This document shows positions 1 through 64,000 of a stretch of 64,000 nt of DNA, in pieces. Made by a program: the position numbers and the translations under genes. Within the stretch, counting starts at the first letter, position 1. The number at the start of each line of letters is the position of its first letter. The DNA comes from Cordylochernes scorpioides (taxonomy: Eukaryota > Arthropoda > Arachnida > Pseudoscorpiones > Chernetidae): assembly GCA_030710605.1 (NCBI GenBank), contig CP092875.1:61966394-62030393 (forward strand), read 5' to 3'. The notes beneath the pieces were generated by a model. It was not told where the DNA came from, ran no database searches, and worked only from the letters and a program-made list of their open reading frames with translations.

Positions 1-736
1 TATGAACAGAAAGGTTGTCAAAAAGTTCGCGGAAGGTTCTTACATCGCTTGATGTTTTGAGTGGTCTCATTGACAACAAATTGTTCATATGTCGGCTAAT
101 CAAAATGTCTTCTCGCCCAAATCTGTCTTTAAGCAATTTTATAGCTTTCTCATAATTGTCCGCAGATAAAGCGAAACCTTCGACTGTGTTTAGTGCAGTT
201 CCGCCGAGATGTGACTTCAGATAGTTAAATTTATCGATCGGGTTCAGTGAGTTGTTCTGGTGTATAGCTGCATCAAAAGAATCCCAGAACGTCAGCCATT
301 CACTAAAGTTTCCATAAATTTCGATATCATCAATTTCGGAAGTTTCACAGTCGTGCAGGAAGGTACATAATGTCTCATTTCGTTTTCGTCTATTCGTGAG
401 TTCGAATTCGGTATATTTTCGCCCTGAAAATCTGATTGGCGAATCTTTTTATTTGCCCCTAAATCTCCAAGTAATATATTTCTCTCGATATTCCTCTACG
501 CCCTGTAATTCCTTCTCTAAATCGTCAGTTTCAAGAAGCGTTTCTATTTCGTGATCCACTACTTTAAGTTCGTTAAATGATTCATTCAATTGTTCTAATA
601 ATTCTTCAAGTTCAATTCTCATTAGCGTGTCAAGTCCACTTTCAATCTTATTGCATGTTTTCGTTAAATATGATCTGTTAACAGCACGCTTCTTTTTTAA
701 ACGTAGAATTAATTCCTTCCGCCATCTTGTAAACAA
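1..736 (-). pseudogene. BEL/Pao Gag (partial, interrupted by a stop; runs off the window)
   Basis: On the minus strand an ATG at 736 opens a charged helical N-terminus. A TAA at 449-451 interrupts it, but the same frame continues without further stops to the window edge. The downstream part shows the Pao Gag domain (DUF1759 type): FWDSFDAAIH around 240-300, NPIDKFNYLKSHLGG around 200-250, then FALSADNYEKAIKLL and LLKDRFGRE. These motifs are diagnostic for BEL/Pao Gag. The protein would form the particle of the retrotransposon; protease and RT lie beyond position 1. A suitable LTR and primer-binding site sit just upstream in the right order. The single in-frame stop means this copy is defective or contains a base error. 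Confidence 0.85.
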
Positions 737-820
737 AGCGGCAAGTAGGGTTAGCTAGCGAGTTCCAAAATGGTCAGCTCATAATGCTTCCTTTTTTTCT
801 TCTAGAATTTACCTTCAACA

Positions 821-838
821 GTCCCGGCTGGGATGCCA
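821..838 (-). promoter_or_regulatory. Primer-binding site of the BEL/Pao element
   Basis: Minus-strand TGGCATCCCAGCCGGGAC starts with the TGG expected for pairing with a tRNA 3' CCA. It lies 7 bases inside the LTR end and ahead of gag. The cognate tRNA was not identified. Confidence 0.6.
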
Positions 839-845
839 AAAATAT

Positions 846-1204
846 TGCGATTTCACCGCCACTCTGTGTTGTGACGACGATCTAAATTCTATAGAGGTAG
901 TCACTCACCTCTATTCTTGGTCGGCGGGGTTGAAGGTTCAAAGTTAAGGCGTCGTTGTTTATAACACTTTTAAAATATACGACGAAAACAGGAGGGAAAA
1001 TTATATTTATTACAATTTAAGAAAATAAGTAAAGTATTATTTAAATATTTACACTAAAAGAATCGGAGATCAGGGCAAATTCTAGCGTTCGAAAAAGTTG
1101 TTTACAAGTTCTTCCTGTATTGTTTCCTCATTTTTGCCGCTGCATCCCCGTAGCTGCCTCCGCCGGCCTCCCATTGGCTGCTTCGGACGTCTTCTTTTCC
1201 AACA
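846..1204 (-). repeat. 5' LTR of the BEL/Pao element
   Basis: Read on the minus strand it runs from TGTTGGAAAAG (1204) to ...ATCGCA (846), so it has TG/CA ends. The outer boundary is supported by the paralogous sequence near 31465, which continues as ctttctatactgtag without the LTR. The second LTR lies outside the window, so length and target duplication cannot be confirmed. Confidence 0.75.
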
Positions 1205-1789
1205 ATATCTTTCTATACTGTAGAAAACACAATAAACTTTTAATAATATAGATCAAAAATAAAATAGACAATAAATATTCTCCCCCACTTTAGATATTTC
1301 ACATCTACTATACTAATTTTTATTCTTTTTCTTCTTTCTTATCTCCACTCAATCATATTAGGGTATCTAGCTTGTGAAGCTTGAGATTTTTGATGGTGTC
1401 TGCTTGACAACCATCATTACTGGGTGAAGTAGAATGCGGCTGCCTTTGTCATTAAGACTGGGAGCACTACTCAGTGGCAGGCCGACTTATCTCCAAAGGA
1501 AATGGCCGCCTATGACACGAGGAACAGACCCTATGTGCAGCCGCTCCTAAAATGGAGTACAAACGCTGCTCATCCTGTATCCATGGATCAGGACCCCTTA
1601 CAGGGTACTATCAGCCGGGCCAGCTGAGCCCAGGTTTTTTTAGTAAGCTTGTTACTGCTCCCCCTCCTCCTTTTTCATCCGGGCTTGGGACCGGCAAAGG
1701 CGGAGTTCTAATTTTTATTTGATATTGAAACCGATATAGATAGCATTATTTATAAACTAAACATTTCTACGTGAGATCTGTGCCCATTA
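1205..1789. repeat. Duplicated segment, copy A, first part
   Basis: Nearly identical to about 31465-32046 (copy B), including the block ending gatctgtgcccatta. It is separated from the rest of copy A by the Helitron at 1790-11247. Confidence 0.85.
1325..1709 (-). mobile_element. Dispersed retroposon fragment, copy 1 (unclassified, LINE/SINE-like)
   Basis: One of four copies in the window: 1325-1709 (-), 4337-4630 (+), 25195-25563 (+), 31583-31963 (-). In its own sense it begins gaactccgcctttgccggtc, contains ccctgtaagggctcctaatc, and ends atgattgagtggagataag followed by an A-rich tail. The one-sided A-rich tail suggests retroposition. No ORF or clear pol III boxes were recognised; it may be part of a LINE untranslated region. 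Confidence 0.6.
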
Positions 1790-2116
1790 TCTATATAGAT
1801 AATACCGTAACAGAGTTTTCCATTGTAAAGTCCTGAGCTATCTCCTCCGAAGATTCTGAACTACACATAACGATCTATATACCAAAATTTTCGTTATTTT
1901 TTTCTTCGTATGATAGGCCTGTTTTTATTTTCCTAATGTTAACAGTTATTTTTATTTTTTAATTTAATCTATTTTACAATCGTAGATTTTTTGCATTTAT
2001 CATCATCAATTCCTTTGTTTTGAAATGCGTTCTTTTGTCTTATTACCTTTTACTAATTTATAATATATGTTTGATATATATATATACATTTGATTATGAT
2101 TATAATTTGTAAGTAC

Positions 2117-2760
2117 TTTGTTATAGTTTTTCATTTAAATAGAGCTCAATTTTTGTGTATGTTTTCTATTTGCAGTATCTTTCCTAATGTCTTTGGCAAC
2201 GTTTTTTTTTCTCATAAATAGGCTGAGGTTATATTATTTTTCGAATTGTAGATTGAATTATTACTTTTATTCTATAATAATTATCTTTTATAAGTGTTTG
2301 TTATAGTTTTTCATTTGAATTTAGCACAATTTTTGTATATGGTTCTTTTTTGGCATCTTTTCATCTCTCTTTGGCATCTTTTTTTTTATCATTAATAAGA
2401 CCTGATCCAAATAATTTAATAGTGTGTGACGTTTTTTTTAATTAAATTATTTGGATTAGGTCTTATTTTCTTTTATTAATTTGTTATAATTTTTCATTTG
2501 AATTTAGCTCCATTTTTGTGTCTTTTTTACTTTTTTGCAGTGTCTTTCATAATGCCTGATTTGATTACTTGATCTGTTATAGTTTTCATTTGAATTTAGC
2601 TCCATTTTTGTGTCTGATTTTCTTTTTTGCAGTATCTTTCATAATGCCTGATTTGATTACTTGATCTGTTATAGTTTTTCATTTGAATTTAGCTCTATTT
2701 TTGTGTCTGTCTTTTTTTTTCTTCTCATAAATAGGCTGATGCTGTATTTGTGTACTCAAT
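2117..2760 (+). repeat. Diverged tandem repeat in the Helitron 5' region
   Basis: Units beginning tgttatagtttttcatttgaa recur near 2118, 2298, 2482, 2575 and 2667, about 91-94 bp apart (or twice that). They share tagctccatttttgtgtc and ttttgcagtatctttcataa. The T-rich open frames here are low complexity and not genes. Confidence 0.7.
2394..2467. mobile_element. Small foldback MITE
   Basis: Terminal inverted repeats of about 27 bp (aataagacctgatccaaata and its near-perfect complement) flank agtgtgtgacg. A longer member of the same family lies at 30741-30851. No coding capacity; class not assigned. Confidence 0.65.
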
Positions 2761-2935
2761 TGTTGCTTTTTGTGTCTGGTTTCTTTTTTGCAGTATTTTT
2801 TTGGAATCCTTTTTTTTTCATCAATTGTTTCCTCACATGCTTGGAATTTTCTTTTTATGCCTGTCCTGGCTTTCAATTTTATAGTTTTCCTCTGCTTGGT
2901 TCTTATTTTACCTTTTTTTTTCAGCGTCTTCTGTC

Positions 2936-3025
2936 ATGCCTCGAAAAGGCCGTGGAAGACTGACTCCCCTAACCGCTAGGCGTGCTAATATGACTCGCCG
3001 CAGACACAAAACCCCAATTGCTATT
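2936..3025 (+). pseudogene. Helitron Rep N-terminus remnant
   Basis: An ATG follows a polypyrimidine-AG run (tttttttttcag). It opens about 29 residues, MPRKGRGRLTPL then ARRANMTRRRH, an Arg/Lys-rich start of the kind common in animal Helitron Rep-helicase proteins. Similarity then stops and the frame closes at about 3102. Its position, between the Helitron 5' end and the helicase remnants on the same strand, supports the call. The identification is by motif style, not by alignment. Confidence 0.45.
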
Positions 3026-3149
3026 TCTCTTGTTTACTTTTTTACCAATGCCTATAATTTTTCACCTGAAAGATTTTTTATTTTATTTGTTATTCAATAA
3101 AAACTATTATCACTTATTTTTGGTCTTCTTTTTATTTACTTATTTTACT

Positions 3150-3458
3150 GGGGGTTGGTGGAAGGATGGTCTAAGCCGTTAGTTTTCGACCGCTACGACC
3201 CGGGTTCGATTCCCGCATTGGGCACTTTTTTCTGAAAAAAAAAATGCTCCAATGGCTTCTGATTCTTGCAAAAGTCCAACCCCACCAGCAAGCGCAAGTA
3301 ATCAAACGGGGCTCTGGCACATTTGTACATGCAAAGTCGAACTGCTTTTCACATGTTTAGACATGTGGTGTACTTACAGTAAAAACAGTCGCCTACTCTA
3401 CCCACCATGATTATCAAGGCCTGTACCACGTATACTAGGGATAAGCAAAAAAAAAATA
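3150..3458 (+). mobile_element. tRNA-derived SINE, complete with target duplication
   Basis: The head contains an A-box-like tggtctaagccg and a perfect B box ggttcgattcc (about 3205-3215). A ~200 bp body and an A tail at 3447-3456 follow. A 9-bp direct repeat, tattttact, flanks it at 3141-3149 and 3459-3467. The last ~60 bp recur in reverse at about 51205-51265. A run of six T directly follows the tRNA-like part and could terminate pol III early. The box spacing is too short for a functional tRNA. Confidence 0.75.
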
Positions 3459-3799
3459 TATTTTACTCATTGATCTATACATACAATTATTTGCATACAA
3501 TTATATACATACAGTTTTCTACATTTTTGCGCTCTGCAGTCTAATATGTTGTTAATAATAGGGGTTTTAGACAAATATCAACTGTTGAAATTTGAATTTC
3601 CAAAATAGTTGAATTATCGAAAGTGTCGAATTAGTTTGTCATATGATAGGCCGTAGGTCGAGACATCAAAAATGGTCGAATTATCGTGTGTTGAATTAAT
3701 TAGATTATATTGTATATATAAAAAAATAGAATTGTTGTTTTTAATGAGGTCTTTTAAATGAATTTATTCCTTTAATATGTTGTCATATCTGCAATTTTT

Positions 3800-4175
3800 T
3801 TTCATTTCCAAAATATTTATTTACACTTTCACCAATGCCTATAGGATCTTTGCGATGGAACAGGTATGGTGTTCTAGCGCATGTGCTCTCATGTCCTTGA
3901 AGCACATATACTGACAGTACCCAAAGTTGAACACACTGTATAATGTCTGAAATATCTTTGTCCCCTTCGGATACCAACTTTCGCTTCATTCTAGAGAGGC
4001 TTTATGTTTCACTAAGGTTGGCTTTTGCTATGACTATAAAGAGGGCTCAAGGCCAAACCTTTGCTACAAGAGCCTGAGTTTACGCACAGACGACTTTATG
4101 TGACTTTTTCAAGTGTGCGAACTTTGGATAGCATACATGTAAAGTTGAACCCAAGTATATATAAAATGTAGTTTT
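3800..4175 (+). pseudogene. Helitron helicase C-terminus remnant, copy 1
   Basis: Translations show LAFAMTIKRAQGQTFA (around 4015-4065) followed, after a frame break, by EFTHRRLYVTFSSVRTLD and VKLNP. This matches the last motifs of the PIF1-like helicase of Helitrons (AFAMTINKxQGQT ... HGQLYVAFSRV). Frameshifts and stops prevent function. In an autonomous element the helicase would unwind DNA for rolling-circle transposition. Confidence 0.75.
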
Positions 4176-4336
4176 TATTGAGGTCATTTAAATGAATTCC
4201 TATTATAAATCGTCTCCTCTGAAATATAGTTTGTAAATTTATATTCTGATTTATTTTATCCTTTTTTTTTCATTTCCAAAATATATATTTACACTTTTCA
4301 CCAATGCCTAAAGTTTCTCACCTGGAAGAAAAAAAA

Positions 4337-4630
4337 ACTCCGCCTTTGCCGGTCCCAAGCCAGGATGAAAAAGGAGGAGGGAGAGCAGTAACAAGCTCAC
4401 TAAAAAAACCTGGGCTCAGCTGGCCCGGCTGATAGTACCTTGTAAGGGCTCCTAATCCAGGGATACATTCTTTTGGAGCTAAGTCAGTGGCCTGCCACTG
4501 AGTAGTGCTCCCAGTCTTGATGACAAAGGCAGACGCATTCTACTTCACCCAATCATGATGGTTGTTAATTTCAAGCTTTACAAGTTTGACACTCTAATAT
4601 GATTGAGTGAAGATAAGAAAGGAGAAAAAA
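4337..4630 (+). mobile_element. Dispersed retroposon fragment, copy 2
   Basis: Same family as 1325-1709 but in the opposite orientation and internally deleted: the block around the aggatgagcagcg motif is missing. It ends gattgagtgaagataagaaa plus A-rich sequence. It lies inside the decayed Helitron. Confidence 0.6.
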
Positions 4631-4917
4631 TATTTTTTGTATTTTTTTTTGGCAATAATCTATTTATTATCAATTAATTTGATTTTGGTCTTTATTTATT
4701 ATTCCCCTGCTCTATACATACATTTTGTACATTTGCAATGTCAGAAGTTTTCTCTGTAATACCTTTTTAGCAGTGAAGTTATATTTGAGCAACAAACAAT
4801 TGTTGAAATTTGAAATGGTCGAATTATCGATAGTGTTGAATTACAGTTTGTTATATGATAGGCTGTAGGTCAGGACAACAAAACATGGTCGAATTATCGA
4901 GGTTATATTGTATATAT

Positions 4918-5232
4918 TGAGACGTTACAAAAAACAATTTTCAATTGTACATAATTTCCTTTAAAATGTTATTTTAATTTTTCATGTGTTTATTTTCAAT
5001 TTCTTTTTCCATTCATTAAAAGTCAATGATGTACATACTAAATTAGTAAAAACTCAATAAAAACGATATGTAAAAATATACATAAACAAATGGCTTGTAA
5101 AAGAAAGCAGCATTAAATGAGTTTAGGCAAAATGTCTATTTCATTAACAAACATTTCACTTTTAAAATAATAAACTTTAAAAATAAAGTTTTACTAAACT
5201 AAAATTAGCGTTTTAAAAATAAAAACGTGGCA
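4918..5232 (+). repeat. 5' LTR of the intact Gypsy element
   Basis: Begins TGAGACGTTAC and ends AACGTGGCA. It is 315 bp, AT-rich and apparently identical to 8914-9228. Confidence 0.95.
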
Positions 5233-5234
5233 TT

Positions 5235-5253
5235 TGGCGCAGTCGAAAAGGAT
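5235..5253 (+). promoter_or_regulatory. Primer-binding site (tRNA-Ser-like)
   Basis: TGGCGCAGTCGAAAAGGAT begins two bases after the LTR. Its TGGCGCAGTCG start is typical of Gypsy elements said to be primed by tRNA-Ser. An upstream in-frame extension of the ORF runs through this site and is not a real start. Confidence 0.8.
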
Positions 5254-5266
5254 ACGGAAAAAGAAA

Positions 5267-8200
5267 ATGGCGGAAAATCCAAACAACCGGTTGCAAAAAT
5301 TCAACGGCTCGAAGTCGGCAATTAGGCCTGAGTCATGGATCAAATTATATGATTTTGAAAATAATTCTTTAAAAGAAGATGAAAAAATCAAAAATCTTAT
5401 GTACTACTTGACAGATTCAGCACTTGAATGGTATGCAGACGAGATTATTTCAAATCCTGCAATAAAAAGATGGGAAGTTGTAAAGGAAAAGTTGATTCAA
5501 AGATTTGGTTCATACAACGCAAATCCAATTGTCTCAGCATCACATCGAAGATTAAAACGAGAAGAATCAATAGAAAATTATTTTCAAGATAAAATTCGCC
5601 TGTTAAATCAAACCCATCTAACGAAGGAGGAAAAAATACATTTATTAACAGACGGACTTCCAAATGATTGGAAAGATTTAATTGTGGCTGCACAGCCAAC
5701 TGACGCCACAAAATGGTTTCATATCGCAGCTTCAATTGAACAAAATAGGGCTTCAATTCAGTTTAAGCCTAAAAACAAAATACATCTCGCGACAAAAAAT
5801 AATGATAATAGAAAAAATGTTTGCCCATTCTGGTGTCCAATATGTTCGAAAAAGGGAATAAAAATTAAACATTGGGTCACAGATTGTGAGGATTATGATC
5901 CTAATTATAAAAAGGATAGGCCTAATCAAAACACTTCAGTGAAACAAGTATGCGGAGCCCCGGAATTGTTGAATGTAAGTACTTTGACAAATACCCCTAC
6001 ACAAGGATCTTTCAAGCTTATCAACATAAGTGTTGAAGTAAATGGAATTCCTGCGCAAGCATTTGTGGATACTGGAGCAACAGTATCAATAATCAATTGG
6101 CGATTGTTCAAGCGAACCCGTCTTCAACTTCAACCAAATTCAGACATTCACATCAGCCAAGCGGATGGTGTTACCAGGACATGTGGAAGCCTTCAGACCA
6201 AGGTAAGAATAGATAAACTAATTAAACCTGTAACTCTCAATGTAATGAAGAACTTTAAATATCCACTCTTGATCGGATTAGATGTTGCATCTCTTTTTAA
6301 TCTTTTAATAGATGTCAAAGACAAAACAATTTACACCAAATTTGATGGATTACAAAATCCAATTCTTGTAAATCATCTAGAAGAGATAAGAGAACATGAA
6401 TTAAAAAAATTACTTGAACACAATAGGAATGTATTTTCTCAGCATGCCATTGATTTGGGAAAAGTAGCTATACAACATAAGATCATCACGAAAAGTGAAC
6501 AACCAATTTCTCTTAGACCCTATCGTCGTCCTCTAAAAGAATATGAAGAGATAGCTGAACAAGTTAAAGAACTTCTCGAACACAAGTTAATAAGAATTTC
6601 AGATTCTCCTTGGGCATTTCCTGTTGTTATGGTTCCCAAGAAGGATGGAAATAAAAGGATGTGCATTGATTACAGACGTCTTAATGAGATCACACTGGAT
6701 GACAGGCAACCCCTACCTCACATACAGGACATGTTTGATCGATTGCATGGATCCAGATTCTTCTCTACCCTTGATGTTGCATGGGGTTATTGGCAGATCG
6801 AAATGGACCCGCAATCTATTCAAAAAACTGCATTCGTCACAAACGATGGTCATTATGAGTTTTTAGTGATGCCCTTTGGTTTAAAAAATGCTGCTTCAAC
6901 GTTTCAAAGGATAATCCAACATATTCTAGGTGAATTATTATGGAAAGGAACTTGCTCTTTCCAAGATGACATTTTGGTGTACACGAAAACATGGCAAGAG
7001 CACATAGAGCTTCTTAGTAAAGTTTTTGACAAATTAAGACAGTACAACATGAAATTAAAATTGTCGAAATGTATTTTTGGAAGAACTGAAGTAAAATACC
7101 TCGGACATATCATCAGTCACAATCAATTAAAACCTGATCCAGGAAAAGTAAAATCTATTCAAGACTTTCCAAGACCTGATACTGTAAAGAAAGTTCGTCA
7201 GTTCATGGGATTGGCAAATTATTACAGAAAATTTGTGAAAGACTTTTCTAAAATTTCATTCCCCTTGGTTCGACTCACTCGGAAGAATCAGCCCTTCATC
7301 TGGAATGAGGAAGTAGAGGAGTCATTCGCTAAACTTAAAATGGCACTATCTACAAAACCTGTCCTTGCTATTTACAACCCGGACTACCCCTCTAAAGTTT
7401 ATACAGATGCCTCCAAATATGGAATTGGAGCAATCCTAACACAAATTGGTCCAGACAATAACAAACACAAACACTCCAAAACACTGCAACCACATCAAGA
7501 GAATTATTCTGCTTATGAGATGGAATGCCTAGCCGTAATACAAGCAACTGATCACTTTCATGTATACATAGAAAACCAACCATTTGAAATCATCACTGAT
7601 CATGCGGCGCTCCAATGGCTTTTCACCATGAAGAAACCGAAACCTAAGTATTTTAGATGGATTCTTAGTTTATCCTCGAAATCATGTAACATCGTTCATC
7701 GTTCTGGAAAGCAACAAACTCATGTTGACGCCTTATCAAGACTCCCAGTTGTTAACATTGCAACTCAAGAACTTCAAGAACACCAACAAAATTCAGATTT
7801 GAGTTTCTTGAAAAATTCCCACACTCACGACGGCGTGGTAATGATCAAACAAAAAGGAGTTTTTAAAGCAGTTGTCCCAAACTCGCTTACCAGAAAAATA
7901 TTGGAAGAATATCACGATTCATTGAGTCACCCATCAATAACCAAAACATGCAAACTTATAACTCAATGTTATTGGTGGAAAGGAATAACAACTGATATCA
8001 AGAATTATGTTCGATCTTGTAAATCTTGTCAACTAGTGAAGGTCAGACATGAACCAACTTTAGGAGAAATGATCACTCCAACGTCAAATATCCAACCATT
8101 ACAAATGATCGGTTGTGACACTATTGTACTGGGAACAGCAGCAGCTAACACAAAGCATAAATTCATTCAAGTTTTTGTTGATCACGCAACTCGTTATCTA

Positions 8201-8893
8201 TGGGCATATCCCACAATAACAAACACTGCTCAAGCTGTCACTCAATGTCTTGATAAGATAATCAAATCTGTTAATTCGATCAATACTATCTTAACAGATA
8301 ATGGCAAAAATTTTATATCAAAAGAGTTCAACAAATTTCTTTCTTTACAAGGAATTAAACACACATATACTTCGCCTTATCATCCTCAGTGCAATGGCAT
8401 TTGTGAGAAATTAAATGATACGATAATGACAAAACTGAGAATAGCTGTTCTAGAGAAACCTAGATGTAAATGGAGCTCATTGTTACCGCAAGTTGTCAAA
8501 AATTATAATTCCACACCACATGACGTGACTGGTTTTTCACCGCTTTTCTTAATGTATGGAATCGGTAATGTACCCGAATTTGCCGACCAAACTCCAATTA
8601 CAATTGAAGAAGCCAGGAAGAAAGCTAGCCTGCGGACAGAACAAAGTAGAAGTAAGTGGAAGATTAAACACGATAGCCATCACCCCAAGTATGTCTTTAA
8701 AGAAGGAGACTTAGTCATAAGAAAAATTGCCGTCAACGACCCTCGTCTCATCAAGACATCACCAAAATATGAAGGACCCTTTGTCATTCAAAAAAAGATA
8801 TCTGATGTAACCTACGATATCTCTCTGAAAGACCAAAAGCAAGCAAGACGCGTTCACATATCTCAACTTCGACCATTTATTACCCGAGAATAA
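5267..8893 (+). CDS. Gag-Pol polyprotein of an intact Ty3/Gypsy element
   Basis: A 1208-residue single ORF, starting at the first ATG after the primer site and stopping 20 bp before LTR2. Order: retrotransposon Gag domain (about 1-165); one Cys-His motif CPIC...H...C (190-207); protease with VDTGA (Asp 268); reverse transcriptase (about 415-600); RNase H (YTDAS ... EMECLAV); integrase with an HHCC zinc domain (from His 883) and a DD35E triad at Asp 951, Asp 1011 and Glu 1047; and a C-terminal YEGPFVI (GPY/F) module. The RT catalytic box is FQDD (Phe 565) rather than the usual YxDD; both aspartates are present. Gag and Pol share one frame, so no frameshift signal is needed. No chromodomain or env was seen. 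The product would copy the element RNA and integrate it. Confidence 0.95.
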   Translation: MAENPNNRLQKFNGSKSAIRPESWIKLYDFENNSLKEDEKIKNLMYYLTDSALEWYADEIISNPAIKRWEVVKEKLIQRFGSYNANPIVSASHRRLKREESIENYFQDKIRLLNQTHLTKEEKIHLLTDGLPNDWKDLIVAAQPTDATKWFHIAASIEQNRASIQFKPKNKIHLATKNNDNRKNVCPFWCPICSKKGIKIKHWVTDCEDYDPNYKKDRPNQNTSVKQVCGAPELLNVSTLTNTPTQGSFKLINISVEVNGIPAQAFVDTGATVSIINWRLFKRTRLQLQPNSDIHISQADGVTRTCGSLQTKVRIDKLIKPVTLNVMKNFKYPLLIGLDVASLFNLLIDVKDKTIYTKFDGLQNPILVNHLEEIREHELKKLLEHNRNVFSQHAIDLGKVAIQHKIITKSEQPISLRPYRRPLKEYEEIAEQVKELLEHKLIRISDSPWAFPVVMVPKKDGNKRMCIDYRRLNEITLDDRQPLPHIQDMFDRLHGSRFFSTLDVAWGYWQIEMDPQSIQKTAFVTNDGHYEFLVMPFGLKNAASTFQRIIQHILGELLWKGTCSFQDDILVYTKTWQEHIELLSKVFDKLRQYNMKLKLSKCIFGRTEVKYLGHIISHNQLKPDPGKVKSIQDFPRPDTVKKVRQFMGLANYYRKFVKDFSKISFPLVRLTRKNQPFIWNEEVEESFAKLKMALSTKPVLAIYNPDYPSKVYTDASKYGIGAILTQIGPDNNKHKHSKTLQPHQENYSAYEMECLAVIQATDHFHVYIENQPFEIITDHAALQWLFTMKKPKPKYFRWILSLSSKSCNIVHRSGKQQTHVDALSRLPVVNIATQELQEHQQNSDLSFLKNSHTHDGVVMIKQKGVFKAVVPNSLTRKILEEYHDSLSHPSITKTCKLITQCYWWKGITTDIKNYVRSCKSCQLVKVRHEPTLGEMITPTSNIQPLQMIGCDTIVLGTAAANTKHKFIQVFVDHATRYLWAYPTITNTAQAVTQCLDKIIKSVNSINTILTDNGKNFISKEFNKFLSLQGIKHTYTSPYHPQCNGICEKLNDTIMTKLRIAVLEKPRCKWSSLLPQVVKNYNSTPHDVTGFSPLFLMYGIGNVPEFADQTPITIEEARKKASLRTEQSRSKWKIKHDSHHPKYVFKEGDLVIRKIAVNDPRLIKTSPKYEGPFVIQKKISDVTYDISLKDQKQARRVHISQLRPFITRE

Positions 8894-8899
8894 ATGCTT

Positions 8900-8913
8900 C
8901 AAGAAGGGGAATA
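8900..8913 (+). promoter_or_regulatory. Polypurine tract of the intact Gypsy element
   Basis: caagaaggggaata directly precedes LTR2, the expected position for plus-strand priming. Confidence 0.75.
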
Positions 8914-9228
8914 TGAGACGTTACAAAAAACAATTTTCAATTGTACATAATTTCCTTTAAAATGTTATTTTAATTTTTCATGTGTTTATTTTCAATTTCT
9001 TTTTCCATTCATTAAAAGTCAATGATGTACATACTAAATTAGTAAAAACTCAATAAAAACGATATGTAAAAATATACATAAACAAATGGCTTGTAAAAGA
9101 AAGCAGCATTAAATGAGTTTAGGCAAAATGTCTATTTCATTAACAAACATTTCACTTTTAAAATAATAAACTTTAAAAATAAAGTTTTACTAAACTAAAA
9201 TTAGCGTTTTAAAAATAAAAACGTGGCA
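8914..9228 (+). repeat. 3' LTR of the intact Gypsy element
   Basis: Apparently identical to 4918-5232. It is followed by the atat duplication and the interrupted Helitron sequence aaaactataaatg. Confidence 0.95.
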
Positions 9229-9995
9229 ATATAAAACTATAAATGTAATTTTAATGAGGAGCCATTTAAATGAATTCATTCCTTTTATATGTTGTCTTAT
9301 CTGTGATATAGTAGTATTGTTTGCAATTTTATTTGCTGATATATGTCTTTTTTTCCACTCAAAATATATATTTTTAAACTCTTGAATTACAGTTTGTAGG
9401 TAAGGACAACAAAACATGGTCGAATTATCGAGGTTATATTGTATATATAAAACTATAAATGTAGTTTTAATGAGGTCATTTAAATGAATTCATTCCTTTT
9501 ATATGTAGTCTTATCTGTGATATAGTAGTATTGTTTGCAATTTTATTTGCTGATTTGTGTCTTTTTTTTTCACTCAAAAAATATATTTTTACACTCTTGA
9601 ATTACAGTTTTTTTATATGATAGGCTGTAGGTCAGGACAACAAAACATGGTCGAATTATCGAGAGTGTCTAATTACAGTTTTTTATATGATAGGCTGTAG
9701 GTCAGGACAACAAAACATGGTCGAATTATCAATAGTGTCAAATTAAATTTGTTATATAATAGGCTGTAGGTAAGGACAACAAAACATGGTCGAATTATCG
9801 AGGTTATATTTTATATATAAAACTATAAATGTAGTTTTAATGAGGTCATTTAAATGAATTCATTCCTTTTATATGTTGTCTTATCTGTGATATAGTAGTA
9901 TTGTTTGCAATTTTATTTGCTGATTTGTGTCTTTTTTTTTCACTCAAATTATATATTTTTAAACTCTTCAACCAATACCTATAGTTTCTTTCTTG
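9229..9995 (+). repeat. Tandem repeat of ~190-370 bp units in the Helitron 3' region
   Basis: Blocks containing aactataaatgtagttttaa, tcatttaaatgaattcattc, gtgatatagtagtattgttt and aaaacatggtcgaattatcg recur at about 9232, 9450 and 9820. Related sequence left of the Gypsy insertion (3550-4917) shows the array was split by it. Confidence 0.75.
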
Positions 9996-10179
9996 AAATT
10001 GCTTACCAAACACGAGTCAGTGTTTCCTCAGTGTTAACAGTGTGGAGTGTAAGATTGTGGAGGTGCAAAATAACTTCCTATTGAATTTTTCAATAGCCTT
10101 ACTCCCAGAAGAATGCCTCCACACCAGTTATACTCTAGGTTGGTGCTATTGTTATGCTTCTGAGAAATTTTAATCTTAA

Positions 10180-10751
10180 GCAGGGTCTTTACAATGGTAC
10201 ATGTATGGTGATACAGTGCATGTGCTCTCATGTCCTTGAGGTACAAATACTGACAGGGGCCAATGTTGGACACACTGTATTGGTGTCAAAACATCTTTGG
10301 CTCCTTTAGATATCAACATTCCCGTCATTCTGAAGAGGCAAGAGTTTCCAATAGGATTGGCTTTTCCTATGACTATAAATAAGGCTTAAGGCCAAACCTT
10401 TGCTAGAGTGAGTTTCTTGCTACAAGAGCCTGCATTTATGCATGGACAGCTCTATGTGGCTTTTTCACGTGTGTGAACTTTGGATGGCATACAAGTAAAG
10501 TTGAAGCACAAATACTGACCGGGACCAATGTTGGACACACTGTATTGGTGCCAAAAATATATTTTGCTCCTTCAGATATCAGCCTTCTCTTCATTCTTAA
10601 GAGGCATCAGTTTTCACTAAAGTTGGCTTTTGCTATGACTATAAATAATATTTGGGTTCTTGCTACATACGCATGGACAGCTCTATGCGGCTTTTTCACG
10701 TGTTTGAACTTTGGACAAAATACATATAAAGTTGAACCCATGTATGAATAA
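10180..10751 (+). pseudogene. Helitron helicase C-terminus remnants, copies 2 and 3
   Basis: Two tandem degenerate copies. The first shows GLAFPMTINKA, then a stop, then HGQLYVAFSRV (about 10345-10475). The second reads ILTGTNVGHTVLVPKIYF, APSDISLLFILKRHQF and KLAFAMTIN, then GQLYAAFSRV after a break (10510-10735). These are the final motifs of Helitron PIF1-like helicase. Several stops and shifts make it non-functional. It lies about 500 bp upstream of the Helitron 3' end on the same strand. Confidence 0.85.
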
Positions 10752-11202
10752 AAATAGAAATTAATTTTTAATGAGTCCTTTAGATTAATTCCTTTTATAA
10801 GTAGTCTCCTCTGCAATATAGTTGACAACCTCTTTTTTCTGATTTATTTTCATAAACTTTTTACTAATGTCTATAGTTTCTTACCTCAAAGGAATTTTTT
10901 TGTATTAGTTGTTTGTTAATACACTATTATCAATTATTTAGATTTTGGACTTTTCTTTATTCACTAAATTCTCCCATTTCTCTATACATAAATTTTGTAC
11001 ATTTTCAGTGGCTGTCATCGCCTCTGTAATACCTTTTTACCGGTAAGGTTGTATTTAAACAACAATCGACTGTGTAAATTTGATTTTTAAAACGGTCGAA
11101 TTATCGGAAGTGTCGAATTATTGATAGTGTCGAATTACAGTTTGATAGGCTATAGTTCAGGACATCAAAACATGGTCAATCTATACTTTTAAAGTCTCTG
11201 CA

Positions 11203-11247
11203 GGCCCTTTGGGTAAACCCTGGGCGTTGCCCGGGTCACTCGGCTAG
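11203..11247 (+). other. Helitron 3' terminal hairpin and CTAG end
   Basis: CCTGGGCGTTGCCCGGG forms a short stem, then tcactcggCTAG, then T. The same design occurs at 29140, 39021 and (minus) 62543. An alternative start TCTATAC at 11180 would define a 68-bp mini-Helitron, but the simpler reading is the end of the large element. Confidence 0.8.
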
Positions 11248-12965
11248 TTAATATATATATAATAATAAAATAATATATTTTTGGGGAAATTGTGAATTGT
11301 CTCTTCTATATATATATTAATACACTAACAGAGGTTTCAGTTCTAAAGTTTTGAGCAATCCCCTCCAAAGATACTGAGCTATACATAGCGATCTATATAC
11401 TAAAATATTCCTTATTTTCTGCCTCGTGTGTAGAATTTATTTTTATTCTCCAGATGTTAGTATTTATATTCATTTTTTATTTATTCAATTTTTCAATCAT
11501 AGATATTTTTCTTTCAAAATTTATTTTATTTATTTATCATCACCGAAATGTTTTGTTTACAAAACATGTGCTTTTGTATTATTGATTTCTATCAATTTAT
11601 AATGGTATATATATTTCATGTTTCTAAATTTATTGTTACTCACTTTTATCATGATTGTTAGTGTAGATTTATTTCATATTTTTACTATTATTAATTTTAC
11701 ATGCAAAACGCTTTCGAGAGTAAACACATATTCCAAAATATCTGTTATACAGTATTTCAATAATCTGATTCCAATACTATCCCACATATCTTCTATAAAT
11801 ATAATACACTAACAGAGGTTTCAGTTGTGTAGTTTCAAGCAATCTCCTACAAAAATACTGAACTATACATAGCGATCTATTTACTAAAATATGTGTTCTT
11901 TTTTGCTTCGTGTATTGCACCTATTTTAAAAAAATCAACAAATATTAGTAGTTTTATTTTTTAATTTATTCAATTTTTCAATCGTAGATTTTTTGCTTCA
12001 AATTTCACTTTATATATTTATCATCACTAAATTGCTTTGTTTTTTAAAATAGCGCGTTTTTATTATAGAATTATATCAATTTTAATGGTACATTTTTTTG
12101 GGGTTTATAAATAAATTGTTAATTACTGCCTATAATCGAAATCCTTCTCTGTATAAATTTTCCTTGGTGATCTACTCTGGATTGTCAGGATTTATCCGTG
12201 TGCGTATCTGTGAACGAATATATATGCTATGCTTAGAAACTATTTTATTTAACCTTTCTTGTAATTATACTTCTAAGAAATTAAAATATACCCATTTCAA
12301 TTTCAAGCCATTATCTATGCTTAACGTGCCCTTAGGGTAAAGTTCAGTAGACGCTCTCAAAACATTAAACTCAGGGTTCATACTATAAAGAGTTTGTACA
12401 AAGGTTTCAACCTCCGTGAATTTTATAATACAAATATCTGCACATAGTGATCATGGAATGAAGTTTTTGTTGATTATTCTCAATTTTTCTGTGTTTTCCA
12501 GTTCTGCCGGCAATACACGTGCCTCATCAGAGCTAGAGTTTCAAAACAACTGCGTTTTTATTGGTAATAACATTTTTAAAAAATTATTCTCACCTTATAG
12601 CCATTTCTCTTAATTTTTAACCTTATTGAATATTACTCGACTAATGCCGAAGATAGATTTGCCTACGAATATTTTCTACAGGTAAACTTCGTATAATTAG
12701 TTAAACGTATAACGAATCTAAAGTTAACGAAGGAGCCTCTTTTATTATACTTTTGCAAGCTTTCGAACCTTTCGGTTCTTCCACAGGCGTGGCTAGTATG
12801 ACTACACTAACACTTGTTGTTAGTGTAGTCATACTAGCCACGCCTGTGGAAGAACCGAAAGGTTCGAAAGCTTGCAAAAGTATAATAAAAGAGGCTCCTT
12901 CGTAAAACTACGAATATTTATTTATGATTTTTCATATTGTAAATTTTGTTAATTTTTCAAGATAT
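11248..12965. repeat. Duplicated segment, copy A, second part
   Basis: Collinear with 32047-33403 plus 34734-35040 of copy B. It contains two Helitron-5'-like blocks (ctatatatatattaatacac at about 11308 and ctataaatataatacactaa at about 11790), homologous to the 5' end at 1790. No gene found; open frames are AT-rich noise. Confidence 0.85.
12674..12907. mobile_element. Foldback insertion with ~86-bp inverted arms
   Basis: Arms 12729-12812 and 12818-12902 are complementary except for one single-base indel, with a 5-base loop. An 11-bp repeat ctacgaatatt flanks the insertion (12663-12673 and 12908-12918), and copy B has only one such sequence (about 34979), so the insertion is absent there. 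No coding capacity. Confidence 0.8.
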
Positions 12966-13260
12966 TTCTCCTCTCTCTCTCTCTCTCTCGACCGTGCGGC
13001 CGCGCGGCGCGCGAGCTCCGCGTTTTTTCGGGATGGAGATGGGCGATATGGAGAGGGGCGGTCCCTATGGGGTGTTGGCGGGGAGCCGGCATCATGACCT
13101 GCAGGATGGTTTTGGTTCCATCATTGTGGAGGAGGGGGGACGTCGAGATGGCGACGGAAAATAGTTCAGCAGAATATCGCATAAATTTAAAAAAGTAGAC
13201 GGACATGTAAATTCGTCTACAAAGAACGGCAGCGATGCAAATCAGGCTGCGGAAACAATC

Positions 13261-14654
13261 GTGAAAAATGTCAACTGGGCGGATCAAGTGGACGCCGCGG
13301 AGAAGGATGAAGATCCTACACCTTTCATCCAAGTGAAAAAAAGGAAAGCGTCACCTCCTAAAAAGCCAGCCGACCAAGGTTGCGAAGTCGGATTCCAGCG
13401 CTCCAAAGCCAGCTGGGAAGACACGAGTTTTCAACAGGAATCCCGTGGCAGCCATCAAAAACACCAGGCAACAGCAGCAGATCAACAAGGCCAGATCTGC
13501 AGCAGCATCCTTCGATCAGGGCTGCTTTATTGAATGGTGCCCGGATTTCGATCACCTGTGCTACATGAGGGCCTTGGAGGAGAAGCTGGGAAGGGGATCC
13601 GTTTTCCAGCTCATGAGAATGTCTGGCCACATGCTGGCCAGTCTGTCCAGTGTGGAGAAGGCCGAGCGCCTGATCGAGGATGGACTTACGATCGGAGACA
13701 CCATCCTCAGAGCGTTCCCCTATAGGAAAAGGGCGGAAAAAAATAATAATCGGGAACCTCCCCATCGCCGTAAAGGAGGAGGACATAGTCGCGACCCTGC
13801 GGCCATACTGCAAGGTCGTCTCTCTGGCCTTCGAGATTGTCAACTGCGAGGGCTACTCCTGGGCGACAGGCAATAGAGAGGCCTTCATCCTCATGAATGA
13901 TGGCATGAAGCTCCACCAGCTCCCTGGAAAAGTGGATATCAAGTCCAAGGGAGAAACAACACCTGCCTTCATCACGCACGGCGTGAAATGCAGCATGTGC
14001 CATCGCCAGGGACACCGGCGAGCCAGCTGCCCCAGGAGAGACAGGGAGGAACGCCCCACTCAACAACAAACACCCAGTAAGGACACAGCGCGCCTTCCTC
14101 CTACCACTCAGACACCGTCCTCTGCAGCACTTGCCGTGACTCCCCCAGCAGCGCTTGGCAGGCCTCAGGAGACCCCCTCCAAAAGTGTCTCGGCTCCCGC
14201 GGCGTCCACTCCCGTCCAACCAACGCCTGCTACAAGCGCCGCAAAACCACCAGCGGAAGGGGTGTCTTTCTCCAGCAAAGCTAGCGAGGCTAAGTTAGCT
14301 GTTCCTACCCCGCCCCTCCCTTCTGTTCCCAGAGTGCAGGAGGAAAGCTCTCGGGAGGAAGAAACGCCGAAGAAGGCATCTTTGGCTCTTGAGCAGCTGA
14401 AGCCAGTCCTTGAGCGACTCCCTGACACCATATTCAAGGACATTGAAACGGCGGGCGTTGGGAGAGGAAGGGTGATGCAGGCAATCGCCAACAAAGGCCC
14501 TACGAAGGCGCTGATCGCTGCCCTGAATCCCGAGCAGGCGGCCTGCCTGACTGACCTCACCACCAAGTTAATTTACAATTTAGAGGATAAGGCCTGCCTC
14601 CTCTACAAGCGGCTCACCACCATCAGAGCTGCAGCTAATAGAGGGATGTCATGA
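13261..14654 (+). pseudogene. LINE ORF1 protein (frameshifted)
   Basis: Coding signal moves between frames: 13261-~13375, then ~13380-13740, then 13740-14654, so at least two single-base shifts are needed; one lies at an A7 run (about 13737-13743). The last part contains a CCHC zinc knuckle CSMCHRQGHRRASC (about 13988-14030), then a Pro/Ser/Thr-rich linker and a helical C-terminus. ORF1 proteins of this kind bind element RNA. The stop TGA overlaps the ORF2 start in ATGA (14651-14654), suggesting coupled translation. Homopolymer shifts may be assembly errors. Confidence 0.7.
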
Positions 14655-17600
14655 GCTTCCGCATGGCATGCCTCAATGTGCGCGGCATTGCCGTTCGCGA
14701 AAGGAGTGTGGAGTTGTGCTGCTTCCTTAAGCAGCACGCAGTTGATGTCGCGTTCGTCCAGGAGACGAACGTGCTGGCCCTGAACAATGTCCGGGACCTT
14801 TGCCTGGGCTACAGCGCCGTCTTCGCGCCATCATCGACACCCAGGGGATCCGGCCTCGCCGTCATCGTGGCGCCGGGAGTCACCGTCCTCTGGCATCGTG
14901 TCCTGTGGCCAGGCAAGATTGCCATCGCCAGCGTCAAGATCCGGGGTCTCGAGACCCGCGTCATCAACTGCCACCTCTCCCACACTCCCGAAGAACGGCA
15001 TCTCCAACTGCAGATCATCGCAGAGGAAGCCATCAGAGAAGATGCGTGGGCCCTCGGCGACATCAACATCTCCGAGGAGTCTTCGAGCGACATCGGGTCT
15101 GGAGCCGTGGAAGCCTTCGCGGAACTCCTGGACCGGACCGCCCTCGTCGACATCGCCGCCATCTTCGATGCCGCGCACCTGCCTACCAGGGTCGCCAGTT
15201 ATGGAAGCCGGGTTGACGCCGCCCGTCTGGATCGAGTCCTTATACCATCAAGACTCTCTGGGCGCGTCACCCGTTACTGGACCCTCAATTACCGCAACTC
15301 GGACCACCGTGCCATCCTTCTCCAAGTGGGGGATCCCCCTTCACCGTCTGCGCCATCCATCTCCGCGCTACTGCGATCAGCGCCAGTCATCGAGAGGATT
15401 GAGGCGCTTCTTAGTGAAGCTTCGCGGGAAATCGAGGGCAACCCTACTGGAGATCTATGGGGAAAATGGGGAAAATTGAAGCGGGAACTCGTTGAAGACA
15501 TCAAGTGCCTCTACGTTTCCCGCGTTGAAGATGAGGACTACGTCACCAGGGCAAGTCGGTTTCTTCGCTCCAGGCTCGAGGCTGAGACCGTGGAGGCGGA
15601 CTACCCTTCACTGCCTGAACTTGGGCGTGCCCTGCGTGTCCGACAACATCGCGCGGAACTGACGACCGTCTTCGACGCCCAGGGGAACCTCTTCGAGGGA
15701 ATGAGCCTGAGGCGCTACGTCTTCAACTCCTTCAGAGAGCGCTTCAACGGCTCTACCTGCAGCCCGGAGGACATCGCTGGGTTCTTGGAGGGAGCTACTG
15801 AATGCATCATTCTGGAGGACAGTGACCCGCTTCATCGAGCAGATATCTCCTTGAATGAGGTGGAAGTTGCCATCAGCCGTCTGCCTCAAGGGAAAGCGGC
15901 TGGTTGGGATGGCATACCTTGCGAGCTTGTCAAGGGCTTCAAGGACTTCTTCGGTGGAGTCATACATCAAGTCCTCGCCGAATCCAAGCTTCGCGGGACT
16001 CTTCCAGAATCATCGAGGAGGAATATCATCTGCCTCGTCCCCAAAGCGCACGGTGGTCCGGGCCTAAGCGGATACCGGCCCATTTCACTTCCGACGGCGG
16101 ACTACAGAATCGTCAGCGGCGTTCTTCTGGGTCGTCTACGTCGCCACCTTCCAGCTATCGTGCCGGATTGCCAGACCTACGCCGTTCCGGGAAGATGTCC
16201 CTCCTGGAACATCGCGTGCGTGTCTGACGAGGTGGCCCTGGCCTTCAAGAACAAGACGCCGCTGGCAGTCATCTCCACCGACCTGCAGTCCGCCTTTGAC
16301 AACGTGGACCGAGAGTTCCTGGCCTCCCAGCTACGCACCATCGGCCTGCCTCCGCCCTTCATGGAATGGCTCCACCTGCTCTACGCGGAGGCCGACGCTA
16401 CCATCAAGGTGAACGGAAACTTCACCCGCCCATTCAAAATGCGCAGAGGGCTTCGGCAGGGTTGTGCCTGCAGCGCAGCCCTTTTCTCCATCTTTACGGG
16501 TCCCCTCCTGCGCCACTTGGAGAGAATTCTCGGAAGAGGAATCGTCCTGGCGTACGCCGATGACATTCTCCTGCTGATCCGCGAGAATTGACAGTTTGAG
16601 AGAGTCAAGACCATCTTTGACGAATTCCGGCGTGCGTCGGGAGTCAGCGTCAACTTCCCGAAAAGTAAAGGACTGTGGTGCGGCGCCTGGAGGGACCGTG
16701 CCGACTCTCCGCTGGGCATCTCGTGGTCCGCATCCTCCATCACGGTGCTGGGCTGCGAAATAACATCAGGCCATGGAACCTCGGTCCAGGACAATCACCT
16801 GCTGGGCATCTTGGAGAGGGCGATTTCCAGATGGTCCCCATTTGTCCGCGGCTTCTCCCTGGTGGGGCGGGCGAGAGCGGCCAACTCGCTAGTACTGGCG
16901 GCGGTGCTCCACCATCTGCACGGCGACCTGCCCGGTGATGCCACTATCGCCAAACTGCAGGCCAGGCTGACGCGGTTCGTCTGGGGATCCTGCCATCGCG
17001 CCGCCTGGCTCCCGGGAGGTCTACTGGCACGTCCTGTGTCCGTCGGTGGCGTTGGACTCCTCGACATCAGGACCCAACTCCAGCTCGCCTGCTTCAAGGG
17101 GGTCCAGGCTGCATCCAGAAATGGAGGCAAGAACGCCTACTCTTGGCTGGTGGAGTCTGGAGCCTGGATAACCCCCTTGTCCTCGGGTTCCTGGTTGCTG
17201 CCTCGCCGCCGCCGGCTGCTGGATCTATGGGGGCAGGCCTCCTCCATCCTGGGCCTGAACCATCGGGTGTTGCCTGCTCCCACTCTACTGAACCTGCCCC
17301 TCGTCGGTGTCTGCAGGTTCCTGGCGACGCCATCGCTTCGGGCTCCCTCTAGATGGAGAGGAGTTCGCGTCCGCGACCTGGCAGGCCCTGCTCCGCCGCC
17401 CATCGCCAGGCTTACAAGAAGCGCCTGCGAAGATGCAGCTGCTCTTGGGGCATTTTGCCAACGCCTGGTGGCGGACAACGCGACGAGCGTCTACAGGGAG
17501 CGGACCTTGGAGGAAGCCGTGGTGCTGCGCGGGACGGCTACGCCGTTCCTGCGCATTAGCACACGCACTGCGCGTCGAATGTTGGAGCGTCCCCGCCTGG

Positions 17601-18062
17601 CTGCCCTTCCCATCTCACGGTTTCTCCGGCGTGCTATCCGCCAGTACGCCATGCTCATCTCTCCGCCGCTGCTCCTTCGGGGGCCATGCGGCGGACATCG
17701 CTCTGCGGCTGGCCCTGCACGCCCTGCCTCATCCGGGGCATCCGGCGTCTACCCGGCCTGTCTGCATCGCCTGCGGCTCCAACGACCTGTCGCTGGCCCA
17801 CCGCTACTGGTTCTGCAGCGCCGTCCGTCCTCTCATTCGAAAGGCCTTCTCCATCATCGGGCGGCCGCCGGACCTGCAGTCCTGGATCTTCGCGGTGGGC
17901 CTCGAGGACCACGCCATCACCATCTCCTCGGCGGCAAAGCACGCGATCTACGTCTTCTTCGTAGATCGCGAAATGCGTGGTGTCGCTGGAGACCCGCTGG
18001 CGATCTTCCATCACACTCTGCAGCGGTGGCAGAGGCGCCATGTACATAGTTGTATTTTTTAA
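14651..18062 (+). pseudogene. LINE ORF2: endonuclease-reverse transcriptase (two lesions)
   Basis: The ATG at 14651 opens an apurinic-type endonuclease (LNVRG, VQETN, NCHLSH, GDINIS, RLDRVLI, SDHRAIL; about 1-235), then RT (GWDGIPCELVKG, YRPISL, STDLQSAFDNVD, RQGCACSAALFS, YADD at about residue 635). A TGA at 16589-16591 breaks the frame; the same frame resumes at once and runs to about 17676. There, in a G-rich run, it shifts to the frame ending at 18062, which holds a Cys/His motif CIACGSNDLSLAHRYWFC. Only two lesions in 3.4 kb suggest a fairly young copy or assembly errors. Confidence 0.85.
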
Positions 18063-18193
18063 TCATTTTTAAAATCATTTTTTATTATACCCATCATCCT
18101 CATTGTAAATTTCTCATTTTCTCATAATTAGTGCGGACTGTGCACTTTACATGTATTGACAAGATGTCAATAAAAATATGATAATTGTCATTG

Positions 18194-21100
18194 TCTCTCT
18201 CTCTCTCGTTTAACTTATTATTTACCTAAGGGTTAGATTTATTCCTAATATTTCCTGTAATGAAACACAGTTTTGTATTTTATACCTCTCTGCCAGAATA
18301 ATTATTCATTTTAAAATGATGTTTAAAAGTAATAAACGAAAAATATTATTTATAAAAATTTCTTTATATGGATATCAGAGAAATTCTGTTTCCCAAGGGA
18401 CAAATGAAGATCAAGGTCAAACTGATAAAATTCACTGAGTTTCAAACATTTCATTTTTTGGTAAACCAATTTTTCTAAACGATCTCTTTCCGAGTGAATG
18501 TTTTCCAATAGAAAACTATTTTAATAAATGGTATTATAATAATGATTTTTTATATATCATACTGCTCTGAAAATATTTTGAATGAAATATAGTCAAATAT
18601 TTTAGAGTCCGAAAATGATTATGTTGGTAATATTGGTGAATTAAATATTTTCATAACACGAATACTAATCCCATATATAAAATCATAATAAAAAGTATAT
18701 TTTTAAAAACGATATTCTCTTGTTCAAACTTTATCTGAGGGAAAGCTGGGGAGAACCGAGTAATAAGGCTATTTTACCTAATAAAAGCTGTTCTATGCAC
18801 GAATTCATTAGTAATTATAAGAATAATTTGAAATTGCGAAAATTTGTATCTCAAATTCATGCAAAACCTCTTTCCTCTTATTTAAAGCAAAGGAAATAAA
18901 ATCGGTTTAAATTGATGTTTTCTAAAGAGAGTGAACGTTATCTTCCATTCAAAATATTATACATATTTTATGTCGAACAAATTTTTCTCTCGTTTTATAT
19001 AGTAGTTTTATCTGATTAAAATTGATGCATTATATATAACGAAAGCTATTAACGGACAACTCTTAATGAATTCCACATTGATATATTATCGATAAACTGC
19101 ATAGCATATAACACTGAATATTCTAATTTTGCATATTTTCCTTTTGAGCCTTAGAATGGTTTAAGGCTATTCAATTTTAATAGATAACTTTTTTCGCAAT
19201 TCAAGTTAAATTTGTTCACATACCTTTCTAGTTTATATAGTATCTATGTATGTATATATGTATATTTATATGTATATGTATGTATTTGAATATAATATAA
19301 TGTTGCAGAAAGATGGTATTCAGGTACCAAAAGAAGCACCTCTCCCTTCAAATATGTATTTAAACAATTAATTATATTTATCACCCAAGTAAGTGTGTGG
19401 ATATAGCAATAAAGATATGAAAAAACTTTTAAAAATGAAATAACGAATTTTTCGGATAATTTCTGCTAATAAAACATTTTAAACTCAAATTTAATTTAAA
19501 GGATACAAGAAACCAGAAAGTATATGGAGTAATGACTGGAGTAAAAGCCCTTTGTCACTGAATGTAAAGGTTTAGGATTTGAGGGGTGAGAATCAACTTG
19601 GGTATAAGCGTTCTGATGACCAATAATAATAATACAGCCACAAAATAGGCATTTACCTATTAAATATCTTGATAGAGATTGAATAATATTCAGAATGAAT
19701 AACAAAATAAAAACATTACTATTTGAGCAGATATAAAAGTGAAGAAGAAAAGCGAAAGGTAAGAAACAACCTGGGTATAAACGTTCTGATGGCCAATGAT
19801 AATAATACAGCCCCAAAATAGACATTGAATCTTTAAAGATCTTGATGGATTCAATAATATTCAGAAAGAATAACAAAAAACATTACTATTTAAACAGATA
19901 TAAAAGTGAAGAAGAAAAGCGAGTGGTAAAAATCAACCTGAGTATAAACGTTCCGATGACCAATGATAATAATACAGCCCCAAAATATACATTGAATCTT
20001 TAAATATCTTCAGAGAAAGAAAGAATAAAAAAAAAACATTACTATATAAGCAGATATAAAAGTGAAGAAGAAAAGCGAATGGTAAGAAACCACCTGGGTA
20101 TAGGCATAGAATATTTAAAGACATTGATAGATTCAATAATATTCAGAAAGAATAACAAAAAACATTACTATCTAAGGGGATATAAAAGTGAAGATGAAAA
20201 GCGAAAGGTAAGAAACAAGTGGTAAGAAATGTTAAGAGGCCAATTACAAGAAGTGATAGGGCCGTGGTTAGAGGTGAAATATTTGGAAGTGTCACTTTAA
20301 TAATGGATTAATTAGATAAAATCAGATATAAAAGTGAAAAAAGAAAAGCGAGTGGTAAGAAACAACCTGGGTATAAACGTTCTGATGGTCAATGATAATA
20401 ATACAGCCCCAAAATAGGCATTGAATCTTCAAAGATCTTGATAGATTCAATAATATTCATAAAGAAAAAATAACAAAAAAAAAACTACTATCAAAGCAAA
20501 TATAAAAGTGAAGAAGAAAAGCGAAAATGGTAAGAAACAAGAATAATGCATTGAAAAATAGGCATTGAATCTTTAAAGATCTTGAGAGATTCAATAATAT
20601 TCATAAAGAAAGAATAACAACAAAAAAAAAACAATACTATCTAAGCATAAATAAAAGTGAAGAAGAAGAGCGAGTGGTAAGAAACAACTTCGGTATAGGC
20701 ATTGAAAAATAGACATTGAATCTTTAAAGATCTTGATAAATTCAATTATAGTCAGAAAAAAAGAATAACAACAAAAAACCAATACTATCGAAGCTGATAT
20801 AAAAATGAAGAAAAAAGCGAGTGGTAAGAAACAACCTGGGTATAGGCATTGAAAAATAGGAATTGAATCTTCAAATATCTTGATAGATTCAAAAATATTC
20901 ATACAGAAAGAATAACAAAAAAAAAAAAACAAATACTATCTAAGCAGATATAAAAGTGAAGAAGAAAAGCGAGTGGTAAGAAACAACCTAGGTATAGACA
21001 TTGAATCTTTAAAGATCTTGACGGTTTCAATAATATTTAGAAATAATAACAAAAAAAAAAAAACAATACCATCTAAGCAGATATAAAAGTGAAGAAGAAA

Positions 21101-21911
21101 GGCGAGTGGTAAGAAATGCTAAGAGGCCAATTACAAGAAGTGATAGGGCCGTGGTTAGAGGTGAAATATTTGGAGGCCTCACTTTAATAATGGATTAATT
21201 AGAGCTGAGTTAGCTTCATATTTATGGAGCCATTCCACCTAATGGGAACCGCTGCTTATTTTAATATTTTTATTCGGCCTTCCAGCTCTTTTTTTAATTT
21301 CTTCGTCATTAGGAACACTTTCAAAAAGGAGTTTGACGTTTAAGTGTAGTATGAAATATTATCTCTGTCTGGAAGTTTATATTTTCTCCTTATATCATCT
21401 TTTTTAATCCTAATTTTTCTGACAGTATCCTCATTGTGAAATGTTTTAAGTGTCATTTTGTCTATTTTTTAAATTTAAATATTAAATATTTATGTTTATG
21501 GTATTCTATATAGAATATGTACCTCTTTTTTTAAATCTGGTATGTTTTGCAGTATTTGAATTATTCGCTTTTAAATAATTGAATATTGCATTCTTCTATG
21601 TATAATTAAAAATTAAATTGTTTTAAATAATTCAATCGTTTTACAAGTATATTCTGTATTTTAGTGAATTACAAGGTTAATGGAATAAATAAAGTCCACT
21701 TTGTTATCAATTTTTTTAAAATATATTTTGAGATGAAAATAATAAAATTTTGGTATGATAATAAAGGCTCTGCATTGATTGATTTGCAATAATATTCTTA
21801 ATTTTGAGCCCACTTTGTTATTAAAAATATTTTATTTTTCACACTTCTTGAGTTGAAAACAATTCAATTCGGTATGAATTAAAAAAGGTCTGTATTGAGA
21901 TGGACTTATCA
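18194..21911. repeat. Duplicated segment, copy A, third part
   Basis: Collinear with about 35040-38175 of copy B, e.g. gttttgtattttatacctct, ggatatcagagaaattctgt and tggagccattccacctaatg. It contains the satellite array at 19580-21130. No coding region recognised. Confidence 0.9.
19580..21130. repeat. Satellite array, ~10 units (copy A)
   Basis: Units of about 120-170 bp share agatataaaagtgaagaaga, gagtggtaagaaacaacctg, ggcattgaatctttaaagat and attcaataatattcagaaag. Long units also carry cgttctgatggccaatgata. Unit starts fall near 19730, 19898, 20050, 20168, 20323, 20495, 20642, 20796, 20944 and 21077. Copy B has about six units. Confidence 0.85.
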
Positions 21912-22011
21912 NNNNNNNNNNNNNNNNNNNNNNNNNNNNNNNNNNNNNNNNNNNNNNNNNNNNNNNNNNNNNNNNNNNNNNNNNNNNNNNNNNNNNNNNN
22001 NNNNNNNNNNN
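21912..22011. other. Assembly gap (100 N)
   Basis: Exactly 100 N, the usual placeholder for a gap of unknown size. It begins about 50 bp before the position where copy B meets the Helitron at 38230. Confidence 1.
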
Positions 22012-22539
22012 TTATATATATATATGCCATAATTCAAAACTATGTAAATCAATACAATCAAATTTTTGCAAACAAATTAACCACGTTACAATATGTTATG
22101 AATTGATCTATAATTGAAGTTGAACAATAACTACTATAATGATTCAGCAGTTGATTCTAATTATGTACAAGGTGTGATTTTACCTCCCAAGCAGACTCTT
22201 ATTGAATATTGCAAATTGTCCAGCCAGACCGTATATTTCTTGGTCGACTCAGTAGTTTTGAGAAAACTACTAGATCCCCACTACGATTATCACGGAAATA
22301 AATGTACAAATCCATGATGACAAAAATAAATTGCATGAATAGAAATATAGAGGAGCAATCAGTTAACTTATTTCATTGAATCTAGAATATTTAAAATCGT
22401 ATTTATTTTATTTGAAATATCGGAGGCGATATCCTAGCTTGGGATACTTACGCCTAAATACATTTTAGCAACTTATATGCAATTAATTTTATATACAATT
22501 CAATAAACAAGATTAAAACAAAATTAAAACATGAAAGAT
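22012..22539. other. AT-rich stretch, no recognised gene
   Basis: Post-gap DNA. A 67-codon open frame at 22114-22317 matches no motif I know. A short motif gcgatatcctagcttggga at about 22427 resembles the 3' region of the LINE at 33404. Confidence 0.5.
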
Positions 22540-22795
22540 TGGTTTTCTCGAACAGAAAATTTACAAAAACTATTGAATTTTATATAGATGTCTTTGTTAT
22601 ATAAAATTTCGCACATTTCTTCGAAGAGATAAAAATTATCGCTTCTGTAGCTGTGAAATATAGAACATTCTATCAATAAATGTATTTAGGTTTGGTTTTA
22701 TTTTCTACAAAAGCAGGTAGGATCATTAGTTGCCCCGATTATCGCCAGAAATTCTCCAAAATTACCATGATTTCTAATGAACTGTGCGTTTTAAA
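22540..22795 (-). pseudogene. LINE ORF2 C-terminal remnant
   Basis: Minus-strand translation gives HGNFGEFLAIIGATNDPTC then C, followed after a stop by IHLLIECSIFHSYR. This matches the Cys/His tail of R1/LOA/Jockey-like LINEs (GHGxFxxYL ... CxCG ... HxxxxC), also present at 33790-33890. Only the 3' end remains, as expected for 5' truncation. Confidence 0.55.
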
Positions 22796-23179
22796 AATTA
22801 GGACGAAAATAATAAGGAATTCCAAATGGGAAAAATCGAATTTGAGAATATATCACATTTTTACCTAATATTGAGATGAATTGAGGAAATATCTCACAGG
22901 TTGCATATTTCTAAGTTTTACCGAAGTTTTGATCTGAAACAGGAGGGCATGTGATGAATGTTTGCATGGGATCAGGTGGAGATTATGTTTCCATGTAAGG
23001 AGCTTAGAGCCGTTCGTCTTTCTTTAAACCCGCACAAATTTGAAGGCATAGCCGCCAGCAACATTCAAGCAATCCTTCTTCCTTAGCAGGAGGTAAGAAA
23101 TGAACAAAACTGCATATTCTGCTTAAGATATAAATGAATTTTAATTAGTTTTATCGTTATATATATATACTCTATTATA

Positions 23180-23382
23180 AAAACAAGGAAGGCATATCCT
23201 GACCACGAGCACATGTGCCTTTTTAAATGGCAGAGCGCCAATTAGTGGAACAGAAATCAACTAAACGTCAGGGATCAGGGAACAAGTTAAATCAACGTTC
23301 AGTTGATTTCTGTTCTATTAGATAGCGCTCTGCCAACTAAAAAGCACATTTGCTCGTGGTCAGGATATGCCTTCCTTGTTTT
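23180..23382. mobile_element. Foldback element (~200 bp)
   Basis: Inverted arms start aaacaaggaaggcatatcct and carry gaccacgagcacatg. Inner inverted segments contain cagaaatcaactaaacgt. A single-arm relative lies at about 49885-49970 next to a hammerhead motif, linking this foldback to that family. Confidence 0.75.
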
Positions 23383-25095
23383 CAATATCAACACCAGACC
23401 TTTTTACTTTTTCACATACATTTATATCGTTTTGAGAAATCCATAAATAAATCTTTAATTAAAAAGGCATATATTGAATCAAAAATATTATCCATTATAT
23501 GCTTTTTTAATTAAAAATTATACCTTTATATATGATGCAATATGAAAATTCTTATAACAGCGATAGATATTAGTATCACTTTAGGTAACCAGATATTATC
23601 AACTAATTAGAAAATTAAGAGCATTGGTAAACGAACGTTTAAAATCTTCTCAATTTCTATTTTGCTAAAGCCATATACGTATTTCGAGAGAGGTCGGTTC
23701 TAAATAGTTTATATATGTACCAAAAATAGCACCTCTCCCTTTAATTGTGAATCAGAACGATGGCAATATGCATCATCTTAGTATTGTGAATTTTCCTTTT
23801 AATAATTCTGTTACCTACTCTACTACAATATAGATTATTGTAAATAGTTTCACGCGCAATTATCCAGATCGGATATAGCGTGTCTTATTTGCTACTGGTA
23901 ATGATCAATCACCTTAATAAACAGCCAGCTATGGTTTGAAATGATTCAAATCCTGAAATGCATACATAATTATTTTTACATATATAATGGTTATTTTAAA
24001 ATGAAAAAAAAAAAAAAAACTTGAAAAATTCATAAAAAGGCCTTCTTTCATTTATAAATGCCATTTCCACCAGTGAATACCATATTATATAAAAGAACCT
24101 AGAGCGCTCTTTGTATGTTGGAAATAAAAATTATAACTAAGCCGAATTATTTAACAAATTTCCACATATAATTCATTCTTGTTTCTAACATATATAAATA
24201 ACCGTAGTTTAGAAACTATTCTGAGGTGTACGTTGAATTTTTTAAACTTTCACCTTTTAATTAATAAGAGAGTGTATTCACATGAATGATTTTCTCTCAA
24301 CTTTTAGATATTTTAAAATGTTTAGAAACTATATAATAATCTCATCAAACTGTGAGATGCTAATATATCACACCTTTATTATTTATATCAATTATTATAA
24401 CAAAATACTTATTATTGATAATCCTAGTAAGAAATATATTTGAAAATTCTGTCAAACTGCAAATTTCTCAATGTCTTCCTGTTCTTTTATTGAATACTGT
24501 GAAAGTATTTTGATCAAGCTAAATGTGGGCCGATTATCCTTACGCTAGTTTTTCCTGAATTGTATAAGTAATAAGTTATTGGTTAATAAGTCATATAACT
24601 TTGGTGAGAGAGATGGTGGATTGGATAATCTGAATATAACTAAGTAGGCCATGAGGCCATGACTACTGTAAATATGTCTGAATCATTTGTTATGGAACCT
24701 ATCATATGAGTTATATTAATATGCTAATGAATTCCTATTGCCATGTTCATAATTAGGAAAAACCAACTTCGGGATGACACAGCGGTTTATTTAAGGCAAT
24801 AACAAATTATGAATGATAAACAAAAGATAAGCAATGAGGGAAGTTTACAGGGCAGCAAATATATAAACAGAAAAATATGATACTCTGTTAATAAAATAAA
24901 AATTGTTTGCTACAATATTGTATCAATTGATTCTACAAGTGGTAATATACAAGCATGGTAAAGGGTGATGACTATGCAAATATTTATGATGATAAACAAC
25001 CGAGTATTCAAAAATAATTATTCTGTGGCAATATTTAAGCCTAGCTTATTTACATATATTCGTAAATATGGACTAAATTGAACTCTTCGAATAAA
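23383..25095. other. AT-rich stretch, no recognised gene
   Basis: Contains homopolymer and AT microsatellite runs but no ORF, RNA gene or repeat that I can name. Confidence 0.6.
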
Positions 25096-25715
25096 AATAG
25101 CAAAATATAACGAGGATTGAAGAGGAATGTCTTATAAGAACTTTATTCGCAAGCTTTCAGACGTCCTTCTACAGGGTTTACTATGACAAACAACTTCGCC
25201 TTTGCCGGTCCCAAGCCCGGCTGAAAAAGCAGGAGGGGGAGCAGTAACAAGCTCGCTAAAAAACCTGGGTTCAGCTGGCCCAGCTGATAGTACCCTGTAA
25301 GGGCTCCTAATCCAGGGATATAGGATGAGGAGCGTTTGTACTCTATATTAGGAGTAGCTGCACATGGCGTCTGTTCCTCATGTCAGAGGCGGCCATTTCT
25401 TTTGGAGCTAAGTCGGCCTGCCACTGAGTAGTGCTCCCAGTCTTAATGACAAAGGCAGACGCATTCTACTTCACCCAGTCATGATGGTTGTCAAACAGAC
25501 ACCATCAAGGGTCACAACTTGATACCCTGATATGATTGAGTGGAGATAAGAAATAATAAGAAGACAATGACAAAAATAAATAAATAGAGTATTCATCCCA
25601 TATTTCTTTCTTTTTGTCATTGTAAAGCCTGTAGAAGGACGCATGCGTCCGAAATATTGTGAATAAAGTACTTATAAGATAAACCTCTTCAATCGTTGTT
25701 ATATTTTGCTATTCC
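25096..25715. mobile_element. Foldback composite with Penelope-like ends and an internal retroposon fragment
   Basis: Arms of about 80 bp are inverted: atagcaaaatataacgagga ... agacgtccttctacagg (25096-25176) and cctgtagaaggacgcatgcg ... gttatattttgctat (25628-25715). The right arm has ggacgcatgcgtccgaaa, a stem followed by GAAA that recalls a decayed hammerhead core. Between the arms lies retroposon copy 3 (25195-25563). Similarity to Penelope-like terminal repeats is inferred from style only. Confidence 0.5.
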
Positions 25716-25761
25716 TAAATATGTTGTTTCTAAACGGTAATGTTGTCTGTATAAGCATTGA

Positions 25762-26004
25762 ATGACAACTTGTGCTACTTATGAAACTTTGATTACCCCA
25801 GCCTGTGTAGTGGATAAAGGAGAATTAGAGAGAAGGGAATTATATTCCAGGTGTGTGGTGAGTGAATCGATACATCAATGTGTCACCCTATTGGTCGAAG
25901 TCCCAGTACACTTGACCAACTTATTGGACCTTCTTTCCCGGCCGGAAATATTAATTTGGAATCTTTCCCAATACACAATAAATGGACCAGCATTATTCAA
26001 TTGA
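25762..26004 (+). pseudogene. Possible LINE endonuclease remnant
   Basis: An 80-codon frame contains VHLTNLLDLLSRPEILI and NLSQ, reminiscent of the endonuclease region of Jockey-like LINEs (NxLDLLLTNRPELI). No RT follows. It could equally be chance. Confidence 0.3.
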
Positions 26005-27856
26005 TATTCAATGCAGTTTGTTGGTGATTTATTTGATAATTACCATTTTTAATTATTTTATTCAATGTTCTTTGAGAGAAAGTCATATGTAGATTGGTAG
26101 AAAGCCCTCTATATACCTTTCCCTATACATATATGCAATATGATATAGTTATATTGATATATTTGTATAGTAATATGTATTATAAACTCATAGATAATAC
26201 TTATGGAAATTGTACCTTTTAGAATATATATCAGGATTCAGACAATAACTCTGAAAGATATTTGATACACAGTGACCTTTTTTTCATTGAAGACACGCGA
26301 GAAAACCAAGTTTTAAAAAAATGCCGATGTCTCTTTAAAAAAAAACAGATAACCGTCGAAATAATTTATGAAACTTCCATAAAGTTTGTTAAAATGAGTG
26401 TATATTCAACATCTAATATAACCTCTAAAATATTTCTAGTTAGTATTTGGTTAAAAATAGAGATAAAGGCTTTATAATCAACTTGTGTGTGATTATTAAT
26501 TTTCTTGTGATCAAACACTTGCATTTTTTCATTTAAAAATAATTATATATTTACACATACTCACAATTTATTTTTAAATTTGTTCATTCATATTTAAAAA
26601 AAACAACTGATTGTAAATTCTAGATATAGATATAATGACGAAATAACTTTGTAGAATTTTAAAGTATCCGGAGATAAAATTTCTGCAGGTTTTTTTTTTT
26701 AGTATTTCATCAATTTATTTCCTTTAACAAAACAACATAGATGATGAATTGTCGGGTGTCCTCAAATTGTAAAATATATCGAGTCGCCAATTAAACACTT
26801 TTTTTTTTTTTAAGATTTGAATAATATCTCTCTACTTAGGTTTGTACGAAATCGAAATATCCTATAATATCATTTAGGATATGGCCAGTGAACATGTCTG
26901 AATATTCAAGAGCTGGCGATGTGTCTATGGCGTTGTCATAAGTACATACCGTGTAGAGAATGCATTGGATTCTTATAATGAATATATGCGCTGTTTTAAA
27001 ACGTTTATTAAAAGTGATAAGTGTCTAATTTGCTCATATCCTCATATATATATATAGATAGTTTGTAATCGAATATATTCATTATTTAATATATTATATT
27101 TTAACATTATTTTTAAGCTAAAACCTTTTTATCGTTACTTCTCATTTATTTTATAAGAATACGCCTTAAATGTTTTGGCTGCTTTCTTCGTTCCAGAAAC
27201 TTGAGTCGTCTATATATATATATATATTTATAAGTCTTTAATAATTTTGATCACATAAATTTTCTTTTATAATTTACGCTTATATTTCATTATTTTTCGA
27301 GGAAAATTTTTGGTGATGATGCTGAGTAGATTAGGGAAGGCATATTATTTACCGCTGGACAAATCCTAAGGCCATGGACTTTAATTTTCCGCGACTGACT
27401 TCACGAAGAATCCAGCCTTCGTGCCAAAGCTGTGGACTCTATCCTAAAGGACAACGCTTCATATAGACTGAACGACGATAAAGCCTATAGAAAGACCATA
27501 AAGATTCTAGCAATTTCCCTTCAAAACTCTAAAGGAATCCTTGAACGAAACACGCACGTTTCACTTCGGTAGCTATATTTACAAGTTGTGGGTCACTTAG
27601 GGAGGTACCTATGCAATAGAGAGAGAATATCTATGATAAATTAAGATAATCCATTTCAATAGTTTGCTTCTAAGTTATTTCCTCGTATTTTTTGTAAATA
27701 AGACTTAATGGTTCTGTTTGAAATGATTTGCTTTTTGACACTATATTTTCTAAGTGACAATATCAAGGTTTTTATATTTATCATTATTCCAATTATACCA
27801 TTTCAAAGCTTCTTAACAACAAAGATTTCAGAAAAAAAAAACACATATATATACAT
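26005..27856. other. AT-rich stretch, no recognised gene
   Basis: Mostly AT-rich with poly-A/T and AT microsatellites. A stop-free stretch of about 57 codons on the plus strand at 27404-27574 looks mildly protein-like (LRAKAVDSILKDN) but matches nothing I recognise. Confidence 0.5.
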
Positions 27857-28350
27857 GAAAAAATAGTACAAATGTGATATTGTACTGGGATAAGGTGCAT
27901 AAATTAAGAAAAAGGCATCTCCTTATCGTGCAACTGAAGCTTGCGCCATCTATCGAAATAAATATCAACTATTCTCGTTGATTGCACGATAAGGAGATAC
28001 CTTTTTCTTAATTTATGCACCTTATCCCAGTACAATATCACATTTGTACTATTTTTTTCACATTCTGTCGCGTTCTCACGCAATTCTGGCCTTTAACTAC
28101 CCGTTTCATGTTTTTCAGGATGCCTGAATGACCAATTTTCTGGTTGTTGAGGTACAGCTTGCACCACGCTTATGAAGGCCAACAGCCCGAAACGCATCCG
28201 TGGTTAGCTTTTCTGGATTAATGAAGAATGGGTATTTGGCCAATTCTGGAATAATTAAAAAATCAACGAGAATAGTTGATATTTATTCCGATAGAAGGCG
28301 CAAGCCATCAGCAACTTTCAGTTTCACGATAAGGAGATGCCTTTTTCTCA
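27857..28350. mobile_element. Foldback element containing a decayed hammerhead motif
   Basis: Arms 27857-27933 and 27982-28058 are inverted copies (aaaaaggcatctccttatcg, atattgtactgggataaggt). The arm end cgataaggagatgcctttttct occurs a third time at 28327-28349, and caacgagaatagttgatatt (28262) is inverted relative to 27961-27980. The hammerhead-like motif lies at 28164-28203. Probably a Penelope-like or related non-autonomous element. Confidence 0.55.
28164..28203 (+). ncRNA. Decayed hammerhead ribozyme motif
   Basis: Stem I CCACG/CGTGG (28164-28168 / 28199-28203), core CTTATGA (consensus CUGANGA, so one core G is mutated), stem II GGC/GCC closing loop CAACA, then GAAA. Stem III has an A-U pair but a C-A mismatch. 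The changed core G should abolish cleavage. Confidence 0.5.
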
Positions 28351-28357
28351 ATATATA

Positions 28358-29143
28358 TCTACTTATATAATTGCCTCATTCTGAAGCTCACGGATAGAAT
28401 GCGCGCCCATTGGCTGCCGGCGAACACGTGTCCTCCCTGCCCCCCTCTAGACAACCCTGTTATCAGCTGTGTGATACATACACCTGTCTAAAGCGGCCAT
28501 TCCAGACAACCCTGTTATCAGCAGTGTGATACAGCCACCTGTCTATACAGACCACCCTGTCTATAGCGACCACTGACCACCCTGCCTATAGCGACCACTC
28601 TAGACAACCCTGTTATCAGCTGTGTGATACATCCACCTGTCTATACAGACCACCCTGTATATAGCGGCCATTCCAGATAACCCTGTTATCAGCTGTGTGA
28701 TACATACACCTGTCTATAGCGGCCACTCTAGACAACCCTGTTATCAGCTGGGTGATACATCCACCTGTCTATACAGACCACCCTGTCTATAGCGGTCACC
28801 TTAGACAAACCTGTTATCAGCTGTGTGTTACATTCACCTGTCTATAGCGGCCACTCTAGACAACCCTGCTATCAGCTGTGTGATACATCCACCTGTCTAT
28901 ACAGACCACCCTGTATATAGCGGCCATTCCAGATAACCCTGTTATCAGCTGTGTGATACATACACCTGTCTATACAGACCGCCCTGTCTATAGCGGCCAC
29001 TCTAGACAACCCTGTTATCAGCTGTGTGTTACATTCACCTGTCTATACAGACCACCCTGTCTATAGCGACCACCCAAGACAACGTTTTAAAAACATATCC
29101 GCACTCGGGTAAAACCCGGGCGTTGCCCGGGCCATTCGTCTAG
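28358..29143 (+). mobile_element. Non-autonomous Helitron with internal minisatellite
   Basis: Begins TCTACTTATATAA after A (28357) and ends hairpin CCCGGGCGTTGCCCGGG, ccattcgtCTAG (29140-29143), then T. The sister at 38230 starts and ends the same way. The interior is a tandem array with acaaccctgttatcagctgt, acctgtctatacagaccacc and ctatagcggccactc. No ORF. Confidence 0.85.
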
Positions 29144-29460
29144 TATATATATATGATAATTTAACCAACAACCCCATGTTGTATATAACTTATAACAAGA
29201 TTTCCATGTTGTTTAATAGAAACACATCTGTAAATGATTATAAGCATAATTGACATGTGTCATTACATCATCATATGTAATGTACTTTGTACAAACTGAG
29301 GATAAATAAATAAAACTCTGTAATAGATTAAGAGTTGAGCTAGAGAGATGGAAGTCACAAACAACATCTAAAGATAGATTGGAAGCTGTCAGGACGGCGC
29401 CAGTTTAGAATGTCACCAGACGACCCACACTCTTCACATCTGGTGAAATGCAAAACCCCC
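29144..29460. other. AT-rich stretch, no recognised gene
   Basis: No coding or repeat signal apart from aataaataaaactctgtaat near 29305. Confidence 0.5.
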
Positions 29461-29471
29461 TTCCTCAGAAA

Positions 29472-29512
29472 AGGTATATAAAGCCCCCGTCCTAGCTAAA
29501 AATACAGTCACT
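29472..29512 (+). promoter_or_regulatory. Possible pol II core promoter (TATA plus initiator)
   Basis: ggtatataaagcccccgtcc gives a clear TATA box; an initiator-like acagtcactt lies about 30 bp downstream. Such a pair could belong to a solo LTR spanning the GC-richer 29340-29900 block, but no matching second copy is in the window. Confidence 0.3.
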
Positions 29513-29862
29513 TCACCACCAGCGTGAGCTCTCGTCGGTTGTACCCCAGGTCCATCTCATCCACCATGTAGACCAGTACGAAATCTTCTATCTCCATCTT
29601 TCGCTCCTAGCTCAACTTTTATCTGTTCACGGAACTTTCCTAGTGCAACTGTGTCTTCGTTTTTTGTGTATGGACATTCCCAAGCTTTCCACTCTGCCTC
29701 GACCACGACTGCCTGTACTCTGTGAGAACTTTTAAAGGTCTTACAAGGTGCAGAGAGGTACTGGAAAACTCCCCATCCTGACTGTTCCTCTCGGTCAACA
29801 CAGTATAACGAGAGTTGACAGGGACTCACACCACAGTTTAAGTCGACTGGATACCTCACCAC
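29508..29862 (-). pseudogene. Unidentified coding-like region (one frameshift)
   Basis: Minus-strand frames read like real protein in a GC-richer island. The first (29862 to about 29590) holds GWGVFQYLSAPCKTF and VVVEAEWKAWECPYT; after one shift near 29590 the other reads EDFVLVYMVDEMDLGYNR and ends TGA at 29508-29510. The overlap of composition and an uninterrupted C-terminus argues for a decayed gene or transposon ORF. I do not recognise the family. It also overlaps a plus-strand TATA/initiator pair, so part of it may be an LTR. Confidence 0.35.
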
Positions 29863-29899
29863 ATAGCTAGTCGACAGGATTCTACAAGAGGCTACCAGA

Positions 29900-30740
29900 C
29901 CTCATCACATATATATATTAGAACTATTTAATAATAACCGTTTTTATAATATTTTAGGCCCAATATTCAAATAATCTACAAATTTACTCACTACACAAGG
30001 ATTTAACGAATTAAATGTTTACAATTCAATAGAATAATGTATAAATATTTGGTGCAAAAATTCAGGCTTTCAGGAATAAATGTTTTTTTTTGAAATATGA
30101 ATCAATTCTTTATATTTCGGACATAAAATTTCACAGAAGCACGATACAATAAATCGATAATAAAACACAAGAGTAAAATGTGTGTCTAAACATATATTTT
30201 TTTTTCAAAAAAGATAAGCAATAGGAAATTTACAGAGAATAAAAATATCAATATCAAAAATTATAATATGCTAATAAAAAATAAATAGAAAATTTGCTAC
30301 ACTACTTATTCCCAAATACACTAGGTACCTGCGATGTTGTGGTCATTAAGGGGGTAAATGTGTACGCAGAAGTACATCGTCTATATATACATATATAGAT
30401 ATACATTTCGGTTTTTTACCTTAAGTACTATACCTTGTAAAGTTATTTAATTCAAACTCAAATCTAGCATTAATTTCTAGGATAGTCATTTAATAATACA
30501 ATAGTTGTAGCCATCTGATAGATTAAAATAACAAAGATTTGATAGCTTATTTCATTACTGACAAGTTAGGCCATCCCAAATATTTATATTATGTTGGTTG
30601 TAGATATTGTCAGACATTTCTTTCTTTTGTATACAGTTCTTTCTTCTCCTCTATCTCCTTGTTAATATCATATTAATATTCTTCACGGCCTAAAACTAAT
30701 GTAAATATGATAAGGCCCAATTTGGATTATAGATTATAAA
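29900..30740. other. AT-rich stretch, no recognised gene
   Basis: Nothing recognised beyond AT-rich simple sequence. Confidence 0.5.
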
Positions 30741-30851
30741 CACAAGGTAATAAGACCAAATCCAAATAAATAGTGTGTGACATTTCAGTAACAACGCTAT
30801 TACCGAAACATCACACACATTTATTTATTTGATTTTGGTCTTATTATCTTG
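30741..30851. mobile_element. Foldback MITE, longer relative of 2394-2467
   Basis: Arms of about 46 bp (caaggtaataagaccaaatc ... agtgtgtgacatttc) and their inverted complement enclose agtaacaacgctattacc. The shared aataagacc and agtgtgtgac motifs link it to 2394-2467. Confidence 0.75.
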
Positions 30852-31582
30852 GGTTTTTGTAAATATGTATAGACAAATGTAAAGGCATACATTTATGACA
30901 GTGTAAGTATCCCTAGGGGGACATAACGCTTTAAATTGATATGAATAAATAAATCCTAAATATTTTTCATCATCAATAATTGAAGAAATAAGTTTTATTT
31001 TTATATAAAAAAAGCGCCGAATGATGCCCTCTATAACCTACAGATGGAGCTAGGTGTTCTGTTTGCAAACAGATTTCTTCTCGTGGGAACTGAACCAGTC
31101 GTCGTCTCCCCTCTAAGATTAGGATTGACTTGATTTTTTCCCTCCTTATCTTGTTTTTATTATCACAAATTATTGGACCGAATTTGAAATGGGGTCATGT
31201 CAAGTTAAAGCGGCTTTATTATTGATTATATCTTCCTCCGATATGAATAAATCTTTCTTTTTATGTCGATTTAATATAAATATATTTGAAAATTCCATCA
31301 AAAATAATATTATTTTTATAATTTCAAAAATATATATAATTTTGACAATTAGGTTTAAGATAATATTTAAAATAATTTTAATTTTGAATATGGCGCAGTA
31401 TAGAAGAGGCGTTTGGTTTATATCATTTATTTTTATTGAAATATCGTATGAATTATTCTCTATATATCTTTCTATACTGTAGAACACACAATAAACTTTC
31501 AATAATATAGATCAAAAATAAAATAGACAATAAATATTCTCCCCCACTTTGGATATTTCACATATACTATACTAATTTTTAT

Positions 31583-31963
31583 TCTTCTTCTTCTTTCTTA
31601 TCTCCACTCAATCATATTAGGGTATCTAGCTTGTGAAGCTTGAGATTTTCGATGGTGTCTGCTTGACAACCATCATTAATGGGTGAAGTAGAATGCGGCT
31701 GCCTTTATCATTAAGACTGGGAGCACTACTCAGTGGCAGGCCGACTTATCTCCAAAGGAAATGGCCGCTTCTGACATGAGGAACAGACGCTATGTGCAGC
31801 CGCTCCTAAAATGGAGTACAAACGCTGCTCATCCTGTATCCCTGGATCAGGAGACCTTACAGGGTACTATCAGCCGGGCCAGCTGAGCCCAAGTTTTTTG
31901 TGAGCTTGTTACTGCTCCCCCTCCTCCTTTTTCATCCGGGTTTGGGACCTGCAAAGGCGGAGT
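31583..31963 (-). mobile_element. Dispersed retroposon fragment, copy 4
   Basis: Same family as 1325-1709; it is the paralogous counterpart within the duplicated segment. Confidence 0.65.
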
Positions 31964-33403
31964 TCTAATTTTTATTTGATATTGAAACCGATATAGATAG
32001 CATTATTTATAAACTAAACATTTCTACGTGAGATCTGTGCCCATTAATATATATATAATAATAAAATAATATATTTTGGGGAAAATGTGAATTGTCTTCT
32101 ATATATATAATACACTAACAGAATTTTCAGTTGTAAAGTTTTAAGCAATCTCCTCCAATGATACTGAACTATACATAGCGATGTATATACTAAAATATTT
32201 GTTGTTTTTTGCTTCGTGTGTAGCATTAATTTTTATTCTTCAGATGTTAGTATTTATATTCATTTTTTATTTATTCAATTTTTCAATCATATATATTTTT
32301 CTTTCAAAATTTATTTTATTTATTTATCATCACCGAAATGTTTTGTTTACAAAACATGAGCTTTTGTATTATTGATTTCTATCAATTTATAATGGTATAT
32401 ATATTTCATGTTTCTAAATTTATTGTTACTCACTTTTATCATGATTGTTAGTGTAGATTTATTTAATATTTTTAATATTATTAATTTTACATGCAAAACG
32501 CTTTCGAGAGTAAACACATATTTCAATATATCTGTTATATATCAATAATCTGATTCCAATACCATCCCACATATCTTCTATAAATATAATACACTAACAG
32601 AGTTTTCAGTTGTGTAGTTTTAAGCAATCTTTTACGAAAATACTGGACTATACATAGCGATCTATTTACTAAAATATTTGTTATATTTTACTTCGTGTAT
32701 TACACCTATTTTTATTTTATACTAAATATTAGTAATTTTATTTTTTAATAATTCAATTTTCCAATCATAAATATTTTGCTTCATATTTCACTCTATATAT
32801 TTATTATTACCGATTTGCTTTGTTTTTAAATAAGTGCATTGGAATTATTGAATTATATCAATTTTTATTGGTAGATTATTTGGGTTTCTAAATCGATTGT
32901 TAATTATTTTCCTGGCCATAATTAGAAATATTTCACTGTTGGAATTTTCCTTGAGGATCTACTCGGGATGGTCAGTATTTATCAATGTGCGTATCTGTGC
33001 CCGAATGTATATACTTTGTTAAGAAAATATTTTATTTACCCTTTCTTATTCTCACTGATTAGATGGGCATCGCAGTCAAGAACGATCGCAGTCACTCACT
33101 TAACTAAGGCAATTTCAAGGGTTAATGCGCTGGGGAGTGTACCACGGGGATTGGGTGGAAAAGCTGCTATCTATTTGAACGATATTGATTTTTGAACAGC
33201 TAAATGCTGTTTCTAAGAGATTAATATATACCCATTTCAATTTCAAGCCACTATATATACTTAACATGCCCTTAGGGTAAAATACATTAGCCGAATTTCG
33301 CTTTCAAAACATTCAGCTCAGGGTTCATACTATAAAGAGTTTGTACAAAAGTTGAAACCTCCGTAAATATATTTACATTTTTATAATACAAATATTTGCA
33401 CAT

Positions 33404-34733
33404 TTATTTATTATTTATTATCATTTACAAAGCACGCGATATCCGTCTTGGATATTTGCATGCATACACAAGTTTGGGAGCTTATTTACAGTAATTATTA
33501 ATATGATTTTAGTTATTATAATAGAAATGATTAACATATTTGTCAGTTAGTTAACGATTTAATTACCCTATAATGAATATTAGTGAACATCACAGATAAG
33601 AAAATAAATTTAGAGCTATTTACAGCATATAACTATATATCAGTTATTACAGCCCAGGCTATCTATTACTAAAAAACATTCTACAAAATATATTAATATT
33701 TATATACGTATATCTATTATTAACTATTTGATTCAGACAATTTATATTTATTTGATTTTTGACTCTCAAGTCCTCTACAAGTCGACACTCCGTTAGAATA
33801 TGTACAGGATTTTCTTCTTCTGCACCACATGAGCATTTAGGCGAATTCGTCTTTCTGACTTTGTACAAATATGATCTAAAGTTACCGTGTCCAGTAAAAA
33901 ATTGGACATTGTAAAATTTTGGCTTGACATATTTGGGTATTTGGGAATCAGTGAAGAAGGACTTGAAAATGGTATTAGTCTTCTCATAGTATTTCTGCAA
34001 TTTTTCCCTTATATAATTAGAAATTATATTCCTACTTGAAGAGGCAAATCGGTTGTAATTTATTTCGGTTTTCAACATGTTAGATTCAATATATTCAGTA
34101 AGTTTGGGGACCCTTGTGCAAGTATATGCGTACAATCCGATGATGTTGTACTGTAGGCCTGTATACAACGTTTCAATATACTATATTGAAGAGAATTTAG
34201 TTTGTCCTTAGACTTTTTGTTTATGAATGGATACCATATTGGATAACCATAAGTAATTGTACTTCGATATAATGTCTTATACAATATCAGTCTTCGTCTA
34301 AAGTCTAGACCCCATGCTTTCTTTGTCAGGCCAAATAGGTATCCACTAGCTCTAGTTACTTTTATTATCATTTCATTAACGTGAGGCGTAAAGTCCAGTT
34401 TGCTTCTGACTCGGTAATTTTTAATAGTCACTCCTAGGATCTTAAGTTCTTCAACCGGTTTAATTAACTTGCTACCTGAGACTATTATATCGCTATTGTA
34501 TTTATTTAAATATAATATTTTTGTTTTTTCATCTGACAATTTTAATTTACGACTTTCACACCACTTATTGATTTTTCTTAATACGTAATCTATTGTCTTT
34601 CTTAGTTGTTCAGGAGTTTTATTCCAACATATTAACGTAATATCATCTGCATATCCTATTGTTTCACAATTATCATCCAGATTATTATTCAGTATCTCAT
34701 TAATAAGAATATTCCATAATGTGGGAGACAGTG
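33404..34733 (-). mobile_element. 5'-truncated R1/LOA-like LINE
   Basis: A 25-bp duplication (ttttataatacaaatatttg plus cacat) flanks it at 33379-33403 and 34734-34758, and copy A has the uninterrupted site at about 12420. On the minus strand it ends in an (ATAA)n-type tail (aataaataataaataa). It is truncated inside RT. Long target duplication, 5' truncation and a simple 3' tail are classic target-primed reverse transcription. Confidence 0.9.
33659..34733 (-). pseudogene. LINE reverse transcriptase, C-terminal part (frameshifted)
   Basis: The frame ending at 34072 starts inside RT (SPTLWNILINEIL, YADDITLICW, KTKILYLNKY, LKILGVTI) and runs to AYSTTSSD. A shift near 34075-34090 moves coding to the frame ending at 33659, with FFTGHGNFRSYL and a Cys/His tail CSCGAEEENPVHILTEC. 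The RT catalytic aspartates are present, but no N-terminal endonuclease remains. Confidence 0.85.
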
Positions 34734-36469
34734 TTTTATAATACAAATATTTGCACATAGTGATCATGGAATGAAGTTTTTGTTGATTATTCTCAATTTG
34801 TCTGTGTTGTCCAGTTCTGTCGGCAATACACGTGCCTCGTCAAAGCTAGAGTTTCAAAACAACTGCGCTTTTATTGGTAATAACATTTTAAAAATATTAT
34901 TCTCACCTTATAGCCATTTCTATTAATTTTTTAATCTTATTAAATATTAGTTGACTAATTCCGGAGATATAGATTTACCTACGAATATTTATTTGTGAGT
35001 TTTCATATTGCTAATTTTATTGATTTTTCAAGATTTTTCTTTGGTTTACCATAAAATATACCTAAGCATGAGATCTATTCCTAAATTCATTTTTTCTAAA
35101 ATGAAGAACAATTTTGTATTTTATACCTCTCTACCAGGATAAATATTTATTTAAAAATGAAGTTTAAAAGTAATAAACGAAGAATATTATTTATAAAAAT
35201 CTCTTTATATGGATATCAGAGAAATTCTGTTTCCCAAGGGACAAATGAAGATCAAAGTCAAACTGATAAAATTCACTGAGTTTCAAACATTTCATTTTTT
35301 GGTAAACCAATTTTTCTAAACGATTTCTTTCTGAGTGAATGTTTTCCAATCGAAAACTATTTTAATAAATGTTATTATAATAATGATTTTTTATATATCA
35401 TACTGCTCTGAAAATATTTTGAATGAAATATAATCAAATATTTTAGAGACCGAAAATGATTATGATGGCAGAATTGGTGAAATTATATTAAATATTTTCA
35501 TAACACGAATACTAATTCCATATATAAAATCATTCTAGATAGACAATCATGATAAATATTTCATTGTTAAAAGTGATATTCTCTTTCTAAGCTTTCAATA
35601 AAGGTAAGCTGGTAAAGTTGCGTCATAAGGATAGTTTTCTAAATAAAATCTGTTCTATGCGCGAATTATTTAATAATTTTATTGCATTAATATTTAAAAT
35701 TTGCAAATTTTGTATTTCACATTTTATGCTAAACCCCCTTCCTCTTATTTATCGTAAATATATTAAATTTGGTTTAAATTGATGTATTCTAAAGTGAGCG
35801 AACGTTATCTTCCATTCAAAAATATGTATAGTATTTTATGTAAAACAAATTTTTCTCTCTCTGTTTTACATAGTATTTTATTTGATTAAAATTAATGAAT
35901 TATACATAACACGAAAGCTATTAACAGACAACTCTTAATGAATTCCACATTGATATAATATCGATAAACTGCATAGAAAATAACAAGGAATATTCTAATT
36001 TTGCATATTTTCCTTTCGACCCTTAGAATGGTTTAAGGCTAATTAATTTTATTAGATAATCTTTTTTGCAATTCAAGTTCCAAATTTGTTCATCTACTCA
36101 CATATTTTTTAGTATATATAGTATGTATATATATTTATATGTATGTATTTAAATATAATATAATGTTGCAGAAAGATGGTATTTAGGTACCGAAAAAAGC
36201 ACCTCTCCCTTCAAATATGTATTTAAACAATTAATTATATTTATCACCCAAGTAAGTGTGTGGATATAGTAATAAAGATATGAAAAAACTTTAAAAAATG
36301 GAATAACGATTTTTTTCGGATAATTTCTGCTAATAAAACATTTTAAACTCAAAATTACTTTAAAGGATACAAGAAACCAGAAAGTATATGGAGTAATGAC
36401 TGGAGTAAAAGCCCTATGTCACTGAATGTAAAGGTTTAGGATTTGAGGGGTGAGAATCAACTTGGGTAT

Positions 36470-37400
36470 AAGCGTTCTGATGACCAATAATAATAATACA
36501 GCCACAAAATAGGCATTTACCTATTAAATATCTTGATAGAGATTGAATAATATTCAGAATGAATAACAAAAGAAAAACATTACTATTTGAGCAGATATAA
36601 AAGTGAATAAGAAAAGCGAGTAGTAAGAAACAACCTGGGTATAAACGTTCTGATGGTCAATGATAATAATACAGCCCCAAAATAGGCATTGAATCTTTTA
36701 AGATCTTGTGGATTCAATAAAAGTGAGAAAGAAGGAATAACAAAAAACATTACTATCTAAGAAGATATAAAAGGGAATAAGTTACGCGAGTTTTAAGAAA
36801 CAACCTGGGTATAAACGTTCTGATAACCAATGATAATAATAATACAGCACCAAAAAAGTCATTGAATCTTTAGAGATCTTGATAGAAATAGTAATATTCA
36901 GAAATAATAACAAAAAACAATACTATCTAAGCAGATATAAAAGTGAAAAAGAAAAGCGTATGGTAAGAAACAAGAATAATGCATTGAAAAATAGGCATTG
37001 AATCTTTAAAGATCTTGAGAGATTCAATAATATTCATAAAGAAAGAATAACAAAAAAAAAAAAATACTACCCTATCTAAGCAGAAATAAATGTGAAGAAG
37101 AAGAGCGAGTGGTAAGAAACAACTTCGGTATAGGCATTGAAAAATAGACATTGAATCTTTAAAGATCTTGATAAATTCAATTATAGTCAGAAAAAAAGAA
37201 TAACAACAAAAAAACCAATACTATCGAAGCTGATATAAAAGTGAAGAAGAAAAGCGAGTGGTAAGAAACAACCTAGGTATAGACATTGAATCTTTAAAGA
37301 TCTTGACGGTTTCAATAATATTCAGAAATAACAACAACAACAAAAAAACCATCTAAGCAGATATAAAAGTGAAGAAGAAAGGCGAATGGTAAGAAATGCT
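36470..37400. repeat. Satellite array, ~6 units (copy B)
   Basis: Same unit as 19580-21130; unit starts near 36594, 36759, 36930, 37078, 37225 and 37357. It is shorter than copy A by about four units. Confidence 0.85.
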
Positions 37401-38229
37401 AAGAGGCCAATTACAAGAAGTGATAGGGCCGTGGTTAGAGGTGAAATATTTGGAGGCCTCACTTTAATAATGGATTAATTAGAGCTGAGTTAGCTTCATA
37501 TTTATGGAGCCATTCCACCTAATGGGAACCGCTGCTTATTTTAATATTTTTATTCGGCCTTCCAGCTCTTTTTTTAATTTCTTCGTCATTAGGAACACTT
37601 TCAAAAAGGAGTTTGACGTTTAAGTGTAGTATGAAATATTATCTCTCTCTGGAAGTTTATATTTTCTCGTTATATCATCTTTTTTAATCCTAATTTTTCT
37701 GACAGTCTTCTCAATGTGAAATGTTTTAAGTATCATTTTGTCTATTTTTTAAATTTAAATATTAAATATTTATGTTTATGGTATTCTATATAGAATATAT
37801 ATCTCTTTTTAATCTGGTATGTTCTGCAGTATTTGAATTATTCGCTTCTAAATAATTGAATATTGCATTCTTCTATGTATAATTAAAAATGAAATTGTTT
37901 TAAATAATTCAATCGTTTTACAAGTATATTCTGTATTTTAGTGAATTACAAGGTTGATGGAATAAATTAAAGTCCACTTTGTTATCAATTTTTTTTAAAT
38001 ATATTTTGAGATGAAAATAATAAAATTTTGGTATGATAATATAGGCTCTGCATTGATTGATTTGCAATAATATTCTTAATTTTGAGCCCACTTTGTTATT
38101 AAAAATATTTTATTTTTCACACTTCTTGAGGTGAAAACAATTCAATTCGGTATGAATTAAAAAAGGTCTGTATTGAGATGGACTTATCATATTTTTCTAA
38201 TTCGTAATGCAAAATTATTCACGATACCA

Positions 38230-39024
38230 TCTACTTATATATTTGCCTTATTCTGTCTGAAGCTTTGTCTGAAGCTTTGTCTGAAGCTCACGGATAGAAT
38301 GCGCGCTCATTGGCTGTAGATACGATGTACTAGAGCGCCATCTGTTATCAAATTATAAAACTATTTTAGAGGCGTAATATTCTTTTTATTTTTTTTATTT
38401 ATTTATTGTTTTTATTATTTTTTATTTATTTATTTATTTATTTTTATTTTTATTTTATTTTTTTTAATTTTATTTTTTATTTTATTTTTATTTTTTTTAT
38501 TTTTTTATTATTATTTTTTTATTATTTTTTTATTTATTTTTTATTTTTATTTTTTTTTATTTTTTTATTTATTTTTTATTTTTTTTATTTTTTTTTATTT
38601 ATTTTTTATTTTTTTTATTTTTTTTATATTTTTTATTTATTTTTTTTTTATTTTATTTTATTTATTTTTTTATTTTTTTATTTTTTTTGTGTAAGTTTGC
38701 CTCTCTCATAAACCTGTCTATACAGACCACCCTGACTATAGCGACCACTCTAGACAACCCTGTTATCAGCTGCCTGTCTATACAGACCACCCTGTCTATA
38801 GCGGTCACCTTAGGCAACCCTGTTATCAGCAGTGTGATACATCCACCTGTCTATACAGACCACCCTGTCTATAGCGACCACTCTAGACAACCCTGTTATC
38901 AGCTGTGTGATACATCCACCTGTCTATACAGACCACCCTGTTTATAGCGACCACCCAAGTCAACGTTTTTAAAATATATTCGCACTCGGGTAAACCCCGG
39001 GCGTTGCCCGGGCCATTCGTCTAG
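38230..39024 (+). mobile_element. Non-autonomous Helitron with a T-rich tract
   Basis: Starts TCTACTTATATA after A (38229); ends CCCGGGCGTTGCCCGGG, ccattcgtCTAG (39021-39024), then T. It contains about 300 bp of almost pure T/A (38386-38690), which creates a meaningless poly-Phe frame, and then four units of the gtctatacagaccaccctgt minisatellite shared with 28358-29143. Confidence 0.85.
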
Positions 39025-39350
39025 TTGTATATAAAGGAAGATTTTTACCCGTCACTCGACCTGTCCTCAGAATCATATTTGAATACGATATCTTATATTT
39101 ATAATGTTTTATCTTTTTTTTTTTTAGTATTTGAATGAAATTGTTACTGAGGAAATTGTGAATCGGCATTGTAAAAGATGATAGGGGGATATTCCCAAAT
39201 TTTTCCCCAATATAACAATAAGTAAAAAGATCACATTTTAAATATTGACTTTATCAATCTATTTCACGCGCACCTCTACTCACATTTATCTATAAAAATG
39301 AAGATCATCTCTTCCGTCATAATAAACGTTAAAACTAAACATCATCTATT
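39025..39350. other. AT-rich stretch, no recognised gene
   Basis: Nothing recognised; it may be the continuation of the duplicated segment but no copy-A partner exists because of the N gap. Confidence 0.5.
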
Positions 39351-39351
39351 G

Positions 39352-39685
39352 ACCATCGCCACAAACTAGCGGCCTCGGGTCGGTGACAAAGCCACAACAC
39401 CATCTTTAGCAAACTGAGAAGAGCCCACCTCTAGATCATGGTTTGAGGCAATGGCCTTCGTCAGTCCAGGGCGGGCTTTATTCCATGAGAGAGAGATCCA
39501 CAAAGAATCAAATAGAAACTTCACAATCTACCATAGAGTTGTTTAGCTGACAAAATAGCTAAGCCAATGACGAGAGACATTAGCCCGAAACCATTGTGTC
39601 ACGGTAGGCATTTCTCAGTTTTCCAAATATGGTTATGTGGCTTTGTAGCCGATCCGAAGCCACTAGTTTGCAGCGGCGGTAAATT
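39352..39685. mobile_element. Inverted-repeat element (~330 bp)
   Basis: Outer arms are inverted: acaaactagcggcctcgggt ... gacaaagccacaac (39364-39402) and gtggctttgtagccgatccg ... aagccactagtttg (39636-39671). The interior has TGACGA ... GAAAC spacing at about 39570-39610, like a badly decayed hammerhead. No ORF. Confidence 0.55.
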
Positions 39686-40269
39686 TTGACAGGAGAGTTA
39701 ACCTTTTATATATCATATTCCTCCCGGCAAATTTCCATCTCGAAGCACTTATTATCTTTCATTAACCATTGATAAGAAGTTAAAAGATTTCACCTGAAAG
39801 ATAAAAATGTATTTGGTGAATATCAATCAATCATCAATCAATTAACTTAAGGCATTAACACGCTATCTATCTGTAAGAATTGAAATTATTAAGAAAGAAT
39901 TATATTTTAAAACGAAACAAACTTTCTACTGTCCTTATTAATGTCTAAAAATATTGGGAGGGCCTGACTTATCAGTAATAAAACCTCCCAGCGATCTCAG
40001 TTTATTTAACCATACCGCTTTTTAGAGCTCTAATATTGTATTGGGTGATTTTCTGAAAACATATGCAACACTCTAATGGTTAGTAACACTATTTTCAAAT
40101 AGTGTTGCAAAAAGACTGTTCAATATATCAAAAGTAGCATCTTTCCTTTGAAAATGCATTTAAACAATGCATTTTAATTATTATTACTAAACGGTTTTAG
40201 AGAATGCAAAGGCCAACCTGTAGTAAAATTCAAATATAAATATATTCCGTCAATGAGCGGAACGCTATA
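39686..40269. other. AT-rich stretch, no recognised gene
   Basis: Nothing recognised. Confidence 0.5.
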
Positions 40270-40934
40270 TTTAGAATATATTTTGAAGTGATTTTTATAC
40301 AATTTAACGCGGCTTATGAATGTAGAACGACATTTGAAAATATCCCGCATGTGTTTCTTTTCAACGGAAAATCGAAATTTATTTTAAGGATAAATAAACA
40401 TTATTTCTAACCTTAGGGATGAAGTATGAAAGAATGAATTGTGATGAGTAATGATAAACGGGAAAATAAGTGTCCAGTGATGGGAATCGAACCCACAGTG
40501 TTCCGCTTATCGGGAAGATGCCATGTCTACGAACGGAAAAATATGACCAGGGTAGCCTAGTGGACAGAACACTGTGGGTTCGATTCCCATCCCTAGACAC
40601 TTTTATTTTTCCGTTTATTATTACTCTTCACAATTCATCCTTTCATACTTCATCCCTAAGGTTAGAAATAATCGTTATTTCTCCTTAAAATAAATTTCGA
40701 TTTTTCGTTCAAAAGAAACACATGCGGGATATTTTCAAATGTCTTTCTACAATCATAAGCCGCATTATATTGTATAAAAATCACTATATATAATATTTAC
40801 GAACGGAAAAATATGTCCATATTAGCCTAGTGGACATGGCATCTGCCCGGTAAGCGGAACACTGTGGGTTCGATTCCCATCCCTGGACACTTTTAGTTTT
40901 CCGTTTATAATTACTCTTAACAATTCATCCTTTC
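40270..40934. mobile_element. tRNA-derived SINE array: one inverted and two direct copies
   Basis: Unit: tRNA-like head (tagcctagtgga A box; gggttcgattccc B box) plus a ~200-bp tail (catcctttcatacttcatcc, aaagaaacacatgcgggata). Unit 1 is reversed (about 40527-40270), unit 2 direct (40528-40797), unit 3 direct (40798-40934, completed at 49223-49335 beyond the Copia insertion). Unit 3 folds into a recognisable cloverleaf: D stem GCC/GGC, anticodon stem TCTGC/GCGGA with loop CCGGTAA, T stem GTGGG/CCCAT, partial acceptor stem. Confidence 0.75.
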
Positions 40935-41125
40935 TGTAGTATTTTAAATAATTACAACTCTCTTTAAAGCAACAAAAGAATTATTTATTGCATTTAGCAA
41001 GACAAGAAAAAAAAACTAGGGATGCCAAACAAAACCTTTTTAGGTTAATAAACCTGCAACCACCTACCGTTAATTCCTATTCAAAATCCAGCTTTCACAC
41101 AGAGTATTGAAAATAAAATACGACA
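40935..41125 (-). repeat. 3' LTR of the Copia element
   Basis: TGTAGTATTTTAAATAA ... AAAATACGACA on the plus strand, with TG/CA ends; its partner is 49025-49217. A purine-rich AGGGGAGGGAT (minus, 41126-41136) adjoins it as polypurine tract. Confidence 0.9.
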
Positions 41126-41151
41126 ATCCCTCCCCTGTGTGGAAGCTTCTA

Positions 41152-42160
41152 TCAAACAAGTCCGAGAGAGTTTATACAGTTTTTAAGTTTCTTCTTGGGA
41201 AGACTCTTTGTTAATAGGTCCGCTTCCATTTCGTCACTCCTAACAAATTCAAGGTCGATTGTTCCTTCTTCCACAGCATCTTTTATAAAATACAATTTTC
41301 GGTTTATATGTTTCGTCCGGGAAGTTATTTTTTTCAGATTTAATCCATTTGATAGCAGATTGACTATCTGTTTTGAGCGTTGTAGGAAAGTTCGCATCCT
41401 TACATAGTTCTTCTAAAAGTCCCTTAATCCATTTTACTTCGCAGATCCCTTCGCATATCGAAATCAGTTCGGCTTCGCATGTAGCCAGAGCCACCAAACT
41501 TTGTTTCTTACTTCTCCAACTGATCAGGTTGTTTCCCAGTTTAACTGTGTATCCGGAATAGGACTTTGTGTCACTTGTCGAACACCAGCTTGCATCTGTG
41601 CTGACAAGAATGCTATTTTCTGATGGCTTGTATCTCAACATTTTATCTCTGGTGCCCTTCAGGTATCTATATATTCTCTTAACTCCTGTTAAATGTACTT
41701 CCCTTGCATCATTGCAAAATCGGGATAAATTGCTCACATTAAAAGAAATATCTGGACGAGTTCCGGTTGCCAAATACATCAGGGATCCGATCATCTCTTG
41801 ATACAATGTCCTGTCTACTGGTTTGGAGTCTTGACATTCATCAAAACTTTGGTCTCGATCTTCCGGAGTTTGTACAAAGTTACATTCTTCGAGTGCAAAT
41901 TTCTTCAAGATTTTATCGATATAATGGGCTTGTGATAGATCAAAACCGTATTCTGTTTTCTTTATCTCTATACCAATGAAAGGTTCATTCTCCCCTTTTT
42001 CTTTTGAAGCAACAAATCTTCATATCTCTGATGCTAGTTTTTCATTAAAGGTTTTATCCGTTCCGGCTATTATTAGATCATCCACGTATAAACCCAATAT
42101 TCCATATTCCTTTCCTTTTCTAAAAGTGTACACACATGGATCATATTGCGATCTTTCCAT
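41152..42160 (-). pseudogene. Copia RT C-terminus and RNase H (frameshifted)
   Basis: Minus-strand coding resumes with ILIKLGMERSQYDPCVY and the RT catalytic box YVDD (42077-42088). It continues through GSLMYLATGTRPDI, a linker and RNase H (STDASWCS, SYSGYTVKL, SLVALATCEAEL, LKTDSQSAI). A shift near 41335 moves the end into a frame with KHINRKLYFIKDAVEEG and ADLLTKSLPK, the Copia RNase H C-terminus. At least one further break lies near 41980-42020. Confidence 0.85.
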
Positions 42161-42171
42161 TCCCAGTTTTA

Positions 42172-42711
42172 TCAGTATCTCGTTGTGATCTTTTTATTCC
42201 AACAATGTCCCGATTGTGGAAGTCCATATATACTTTTTAACAATTTGCAAACTTTGTCTTCTTCACCTTTTTCAACAAATCCTTCCGGCTGTTTCATAAA
42301 AATAGTTTCCTTCAATTCTCCGTAAAGGTAGGCGGTCTTCACATCATATGATGTTATAACCAAATTCAACTGAGCTGCTAGGGCTACAATTGCACGAAGA
42401 CTTTGTTTTCTGATCACTGGTGAAAATGATTCCTCATATTCTACGCCATATTTCTGATTACAACCAATAGCAACTAATCTAGCTTTTCTTCTATAAACAC
42501 CTTCACCAGGCGCACTCTTTATGCTAAAGATCCATTTGCAGTTTATGATCTTCATATTCTTTTCTCTTTGAACGAGAGTCCATACCTTATGCTTGTTAAT
42601 AGAGTAAAGTTCTTCTTTCATTGCTTCGAGCCATTCATATTTATTCTCGCTGTTAATCGCCTCTTCATAATTTTCGGGAATACGTTCTTCTGGTTCTAAT
42701 ATGAAATTCAC
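42172..42711 (-). pseudogene. Copia reverse transcriptase, N-terminal part
   Basis: Contains EWLEAMKEELYSINKHKVW, KARLVAIGCNQKYGVEY, SFSPVIRKQSLR, SYDVKTAYLYGEL, FMKQPEGF and LLKSIYGLPQSG, all standard Copia RT motifs. It shifts frame at about 42175, right after CWNKKI. Confidence 0.9.
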
Positions 42712-42891
42712 GTTATTTCTTTCTTTTATTCTTTGCGAACGTCGAACGCCTTATTCAAGCAATTTCATTTCTCCTTCTCTCAGTTTTGCTCTGTTTTTCC
42801 TCTAAAACCTTTTGTGCATCTCCCTTTTTGCGACCTGACCTTACAATTCTTTCCTCGTTAGGTTCGTCTAGCGTGGGAATCGTTTCTTCAT

Positions 42892-43976
42892 TTAGTTCTG
42901 AGGTTTCTGGACGCGTCCAAGGTCGATTTCAATATCATTTTTCTCTTCCTTTTTATATGCAAAATGGTCGTAATTTGTGTCTTCTTGAAGATTTTTTGCA
43001 TAATCAATTCCTTTCTCATTTTCGACAAATTTTACTAATCTTACTTCTTCTATTTTCTTAGTGATTATGTCATACACTTGATAAGCCTTTCTTTTCAGAG
43101 AATAGCCTACAAAAATACCTTTTCGACTTTTAGGCATAAATTTACTTCTATGTTGTTGTGTAATGGGCCAAAACGCCAAACAACCGAATATTCTGAAATA
43201 TCGAATGGAGGGTTTTCTTCCTTTCAATTTCTCCATTGGTGTATCAAGCTTGATTGACCTATGTGGAGTACAGTTTTTGACATATGATGCAGTAGCGACT
43301 GCCTCCGCCCAGAAAGCCATGGGTAATCCTGAATCAAACAATAATGTCCTTGCTGTTTCAATTAGGGTTCGGTTTACTCTCTCCGCAACTCCGTTACTTT
43401 GTGGCGAGTAGGTGGTGGAGAGTTGGTGGTGTAATCCATTTTTAATTAAGAAATTCTTGAATCTGTGAATAGTGAACTCTGTGCCATTATCAGTTCGCAC
43501 ATCCTTTATTTTCAAGTTTAGCTCATTTTCCACTCTTGCCTTAAATTCTTCAAACTTCCCCAAAGTTTCATCTTTGTTTTTCAGAAAGTAGACAAAGGTT
43601 CTTCGGCTGAAATCATCAACCAGAACAAAAAAGTATTTTGATCCACCTAGAGATTGGTATGGCATTGGACCACATAAATCCATATGCACCAATTCAAGGG
43701 GTTTGGTTGTACAGTTGGTGGTAACGGGATGGTAAGGTTGTCGAGTCAATTTCCCCATTATACAAGCTTCAATTTCTGGCAAGAGTTCTTCAATATAACA
43801 TTAAACCCCAATACCACATTCCGTTGAATTATCTCTTTCATGTACGCTTCGTTCAAATGATTCAGTCTTCTATGCCACAAGCTGATATTGTTATTTGAGA
43901 ATTCATCTTTTGTGGTCATGACATTCTCCGTCTTTTCCGAGTATTCATCTCTGGACCTTGTTTCCATTACATACAT
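42892..43976 (-). pseudogene. Copia integrase with pre-integrase zinc segment (frameshifted)
   Basis: The segment from 43976 has LWHRRLNHLNEAYM, the HHCC-type pre-integrase region. A shift near 43790 leads to the catalytic core: HMDLCGPM (Asp), VRTDNGTEFT (Asp) and NGVAERVNRTL (Glu), followed by GCLAFWPI and KGIFVGYSLKRKAYQVY. The frame closes at 42892 before RT. The upstream end is the insertion point of the inner LTR element. Confidence 0.9.
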
Positions 43977-43978
43977 AT

Positions 43979-44447
43979 TGTGGCATGCATGGCCTTAGAA
44001 GAATAGTTCTAAAGGTGGCCAATAGGTGGCGCCATGAAGTTATGCGGCGTTTCTCTCTCTTGGCTCTGTTGTTGGTCCTGTTCCTTCGCCATCCCCTGTG
44101 GTGGATGGTTCTGTGTGTGATTCCTCCTCCGGCCTCATCCTGCCACCTCTGTTGTGTAAAGTACTGGTTGTGTGATATTGCGACCATTTATAGATGTAGA
44201 TAAAATGTTTTAATAAACAGCTTGTTCTTCGGCGTTGTGCGGTCGTGACTCTCTTCCCGACAACACATTGCTGCGCCTCTGGTCAGTCCTGACTGTCCCC
44301 CCACCCGTGGTATGGCTGACGGATACTGTCAGAGGTTAGGAGAGTTTCACGTGTTGGCGTGGCTCCCAGGTGGTAGTGTAAGAAAGACAAACGGTCCAAG
44401 GGGTCAGCCACAGTAAGGAAGCGTTGCGAAAGGTCGAGCACGCAACA
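43979..44447 (+). repeat. 5' LTR of the myosin-carrying element
   Basis: TGTGGCATGCATGGCC ... GAGCACGCAACA. aataaacagcttgttcttcg at about 44212 suggests the poly(A) signal and R region. Confidence 0.93.
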
Positions 44448-44449
44448 TT

Positions 44450-44467
44450 TGGTGTCAGAAGTGGGAT
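44450..44467 (+). promoter_or_regulatory. Primer-binding site (tRNA-Leu-like)
   Basis: TGGTGTCAGAAGTGGGAT complements the typical tRNA-Leu 3' end (CCCACTTCTGACACCA), two bases after the LTR. Confidence 0.8.
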
Positions 44468-44553
44468 CCTTATTAGTGGACTGACCGGCAGTATCTGGTG
44501 GAGAGTCGGGTTTGAGGCTCTGGAGGGAACCAGATAGTTGCCGCCTTGGTTGT

Positions 44554-47079
44554 ATGCCTGTGGAGACCAGAGGACAGAAAATGGCCTCAGAAGAACTTTT
44601 GAAGCAGTTCATGAGCCTTTGGAAGCAAGAAAAGGAGCAAGAAAAGGAGGAGAAGCTGAAGCGAAGAGAAGAAAAGGAGAAGCTGAAGCGTGGAAAGGAG
44701 GAGGAAGAGCGGAGACGAGAACAAGAGAGGGAGGAGAAGCTGAAGCGTGAAAAGGAGGAGGAAGAGCGGAGACGAGAACAAGAAAAGGAGGAGAAGCTGA
44801 AGCGAAGAAAAGAAAAAGAGGAGAAGCTGAAGCGTGAAAAGGAGGAGGAAGAGCGGAGACGAGAACAAGAGAAGGAAGAGAAGCTGAGGCGAAGAGAGGA
44901 AAAATGGGCCAAAATGCTGTCGAGGATAGGGGTGGAAGCACAGGGCCAGCACAAGGATGTGGACAAGAGGATCAAGAGCCTGGAGTCCGAGGTGATTGCC
45001 CTGCAGGAGGAACCGAGCACAGCAGAGCGTGCGAGACGCAGCGCAGAGGTAGAGAGAGACGACCTGGCAGAAGAGGCCAACAGCAAGGCAAGTCGTGTGA
45101 CCATGCTCCAGGATGACAAGCGCAGGCTGGAGAACGCCGGGTCCCTGCTGGAGGGTCAGGCCAAGGCGGAGGGGCTGGCGGAGAGGGCCCATCGCGCCCA
45201 GAGCTCCGTGGACCTGCTCACCACAGAGGTGGCAGCAGAGAGAGCCTCCTGCGGGAAGCTGGAGAACGCCGGGTCCCTGCTGGAGGGACAGGCCAAGGCG
45301 GAGGGGCTGGCGGAGAGGGCCCATCGCGCCCAGAGTTCCGTGGACCTGCTCACCACAGAGGTGGCAGCAGAGAGAGCCTCCTGCCAGAAGCTGGAGAACG
45401 CCGGGTCCCTGCTGGAGGGACAGGGCAAGGAGCTGCGGGCCAAGCTGCAAGAGCGGGAGACCTCTCAGAGAGCCCGTACCAAGGCCACCATTGCCAGCCT
45501 AGAGAGCCAGACCTGCCAGCTGGAGGAACAGCTGGAGGCGGAGGGCAAGGAGCTGCGGGCCAAGCTGCAAGAGCGGGAGACCTCTCAGAGAGCCCGTACC
45601 AAGGCCACCATTGCCGGCCTAGAGAGCCAGACCTGCCAGCTGGAGGAACAGCTGGAGGCGGAGGGCAAGGAGCTGCGGGCCAAGCTGCAAGAGCGGGAGA
45701 CCTCTCAGAGAGCCCGTACCAAGGCCACCATTGCCGGCCTAGAGAGCCAGACCTGCCAGCTGGAGGAACAGCTGGAGGCGGAGGGCAAGGAGCTGCGGGC
45801 CAAGCTGCAAGAGCGGGAGACCTCTCAGAGAGCCCGTACCAAGGCCACCATTGCCGGCCTAGAGAGCCAGACCTGCCAGCTGGAGGAACAGCTGGAGGCG
45901 GAGAGCAAGGAGCTGCGGGCCAAGCTGCAAGAGCGGGAGACCTCTCAGAGAGCCCGTACCAAGGCCACCATTGCCGGCCTAGAGAGCCAGACCTGCCAGC
46001 TGGAGGAACAGCTGGAGGCGGAGGGCAAGGAGAGACAAGCTCTCGCCAAGGCCAACAGGAAGCTGGACAAGAAGGTCAAGGAGATGTCCATGCAGCTGGA
46101 GGAACAGCTGGAGGCGGAGGGCAAGGAGAGACAAGCTCTCGCCAAGGCCAACAGGAAGCTGGACAAGAAGGTCAAGGAGATGTCCATGCAGCTGGAGGAA
46201 CAGCTGGAGGCGGAGGGCAAGGAGAGACAAGCTCTCGCCAAGGCCAACAGGAAGCTGGACAAGAAGGTCGAGGAGATGTCCATGCAGCTGGAGGAACAGC
46301 TGGAGGCGGAGGGCAAGGAGAGACAAGCTCTCGCCAAGGCCAACAGGAAGCTGGACAAGAAGGTCAAGGAGATGTCCATGCAGCTGGAGGATGAACACAG
46401 GCAGGCAGAACATTACAAGGGAAAAGATCATGATGCAAATGAAGCGAAAAATATGGATGAAGTACATTGTACTGATTTAAGGGTGGAAGAAAAGCTAGAT
46501 GTAGAACAGGGTACTGATTTAGAGGTAGAAGAAAACCTAGATGCAGAACAAGGTACTGAATCAAAGGTGGAAGGAGAGATTGTTGATCCAAAAGATTGGT
46601 TGAAGGAGGGGCTCGTCGAAAGAGTTGATGAAATTCCACCTGAGGGAAAAGGATACTGGTTTCCTGATCGCCTTGTATTTGGGTGTGAGTCCGAAACGAC
46701 GCCTATAAGGCCAGTATTTGACGACGCTTCCTGTCGAGGAAACTGCGGACTTGCCTTGAGGCGGTACTTGAGGAGGAGACCCAGTCTGCAGAGAAGAATA
46801 CCTGAAATAAGGATAGAACTTCGGAAGAATAAGCTCGGAGTTTTGGCCGACCTGAAAAGATATTTCCGGATGATGGCCATTAAGAACAATGCTTGGGACT
46901 ACCTCAGATTTCTGTGGAAGAAAAAGATGGACAACGATGGAATGGTGGAAAGGTTCGGAGGCAAAACCAAGGGTCGTCCATTTGAGCCGGTTGGCACTCT
47001 TCCAGGGAGAGCAATCAGAGTGGACCTGATCGGGACGATCAGGTTTGATTGGGGGGCAGTGTGGCATGCATGGCCTTAG
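44554..47079 (+). CDS. Chimeric ORF: Gag-like start, amplified non-muscle myosin II tail, Pao RT fragment
   Basis: An unbroken 841-residue frame from the first ATG (44554; a second ATG at 44581 is also plausible). Residues ~10-130: Gag-like MASEELLKQFMSLWKQEKE, then Lys/Glu/Arg-rich helix. Residues ~140-632 are collinear with the non-muscle myosin II heavy-chain rod: IKSLESEVIALQEE, ERARRSAEVERDDLAEEA, DDKRRLE, DLLTTEVAAERAS, GKELRAKLQE, KATIASLES, CQLEEQLEAEGKERQA, KKVKEMSMQLEDE, QAEHYK. Within it, units of 44 aa (about 2.3 copies), 40 aa (5) and 32 aa (4) are repeated. An acidic repeat follows, then RT-like YWFPDRLVFGC, TTPIRPVFDDAS, KNKLGVLADLK and DYLRFLWKK (~695-798), a Pao RT fragment lacking the catalytic YxDD box. 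The stop lies inside the 3' LTR. The myosin identity is from recall of the family; function is unknown. Confidence 0.85.
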   Translation: MPVETRGQKMASEELLKQFMSLWKQEKEQEKEEKLKRREEKEKLKRGKEEEERRREQEREEKLKREKEEEERRREQEKEEKLKRRKEKEEKLKREKEEEERRREQEKEEKLRRREEKWAKMLSRIGVEAQGQHKDVDKRIKSLESEVIALQEEPSTAERARRSAEVERDDLAEEANSKASRVTMLQDDKRRLENAGSLLEGQAKAEGLAERAHRAQSSVDLLTTEVAAERASCGKLENAGSLLEGQAKAEGLAERAHRAQSSVDLLTTEVAAERASCQKLENAGSLLEGQGKELRAKLQERETSQRARTKATIASLESQTCQLEEQLEAEGKELRAKLQERETSQRARTKATIAGLESQTCQLEEQLEAEGKELRAKLQERETSQRARTKATIAGLESQTCQLEEQLEAEGKELRAKLQERETSQRARTKATIAGLESQTCQLEEQLEAESKELRAKLQERETSQRARTKATIAGLESQTCQLEEQLEAEGKERQALAKANRKLDKKVKEMSMQLEEQLEAEGKERQALAKANRKLDKKVKEMSMQLEEQLEAEGKERQALAKANRKLDKKVEEMSMQLEEQLEAEGKERQALAKANRKLDKKVKEMSMQLEDEHRQAEHYKGKDHDANEAKNMDEVHCTDLRVEEKLDVEQGTDLEVEENLDAEQGTESKVEGEIVDPKDWLKEGLVERVDEIPPEGKGYWFPDRLVFGCESETTPIRPVFDDASCRGNCGLALRRYLRRRPSLQRRIPEIRIELRKNKLGVLADLKRYFRMMAIKNNAWDYLRFLWKKKMDNDGMVERFGGKTKGRPFEPVGTLPGRAIRVDLIGTIRFDWGAVWHAWP
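45118..46395 (+). repeat. In-frame tandem repeats inside the myosin-derived segment
   Basis: 132-bp units from 45127, 45259 and 45391 (ctggagaacgccgggtccct); 120-bp units from 45425, 45545, 45665, 45785 and 45905 (aaggagctgcgggccaagct); 96-bp units from 46025, 46121, 46217 and 46313 (gcaaggagagacaagctctc). All periods are multiples of three, so the frame is kept. Units are nearly identical. Confidence 0.95.
47051..47059 (+). promoter_or_regulatory. Polypurine tract of the myosin-carrying element
   Basis: ggggggcag immediately before LTR2. Confidence 0.65.
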
Positions 47080-47528
47080 AAGAATAGTTCTAAAGGTGGC
47101 CAATAGGTGGCGCCATGAAGTTATGCGGCGTTTCTCTCTCTTGGCTCTGTTGTTGGTCCTGTTCCTTCGCCATCCCCTGTGGTGGATGGTTCTGTGTGTG
47201 ATTCCTCCTCCGGCCTCATCCTGCCACCTCTGTTGTGTAAAGTACTGGTTGTGTGATATTGCGACCATTTATAGATGTAGATAAAATGTTTTAATAAACA
47301 GCTTGTTCTTCGGCGTTGTGCGGTCGTGACTCTCTTCCCGACAACACATTGCTGCGCCTCTGGTCAGTCCTGACTGTCCCCCCACCCGTGGTAAGGCTGA
47401 CGGATACTGTCAGAGGTTAGGAGAGTTTCACGTGTTGGCGTGGCTCCCAGGTAGTAGTGTAAGAAAGACAAACGGTCCAAGGGGTCAGCCACAGTAAGGA
47501 AGCGTTGCGAAAGGTCGAGCACGCAACA
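47060..47528 (+). repeat. 3' LTR of the myosin-carrying element
   Basis: Differs from LTR1 by about two substitutions (gtggtaagg for gtggtatgg; caggtagtag for caggtggtag). Confidence 0.93.
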
Positions 47529-47532
47529 ATAT

Positions 47533-48775
47533 TATCCTGGATTTGAGCCTCTGCAATTAAATCATCCTGTTCATTGTAAATCTTTGCTCCATCTCTATTG
47601 AAAATAACAGTATTTCCTTTGTTAGTTAATTCGTATATTGATAAAATATTAGACCTTAAGTTAGGTACATGCAGAACTACTTTAATTTGAACATTATCAA
47701 TTTCGTTTTCGGTACAAGTAAAAACCTTGATATCACCTTTAGCTGTAGCATGTGTAACTTTACCTTCTTCTGCCAAATTTATCTCACTTTCATAAGGCAT
47801 TACATTTTCCATCCAGTCCAAGTGTGGAGATAAGTGCGTAGTACACCCTGAGTCAAAACACCAGGTTTGTATCTGACTATAATTATTTGAGGAGTTTTCA
47901 AAATCTCGATCTCTGCTGGTATTGAAAGTTTGTTCCGCAGGCTTGCTTGAGACGGTATTCGCATTATTTCTGAAATTTTGTTTGTTATAGTTCGTATTTG
48001 AATATGCATTTCTTCTCCCATGTTGTTCTTGAGTTCGCTTATTTTTGAACCAGCAACCTTTAGCTAAATGTCCTTTTTTATGGCAAACAAAACACTCCTT
48101 TTGTCGGTTCTGTTGATAGTGATTTCTTCTGTCTTTACTTCTGTAAGCCTGTTCATTTTCATCAGAATGACTCACATTCATCTTAGAATTCATTCGGTTC
48201 TCTTCCTCTCCAAGTGACTGCCGAATTTCCTCAAGAGTTAATTCTCTTCTAGTTCTCAGTACAACAGCGATCTTTTCCAATCTTGGATGGATACCTCGCA
48301 CAATATGAAACGCTAGTTCTCTTTGGGATATTTGGTGTCCGAGTGAAGAACTTTGAGAGGCAATATTTTTGGCTCTAGCCATATATTCGTTTATGGATTC
48401 ATTATTTTTCATCTTGATATTCTTAAGTTCAAGCCCAATATCAATGATCTTATCTTCTAGGTTGCCCGTGTAGATTTTCTTTAATTCATCCCATACTTTC
48501 TTTGCTTTAGTTTCATCTAGAAACATTCCTGCTTGTTCATCTGATAGAGTTGTAACTATAATTCCAAAGGCTTCGTCATTCTTTTCACTCCATATTTGCC
48601 AGGCGACTTCATCTTTCATATCAGGCTCGGGATCCGAAATTACGCATTTAAATAATTTCTTTCCGCGTAAAAGTGCTCCGACTCTTAAAGCCCAAATCGG
48701 ATAATTTGTTCCTGTTAAAGGTTCAATTTTTGTCGTTGGCGAAAAATTGCAATCCATTTTAGCCTTGTTTTTCAA
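47533..48775 (-). pseudogene. Copia Gag and protease (3' end cut off by the LTR insertion)
   Basis: ATG at 48775 (a second, MDCNFSP, six codons on). The Gag segment has LTGTNYPIWALRVGALLRG, VWDELKKIYTG and INEYMARAKNIAS, followed by a zinc knuckle CFVCHKKGHLAKGC (about 48050-48095) and protease WCFDSGCTTHL (about 47840). LHVPNLRSNILSIYEL is the usual sequence after protease. The frame is open until the insertion at 47528 and continues in sense at 43976. Confidence 0.92.
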
Positions 48776-49008
48776 CTTTTAAAAATTAAACAATATAGTT
48801 TAAAGGTAGTTTATAATTCAAAAATGTTTTTTTTTCAATCCTTCTATTTAAAACTTTCTTTTATCAATATAATTCAAATTCTATTGAAACATATTTCAAA
48901 ATTTACATACGTTGATGAAGAAGAGATCTTTGTTTACCGATTAGAATAAACGTATCAAACTTCTGATAAAATATTTTCGCTTTTTCTCAAGTTTTAAATT
49001 GAACCACG

Positions 49009-49019
49009 CTCTGCTACCA
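49009..49019 (-). promoter_or_regulatory. Copia primer-binding site (initiator tRNA-Met)
   Basis: Minus-strand TGGTAGCAGAG complements the 3' end of initiator tRNA-Met, five bases from the 5' LTR. Confidence 0.85.
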
Positions 49020-49024
49020 TAAAT

Positions 49025-49217
49025 TGTAGTATTTTAAATAATGACAACTCTCTTTAAAGCAAAAAAAGAATTATATATTGCATTTAGCAAGACAAGAAAA
49101 AAAAAACTAGTGATGCCAAACAAAACCTTTTTAGGTTAATAAACCTGCAACCACCTACCGGTTAGTTCCTATTCAAAATCTAGCTTTCACACAGAGTATT
49201 GAAAATAAAATACGACA
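49025..49217 (-). repeat. 5' LTR of the Copia element
   Basis: 193 bp, slightly diverged from 40935-41125; followed by the ctttc duplication. Confidence 0.9.
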
Positions 49218-49222
49218 CTTTC

Positions 49223-49335
49223 ATACTTCATCCCTAAGGTTAGAAATAATCGTTATTTCTCTTTAAAATAAATTTCGATTTTTCGTTCAAAAGAAACACA
49301 TGCGGGATATTTTCAAATGTCGTTCTACATATTTT
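49223..49335 (+). mobile_element. Tail of SINE unit 3, displaced by the Copia insertion
   Basis: atacttcatccctaaggtta ... aaacacatgcgggatatttt continues the unit interrupted at 40934. Confidence 0.85.
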
Positions 49336-49765
49336 AAAGTATCGCGAACCAAGACTGAAATACTATTCTCTTATAATAATATTTGGTAAACAAAAGAAAA
49401 ACACTTTTATTCACCAAATTCATGTTGGATAAAAAGGACCGTTAATGTCATGCAATTGTTGATGTTATGCCATTTTGAATAAAATGCCTTTCTGAATAAC
49501 ACCGTCTAAGATAGAGCTACTAAGCTTGAGGGTTTACGCGAATATTTTAAAAATATTTCGAATAACTAATATTGCTGAAATTGAACATTTATTACTCTTT
49601 TAAAAAGATTAGCCATAAACAAACTATTAAATATATTGTCACGGATTTCCCTTGTCAAATAGCAACTAGGAATCAGGTGAAGCGCAGTTTTCTTCAGTCT
49701 TCTTTAAGTTTATTTACCATTCTTATCAAAACAAGCTTCTTTTATATAGTCAATTTTTGGATATT
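49336..49765. other. AT-rich stretch, no recognised gene
   Basis: A 67-codon open frame (49572-49775) has AT-biased composition and no motif. Confidence 0.5.
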
Positions 49766-49975
49766 ATTCACATAAAGGTTACATGCTGACGAGCGCCAAC
49801 AGCGCGAAACGCGTTCGTGGATGGCTTTTCTTGATTTATCAAGAAATTGAATTGGCCAAATGTCAGGGAATAGGCTAAATCAATGTTTAGTTGATTTCTG
49901 TTCCATCAGATGGGGTTCTGCCTTCTGTAAAGCACATGTGCTCCTGGTCAGGATATGCTTTCTTTATTTTTAATA
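49766..49975 (+). mobile_element. Hammerhead-bearing (Penelope-like?) element fragment
   Basis: The hammerhead at 49782-49819 is followed by a tail with ttcttgatttatcaagaaat, aatgtcagggaataggctaa, agttgatttctgttcc and cctggtcaggatatgc. The same tail forms the arms of the foldback at 23180-23382. No RT is present. Assignment to Penelope-like elements rests on their known use of minimal type I hammerheads. Confidence 0.5.
49782..49819 (+). ncRNA. Minimal type I hammerhead ribozyme with complete core
   Basis: Stem I CATG/CGTG (49782-49785 / 49816-49819, one G-U pair); core CTGACGA (49786-49792, matches CUGANGA); stem II GCGC/GCGC closing CAACA (49793-49805); GAAA (49806-49809); two-pair stem III AC/GT around GC (49809-49814); predicted cleavage after T 49815 (GUU, an allowed NUH triplet). 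All conserved core bases are present. Short stems suggest activity as a dimer or only in a longer context. Confidence 0.6.
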
Positions 49976-51204
49976 AAAATTATTATATGAAAATATACAT
50001 AACAAATTGGAAAAATAGATATGCACATATTATATAGTGCAATATACATATTCTTATTCATTAATACATTATGGACCATCAAATAGGTGTTGAAAATCAT
50101 ATCCAACATAATGAAACAGTTTGTTTTAAAAGTATATACACAATTAGAGATTGTTCACAGAAGTAAAAAAAAAAAGAAAGATATGCAAATTGAAATCAGG
50201 CATTTTTGCGTCCCACAACTGAACATTCAATATGTGTCTTCATATATATAATTTGGAAAAAAAGGATTTTTGAAATACAAATTCTCTAAACAGCACCAAA
50301 ATCTATTTTCAATAAACAAAAACAAAAAGAAAAGAGTGAAAATACAAAATAAAAACAAACCAAAAGAAAAAAAAAATAAAACAAATTTAGATAATCTAAC
50401 AAAAATTATTTTGAATTAAATTTGTAGACGTAATTTTTGTTTTAAATTAGAATGAAAATTATCTAAACATTTAAATATAAATTCTTTTTTCCCATCGTTT
50501 TCTAAAAATTGGAAAACTTAATTAAATCCAAATAATCTATAGCGGCTTCATCGATTCAAACTCTGTAACCTTCTAAAGGATTCAGACGACGGTGTGTTTA
50601 GATTTATTTTCTCGCACAGAAGACATTATACAGATTTATTCTTCGATCGATTGGTTGCAGGCAGATAGTTCATCCTTTGATCCACAGGATCTTCTGCCCC
50701 GATTGCTCTGCTTCAAATTAATATGCAGCCGAACTACCTCATTAATTCAATGATGCCGCCTTTTACTGCCCTTAGAACTCATTACACATCAGTGTCAACA
50801 TAGAAATCTATAATTCTAATACCAAAAAAATATATTAAAATTCCTTTTTTTTTAATTTAAAGAAGAGACTAGATTAAATAAAATCCGTGTAAATTAATTT
50901 CGTTAATATAGGATGTTTAAAAATATGTTCAAGAATATTTTAAAATATATTTCATTTATGCATTTATTTTCTATTTTCTTTCAGCATGGGCTATATTTTT
51001 TTGTTTTGATATATAAAATTTATAACTTTTTCAAATATCGACCTAAGTTTACTTTTGGTATTTCTATAAGGTATATTAATGATTTATTATAGTAAATATC
51101 ATATTTTTCAAAAAAGCATTCTTTCTCTTATTTCATGTCCCCTTTTAAAAATTATATAGAATCTCTTTTGATCATTAATGCCATTTTTAATACATATTTT
51201 AATA
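49976..51204. other. AT-rich stretch, no recognised gene
   Basis: Poly-A and AT-rich simple sequence; nothing coding. Confidence 0.5.
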
Positions 51205-51265
51205 CCTTTTTTTTGCTTATCCCTAGTACACGGGGTACAGGCCATGATAATCGTGGTAGGGTAGA
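51205..51265 (-). mobile_element. 3' fragment of the tRNA-derived SINE
   Basis: ttgcttatccctagtacacg ... gataatcgtggtaggg is the reverse complement of the tail at about 3393-3450, including its A run. 5' truncated. Confidence 0.65.
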
Positions 51266-51343
51266 AGTTAACTTCGTTAACCTATTTGAAATATTAGGTC
51301 GAGATCTTATTTTCTAATGTGGAATTATGTCAAATTATGTATA

Positions 51344-51648
51344 TGTGGTAATATAGTGATAATAATGTGGTGAGGAGAGAAATAATCACACGACGAGTTG
51401 GTAGAGGAAATAACCCAGGCAGCCAGCGAGAGAGACGGGCGCGAGGAGCTTCCCGCTGAACGACCGTTTGTTGTGTGTACCACCCCCCGACTATCCAAAA
51501 ATAGTCCCCAGGTGTTGACGGGCGGCCCCCATTTGCCGCCCCTTTGGAATGTCGCTGCTGTCTCAATTGACCGAACTTTACATCCCATCTCTCTCTGGGA
51601 TGGCTCTAGGTTTGTTTTATTATTCCTGGAAGAGTATATATTATGACA
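51344..51648 (-). repeat. 3' LTR of the outer Gypsy element
   Basis: TGTGGTAATATAG ... ATATTATGACA on the plus strand; partner 61363-61667. Confidence 0.9.
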
Positions 51649-51862
51649 TATGGCCCCCGTTGAAGAAGGCTGAACATGGTTTGAATATTCTTAAAGCTGG
51701 AGAAGCCAGGAATAGAGAAAATAATTTTACAGTTGAAATTAGTTAAGGTAATGGTGACAGTTTTATGTAAATAAAATATTGTATAGTACACAAGTAAATA
51801 TTATTTACAAGCAGTTTTACAACACCTGAGGGTTTGATATTTATGGGAAATTTTGAAAATAT

Positions 51863-52127
51863 TGTTAAGAAGAGTTTGAAAGTACATTTTATTTTATCCA
51901 TTGTTGTAAATTTGCCTAACCTAATTTGCATTTATGCTTTTAATTTTCTTTGTTCGCCTGTTTTACATGTTTCTTATTTTTTCACCATTATAAATTCCAG
52001 CTTAACAATCATTAGATTAGATTTTTCCTCGACTTGTCCAGTGGACGGTTGTACAATAAACAAAATAAACATTTATTTCCCGCTGTCTCCATGTTTCCTC
52101 GCGGCACCCCAGAACACCATCGCAACA
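51863..52127 (+). repeat. 5' LTR of the nested Gypsy element
   Basis: TGTTAAGAAGAGTTTG ... CACCATCGCAACA; aataaacaaaataaac near 52055 is a likely poly(A) signal. Confidence 0.92.
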
Positions 52128-53245
52128 CTGGTGGAGATGCTGATCCTACCATCAAAAATGAAGCTACCTTAAGAAGAAGCCGTCGTCTACGAGGACAACC
52201 TCCAATGAGATCCTTCAGTGCCTCTCCAACAAGACGCGCCATTGTGAATCAAGATGACGCTACACCTTGCAACAACATTTTCTTCTGCCAGCCACCTCCT
52301 TCAAGTCTAGAAGTATTTGGCGGATACTCAGACGAAGATCCTTCAGAATGGCTGGAAGAAATCGAGTTGTTAGCAAGACAACAACGATGGCCAGACGATG
52401 TCATGCTGGCATATGCCCGGAGCTACATGGACGGACCTGCGAAGAAATGGGCAAAACTCAACAGCCCTCACATTTTTTCGGCCTGGAGTGTATTCAAAAA
52501 GGCACTCCTGAGAGATTTCAGGAGGGCAGATACTGCCAAATTTAAATTAATAATGGACCTGCAAAACAGAATCCAGCAGCCCAATGAGTCAACTCTGCGT
52601 TACGCCGAGGATGTCCTCAACCTCTGTAACAAGGTCAACCCCAAAATGACAACGGACGATAAATTATACTAGATGAAGACTGGTCTAAACAAATACCTGT
52701 CACTCATTATGATGATAACACCTTGCAGCACGGTCAAAGACTTTTTGGAATTAGCGAGGCGAATAGATCAACATCTAGTGGATTTTGAGCAGCGAAGAAG
52801 CTTCAGGCAAAATAACCGCCCGACCAGACCATTCCCTCCTAGGAGAAACTACAACAACCAAACAGACCATAGTCGTGGTTTCGACATACCTCGATTCCAA
52901 AAAGGATCGTTCGCAAATGATAGAAGACCAATCGCAAGTGACAGTAGACCAACCTTCGCCCCAGGTAGATTCGAGAGGGCTAGACTTAATCACACAGGGA
53001 TGGAACCGGTTGGAAACAATTATAGGAGCTCAGCACCAACCCCAACCAACAGAACCCCCGAGCAGTATCCCAGGAGGCAGACGTACACGACGCCCCCAAG
53101 TAACAGGCGTTATCAAAGGCCATTATACCAGGATCGAAGAATATGCTGGAACTGCTCCGAACAGGGACACATATCGAGGTATTGCCCTCGTAACACTGAA
53201 GGGCCGACTTACAATATCAGACCAATACAGCGGCAGTTTTCAAGG

Positions 53246-53286
<41 letters not shown>

Positions 53287-53302
53287 GAAACCAACTCTGT
53301 AA
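52091..53302 (+). pseudogene. Gag of the nested Gypsy element (amber stop, GA-repeat)
   Basis: The frame is open from within the LTR; in-frame ATGs are at 52091 (inside the LTR) and 52205. Retrotransposon Gag domain: VFGGYSDEDPSEWLEEIEL, AKKWAKL, FKKALLRDF. A TAG at 52670-52672 breaks it; the same frame resumes with KTGLNKYLSLI and reaches a zinc knuckle CWNCSEQGHISRYC (about 53146-53190). A (GA)n run at 53252-53286 encodes an Arg-Glu repeat just before the frame ends, probably replacing the original Gag-protease junction. Confidence 0.85.
52129..52140 (+). promoter_or_regulatory. Primer-binding site (tRNA-Ala-like)
   Basis: TGGTGGAGATGC, one base after the LTR, complements the usual tRNA-Ala 3' end (GCATCTCCACCA). 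Confidence 0.65.
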
Positions 53303-53410
53303 ATGAGGACTATTTAAAAAATTGTAGAGGAATCGATGATTCGAGGCAACAGGAACCGGACTTTGATGTGAATAGCGAAGACGATTTTCCTACTTTGGGA
53401 GAAGCGTCAA

Positions 53411-54261
53411 AAAAATAAAACGACTCAGATAGAAATCAATGATTATACGGTTGAGGCATTAATCGACACCGGAGCGGTGGTTAGCTGTATTGACGAGGAA
53501 CTCTCATATAAACTAAAATTAAAAGTTGTCAAAGATAATAATCTGAATTTGAAAGCTGCAGGTGATCAGAAACTTAATGCAAAAGGAAGGTCAATGGTAT
53601 CATTCAATATGGATCAGGGAAAATATACAATTCAGATGATAGTGTTAGAAAAATGTAACCCCAAAATAATTCTGGGAGACGATTTCTTAAGCCATTACAA
53701 AGCCTTAATAAACTGCCGAAACAATACTTTATGGATTGAATCCCTAAATAATATGGACCAAGATGATACAAGTTTAAAATATGCTAGGGCGGTTGAAGAT
53801 AGAATAATTCCTGAATTTAGCCTATGTCTGGTTAAGGGCTATTGCGAACCAACTACTGATGACAAAAAATATTGATAGAGAATCTCTCATCGCTAACATC
53901 GAAATATGGCCTGATAACAACAAGATCTTTGCTGAAAAATACAAGGTTCCCTGATATTTGGCTTTTGAACCCTTCTTCAAAACCTATAAAAATTCATCGG
54001 CACATGAAAATAGGGATAATATCGGAAGTAGGCAGGATGTACAAGACAGACCATCGAGCAATTTCCTCCATTGATCTTAATTTTGACATAAATCCCGATT
54101 TATCTTCCGAGGAACGTAATCAGGTTTTGATGCTACTCTACGAATACAAAGAAATGTTCGCCGCACCAGACGATTACAAAGGGAGAACTCACCTTGTCAG
54201 ACATAAAATCAAAACAAACAGCGATATTCCCATAAGAAGAACCCCTACAGAGTGTCCTTGA
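53411..54261 (+). pseudogene. Protease and linker of the nested Gypsy element
   Basis: Protease signature ALIDTGAVVSCIDEE (DTGA at about 53466-53477) and KIILGDDFLSHYKA. The frame ends at 53873-53875 and shifts into 53872-54261 (MFAAPDDYKGRTHLV), which leads to RT; another shift occurs near 54250. Confidence 0.85.
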
Positions 54262-56776
54262 GAGAACGCGAAATAATTAATAATCAAATAGATAAGATGT
54301 TGAAAAAAGGTATAATTTCTCATTCATCGAGTCCATGGGCATCTCCTGTAATTCTCGTTAAAAAGAAAGACGGAACATTTGGATTCTGTGTGGACTACAG
54401 AAATTTAAACTCTATCACTGTTAAAGATCAATATCCGCTTCCTCGTATAGACGACTGCTTCGACTCTCTCCATGGATCTAGATACTTCACATCACTGGAC
54501 CTGTGTTCAGGATACTGGCAGGTGGAAGTTGAAGAACAAGATCGGGAGAAAACTGCTTTTGTGACACCTGACGGACTTTACCACCTCAACGTCTTACCTT
54601 TTGGTTTATGCAACGGCCCAGCAACTTTTGAAAGACTAATGGATAATATATTGAGGACCCATAAATGGAAAATCTGCTTGTGCTACCTTGACGATGTGAT
54701 AGTTTTCTCTGAAGATCTACCATCGCATTTGACAAGATTGAAGACCATTTTGGGATGCTTAAGAAAAGCAGGATTGACACTCAATCTTTCAAAATGCAGA
54801 TTCGCTTATGAAGAGCTCCTTTTATTGGGGCACGTTGTGTCAAAAGAAGGAATTACACCCGATTCAGAAAATATTGCGAGAATAGAGGATTTCCCAGCCC
54901 TCAAAACAATTAAAAATGTCAGAGCTTTTCTCGGACTATGTTCTTATTATAGAAGGTTCATTAAAGAATTCTCAAAAATAGCATATCCGTTACAAATTCT
55001 AACTCGTAAAAACCAGCCGTGTGTATGGGGAAAAGAACAAGAATAATCTTTTCTAACTTTAAAAGAAAAGCTGAGTTCACCGGAGGTCCTAACTCATTAT
55101 GATCCAATTAAACCCATAGGCCTCCACACCGACGCAAGCGATCAAGGACTTGGGGCAGTGCTCATTCATGTTGAAGACAATGGTAGAGAGCGTCCAATTT
55201 CATATGCCAGCAGAACATTGCAGAAGGCTGAGACCAACTATTCAACTACGGAAAAGGAATACTTGGCTATTATATGGGCAATTGGGAAATTCAGGCCTTA
55301 TCTTTACGGCCGTAAATTCATCGTCTATACCGAAAACCATAGTCTCTGCTGGATGGCCAAAGCAAAAGAATTATCTGGACGTTTGGCGCGTTGGTCGTTG
55401 GAATTGCAAGCCTACGATTTTACTATAAATTATAAATCTGGAAAAACACATTTAGATGCTGATGGATTATCGCGGTGCCCAATTCCAGATAAAATTAAAA
55501 TTTTACAAATTAATTATAACACCGAAGACTACGACGCTTACATTAAGAAAATTAACAACATGATCGACCAACACCCAAACAGCTACGGAGAAAACTTCAC
55601 CAAACATAACGGAAAAATTTATAAAAATAATCCTACCCCAACAGGCAACCCGTGGTTACTGGTCATCCCAAAGACCAAACAACTAGAACTCTTGGAACAG
55701 ATGCATGATCATCCTACATCGGGCCACATGGGTAAAAAAAGAACATACAGCCGAATAAAAGATAAATATTTTTGGCCTTCAATGTTCAAAACAGTGGAGA
55801 AATATGTTTCCAGTTGCCCTGAATGCCAGTTTCGTAAGACCCCATACTAACAACCATCGGGACAATTGCAACCGATACCATCAGCGTCTAGACCGTTCGA
55901 ACGAATAGGAATAGACCTTTTGGGTAGATTTCCCAAGTCCATCAACGGAAATAGGTGGATCGTTGTTTGCACAGACTATTACTCAAGGCATGTTGAAACA
56001 GCGGCGCTACCTCGAGGAACTGCCACAGAAATTGCCGATTTTTTCTTGAAAAGAATAGTACTAAGACATGGAGCACCAAAAATTTAATTTCTGACCGCGG
56101 GAGTTCTTTCTTGAGCAAACTACTCACACAAGTTTTGAAAATTTGCAATACGATACATAAGAAAACGACAAGTTACCATCCACAGACAAATGGCCAAACG
56201 GAAAGAATGAACCGTACGCTGACAGATATGATATCAATGTACATTGACGAGAAGCACCAAAATTGGGACGATATTCTCCCGTTTGTGACTTTCGCCTACA
56301 ATTCCTCGGTACAAGAGACGACCGGCTATTCCCCATATTTTCTGATTCACGGAAGAGAACCGTTGACATTTTTGGACTCTACATTTGACTGGCCGGAAGT
56401 ACCGCCTAAACCCGGAGACTTTGATGACTACATATCAAATCTCCTAACCATAGTTGAAGAATCAAAAAAGATTTCAATGGCTAGAACAATGGCACGGCAA
56501 GATAAATCGAAACAAGTATACGACAAACATCGCAGAGAAGTTAACTTTTCACCAGACGACCTAGTACTGATTTGGACACCGATAAGAAAAGTTGGAAGAG
56601 CGGACAAACTACAGAAAAATTACATCGGACCATTCAAGATAATTAGGAAGACATCACCAGTAAATTATGAAGTAAAAGAAGTCACGGGAAGAGGCAAAAA
56701 AATTGTACATGTGTCAAGAATGAAACTGTACCGGACCCCAGACTTGAGGACAAGTCTTTTTCAAGGGGGAGAGTAA
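54252..56776 (+). pseudogene. RT, RNase H and integrase of the nested Gypsy element
   Basis: RT: GIISHSSSPWASPVILVKK, FCVDYRNLNS, LDLCSGYWQVEV, CYLDDVIVF. A TAA at 55044-55046 falls between RT and RNase H (LHTDASDQGLGAVL, TEKEYLAII). Integrase zinc region HDHPTSGHMG ... CPECQ, then a TAA at 55848-55850, then IGIDLLGRFPKS; a one-base loss near 56085 shifts the frame at the second catalytic Asp region, and coding resumes with HPQTNGQTERMNRTLTDM and the C-terminal NYIGPFKIIRK. It ends at 56776, one base before LTR2. Confidence 0.9.
56762..56776 (+). promoter_or_regulatory. Polypurine tract of the nested Gypsy element
   Basis: caagggggagagtaa directly precedes LTR2. Confidence 0.7.
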
Positions 56777-57041
56777 TGTTAAGAAGAGTTTGAAAGTACA
56801 TTTTATTTTATCCATTATTGTAAATTTGCCTAACCTAATTTGCATTTATGCTTTTAATTTTCTTTGTTCGCCTGTTTTACATGTTTCTTATTTTTTCACC
56901 ATTATAAATTCCAGCTTAACAATCATTAGATTAGATTTTTCCTCGACTTGTCCAGTGAACGGTTGTACAATAAACAACATAAACATTTATTTCCCGCTGT
57001 CTCCAAGTTTCCTCGCGGCACCCCAGAACACCATCGCAACA
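56777..57041 (+). repeat. 3' LTR of the nested Gypsy element
   Basis: About 98% identical to 51863-52127 by eye; followed by atat. Confidence 0.92.
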
Positions 57042-57044
57042 ATA

Positions 57045-57736
57045 TCAAGGTTATAAAAGGCTATATACAATAAAATCTAATACTATAAGGTAAATCTGTA
57101 CTATAAGGTAAATAACATTGAGGAGTGTGAACAAGGAGAAGGGGAGTCACGAGCACATGGTGAAATTCTGAAGGTCATTAAGACTGGGGAACTCTACACT
57201 TCAAGATATTTTTCAGGCGGACATGGCAAGGGGAAACTTGGCATGGGCTTTCTATGCTATAAGTGTAGAGTACGAGAAATGAGGTTGAGGTTGGAAATTG
57301 TGTGAGCTCAGGACTGAGGTAAATACAGAACTACATACAATGTTAGCACTTCGGCGAACAGAGCGAGGGGAAACTTGCCCTGGGCCATTCTACCTTATCT
57401 ATGCAGTTACTTGTGTAGCGAGTCCGAGGGGAAAAGTCCCGTGTGTAGGTGAGGAAGTCGAATGGACTTATATTTAATTTTCGAAGATAAAATAGTTCTA
57501 GATGCAAAGGTAGAATATAGGCTGACAGAGTGAGGGGAAACTTACCCTGGGCCTTTCTGCCTTAATTATTTAGATACTACTGGGTTCGTAAAGTCTCGTT
57601 GTCAGGTTAGTAATTGGTAAAGATTTCAGGGATTAAGCGGTTCAAATATCTTTGATCATCTTGATTGTAAGTGTAGTCATGTTGCTTTCTTGAGTTAATA
57701 GCCGTTTTAGTATGGATTAGAGTGTGATTGAAGTGT
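57045..57736 (-). other. 3' non-coding part of the outer Gypsy element with direct repeats
   Basis: Three spaced copies of a ~45-bp motif (aggggaaacttgccctgggc and variants, then a CT-rich cttt/cattctacctta end) at about 57210-57255, 57353-57400 and 57523-57567. No env-like ORF seen. Confidence 0.6.
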
Positions 57737-58857
57737 TTATATGGGGAAATTGAAGGTATTTTTGGGTTGGTCTCGATCATTTACGGGCGGTGAAATAAAT
57801 TGTTCGTTTTCCGTATAGTGTTTTAATTTGTTGACATGAATTGTATCTGTCTCACGACTTAGAGGTCGGTTGGAGCGGTTGATCCGTACGATTTGAGGGG
57901 AAATTATCTCCAGTATTTCATAAGGTCCTGAGAAGAAAGGTGCCAGTTTACCGGTGTCTGGATGGTGGTATGTTTTTGCCAAAACGAGATCGCCTACTTC
58001 AAAATCGGAAGCTCTATGTGTTTGGTCGAATCTCGCTTTGTCGCGTAAGTGTCGTTCGTGTGTCCTTTGATAGGCCAATTCTCTGGCGTCGTCGATTTTT
58101 GGGTAGTTTTGTACATGCTCGGATAGTTGTAGCGGGAAACTACCTAACAAAAGGTATGACGGTGGAAACCCGGTCACAGAATGTGGGTATGGTTATAAGC
58201 CTGAAGGACCTGAGGTAGTAGTTTGGTCCAGGCCGTCTTAGGTTGTTGGAGGCGCAACAGTTTAAGTTTGCCAGTAATCGTGGCGTTTAGTCGTTCACTT
58301 AATCCGTTGGCCTGAGGGTTGTTGCTTGTCGTGAGAAGTTGGCCAATGTTATGTCTAATCAAAAATCTACGAAATTTCGGAGAGGTGAAGGCAGGAGCTC
58401 TATCCGTCAAAATTCGTTTAGGAGAACCAAACTGCATCACCTTTTTAATCACTTGGGTATAGGTGAGAATGCTGGTGGACCGCGATGGAAATGCCCACGC
58501 GTACCGTGTGGCATGGTCCACTACGACATGTAAGAAGGTCTGAGAATTTCCATATTTCGCGAATCCAGAAATAGTATCTAGTGACACTAGTTTGTACGGC
58601 AGGACCGCTGGGGGGTGTTGTCCCAATTCTCCGTAGATAGGTCCTTTTGGTGGTTTGACTAATTGGCATACTGAACAGCTTCTTACATGTGTCCTGATGT
58701 CATTTGTCATGCCGTCCCAATAGTATTGGGCTGCGATCAGTCTGGTCATCTGCGAAATGCCGGGGTGATTGAAATCGTGATGGGCTCTTTGTAGTAGGGT
58801 GCCACGGAGTGATGGTGGAACAATTATTTTAGTGACACCCCGCCGTGTGATGGTCAT
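57737..58857 (-). pseudogene. Integrase of the outer Gypsy element
   Basis: Zinc region HHDFNHPGISQM ... CSVCQLVK, catalytic SLDTISGF (Asp), ILTDRAPAF (Asp) and NPQANGLSERLNATI (Glu). A shift near 58170 leads to the C-terminal part MTGFPPSYLLLGS and APFFSGPYEILEIIS (GPY module), ending at 57737. Confidence 0.88.
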
Positions 58858-59005
58858 AAGGTCCTTGTCATTGAGGATATACCTTGTGTCCCTCCGTAAT
58901 TCGCCCTGATGATCTTTTATTTGACCTGTGGATAGAAATCCGCAGAAAGGATTACGGGAGAGTAGGTCCGCCTCGTACTGACGCGAGCCCTTGAGGTATT
59001 TGACC

Positions 59006-60291
59006 TCATAGTCGTAAGCTGAGAGTCGAAGGCTCCAACGAAAGAGGCGTTCGGTGGGGTCTTTTTATGGTCTTTAGCCATTGTAAGGCGTGATGATCCG
59101 AGTAGATGACAAACCTTGTACCCAGGAGGTACACTCGGAATTTGTCAACGCACTCTACAAGGGCTAAGCACTCCAGTTCAGATATAGTGTAATTACGCCC
59201 ATAGGAACGCAACGCGCGACTGTAATATTGTACAGGGTAGATGTTACCGTCAGGATGTACTTTTGAGTACACCTGCGATGCCCTGCGTGGAAGCGTCGCA
59301 ATAGACCTGGCATGGGAGCCCTTCTTGAAATAGATGTAACACAGGTTGTGTTGCGAGGTGGTGCTTCAATTTATCAAAGGCTTGTTGACAATTCGGGCTC
59401 CAAATCCATTTGGCGTTCTTTTTTAGTAATTGATTTAAGGGGTGGCGAAGTCTAGCATATTCTGGGATGAATTTATGATATACGTTGACGGCCCCTAAAA
59501 ATGATTGTAGAGTTTTAATGTTGATAGGGGTTCTAATAGCGTTGATGATTTCGGTATTTTTAATATTAGGTGTGTAAGTCCCTGCGGTGATGTGGTAGCC
59601 GAGAAAATCTATTTCATTTTGATAAAAATTACATTTTTTAAGGTTAAGTTGGAGATTTTCCTCTAAACAGAATTTAAAGAAAAGTCGAAGGTGTGTAAGG
59701 TGTTGTTCTGAGGAGTCAGAAAAAATAACGAAGTCGTCATAATAATGGGCTATGAAAGAGAGGTGGTGTTTGTGGATCAACTGGGTAATCACACGTTCGA
59801 AAATTTGGGATGCTGATTTGAATCCAAAGGGTAAGCGTTTGAAATTATATTGCCCTTGTTGAGTCACGAAAGAGTAGTGGTTGACTCTCCTCCGCGATGG
59901 GGATTTGATAGTATGCATTGCTTATGTCAACGGTGCTAAATACTCTGGCTTTCGACAGGTTATCCAGTACCGTTTCTATCAATGGCAAAGGGTGCAAATC
60001 CGAGGGTACTAGTTCGTTCACGCGACGGAAGTCAATGCAGAGACGCATGGTGTTATCGCGTTTGCGAACGAGTGTCACAGGAGAGGAATATGGGCTAGAG
60101 GAGGGGGTGATTATGTCATGTTTTCGAAGTTGAGATACCTGGTCCTGAATTTCCTTCTGGTAGGTATAGGGAGTTCGGTATGGTCGGAGGGAAATAACCT
60201 TATCGGAAATAATTTTGAGTTTTACAGGGGTTATGTTGAGTGGTAATACATTGAATTTATTGATAGGGAAAATATCTTTAAAAGAATACAA
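59006..60291 (-). pseudogene. Reverse transcriptase and RNase H of the outer Gypsy element
   Basis: RT begins about 60291 (HDIITPSSSPYSSPVTLV, LCIDFRRVNELV, STVDISNAYYQI). It shifts near 59890 to LPFGFKSASQIFERV, catalytic YYDD and LGYHITAG, then RNase H VYCDASTQGIAGVL. Another shift near 59265 leads to SELECLALVE and IYSDHHALQWLK; a third near 59060 precedes the spacer to integrase. Confidence 0.88.
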
Positions 60292-60336
60292 TAATTGCTG
60301 ATAAGGGATAGGCAGTTCTGGGCGTTGTTCGATAAA

Positions 60337-60915
60337 TTATTTAATCATTAATTCTCTAGAGGGGCATGGGCTGGTAGGAAGGCTATTAAGGTTGTAAGGG
60401 TGAGAGGGGCATTCAGGGGAAGGTTGATAAATATTACTAAGGGTTGTTTGTAAGCAAGGCTCACGTGGAGGTTGAAAATCGTCAACGCCTAAGTTAACTG
60501 AGTGAATTATGGGTCGTTTAGGGTTAGAAGTTATTATTCGCGAGCCGTGCTTACAAGTGGGAAGGTCACATACAAAATGGTACGAATGTTTAGGTAATGG
60601 AACACTATTTTGAAGTATCAATTGATTATGAAAATCTATTGTTAATCTTAAGAATTGCATAACATGAATAGATAGGATACCAAGTTCAAGTGTGAATTTA
60701 AAATATAAAATGTTTCATTAAAATTAAAATTATTAAGTTGTATTGGTAAGGTAACTAATCCGATTGGTTTGGCATGACTAGATATAGTACGGATAAGAAC
60801 ATCATTGTTAATAGGGGTGGAACAAATGAAACTATTAAAATTTTTAATATTTTCAAATTGGTTTAAACTAATTATGGAAACATTGGCTCCAGAGTCAACT
60901 AGGAATGGTATCTTT
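60337..60915 (-). pseudogene. Protease of the outer Gypsy element
   Basis: IPFLVDSGANVSIIS with active-site DSG at 60888-60896, followed after a shift near 60700 by MQFLRLTIDFHNQLI and a Pro-rich linker. DSG instead of DTG is common in some Gypsy lineages. Confidence 0.75.
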
Positions 60916-61306
60916 AAAGAATGAAGACTTGAAGAGTGAAGCTAGGGCGTCGGGGATAGACGGCGCAGAGTGACTCCTTGACCTCTTCATAAGTCTTATT
61001 GAGTAGAGCTAAGTCTTGTGCAATTTTGAGAGGTTCGCCTCTGAGTGATGATAGAGCCTTTCGAGCTTGTCGTGCTGGCTCTAAGTTGTGGAAGTTCGGC
61101 TGAGACTCAAGTTGTGATAAGAAGTGTGCGGCAGGTTCATCTCCGTCGTAGGTGATTGCTTCTTCAGACTCACGGTTTAAAAGTTGGTCGAGACAGAGGG
61201 TGAGAGTTCGAAGGGAAGCGGCTACAGTAGAGTCGGTTGTTGGTTCTTGTGGAACTTGGTTTTGGGTTTGTTCGATCATCGTGGTATTGCTTCTTGTTTT
61301 CTTCAT
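60914..61306 (-). pseudogene. Gag of the outer Gypsy element, large internal deletion
   Basis: ATG at 61306, 57 bp inside the 5' LTR end. About 125 residues of Gag N-terminal half (ATVAASLRTLTLCLDQLL type helix, EPAAHFLSQLESQ, YEEVKESLCAVYPRR) run directly into the protease region. No C-terminal capsid or zinc knuckle exists, so most of Gag is deleted. Confidence 0.75.
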
Positions 61307-61362
61307 ACTCTGGTATATGAGGGATTTGTTTCCCGGTCAGGTCTTATCCTGTCGACTTTCAA

Positions 61363-61667
61363 TGTGGTAATATAGTGATAATAATGTGGTGAGGAGAGAA
61401 ATAATCACACGACGAGTTGGTAGAGGAAATAACCCAGGCAGCCAGAGAGAGAGACGGGCGTGAGGAGCTTCCCGCTGAACGACCGTTTGTTGTGTGTACC
61501 ACCCCCCGACTATCCAAAAATAGTCCCCAGGTGTTGACGGGCGGCCCCCATTTGCCGCCCCTTTGGAATGTCGCTGCTGTCTCAATTGACCGGACTTTAC
61601 ATCCCATCTCTCTCTGGGATGGCTCTAGGTTTGTTTTATTATTCCTGGAAGAGTATATATTATGACA
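61363..61667 (-). repeat. 5' LTR of the outer Gypsy element
   Basis: Matches 51344-51648 over 305 bp. No canonical TGG primer site follows on the minus strand (first bases TTGAAAGTCGACAGG). Confidence 0.9.
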
Positions 61668-61679
61668 TATATATATATA

Positions 61680-61950
61680 TTTAAATTTTATTAATCAACT
61701 AGGTGCGATATTGAAATATTTGCACCTATTACAGAGGAAATAAACAAAACAACACAAACAAATTAGAACTTATAATTAAATATTTACAAATATATATATA
61801 TATATATTAATCGACAGAGTTTATAAAAATTATATAGACAAAGTGGCAGATATAAGAAATTTGAATGATTCAGATCAGGGAACAGTCGATGTCTCACTTC
61901 CGCAAAGTTTGGACAGTCGTAGATAAGGTGAAGAGCAGTAATTTATGTAT
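61680..61950 (-). pseudogene. LINE ORF2 C-terminal remnant with 3' region
   Basis: Minus-strand translation gives ALHLIYDCPNFAEVRHRLF followed by about 30 open residues. HLIYDCP...R matches the end of the Cys/His tail of R1/Jockey-like LINEs (HxxxxC with a following Arg). It ends in AT-rich 3' sequence next to the outer Gypsy LTR. Confidence 0.55.
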
Positions 61951-62542
61951 ATATAGACAATTGAAAAGATAATTTAAAAACATTAAATTTGTTTTGTAAT
62001 TTGAAAACTAAATATGTGTTTAAGAGTTATTTCATTGAATATTGATAAGTATTGAATAATTTTTGTTTAAGTCGGATATTCATATCTGCCAAGTGTTATT
62101 GTCTGTATCCATAAAGCCGAGTTCGACATTTGATGACTACATGGACAAAGATTCTCTATCCCTTAAAACTTTATGAATATATATGTTATATTAAAATCTT
62201 ATTTCATTTAAAATTATATTTCATAAATTCAAATACTCTGCTAAATCGACCACCAGAGGTAACGCTTCCCCTATAAAAATCATTGTTGTTGTTTCCGATG
62301 GCCGGCTCAAACCTTTTGTACATTATGTAAATAAGTTTTCCATTTTTTTATTCTTACGCCTTAAGCCAGGCAGTACTTTTATCAAATTATGTTTTTTATA
62401 TATTTCTTTAGTTCAATTAAAGCTATTTTTGATACCTATTTTTTTAAATTAATATTATTCCCACGACTGCAAAACAGTATCATAATTAATCAAACAACCC
62501 ACTCAACATACCAAAATCAGCAGAAATCATTTTTATAACATA
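61951..62542. other. AT-rich stretch, no recognised gene
   Basis: Nothing recognised. Confidence 0.5.
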
Positions 62543-63186
62543 CTAGACGAATGGCCCGGGCAACGCCCGGGTTTTACCCGAGTGCGAATATATTTTAAAA
62601 ACGTTTTAATCTTGTCTTCATCTTGTCTACACCTTGTATACATCTTGCTTCCTAGGGTTGCCCGGCAACGCTCGGGTTGGGTTTACATGATTAAATGTAT
62701 TATTCAAACACATTAAACATGTGCCCGTTGGCTGCCAGCGAGTAAATGTCGGCGCCCGTTGACTCCCGGCGAGCAAGCGACCGCTCCCGTCGGCTGCCGG
62801 CGGGCGAGGGGCTTCCCGGCGCATGCGCGCGCCCGTTGACTCCCGGCGAGCAAGCGACTGCTCCCGTCGGCTGCCGGCGTGCGAGTGCCTTCCCGGCGCA
62901 TGCGCGCGCACAGGGAAGCCACGTGTCGCAGGCGTCCAATGGGCGCGCCCCGCCATCAGATTCCACCGCGTTCTAGATGAGCTATTTAGAATAATTTGAA
63001 TATATAGTTTTAATAATTGATTTATATATTTTTTTAAATAGCCTATCGTCATCCTCGTTATTTTTTACCTATGTATTGAAATTTTGGTTTGAATTAGTGA
63101 ACTACTGCGAATTTGTATACCGGACATACAAACCAACCAACCAACCAACAGACAAACATACAAACATTCATTTTTATATATATAGA
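62543..63186 (-). mobile_element. Complete short Helitron with GC-rich minisatellite
   Basis: On the minus strand it begins TCTATATATATAAAAATGAA (63186) after an A and ends hairpin CCCGGGCGTTGCCCGGG, ccattcgtCTAG, then T. The interior (about 62715-62930) holds two to three units of a GC-rich repeat (gcgcccgttgactcccggcg, ctcccgtcggctgccggcg). Frames crossing it are repeat artefacts. 644 bp, non-autonomous. Confidence 0.88.
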
Positions 63187-64000
63187 TGTACCTTAAAATT
63201 TTAAATTTATGATAAAATATTGATTTCTCTTTGTCATTCATAGGAAATATAGAGATGATAACTTTGTTTTAATGGGGTGTGAATTCAAAGAGTTAATAAC
63301 CATTCAAATTATATCTACAATATCCTTCATAATTTAGCATACCTATTACTTATCATTTATCTATTCCATCTATCTTTTCTAAGTTCTCTCACCCGAATTA
63401 TAAACAGAATGGCATGCTAATTATGAGAAGCAATACTGGCTCCATGCCACAATTTGGCTCTAGATTTACGATCAGGTTTCAAGAAGAAGAAAAAGAAGAA
63501 GTAGTAATTAAGGCTTGGACAATTAGGCGCTCTTTCTTTGGGCCTGAAGGAGCGCTGTGGGTTTGACACTTGAGACATGGAGGGCATTAGCTGTTCGTGG
63601 CAGGAATTTGATTACAATAATGTTTGGCACAAAGTAAGCTTCGACATCCTTATCAATTTAAAGTTGGTTAAAGCATTTTAAAATCTTTTATATACGTTTT
63701 GTATTAAGGTTTGTTGAGTATAAGACCACACGGCGTAAAATTATCAGAATAGAAACGTATTGAGGAATAATAGTTTAAGTGGGTTTCGTTTATATAAACT
63801 CTATAATGAATTTTGTCATTGTCATTGTGACAATTAGCATATTTCAATATATTATATAGCGTGTTCAAATGGGTAAATGTCAGTAATTTAATAGTATTTT
63901 TCCAAGAATTATTTATCCAATTGAATTATAATGTTCCATATTAAAATATTATACTCAATACTCTATGAATAACACCAAGCGTTATATGTTGAATGATATA
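63187..64000. other. AT-rich stretch, no recognised gene
   Basis: No ORF, RNA gene or repeat recognised; aagaagaagaaaaagaagaa at about 63483 is simple sequence. Confidence 0.5.

Follow-up and report, generated by a model that had tools for sequence, protein, structure and literature searches.

A non-autonomous Ty3/gypsy-type retrotransposon of the pseudoscorpion Cordylochernes scorpioides carries a host myosin II tail very probably relayed through a BEL/Pao-type element

Acute transforming retroviruses capture cellular sequence, fuse it to Gag and, as defective elements, are helped in trans. They are infectious, whereas in the pseudoscorpion element described here no env was found and any function of the cargo is putative. 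Capture of onc genes by retroviruses is named in PMC6431247. CrocERV29 and CrocERV31, with KIT-ligand and nectin3, are likewise animal LTR retroelements that captured a host gene, but they are crocodilian endogenous retroviruses with one group per captured gene (PMC4299795). In metazoan LTR-mediated retroposition (Tan et al. 2016, Genome Res, as described in PMC5408686), host mRNA is joined to LTR sequence by template switching at microsimilarity, giving an LTR-flanked copy; in the present case, by contrast, the cargo appears to have moved to a second LTR superfamily, grew by tandem duplication and spread to ≈63 loci. Maize Bs1 is also an LTR element with transduced host-gene segments in a hybrid frame, but it is a plant element with three host genes, and the accessible passages describe no relay between LTR superfamilies (PMC13317346, PMC5408686). 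Large retrotransposon derivatives are non-autonomous LTR elements with a foreign interior, and BARE-2, with its Wis-2 segment, is a chimera of two LTR families made by template switching; for neither do the available parts of the sources describe a host coding segment handed between families (PMC6431247, PMC13317346). The first-pass annotation of our locus called such transduction rarely documented in animals, which is fair, although published metazoan LTR retrocopies and endogenous retrovirus captures mean that it is not unique (PMC5408686, PMC4299795). A literature search, with most subscription papers outside its scope, found no published account of this gypsy/Pao–myosin system. LTR-mediated capture is already known; what would be new is the relay of cargo to a second LTR superfamily, with its expansion and amplification.

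The element lies at 43,979–47,528, on the forward strand, of the window, the 64,000-nucleotide stretch of C. scorpioides DNA that was analyzed, and it is young and non-autonomous. Comparison of the LTR pair gave a 5′ LTR (TGTGG...CAACA) at 43,979–44,447 and a 3′ LTR at 47,060–47,528, each of 469 nt and with two mismatches between them. Comparison of the flanks showed the 4 bp target-site duplication ATAT on the left (43,975–43,978) and right (47,529–47,532). A putative primer binding site, TGGTGTCAGAAGTGGGAT, is found at 44,450–44,467 and recurs in the copies compared, with single changes in two; we take it to be tRNA-Leu-like, and no tRNA genes were found within the window. A single open frame runs from 44,485 to a stop at 47,077–47,079, within the 3′ LTR, comprising 864 codons from stop to stop, with candidate start ATGs at 44,554 and 44,581. 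The 3′ end of the internal region (46,961–47,059), with a purine tract adjoining the LTR, is identical at 99 of 99 nt to an autonomous-type relative, L013. Near-identical LTRs around one unbroken frame, the 4 bp duplication and the polypurine tract had all been reported in the first-pass annotation, and all are borne out. The insertion split another element, presumably Copia by its motifs, which is read on the reverse strand and has its downstream part at 42,172–43,978 and its Gag side at 47,533–48,778; the Copia frame runs uninterrupted across the site once our element and one ATAT are removed. An assembly chimera or join was rejected, given the target duplication, the continuous Copia frame and the further copies in the genome.

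The middle of the frame (44,937–46,419) is a captured myosin II tail of the non-muscle type, identified by PDB, Pfam and parental DNA comparison. When the frame was compared with the PDB, six sequences matched at E values up to 0.001, of which five were myosin II heavy chains and the sixth a chimera that includes part of MYH7. The best match, human myosin-10 (6.8e-16), was collinear in two stretches, as the proposed protein comparison with myosin II heavy chains had anticipated, and Pfam returned Myosin_tail_1 at 9.5e-69. The earlier description of ≈490 residues following the myosin II rod in order was right as to myosin II, which the PDB, Pfam and a DNA identity of 96–97.5% between unexpanded cargo relatives and the host's gene support, but only ≈200 myosin residues are present, lengthened by tandem duplication. 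Repeat analysis located a 132 nt duplication of 2.3 copies (45,126–45,430), a 120 nt array of 5.2 copies (45,411–46,032) and a 96 nt array of 4.1 copies (45,997–46,391). An ordinary Gag with merely generic coiled-coil similarity might have been suspected, since the N-terminus of Gag is likewise charged and resembles a coiled coil. This explanation was rejected and has a negligible probability, as unexpanded relatives of the cargo share 96–98% DNA identity with the spliced exons of the host's own myosin gene.

That parental gene, of non-muscle type and with GT–AG introns, was found in the same genome (G000:C18:52729000–52733000), as were other copies of the element, both of which had been predicted. 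Its joined exons (817 nt, including two exon joins) align without gaps to two copies in Pao-type elements, L031 and L030, at 97.9 and 97.8% identity, and with 12 and 9 gap letters, respectively, to two further ones, L029 and L032. The third parental intron is missing from L029 and L031, so that all three are absent from element copies and the captured part is intron-free, as first described. In L029, the parental blocks occur in the order 3325–3371, then 1060–1160, then 1578 onward, and neighbouring blocks share 2 and 9 nt where they join internally (the outer joins were compared in part and no chance expectation was computed), and the same block order is seen in the frames of L031, L032, L051 and L056. 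By these alignments, the region between the Gag-like start and the RT fragment of the Pao elements contains spliced, reordered host myosin sequence. A processed pseudogene, that is, a LINE-type retrocopy from which the Pao element later picked up the myosin in genomic DNA, would also be spliced. We consider this origin unlikely: the cargo ends inside the coding region; the reordered blocks, short overlaps and upstream placement of a later exon are better explained by repeated template switching; and no free retrocopy was noticed among the candidates scored (68 of 11,580 and 101 of 592).

Uptake by a BEL/Pao-type element from mRNA, which we prefer, draws on the character of the first carrier. 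A target duplication of about 5 bp is the norm for BEL/Pao elements, and equal 5 bp duplications flank all four Pao loci for which both ends were available, of six listed (L029–L032: ATGGT, GTAAT, GAGAG and CTGTG). Relatives of the RT fragment are gene models holding PF05380 or PF18701, and the fragment matches another RT stretch in P0017, a protein with DUF5641, at 33% identity over 102 residues (2e-12 against this single sequence). Neither the fragment nor L060, a myosin-free Pao-like locus, had a Pfam match, and the probable Pao label of the fragment comes from its relatives rather than from a direct Pfam match. Two annotated proteins, P0018 and P0025, have the same Pao stretch, at the protein level, without myosin; the corresponding empty site in DNA was absent from six myosin-free Pao-like loci (L060–L065), which are of another sub-variant. 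Further host-gene captures by the Pao family were suspected from relatives named MDM4, MAP4K1 and CUL1 and are not claimed: the MAP4K1-named relative had no kinase domain match, and in the CUL1 and MDM4 relatives, which resemble fused gene models, the host domains come downstream of the element portion.

In the window copy, the LTRs, Gag start and 3′ end that frame this cargo belong to a Ty3/gypsy element. The upstream part had been taken for Gag, and it does match gypsy Gag (44,581–44,936; 93.8% identity to L013, internal nt 1–489), but only its N-terminal coiled coil; comparison among copies placed the junction with myosin at 44,933–44,937. Downstream, the segment at 46,420–46,935, previously described as Pao RT, has its counterpart in elements with Pao LTRs and consists of acidic 42 nt repeats and a short stretch from the start of the RT domain. 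It is followed by a scrap of gypsy integrase coding sequence (46,936–46,956; 14 identical nt at 46,939–46,952). Because the frame thus lacks an RT and integrase of its own, the element is non-autonomous. Two autonomous-type copies, L013 and L027, have LTRs and ends in common with the cargo copies and no myosin. L013 codes for protease, RT, RNase H and integrase in that order, which by itself does not separate gypsy from BEL; the gypsy label, a likely one, comes from the Pfam set and from the NCBI name K02A2.6-like for P0001. Both copies have an interrupted frame (in L013, that of Gag), leaving no working helper among them.

Four unexpanded gypsy copies (L033, L034, L038 and L048) retain Pao 3′ non-coding sequence past the RT fragment. 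As read from these comparisons, the gypsy Gag start and 3′ end frame a myosin block with Pao RT and, in the unexpanded copies, Pao non-coding sequence. That gypsy Gag and Pao RT both flank the cargo is explained if the myosin block and Pao sequence came together by a second recombination. In the window copy, L010 and L026, the 3′ joint differs from that of the unexpanded copies, and at least one further exchange is therefore needed.

By clustered match positions, 21 of the 24 contigs carry the cargo, at no fewer than ≈63 loci altogether; 47 of these loci were read and 16 were not, one of the latter (C5:24.75 Mb) being based on short matches only. All 44 element copies compared, after three short rows were dropped, differ from the parent by 16T>A and 158C>T, and the gypsy copies share more substitutions than these two. 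Two differences are fixed between gypsy and Pao copies, and the parent has the Pao state at both. The change 137G>A is present in 37 of 38 gypsy copies and none of six Pao copies, L020 being the gypsy exception, and 79T>C is missing from three of 38 gypsy copies; these exceptions show that copies recombine or lineages mix. In the suggested phylogeny of the captured segment, the gypsy copies lie on one side of a branch with support 90/92, in a tree whose bootstrap has not settled (one of 13 inner branches starred, eight open). Carriage by two different LTR families could reflect two independent captures, one by each element; this was dropped as very improbable, since substitutions common to all 44 copies argue against it, as do the shared 3′ myosin join and the contiguous Pao sequence in gypsy copies.

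Taken as a relay, which we hold to be very probable, the events would be as follows. A BEL/Pao-type element would have taken up spliced host myosin mRNA, with blocks reordered at short overlaps, presumably by switches during reverse transcription in particles packaging that mRNA. A Ty3/gypsy element would then have acquired the myosin block plus flanking Pao sequence by a second recombination, perhaps a template switch in particles packaging Pao–myosin RNA. Tandem duplications would have expanded the cargo from ≈200 to ≈490 residues, and the copies would have inserted recently, with autonomous gypsy relatives having the same LTRs probably supplying proteins in trans. As judged from the repeats and LTRs, the tandem expansion and recent insertion are real: every one of the 27 gypsy copies in which both LTRs are full-length is flanked by equal 4 bp duplications, and in 11 of the 27 the LTRs are identical. 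The original proposal of RNA capture by this element thus stands as to a spliced mRNA origin, but most likely the window's gypsy-type element did not itself take myosin from mRNA; the capturing element was most likely of BEL/Pao type, and gypsy obtained the cargo secondarily.

We read the cargo as a passenger, the Gag–myosin–RT protein probably having no needed function; the codon tests, which have little power with so few changes, gave no sign that purifying selection acts on the captured coding region. Alternatively, the Gag–myosin fusion could be a working protein, retained because the rod lends Gag coiled-coil assembly or an ability to bind filaments. Read from the Gag ATG, 28 of 39 gypsy-type myosin loci stay open for at least 400 codons, but open frames may merely reflect youth. 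The duplication periods of 96, 120, 132 and 240 nt are multiples of three (L055 gives 95), but none of the repeat units, at 44, 40 and 32 residues, is a multiple of seven. Pooled pairwise dN/dS inside elements is 0.5–0.6 (within gypsy 0.64, within Pao 0.52, and 0.25 from parent to elements; all from non-independent pairs). Against chance fractions of 0.22, 0.73 and 0.05 for synonymous, non-synonymous and stop changes, the distinct changes in ten cargo copies numbered 12, 24 and 1 (P = 0.11), and those in the unique part of 36 gypsy copies 9, 28 and 1 (P = 0.45). A working fusion is unlikely, slightly more so than the retrocopy origin. Speculatively, and with about as little likelihood as that origin, the different LTR superfamilies of one animal might recombine as a single pool and hand captured host exons on between families, with the Gag–myosin product helping the element, for example through stronger Gag assembly, so that the rod would have stayed in frame while being lengthened again and again.

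The case for gene capture by LTR elements is often built on isolated copies. In C. scorpioides, one genome holds the parent gene, both carriers, the cargo in unexpanded and expanded form, and defective copies related to the likely helper, and the joins can be read to within a few bases, by which the rates and rules of such switching become testable. If a Ty3/gypsy-type element received its host segment from one of BEL/Pao type, as is very probable, then RNAs of different superfamilies would meet during reverse transcription.

The window element, a non-autonomous Ty3/gypsy-type LTR retrotransposon at 43979–47528, is bounded by LTRs of 469 nt with two mismatches between them, and has ATAT on both flanks. 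It is nested in an opposite-strand, Copia-like element, whose frame became continuous when the insertion and one ATAT were removed; this recipient lies at 42172–48778 on the minus strand, with long open frames on either side of the insertion. The unbroken ORF described in the first-pass annotation was recovered as a single frame from 44485 to a stop within the 3′ LTR, and the reported GC-rich segment in AT-rich surroundings was also seen, with a GC content of 0.63 in the captured myosin II tail (the cargo) versus 0.37 and 0.32 in the flanks. The assignment of the middle part to myosin II was borne out by its six PDB matches, comprising five myosin II heavy chains and one chimera with a MYH7 piece, the best being human myosin-10 (6.8e-16). 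Pfam analysis of the frame gave Myosin_tail_1 at 9.5e-69. In protein searches, the top-ranking matches came from Cordylochernes scorpioides.

A search of the host genome (2.62 Gb, 24 contigs) for the parental gene, as the first-pass annotation had proposed, located a myosin II gene of the non-muscle type at G000:C18:52.73 Mb. The fetched stretch of this parent (L059) contains GT-AG introns at 1606–1668, 1831–2010 and 2562–2617, and a fourth intron starts at 2728. The parental tail is present twice, inverted and ≈27 kb apart (G000:C18:52730491–52732509 and 52757952–52759783).

Eight fetched cargo loci (L029, L030, L031, L032, L039, L051, L056 and L057) lacked the window LTR in the part fetched and had a different Gag-like start. 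We tentatively class them as BEL/Pao-type, because gene models carrying PF05380 or PF18701 are among the relatives of their RT fragment and because this fragment matches another RT stretch, in the annotated protein P0017, at 33% identity over 102 aa; the fragment itself had no Pfam hit. LTR pairs measured 657 to 944 nt where both ends were covered, and among six loci examined, the 5-bp duplications were equal in all four that showed both ends. L030/L039 and L056/L057 are near-identical pairs even in their flanks, and may therefore be duplicated regions. The same Pao stretch occurs without myosin in the annotated proteins P0018 and P0025, and L060–L065 are Pao-like relatives, also without myosin, in which a 42-nt acidic repeat (GTDSKVEEKLDVEQ) forms long arrays.

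When the parental exons were joined, they aligned without gaps over 817 nt to the Pao copies L031 (97.9%) and L030 (97.8%), while the alignments of L029 and L032 contained 12 and 9 gap letters; the third parental intron is missing from L029 and L031. Upstream in L029, the blocks run from part of a later exon (L059 3325–3371) to 1060–1160 and then 1578–1605, and neighbouring blocks overlap by 2 and 9 nt. Plain splicing cannot yield such an arrangement, and template switching can. In metazoans as in plants, LTR elements are known to have captured host mRNA by template switching.

Further copies with the window LTR, which the first-pass annotation had suggested looking for, gave at least 41 matches (40 of 566 candidates scored). 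Among 20 regions fetched, an autonomous-type organization with an interior of ≈5 kb and no myosin is seen in L013 and L027; L013 codes for a CCHC Gag, protease, RT, RNase H and integrase, and the frame is interrupted in both. Identity between the window element and L013 is 93.8% across the first 489 internal nt and 98.1% across the last 107 nt, the sole further placeable match between these ends being a 14-nt integrase scrap. In the gypsy copies that lack the tandem duplications lengthening the cargo (L033, L034, L038 and L048), myosin is followed by the Pao RT, the Pao 3′ non-coding region and then the gypsy end. The myosin block of the gypsy elements therefore most likely came from a Pao–myosin RNA. 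The 3′ joint of the window copy, L010 and L026 differs from that of these unexpanded copies, which requires at least one further exchange. In the protein P0022, a gypsy Gag precedes Pao acidic repeats and an RT fragment, without myosin, and the 3′ joint is nearly that of the window copy; this protein may be either a further recombinant or an intermediate. L050, a gypsy-LTR myosin copy on the reverse strand (C14:76.97 Mb; ORF 1408–3564, oriented coordinates), has a long arginine-rich repeat frame in place of the Pao RT fragment.

Copies were also compared over a 197-nt unique part of the cargo, leaving out three short rows. Relative to the parent, 16T>A and 158C>T are common to all 44 element copies, whereas 137G>A and 79T>C occur in 37 and 35 of 38 gypsy copies, respectively, and in none of six Pao copies. 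Ten unexpanded copies have nine fixed differences from the parent, six of them synonymous; two fixed differences separate gypsy from Pao, and at both the parent has the Pao state. In a 16-row tree, all 11 gypsy rows fell on one side of a branch (90/92), with the bootstrap unsettled and 8 of 13 inner branches open. Expanded cargo copies have periods of 240, 132, 120 and 96 nt, and 143 of 145 TRF entries, many of them non-cargo or non-independent, have a period divisible by 3.

Among the matches listed (68 scored out of 11580 candidates in one search and 101 out of 592 in another), the cargo was present at no fewer than about 63 loci on 21 contigs, of which 47 were read. Two full LTRs were found in 27 of 39 gypsy-type myosin loci examined; the 4-bp duplications were equal in all 27 (ATAT in 22), and the LTRs were identical in 11, with the young end over-represented because loci were chosen by search rank. 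A frame of at least 400 codons from the Gag ATG was kept in 28 of the 39. Cargo changes in ten copies (12 synonymous, 24 non-synonymous, one stop; P = 0.11 versus no selection) and changes in the unique part of 36 copies (9, 28 and one; P = 0.45) are compatible with no selection, at low power. Pooled dN/dS was 0.25 for parent versus elements, which includes the parent's own constraint, and 0.5–0.6 among elements. We read the cargo as a passenger.

The literature searched, consisting of open-licence papers, yielded no report of a host segment handed between BEL/Pao and Ty3/gypsy elements. In the public annotation, the proteins P0003, P0023, P0028 and P0002 are retroelement chimeras that appear under the host-like names MYH11, MYH9, CUL1 and Transposase. 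Such names may mislead gene counts and orthology sets that take in Cordylochernes scorpioides.
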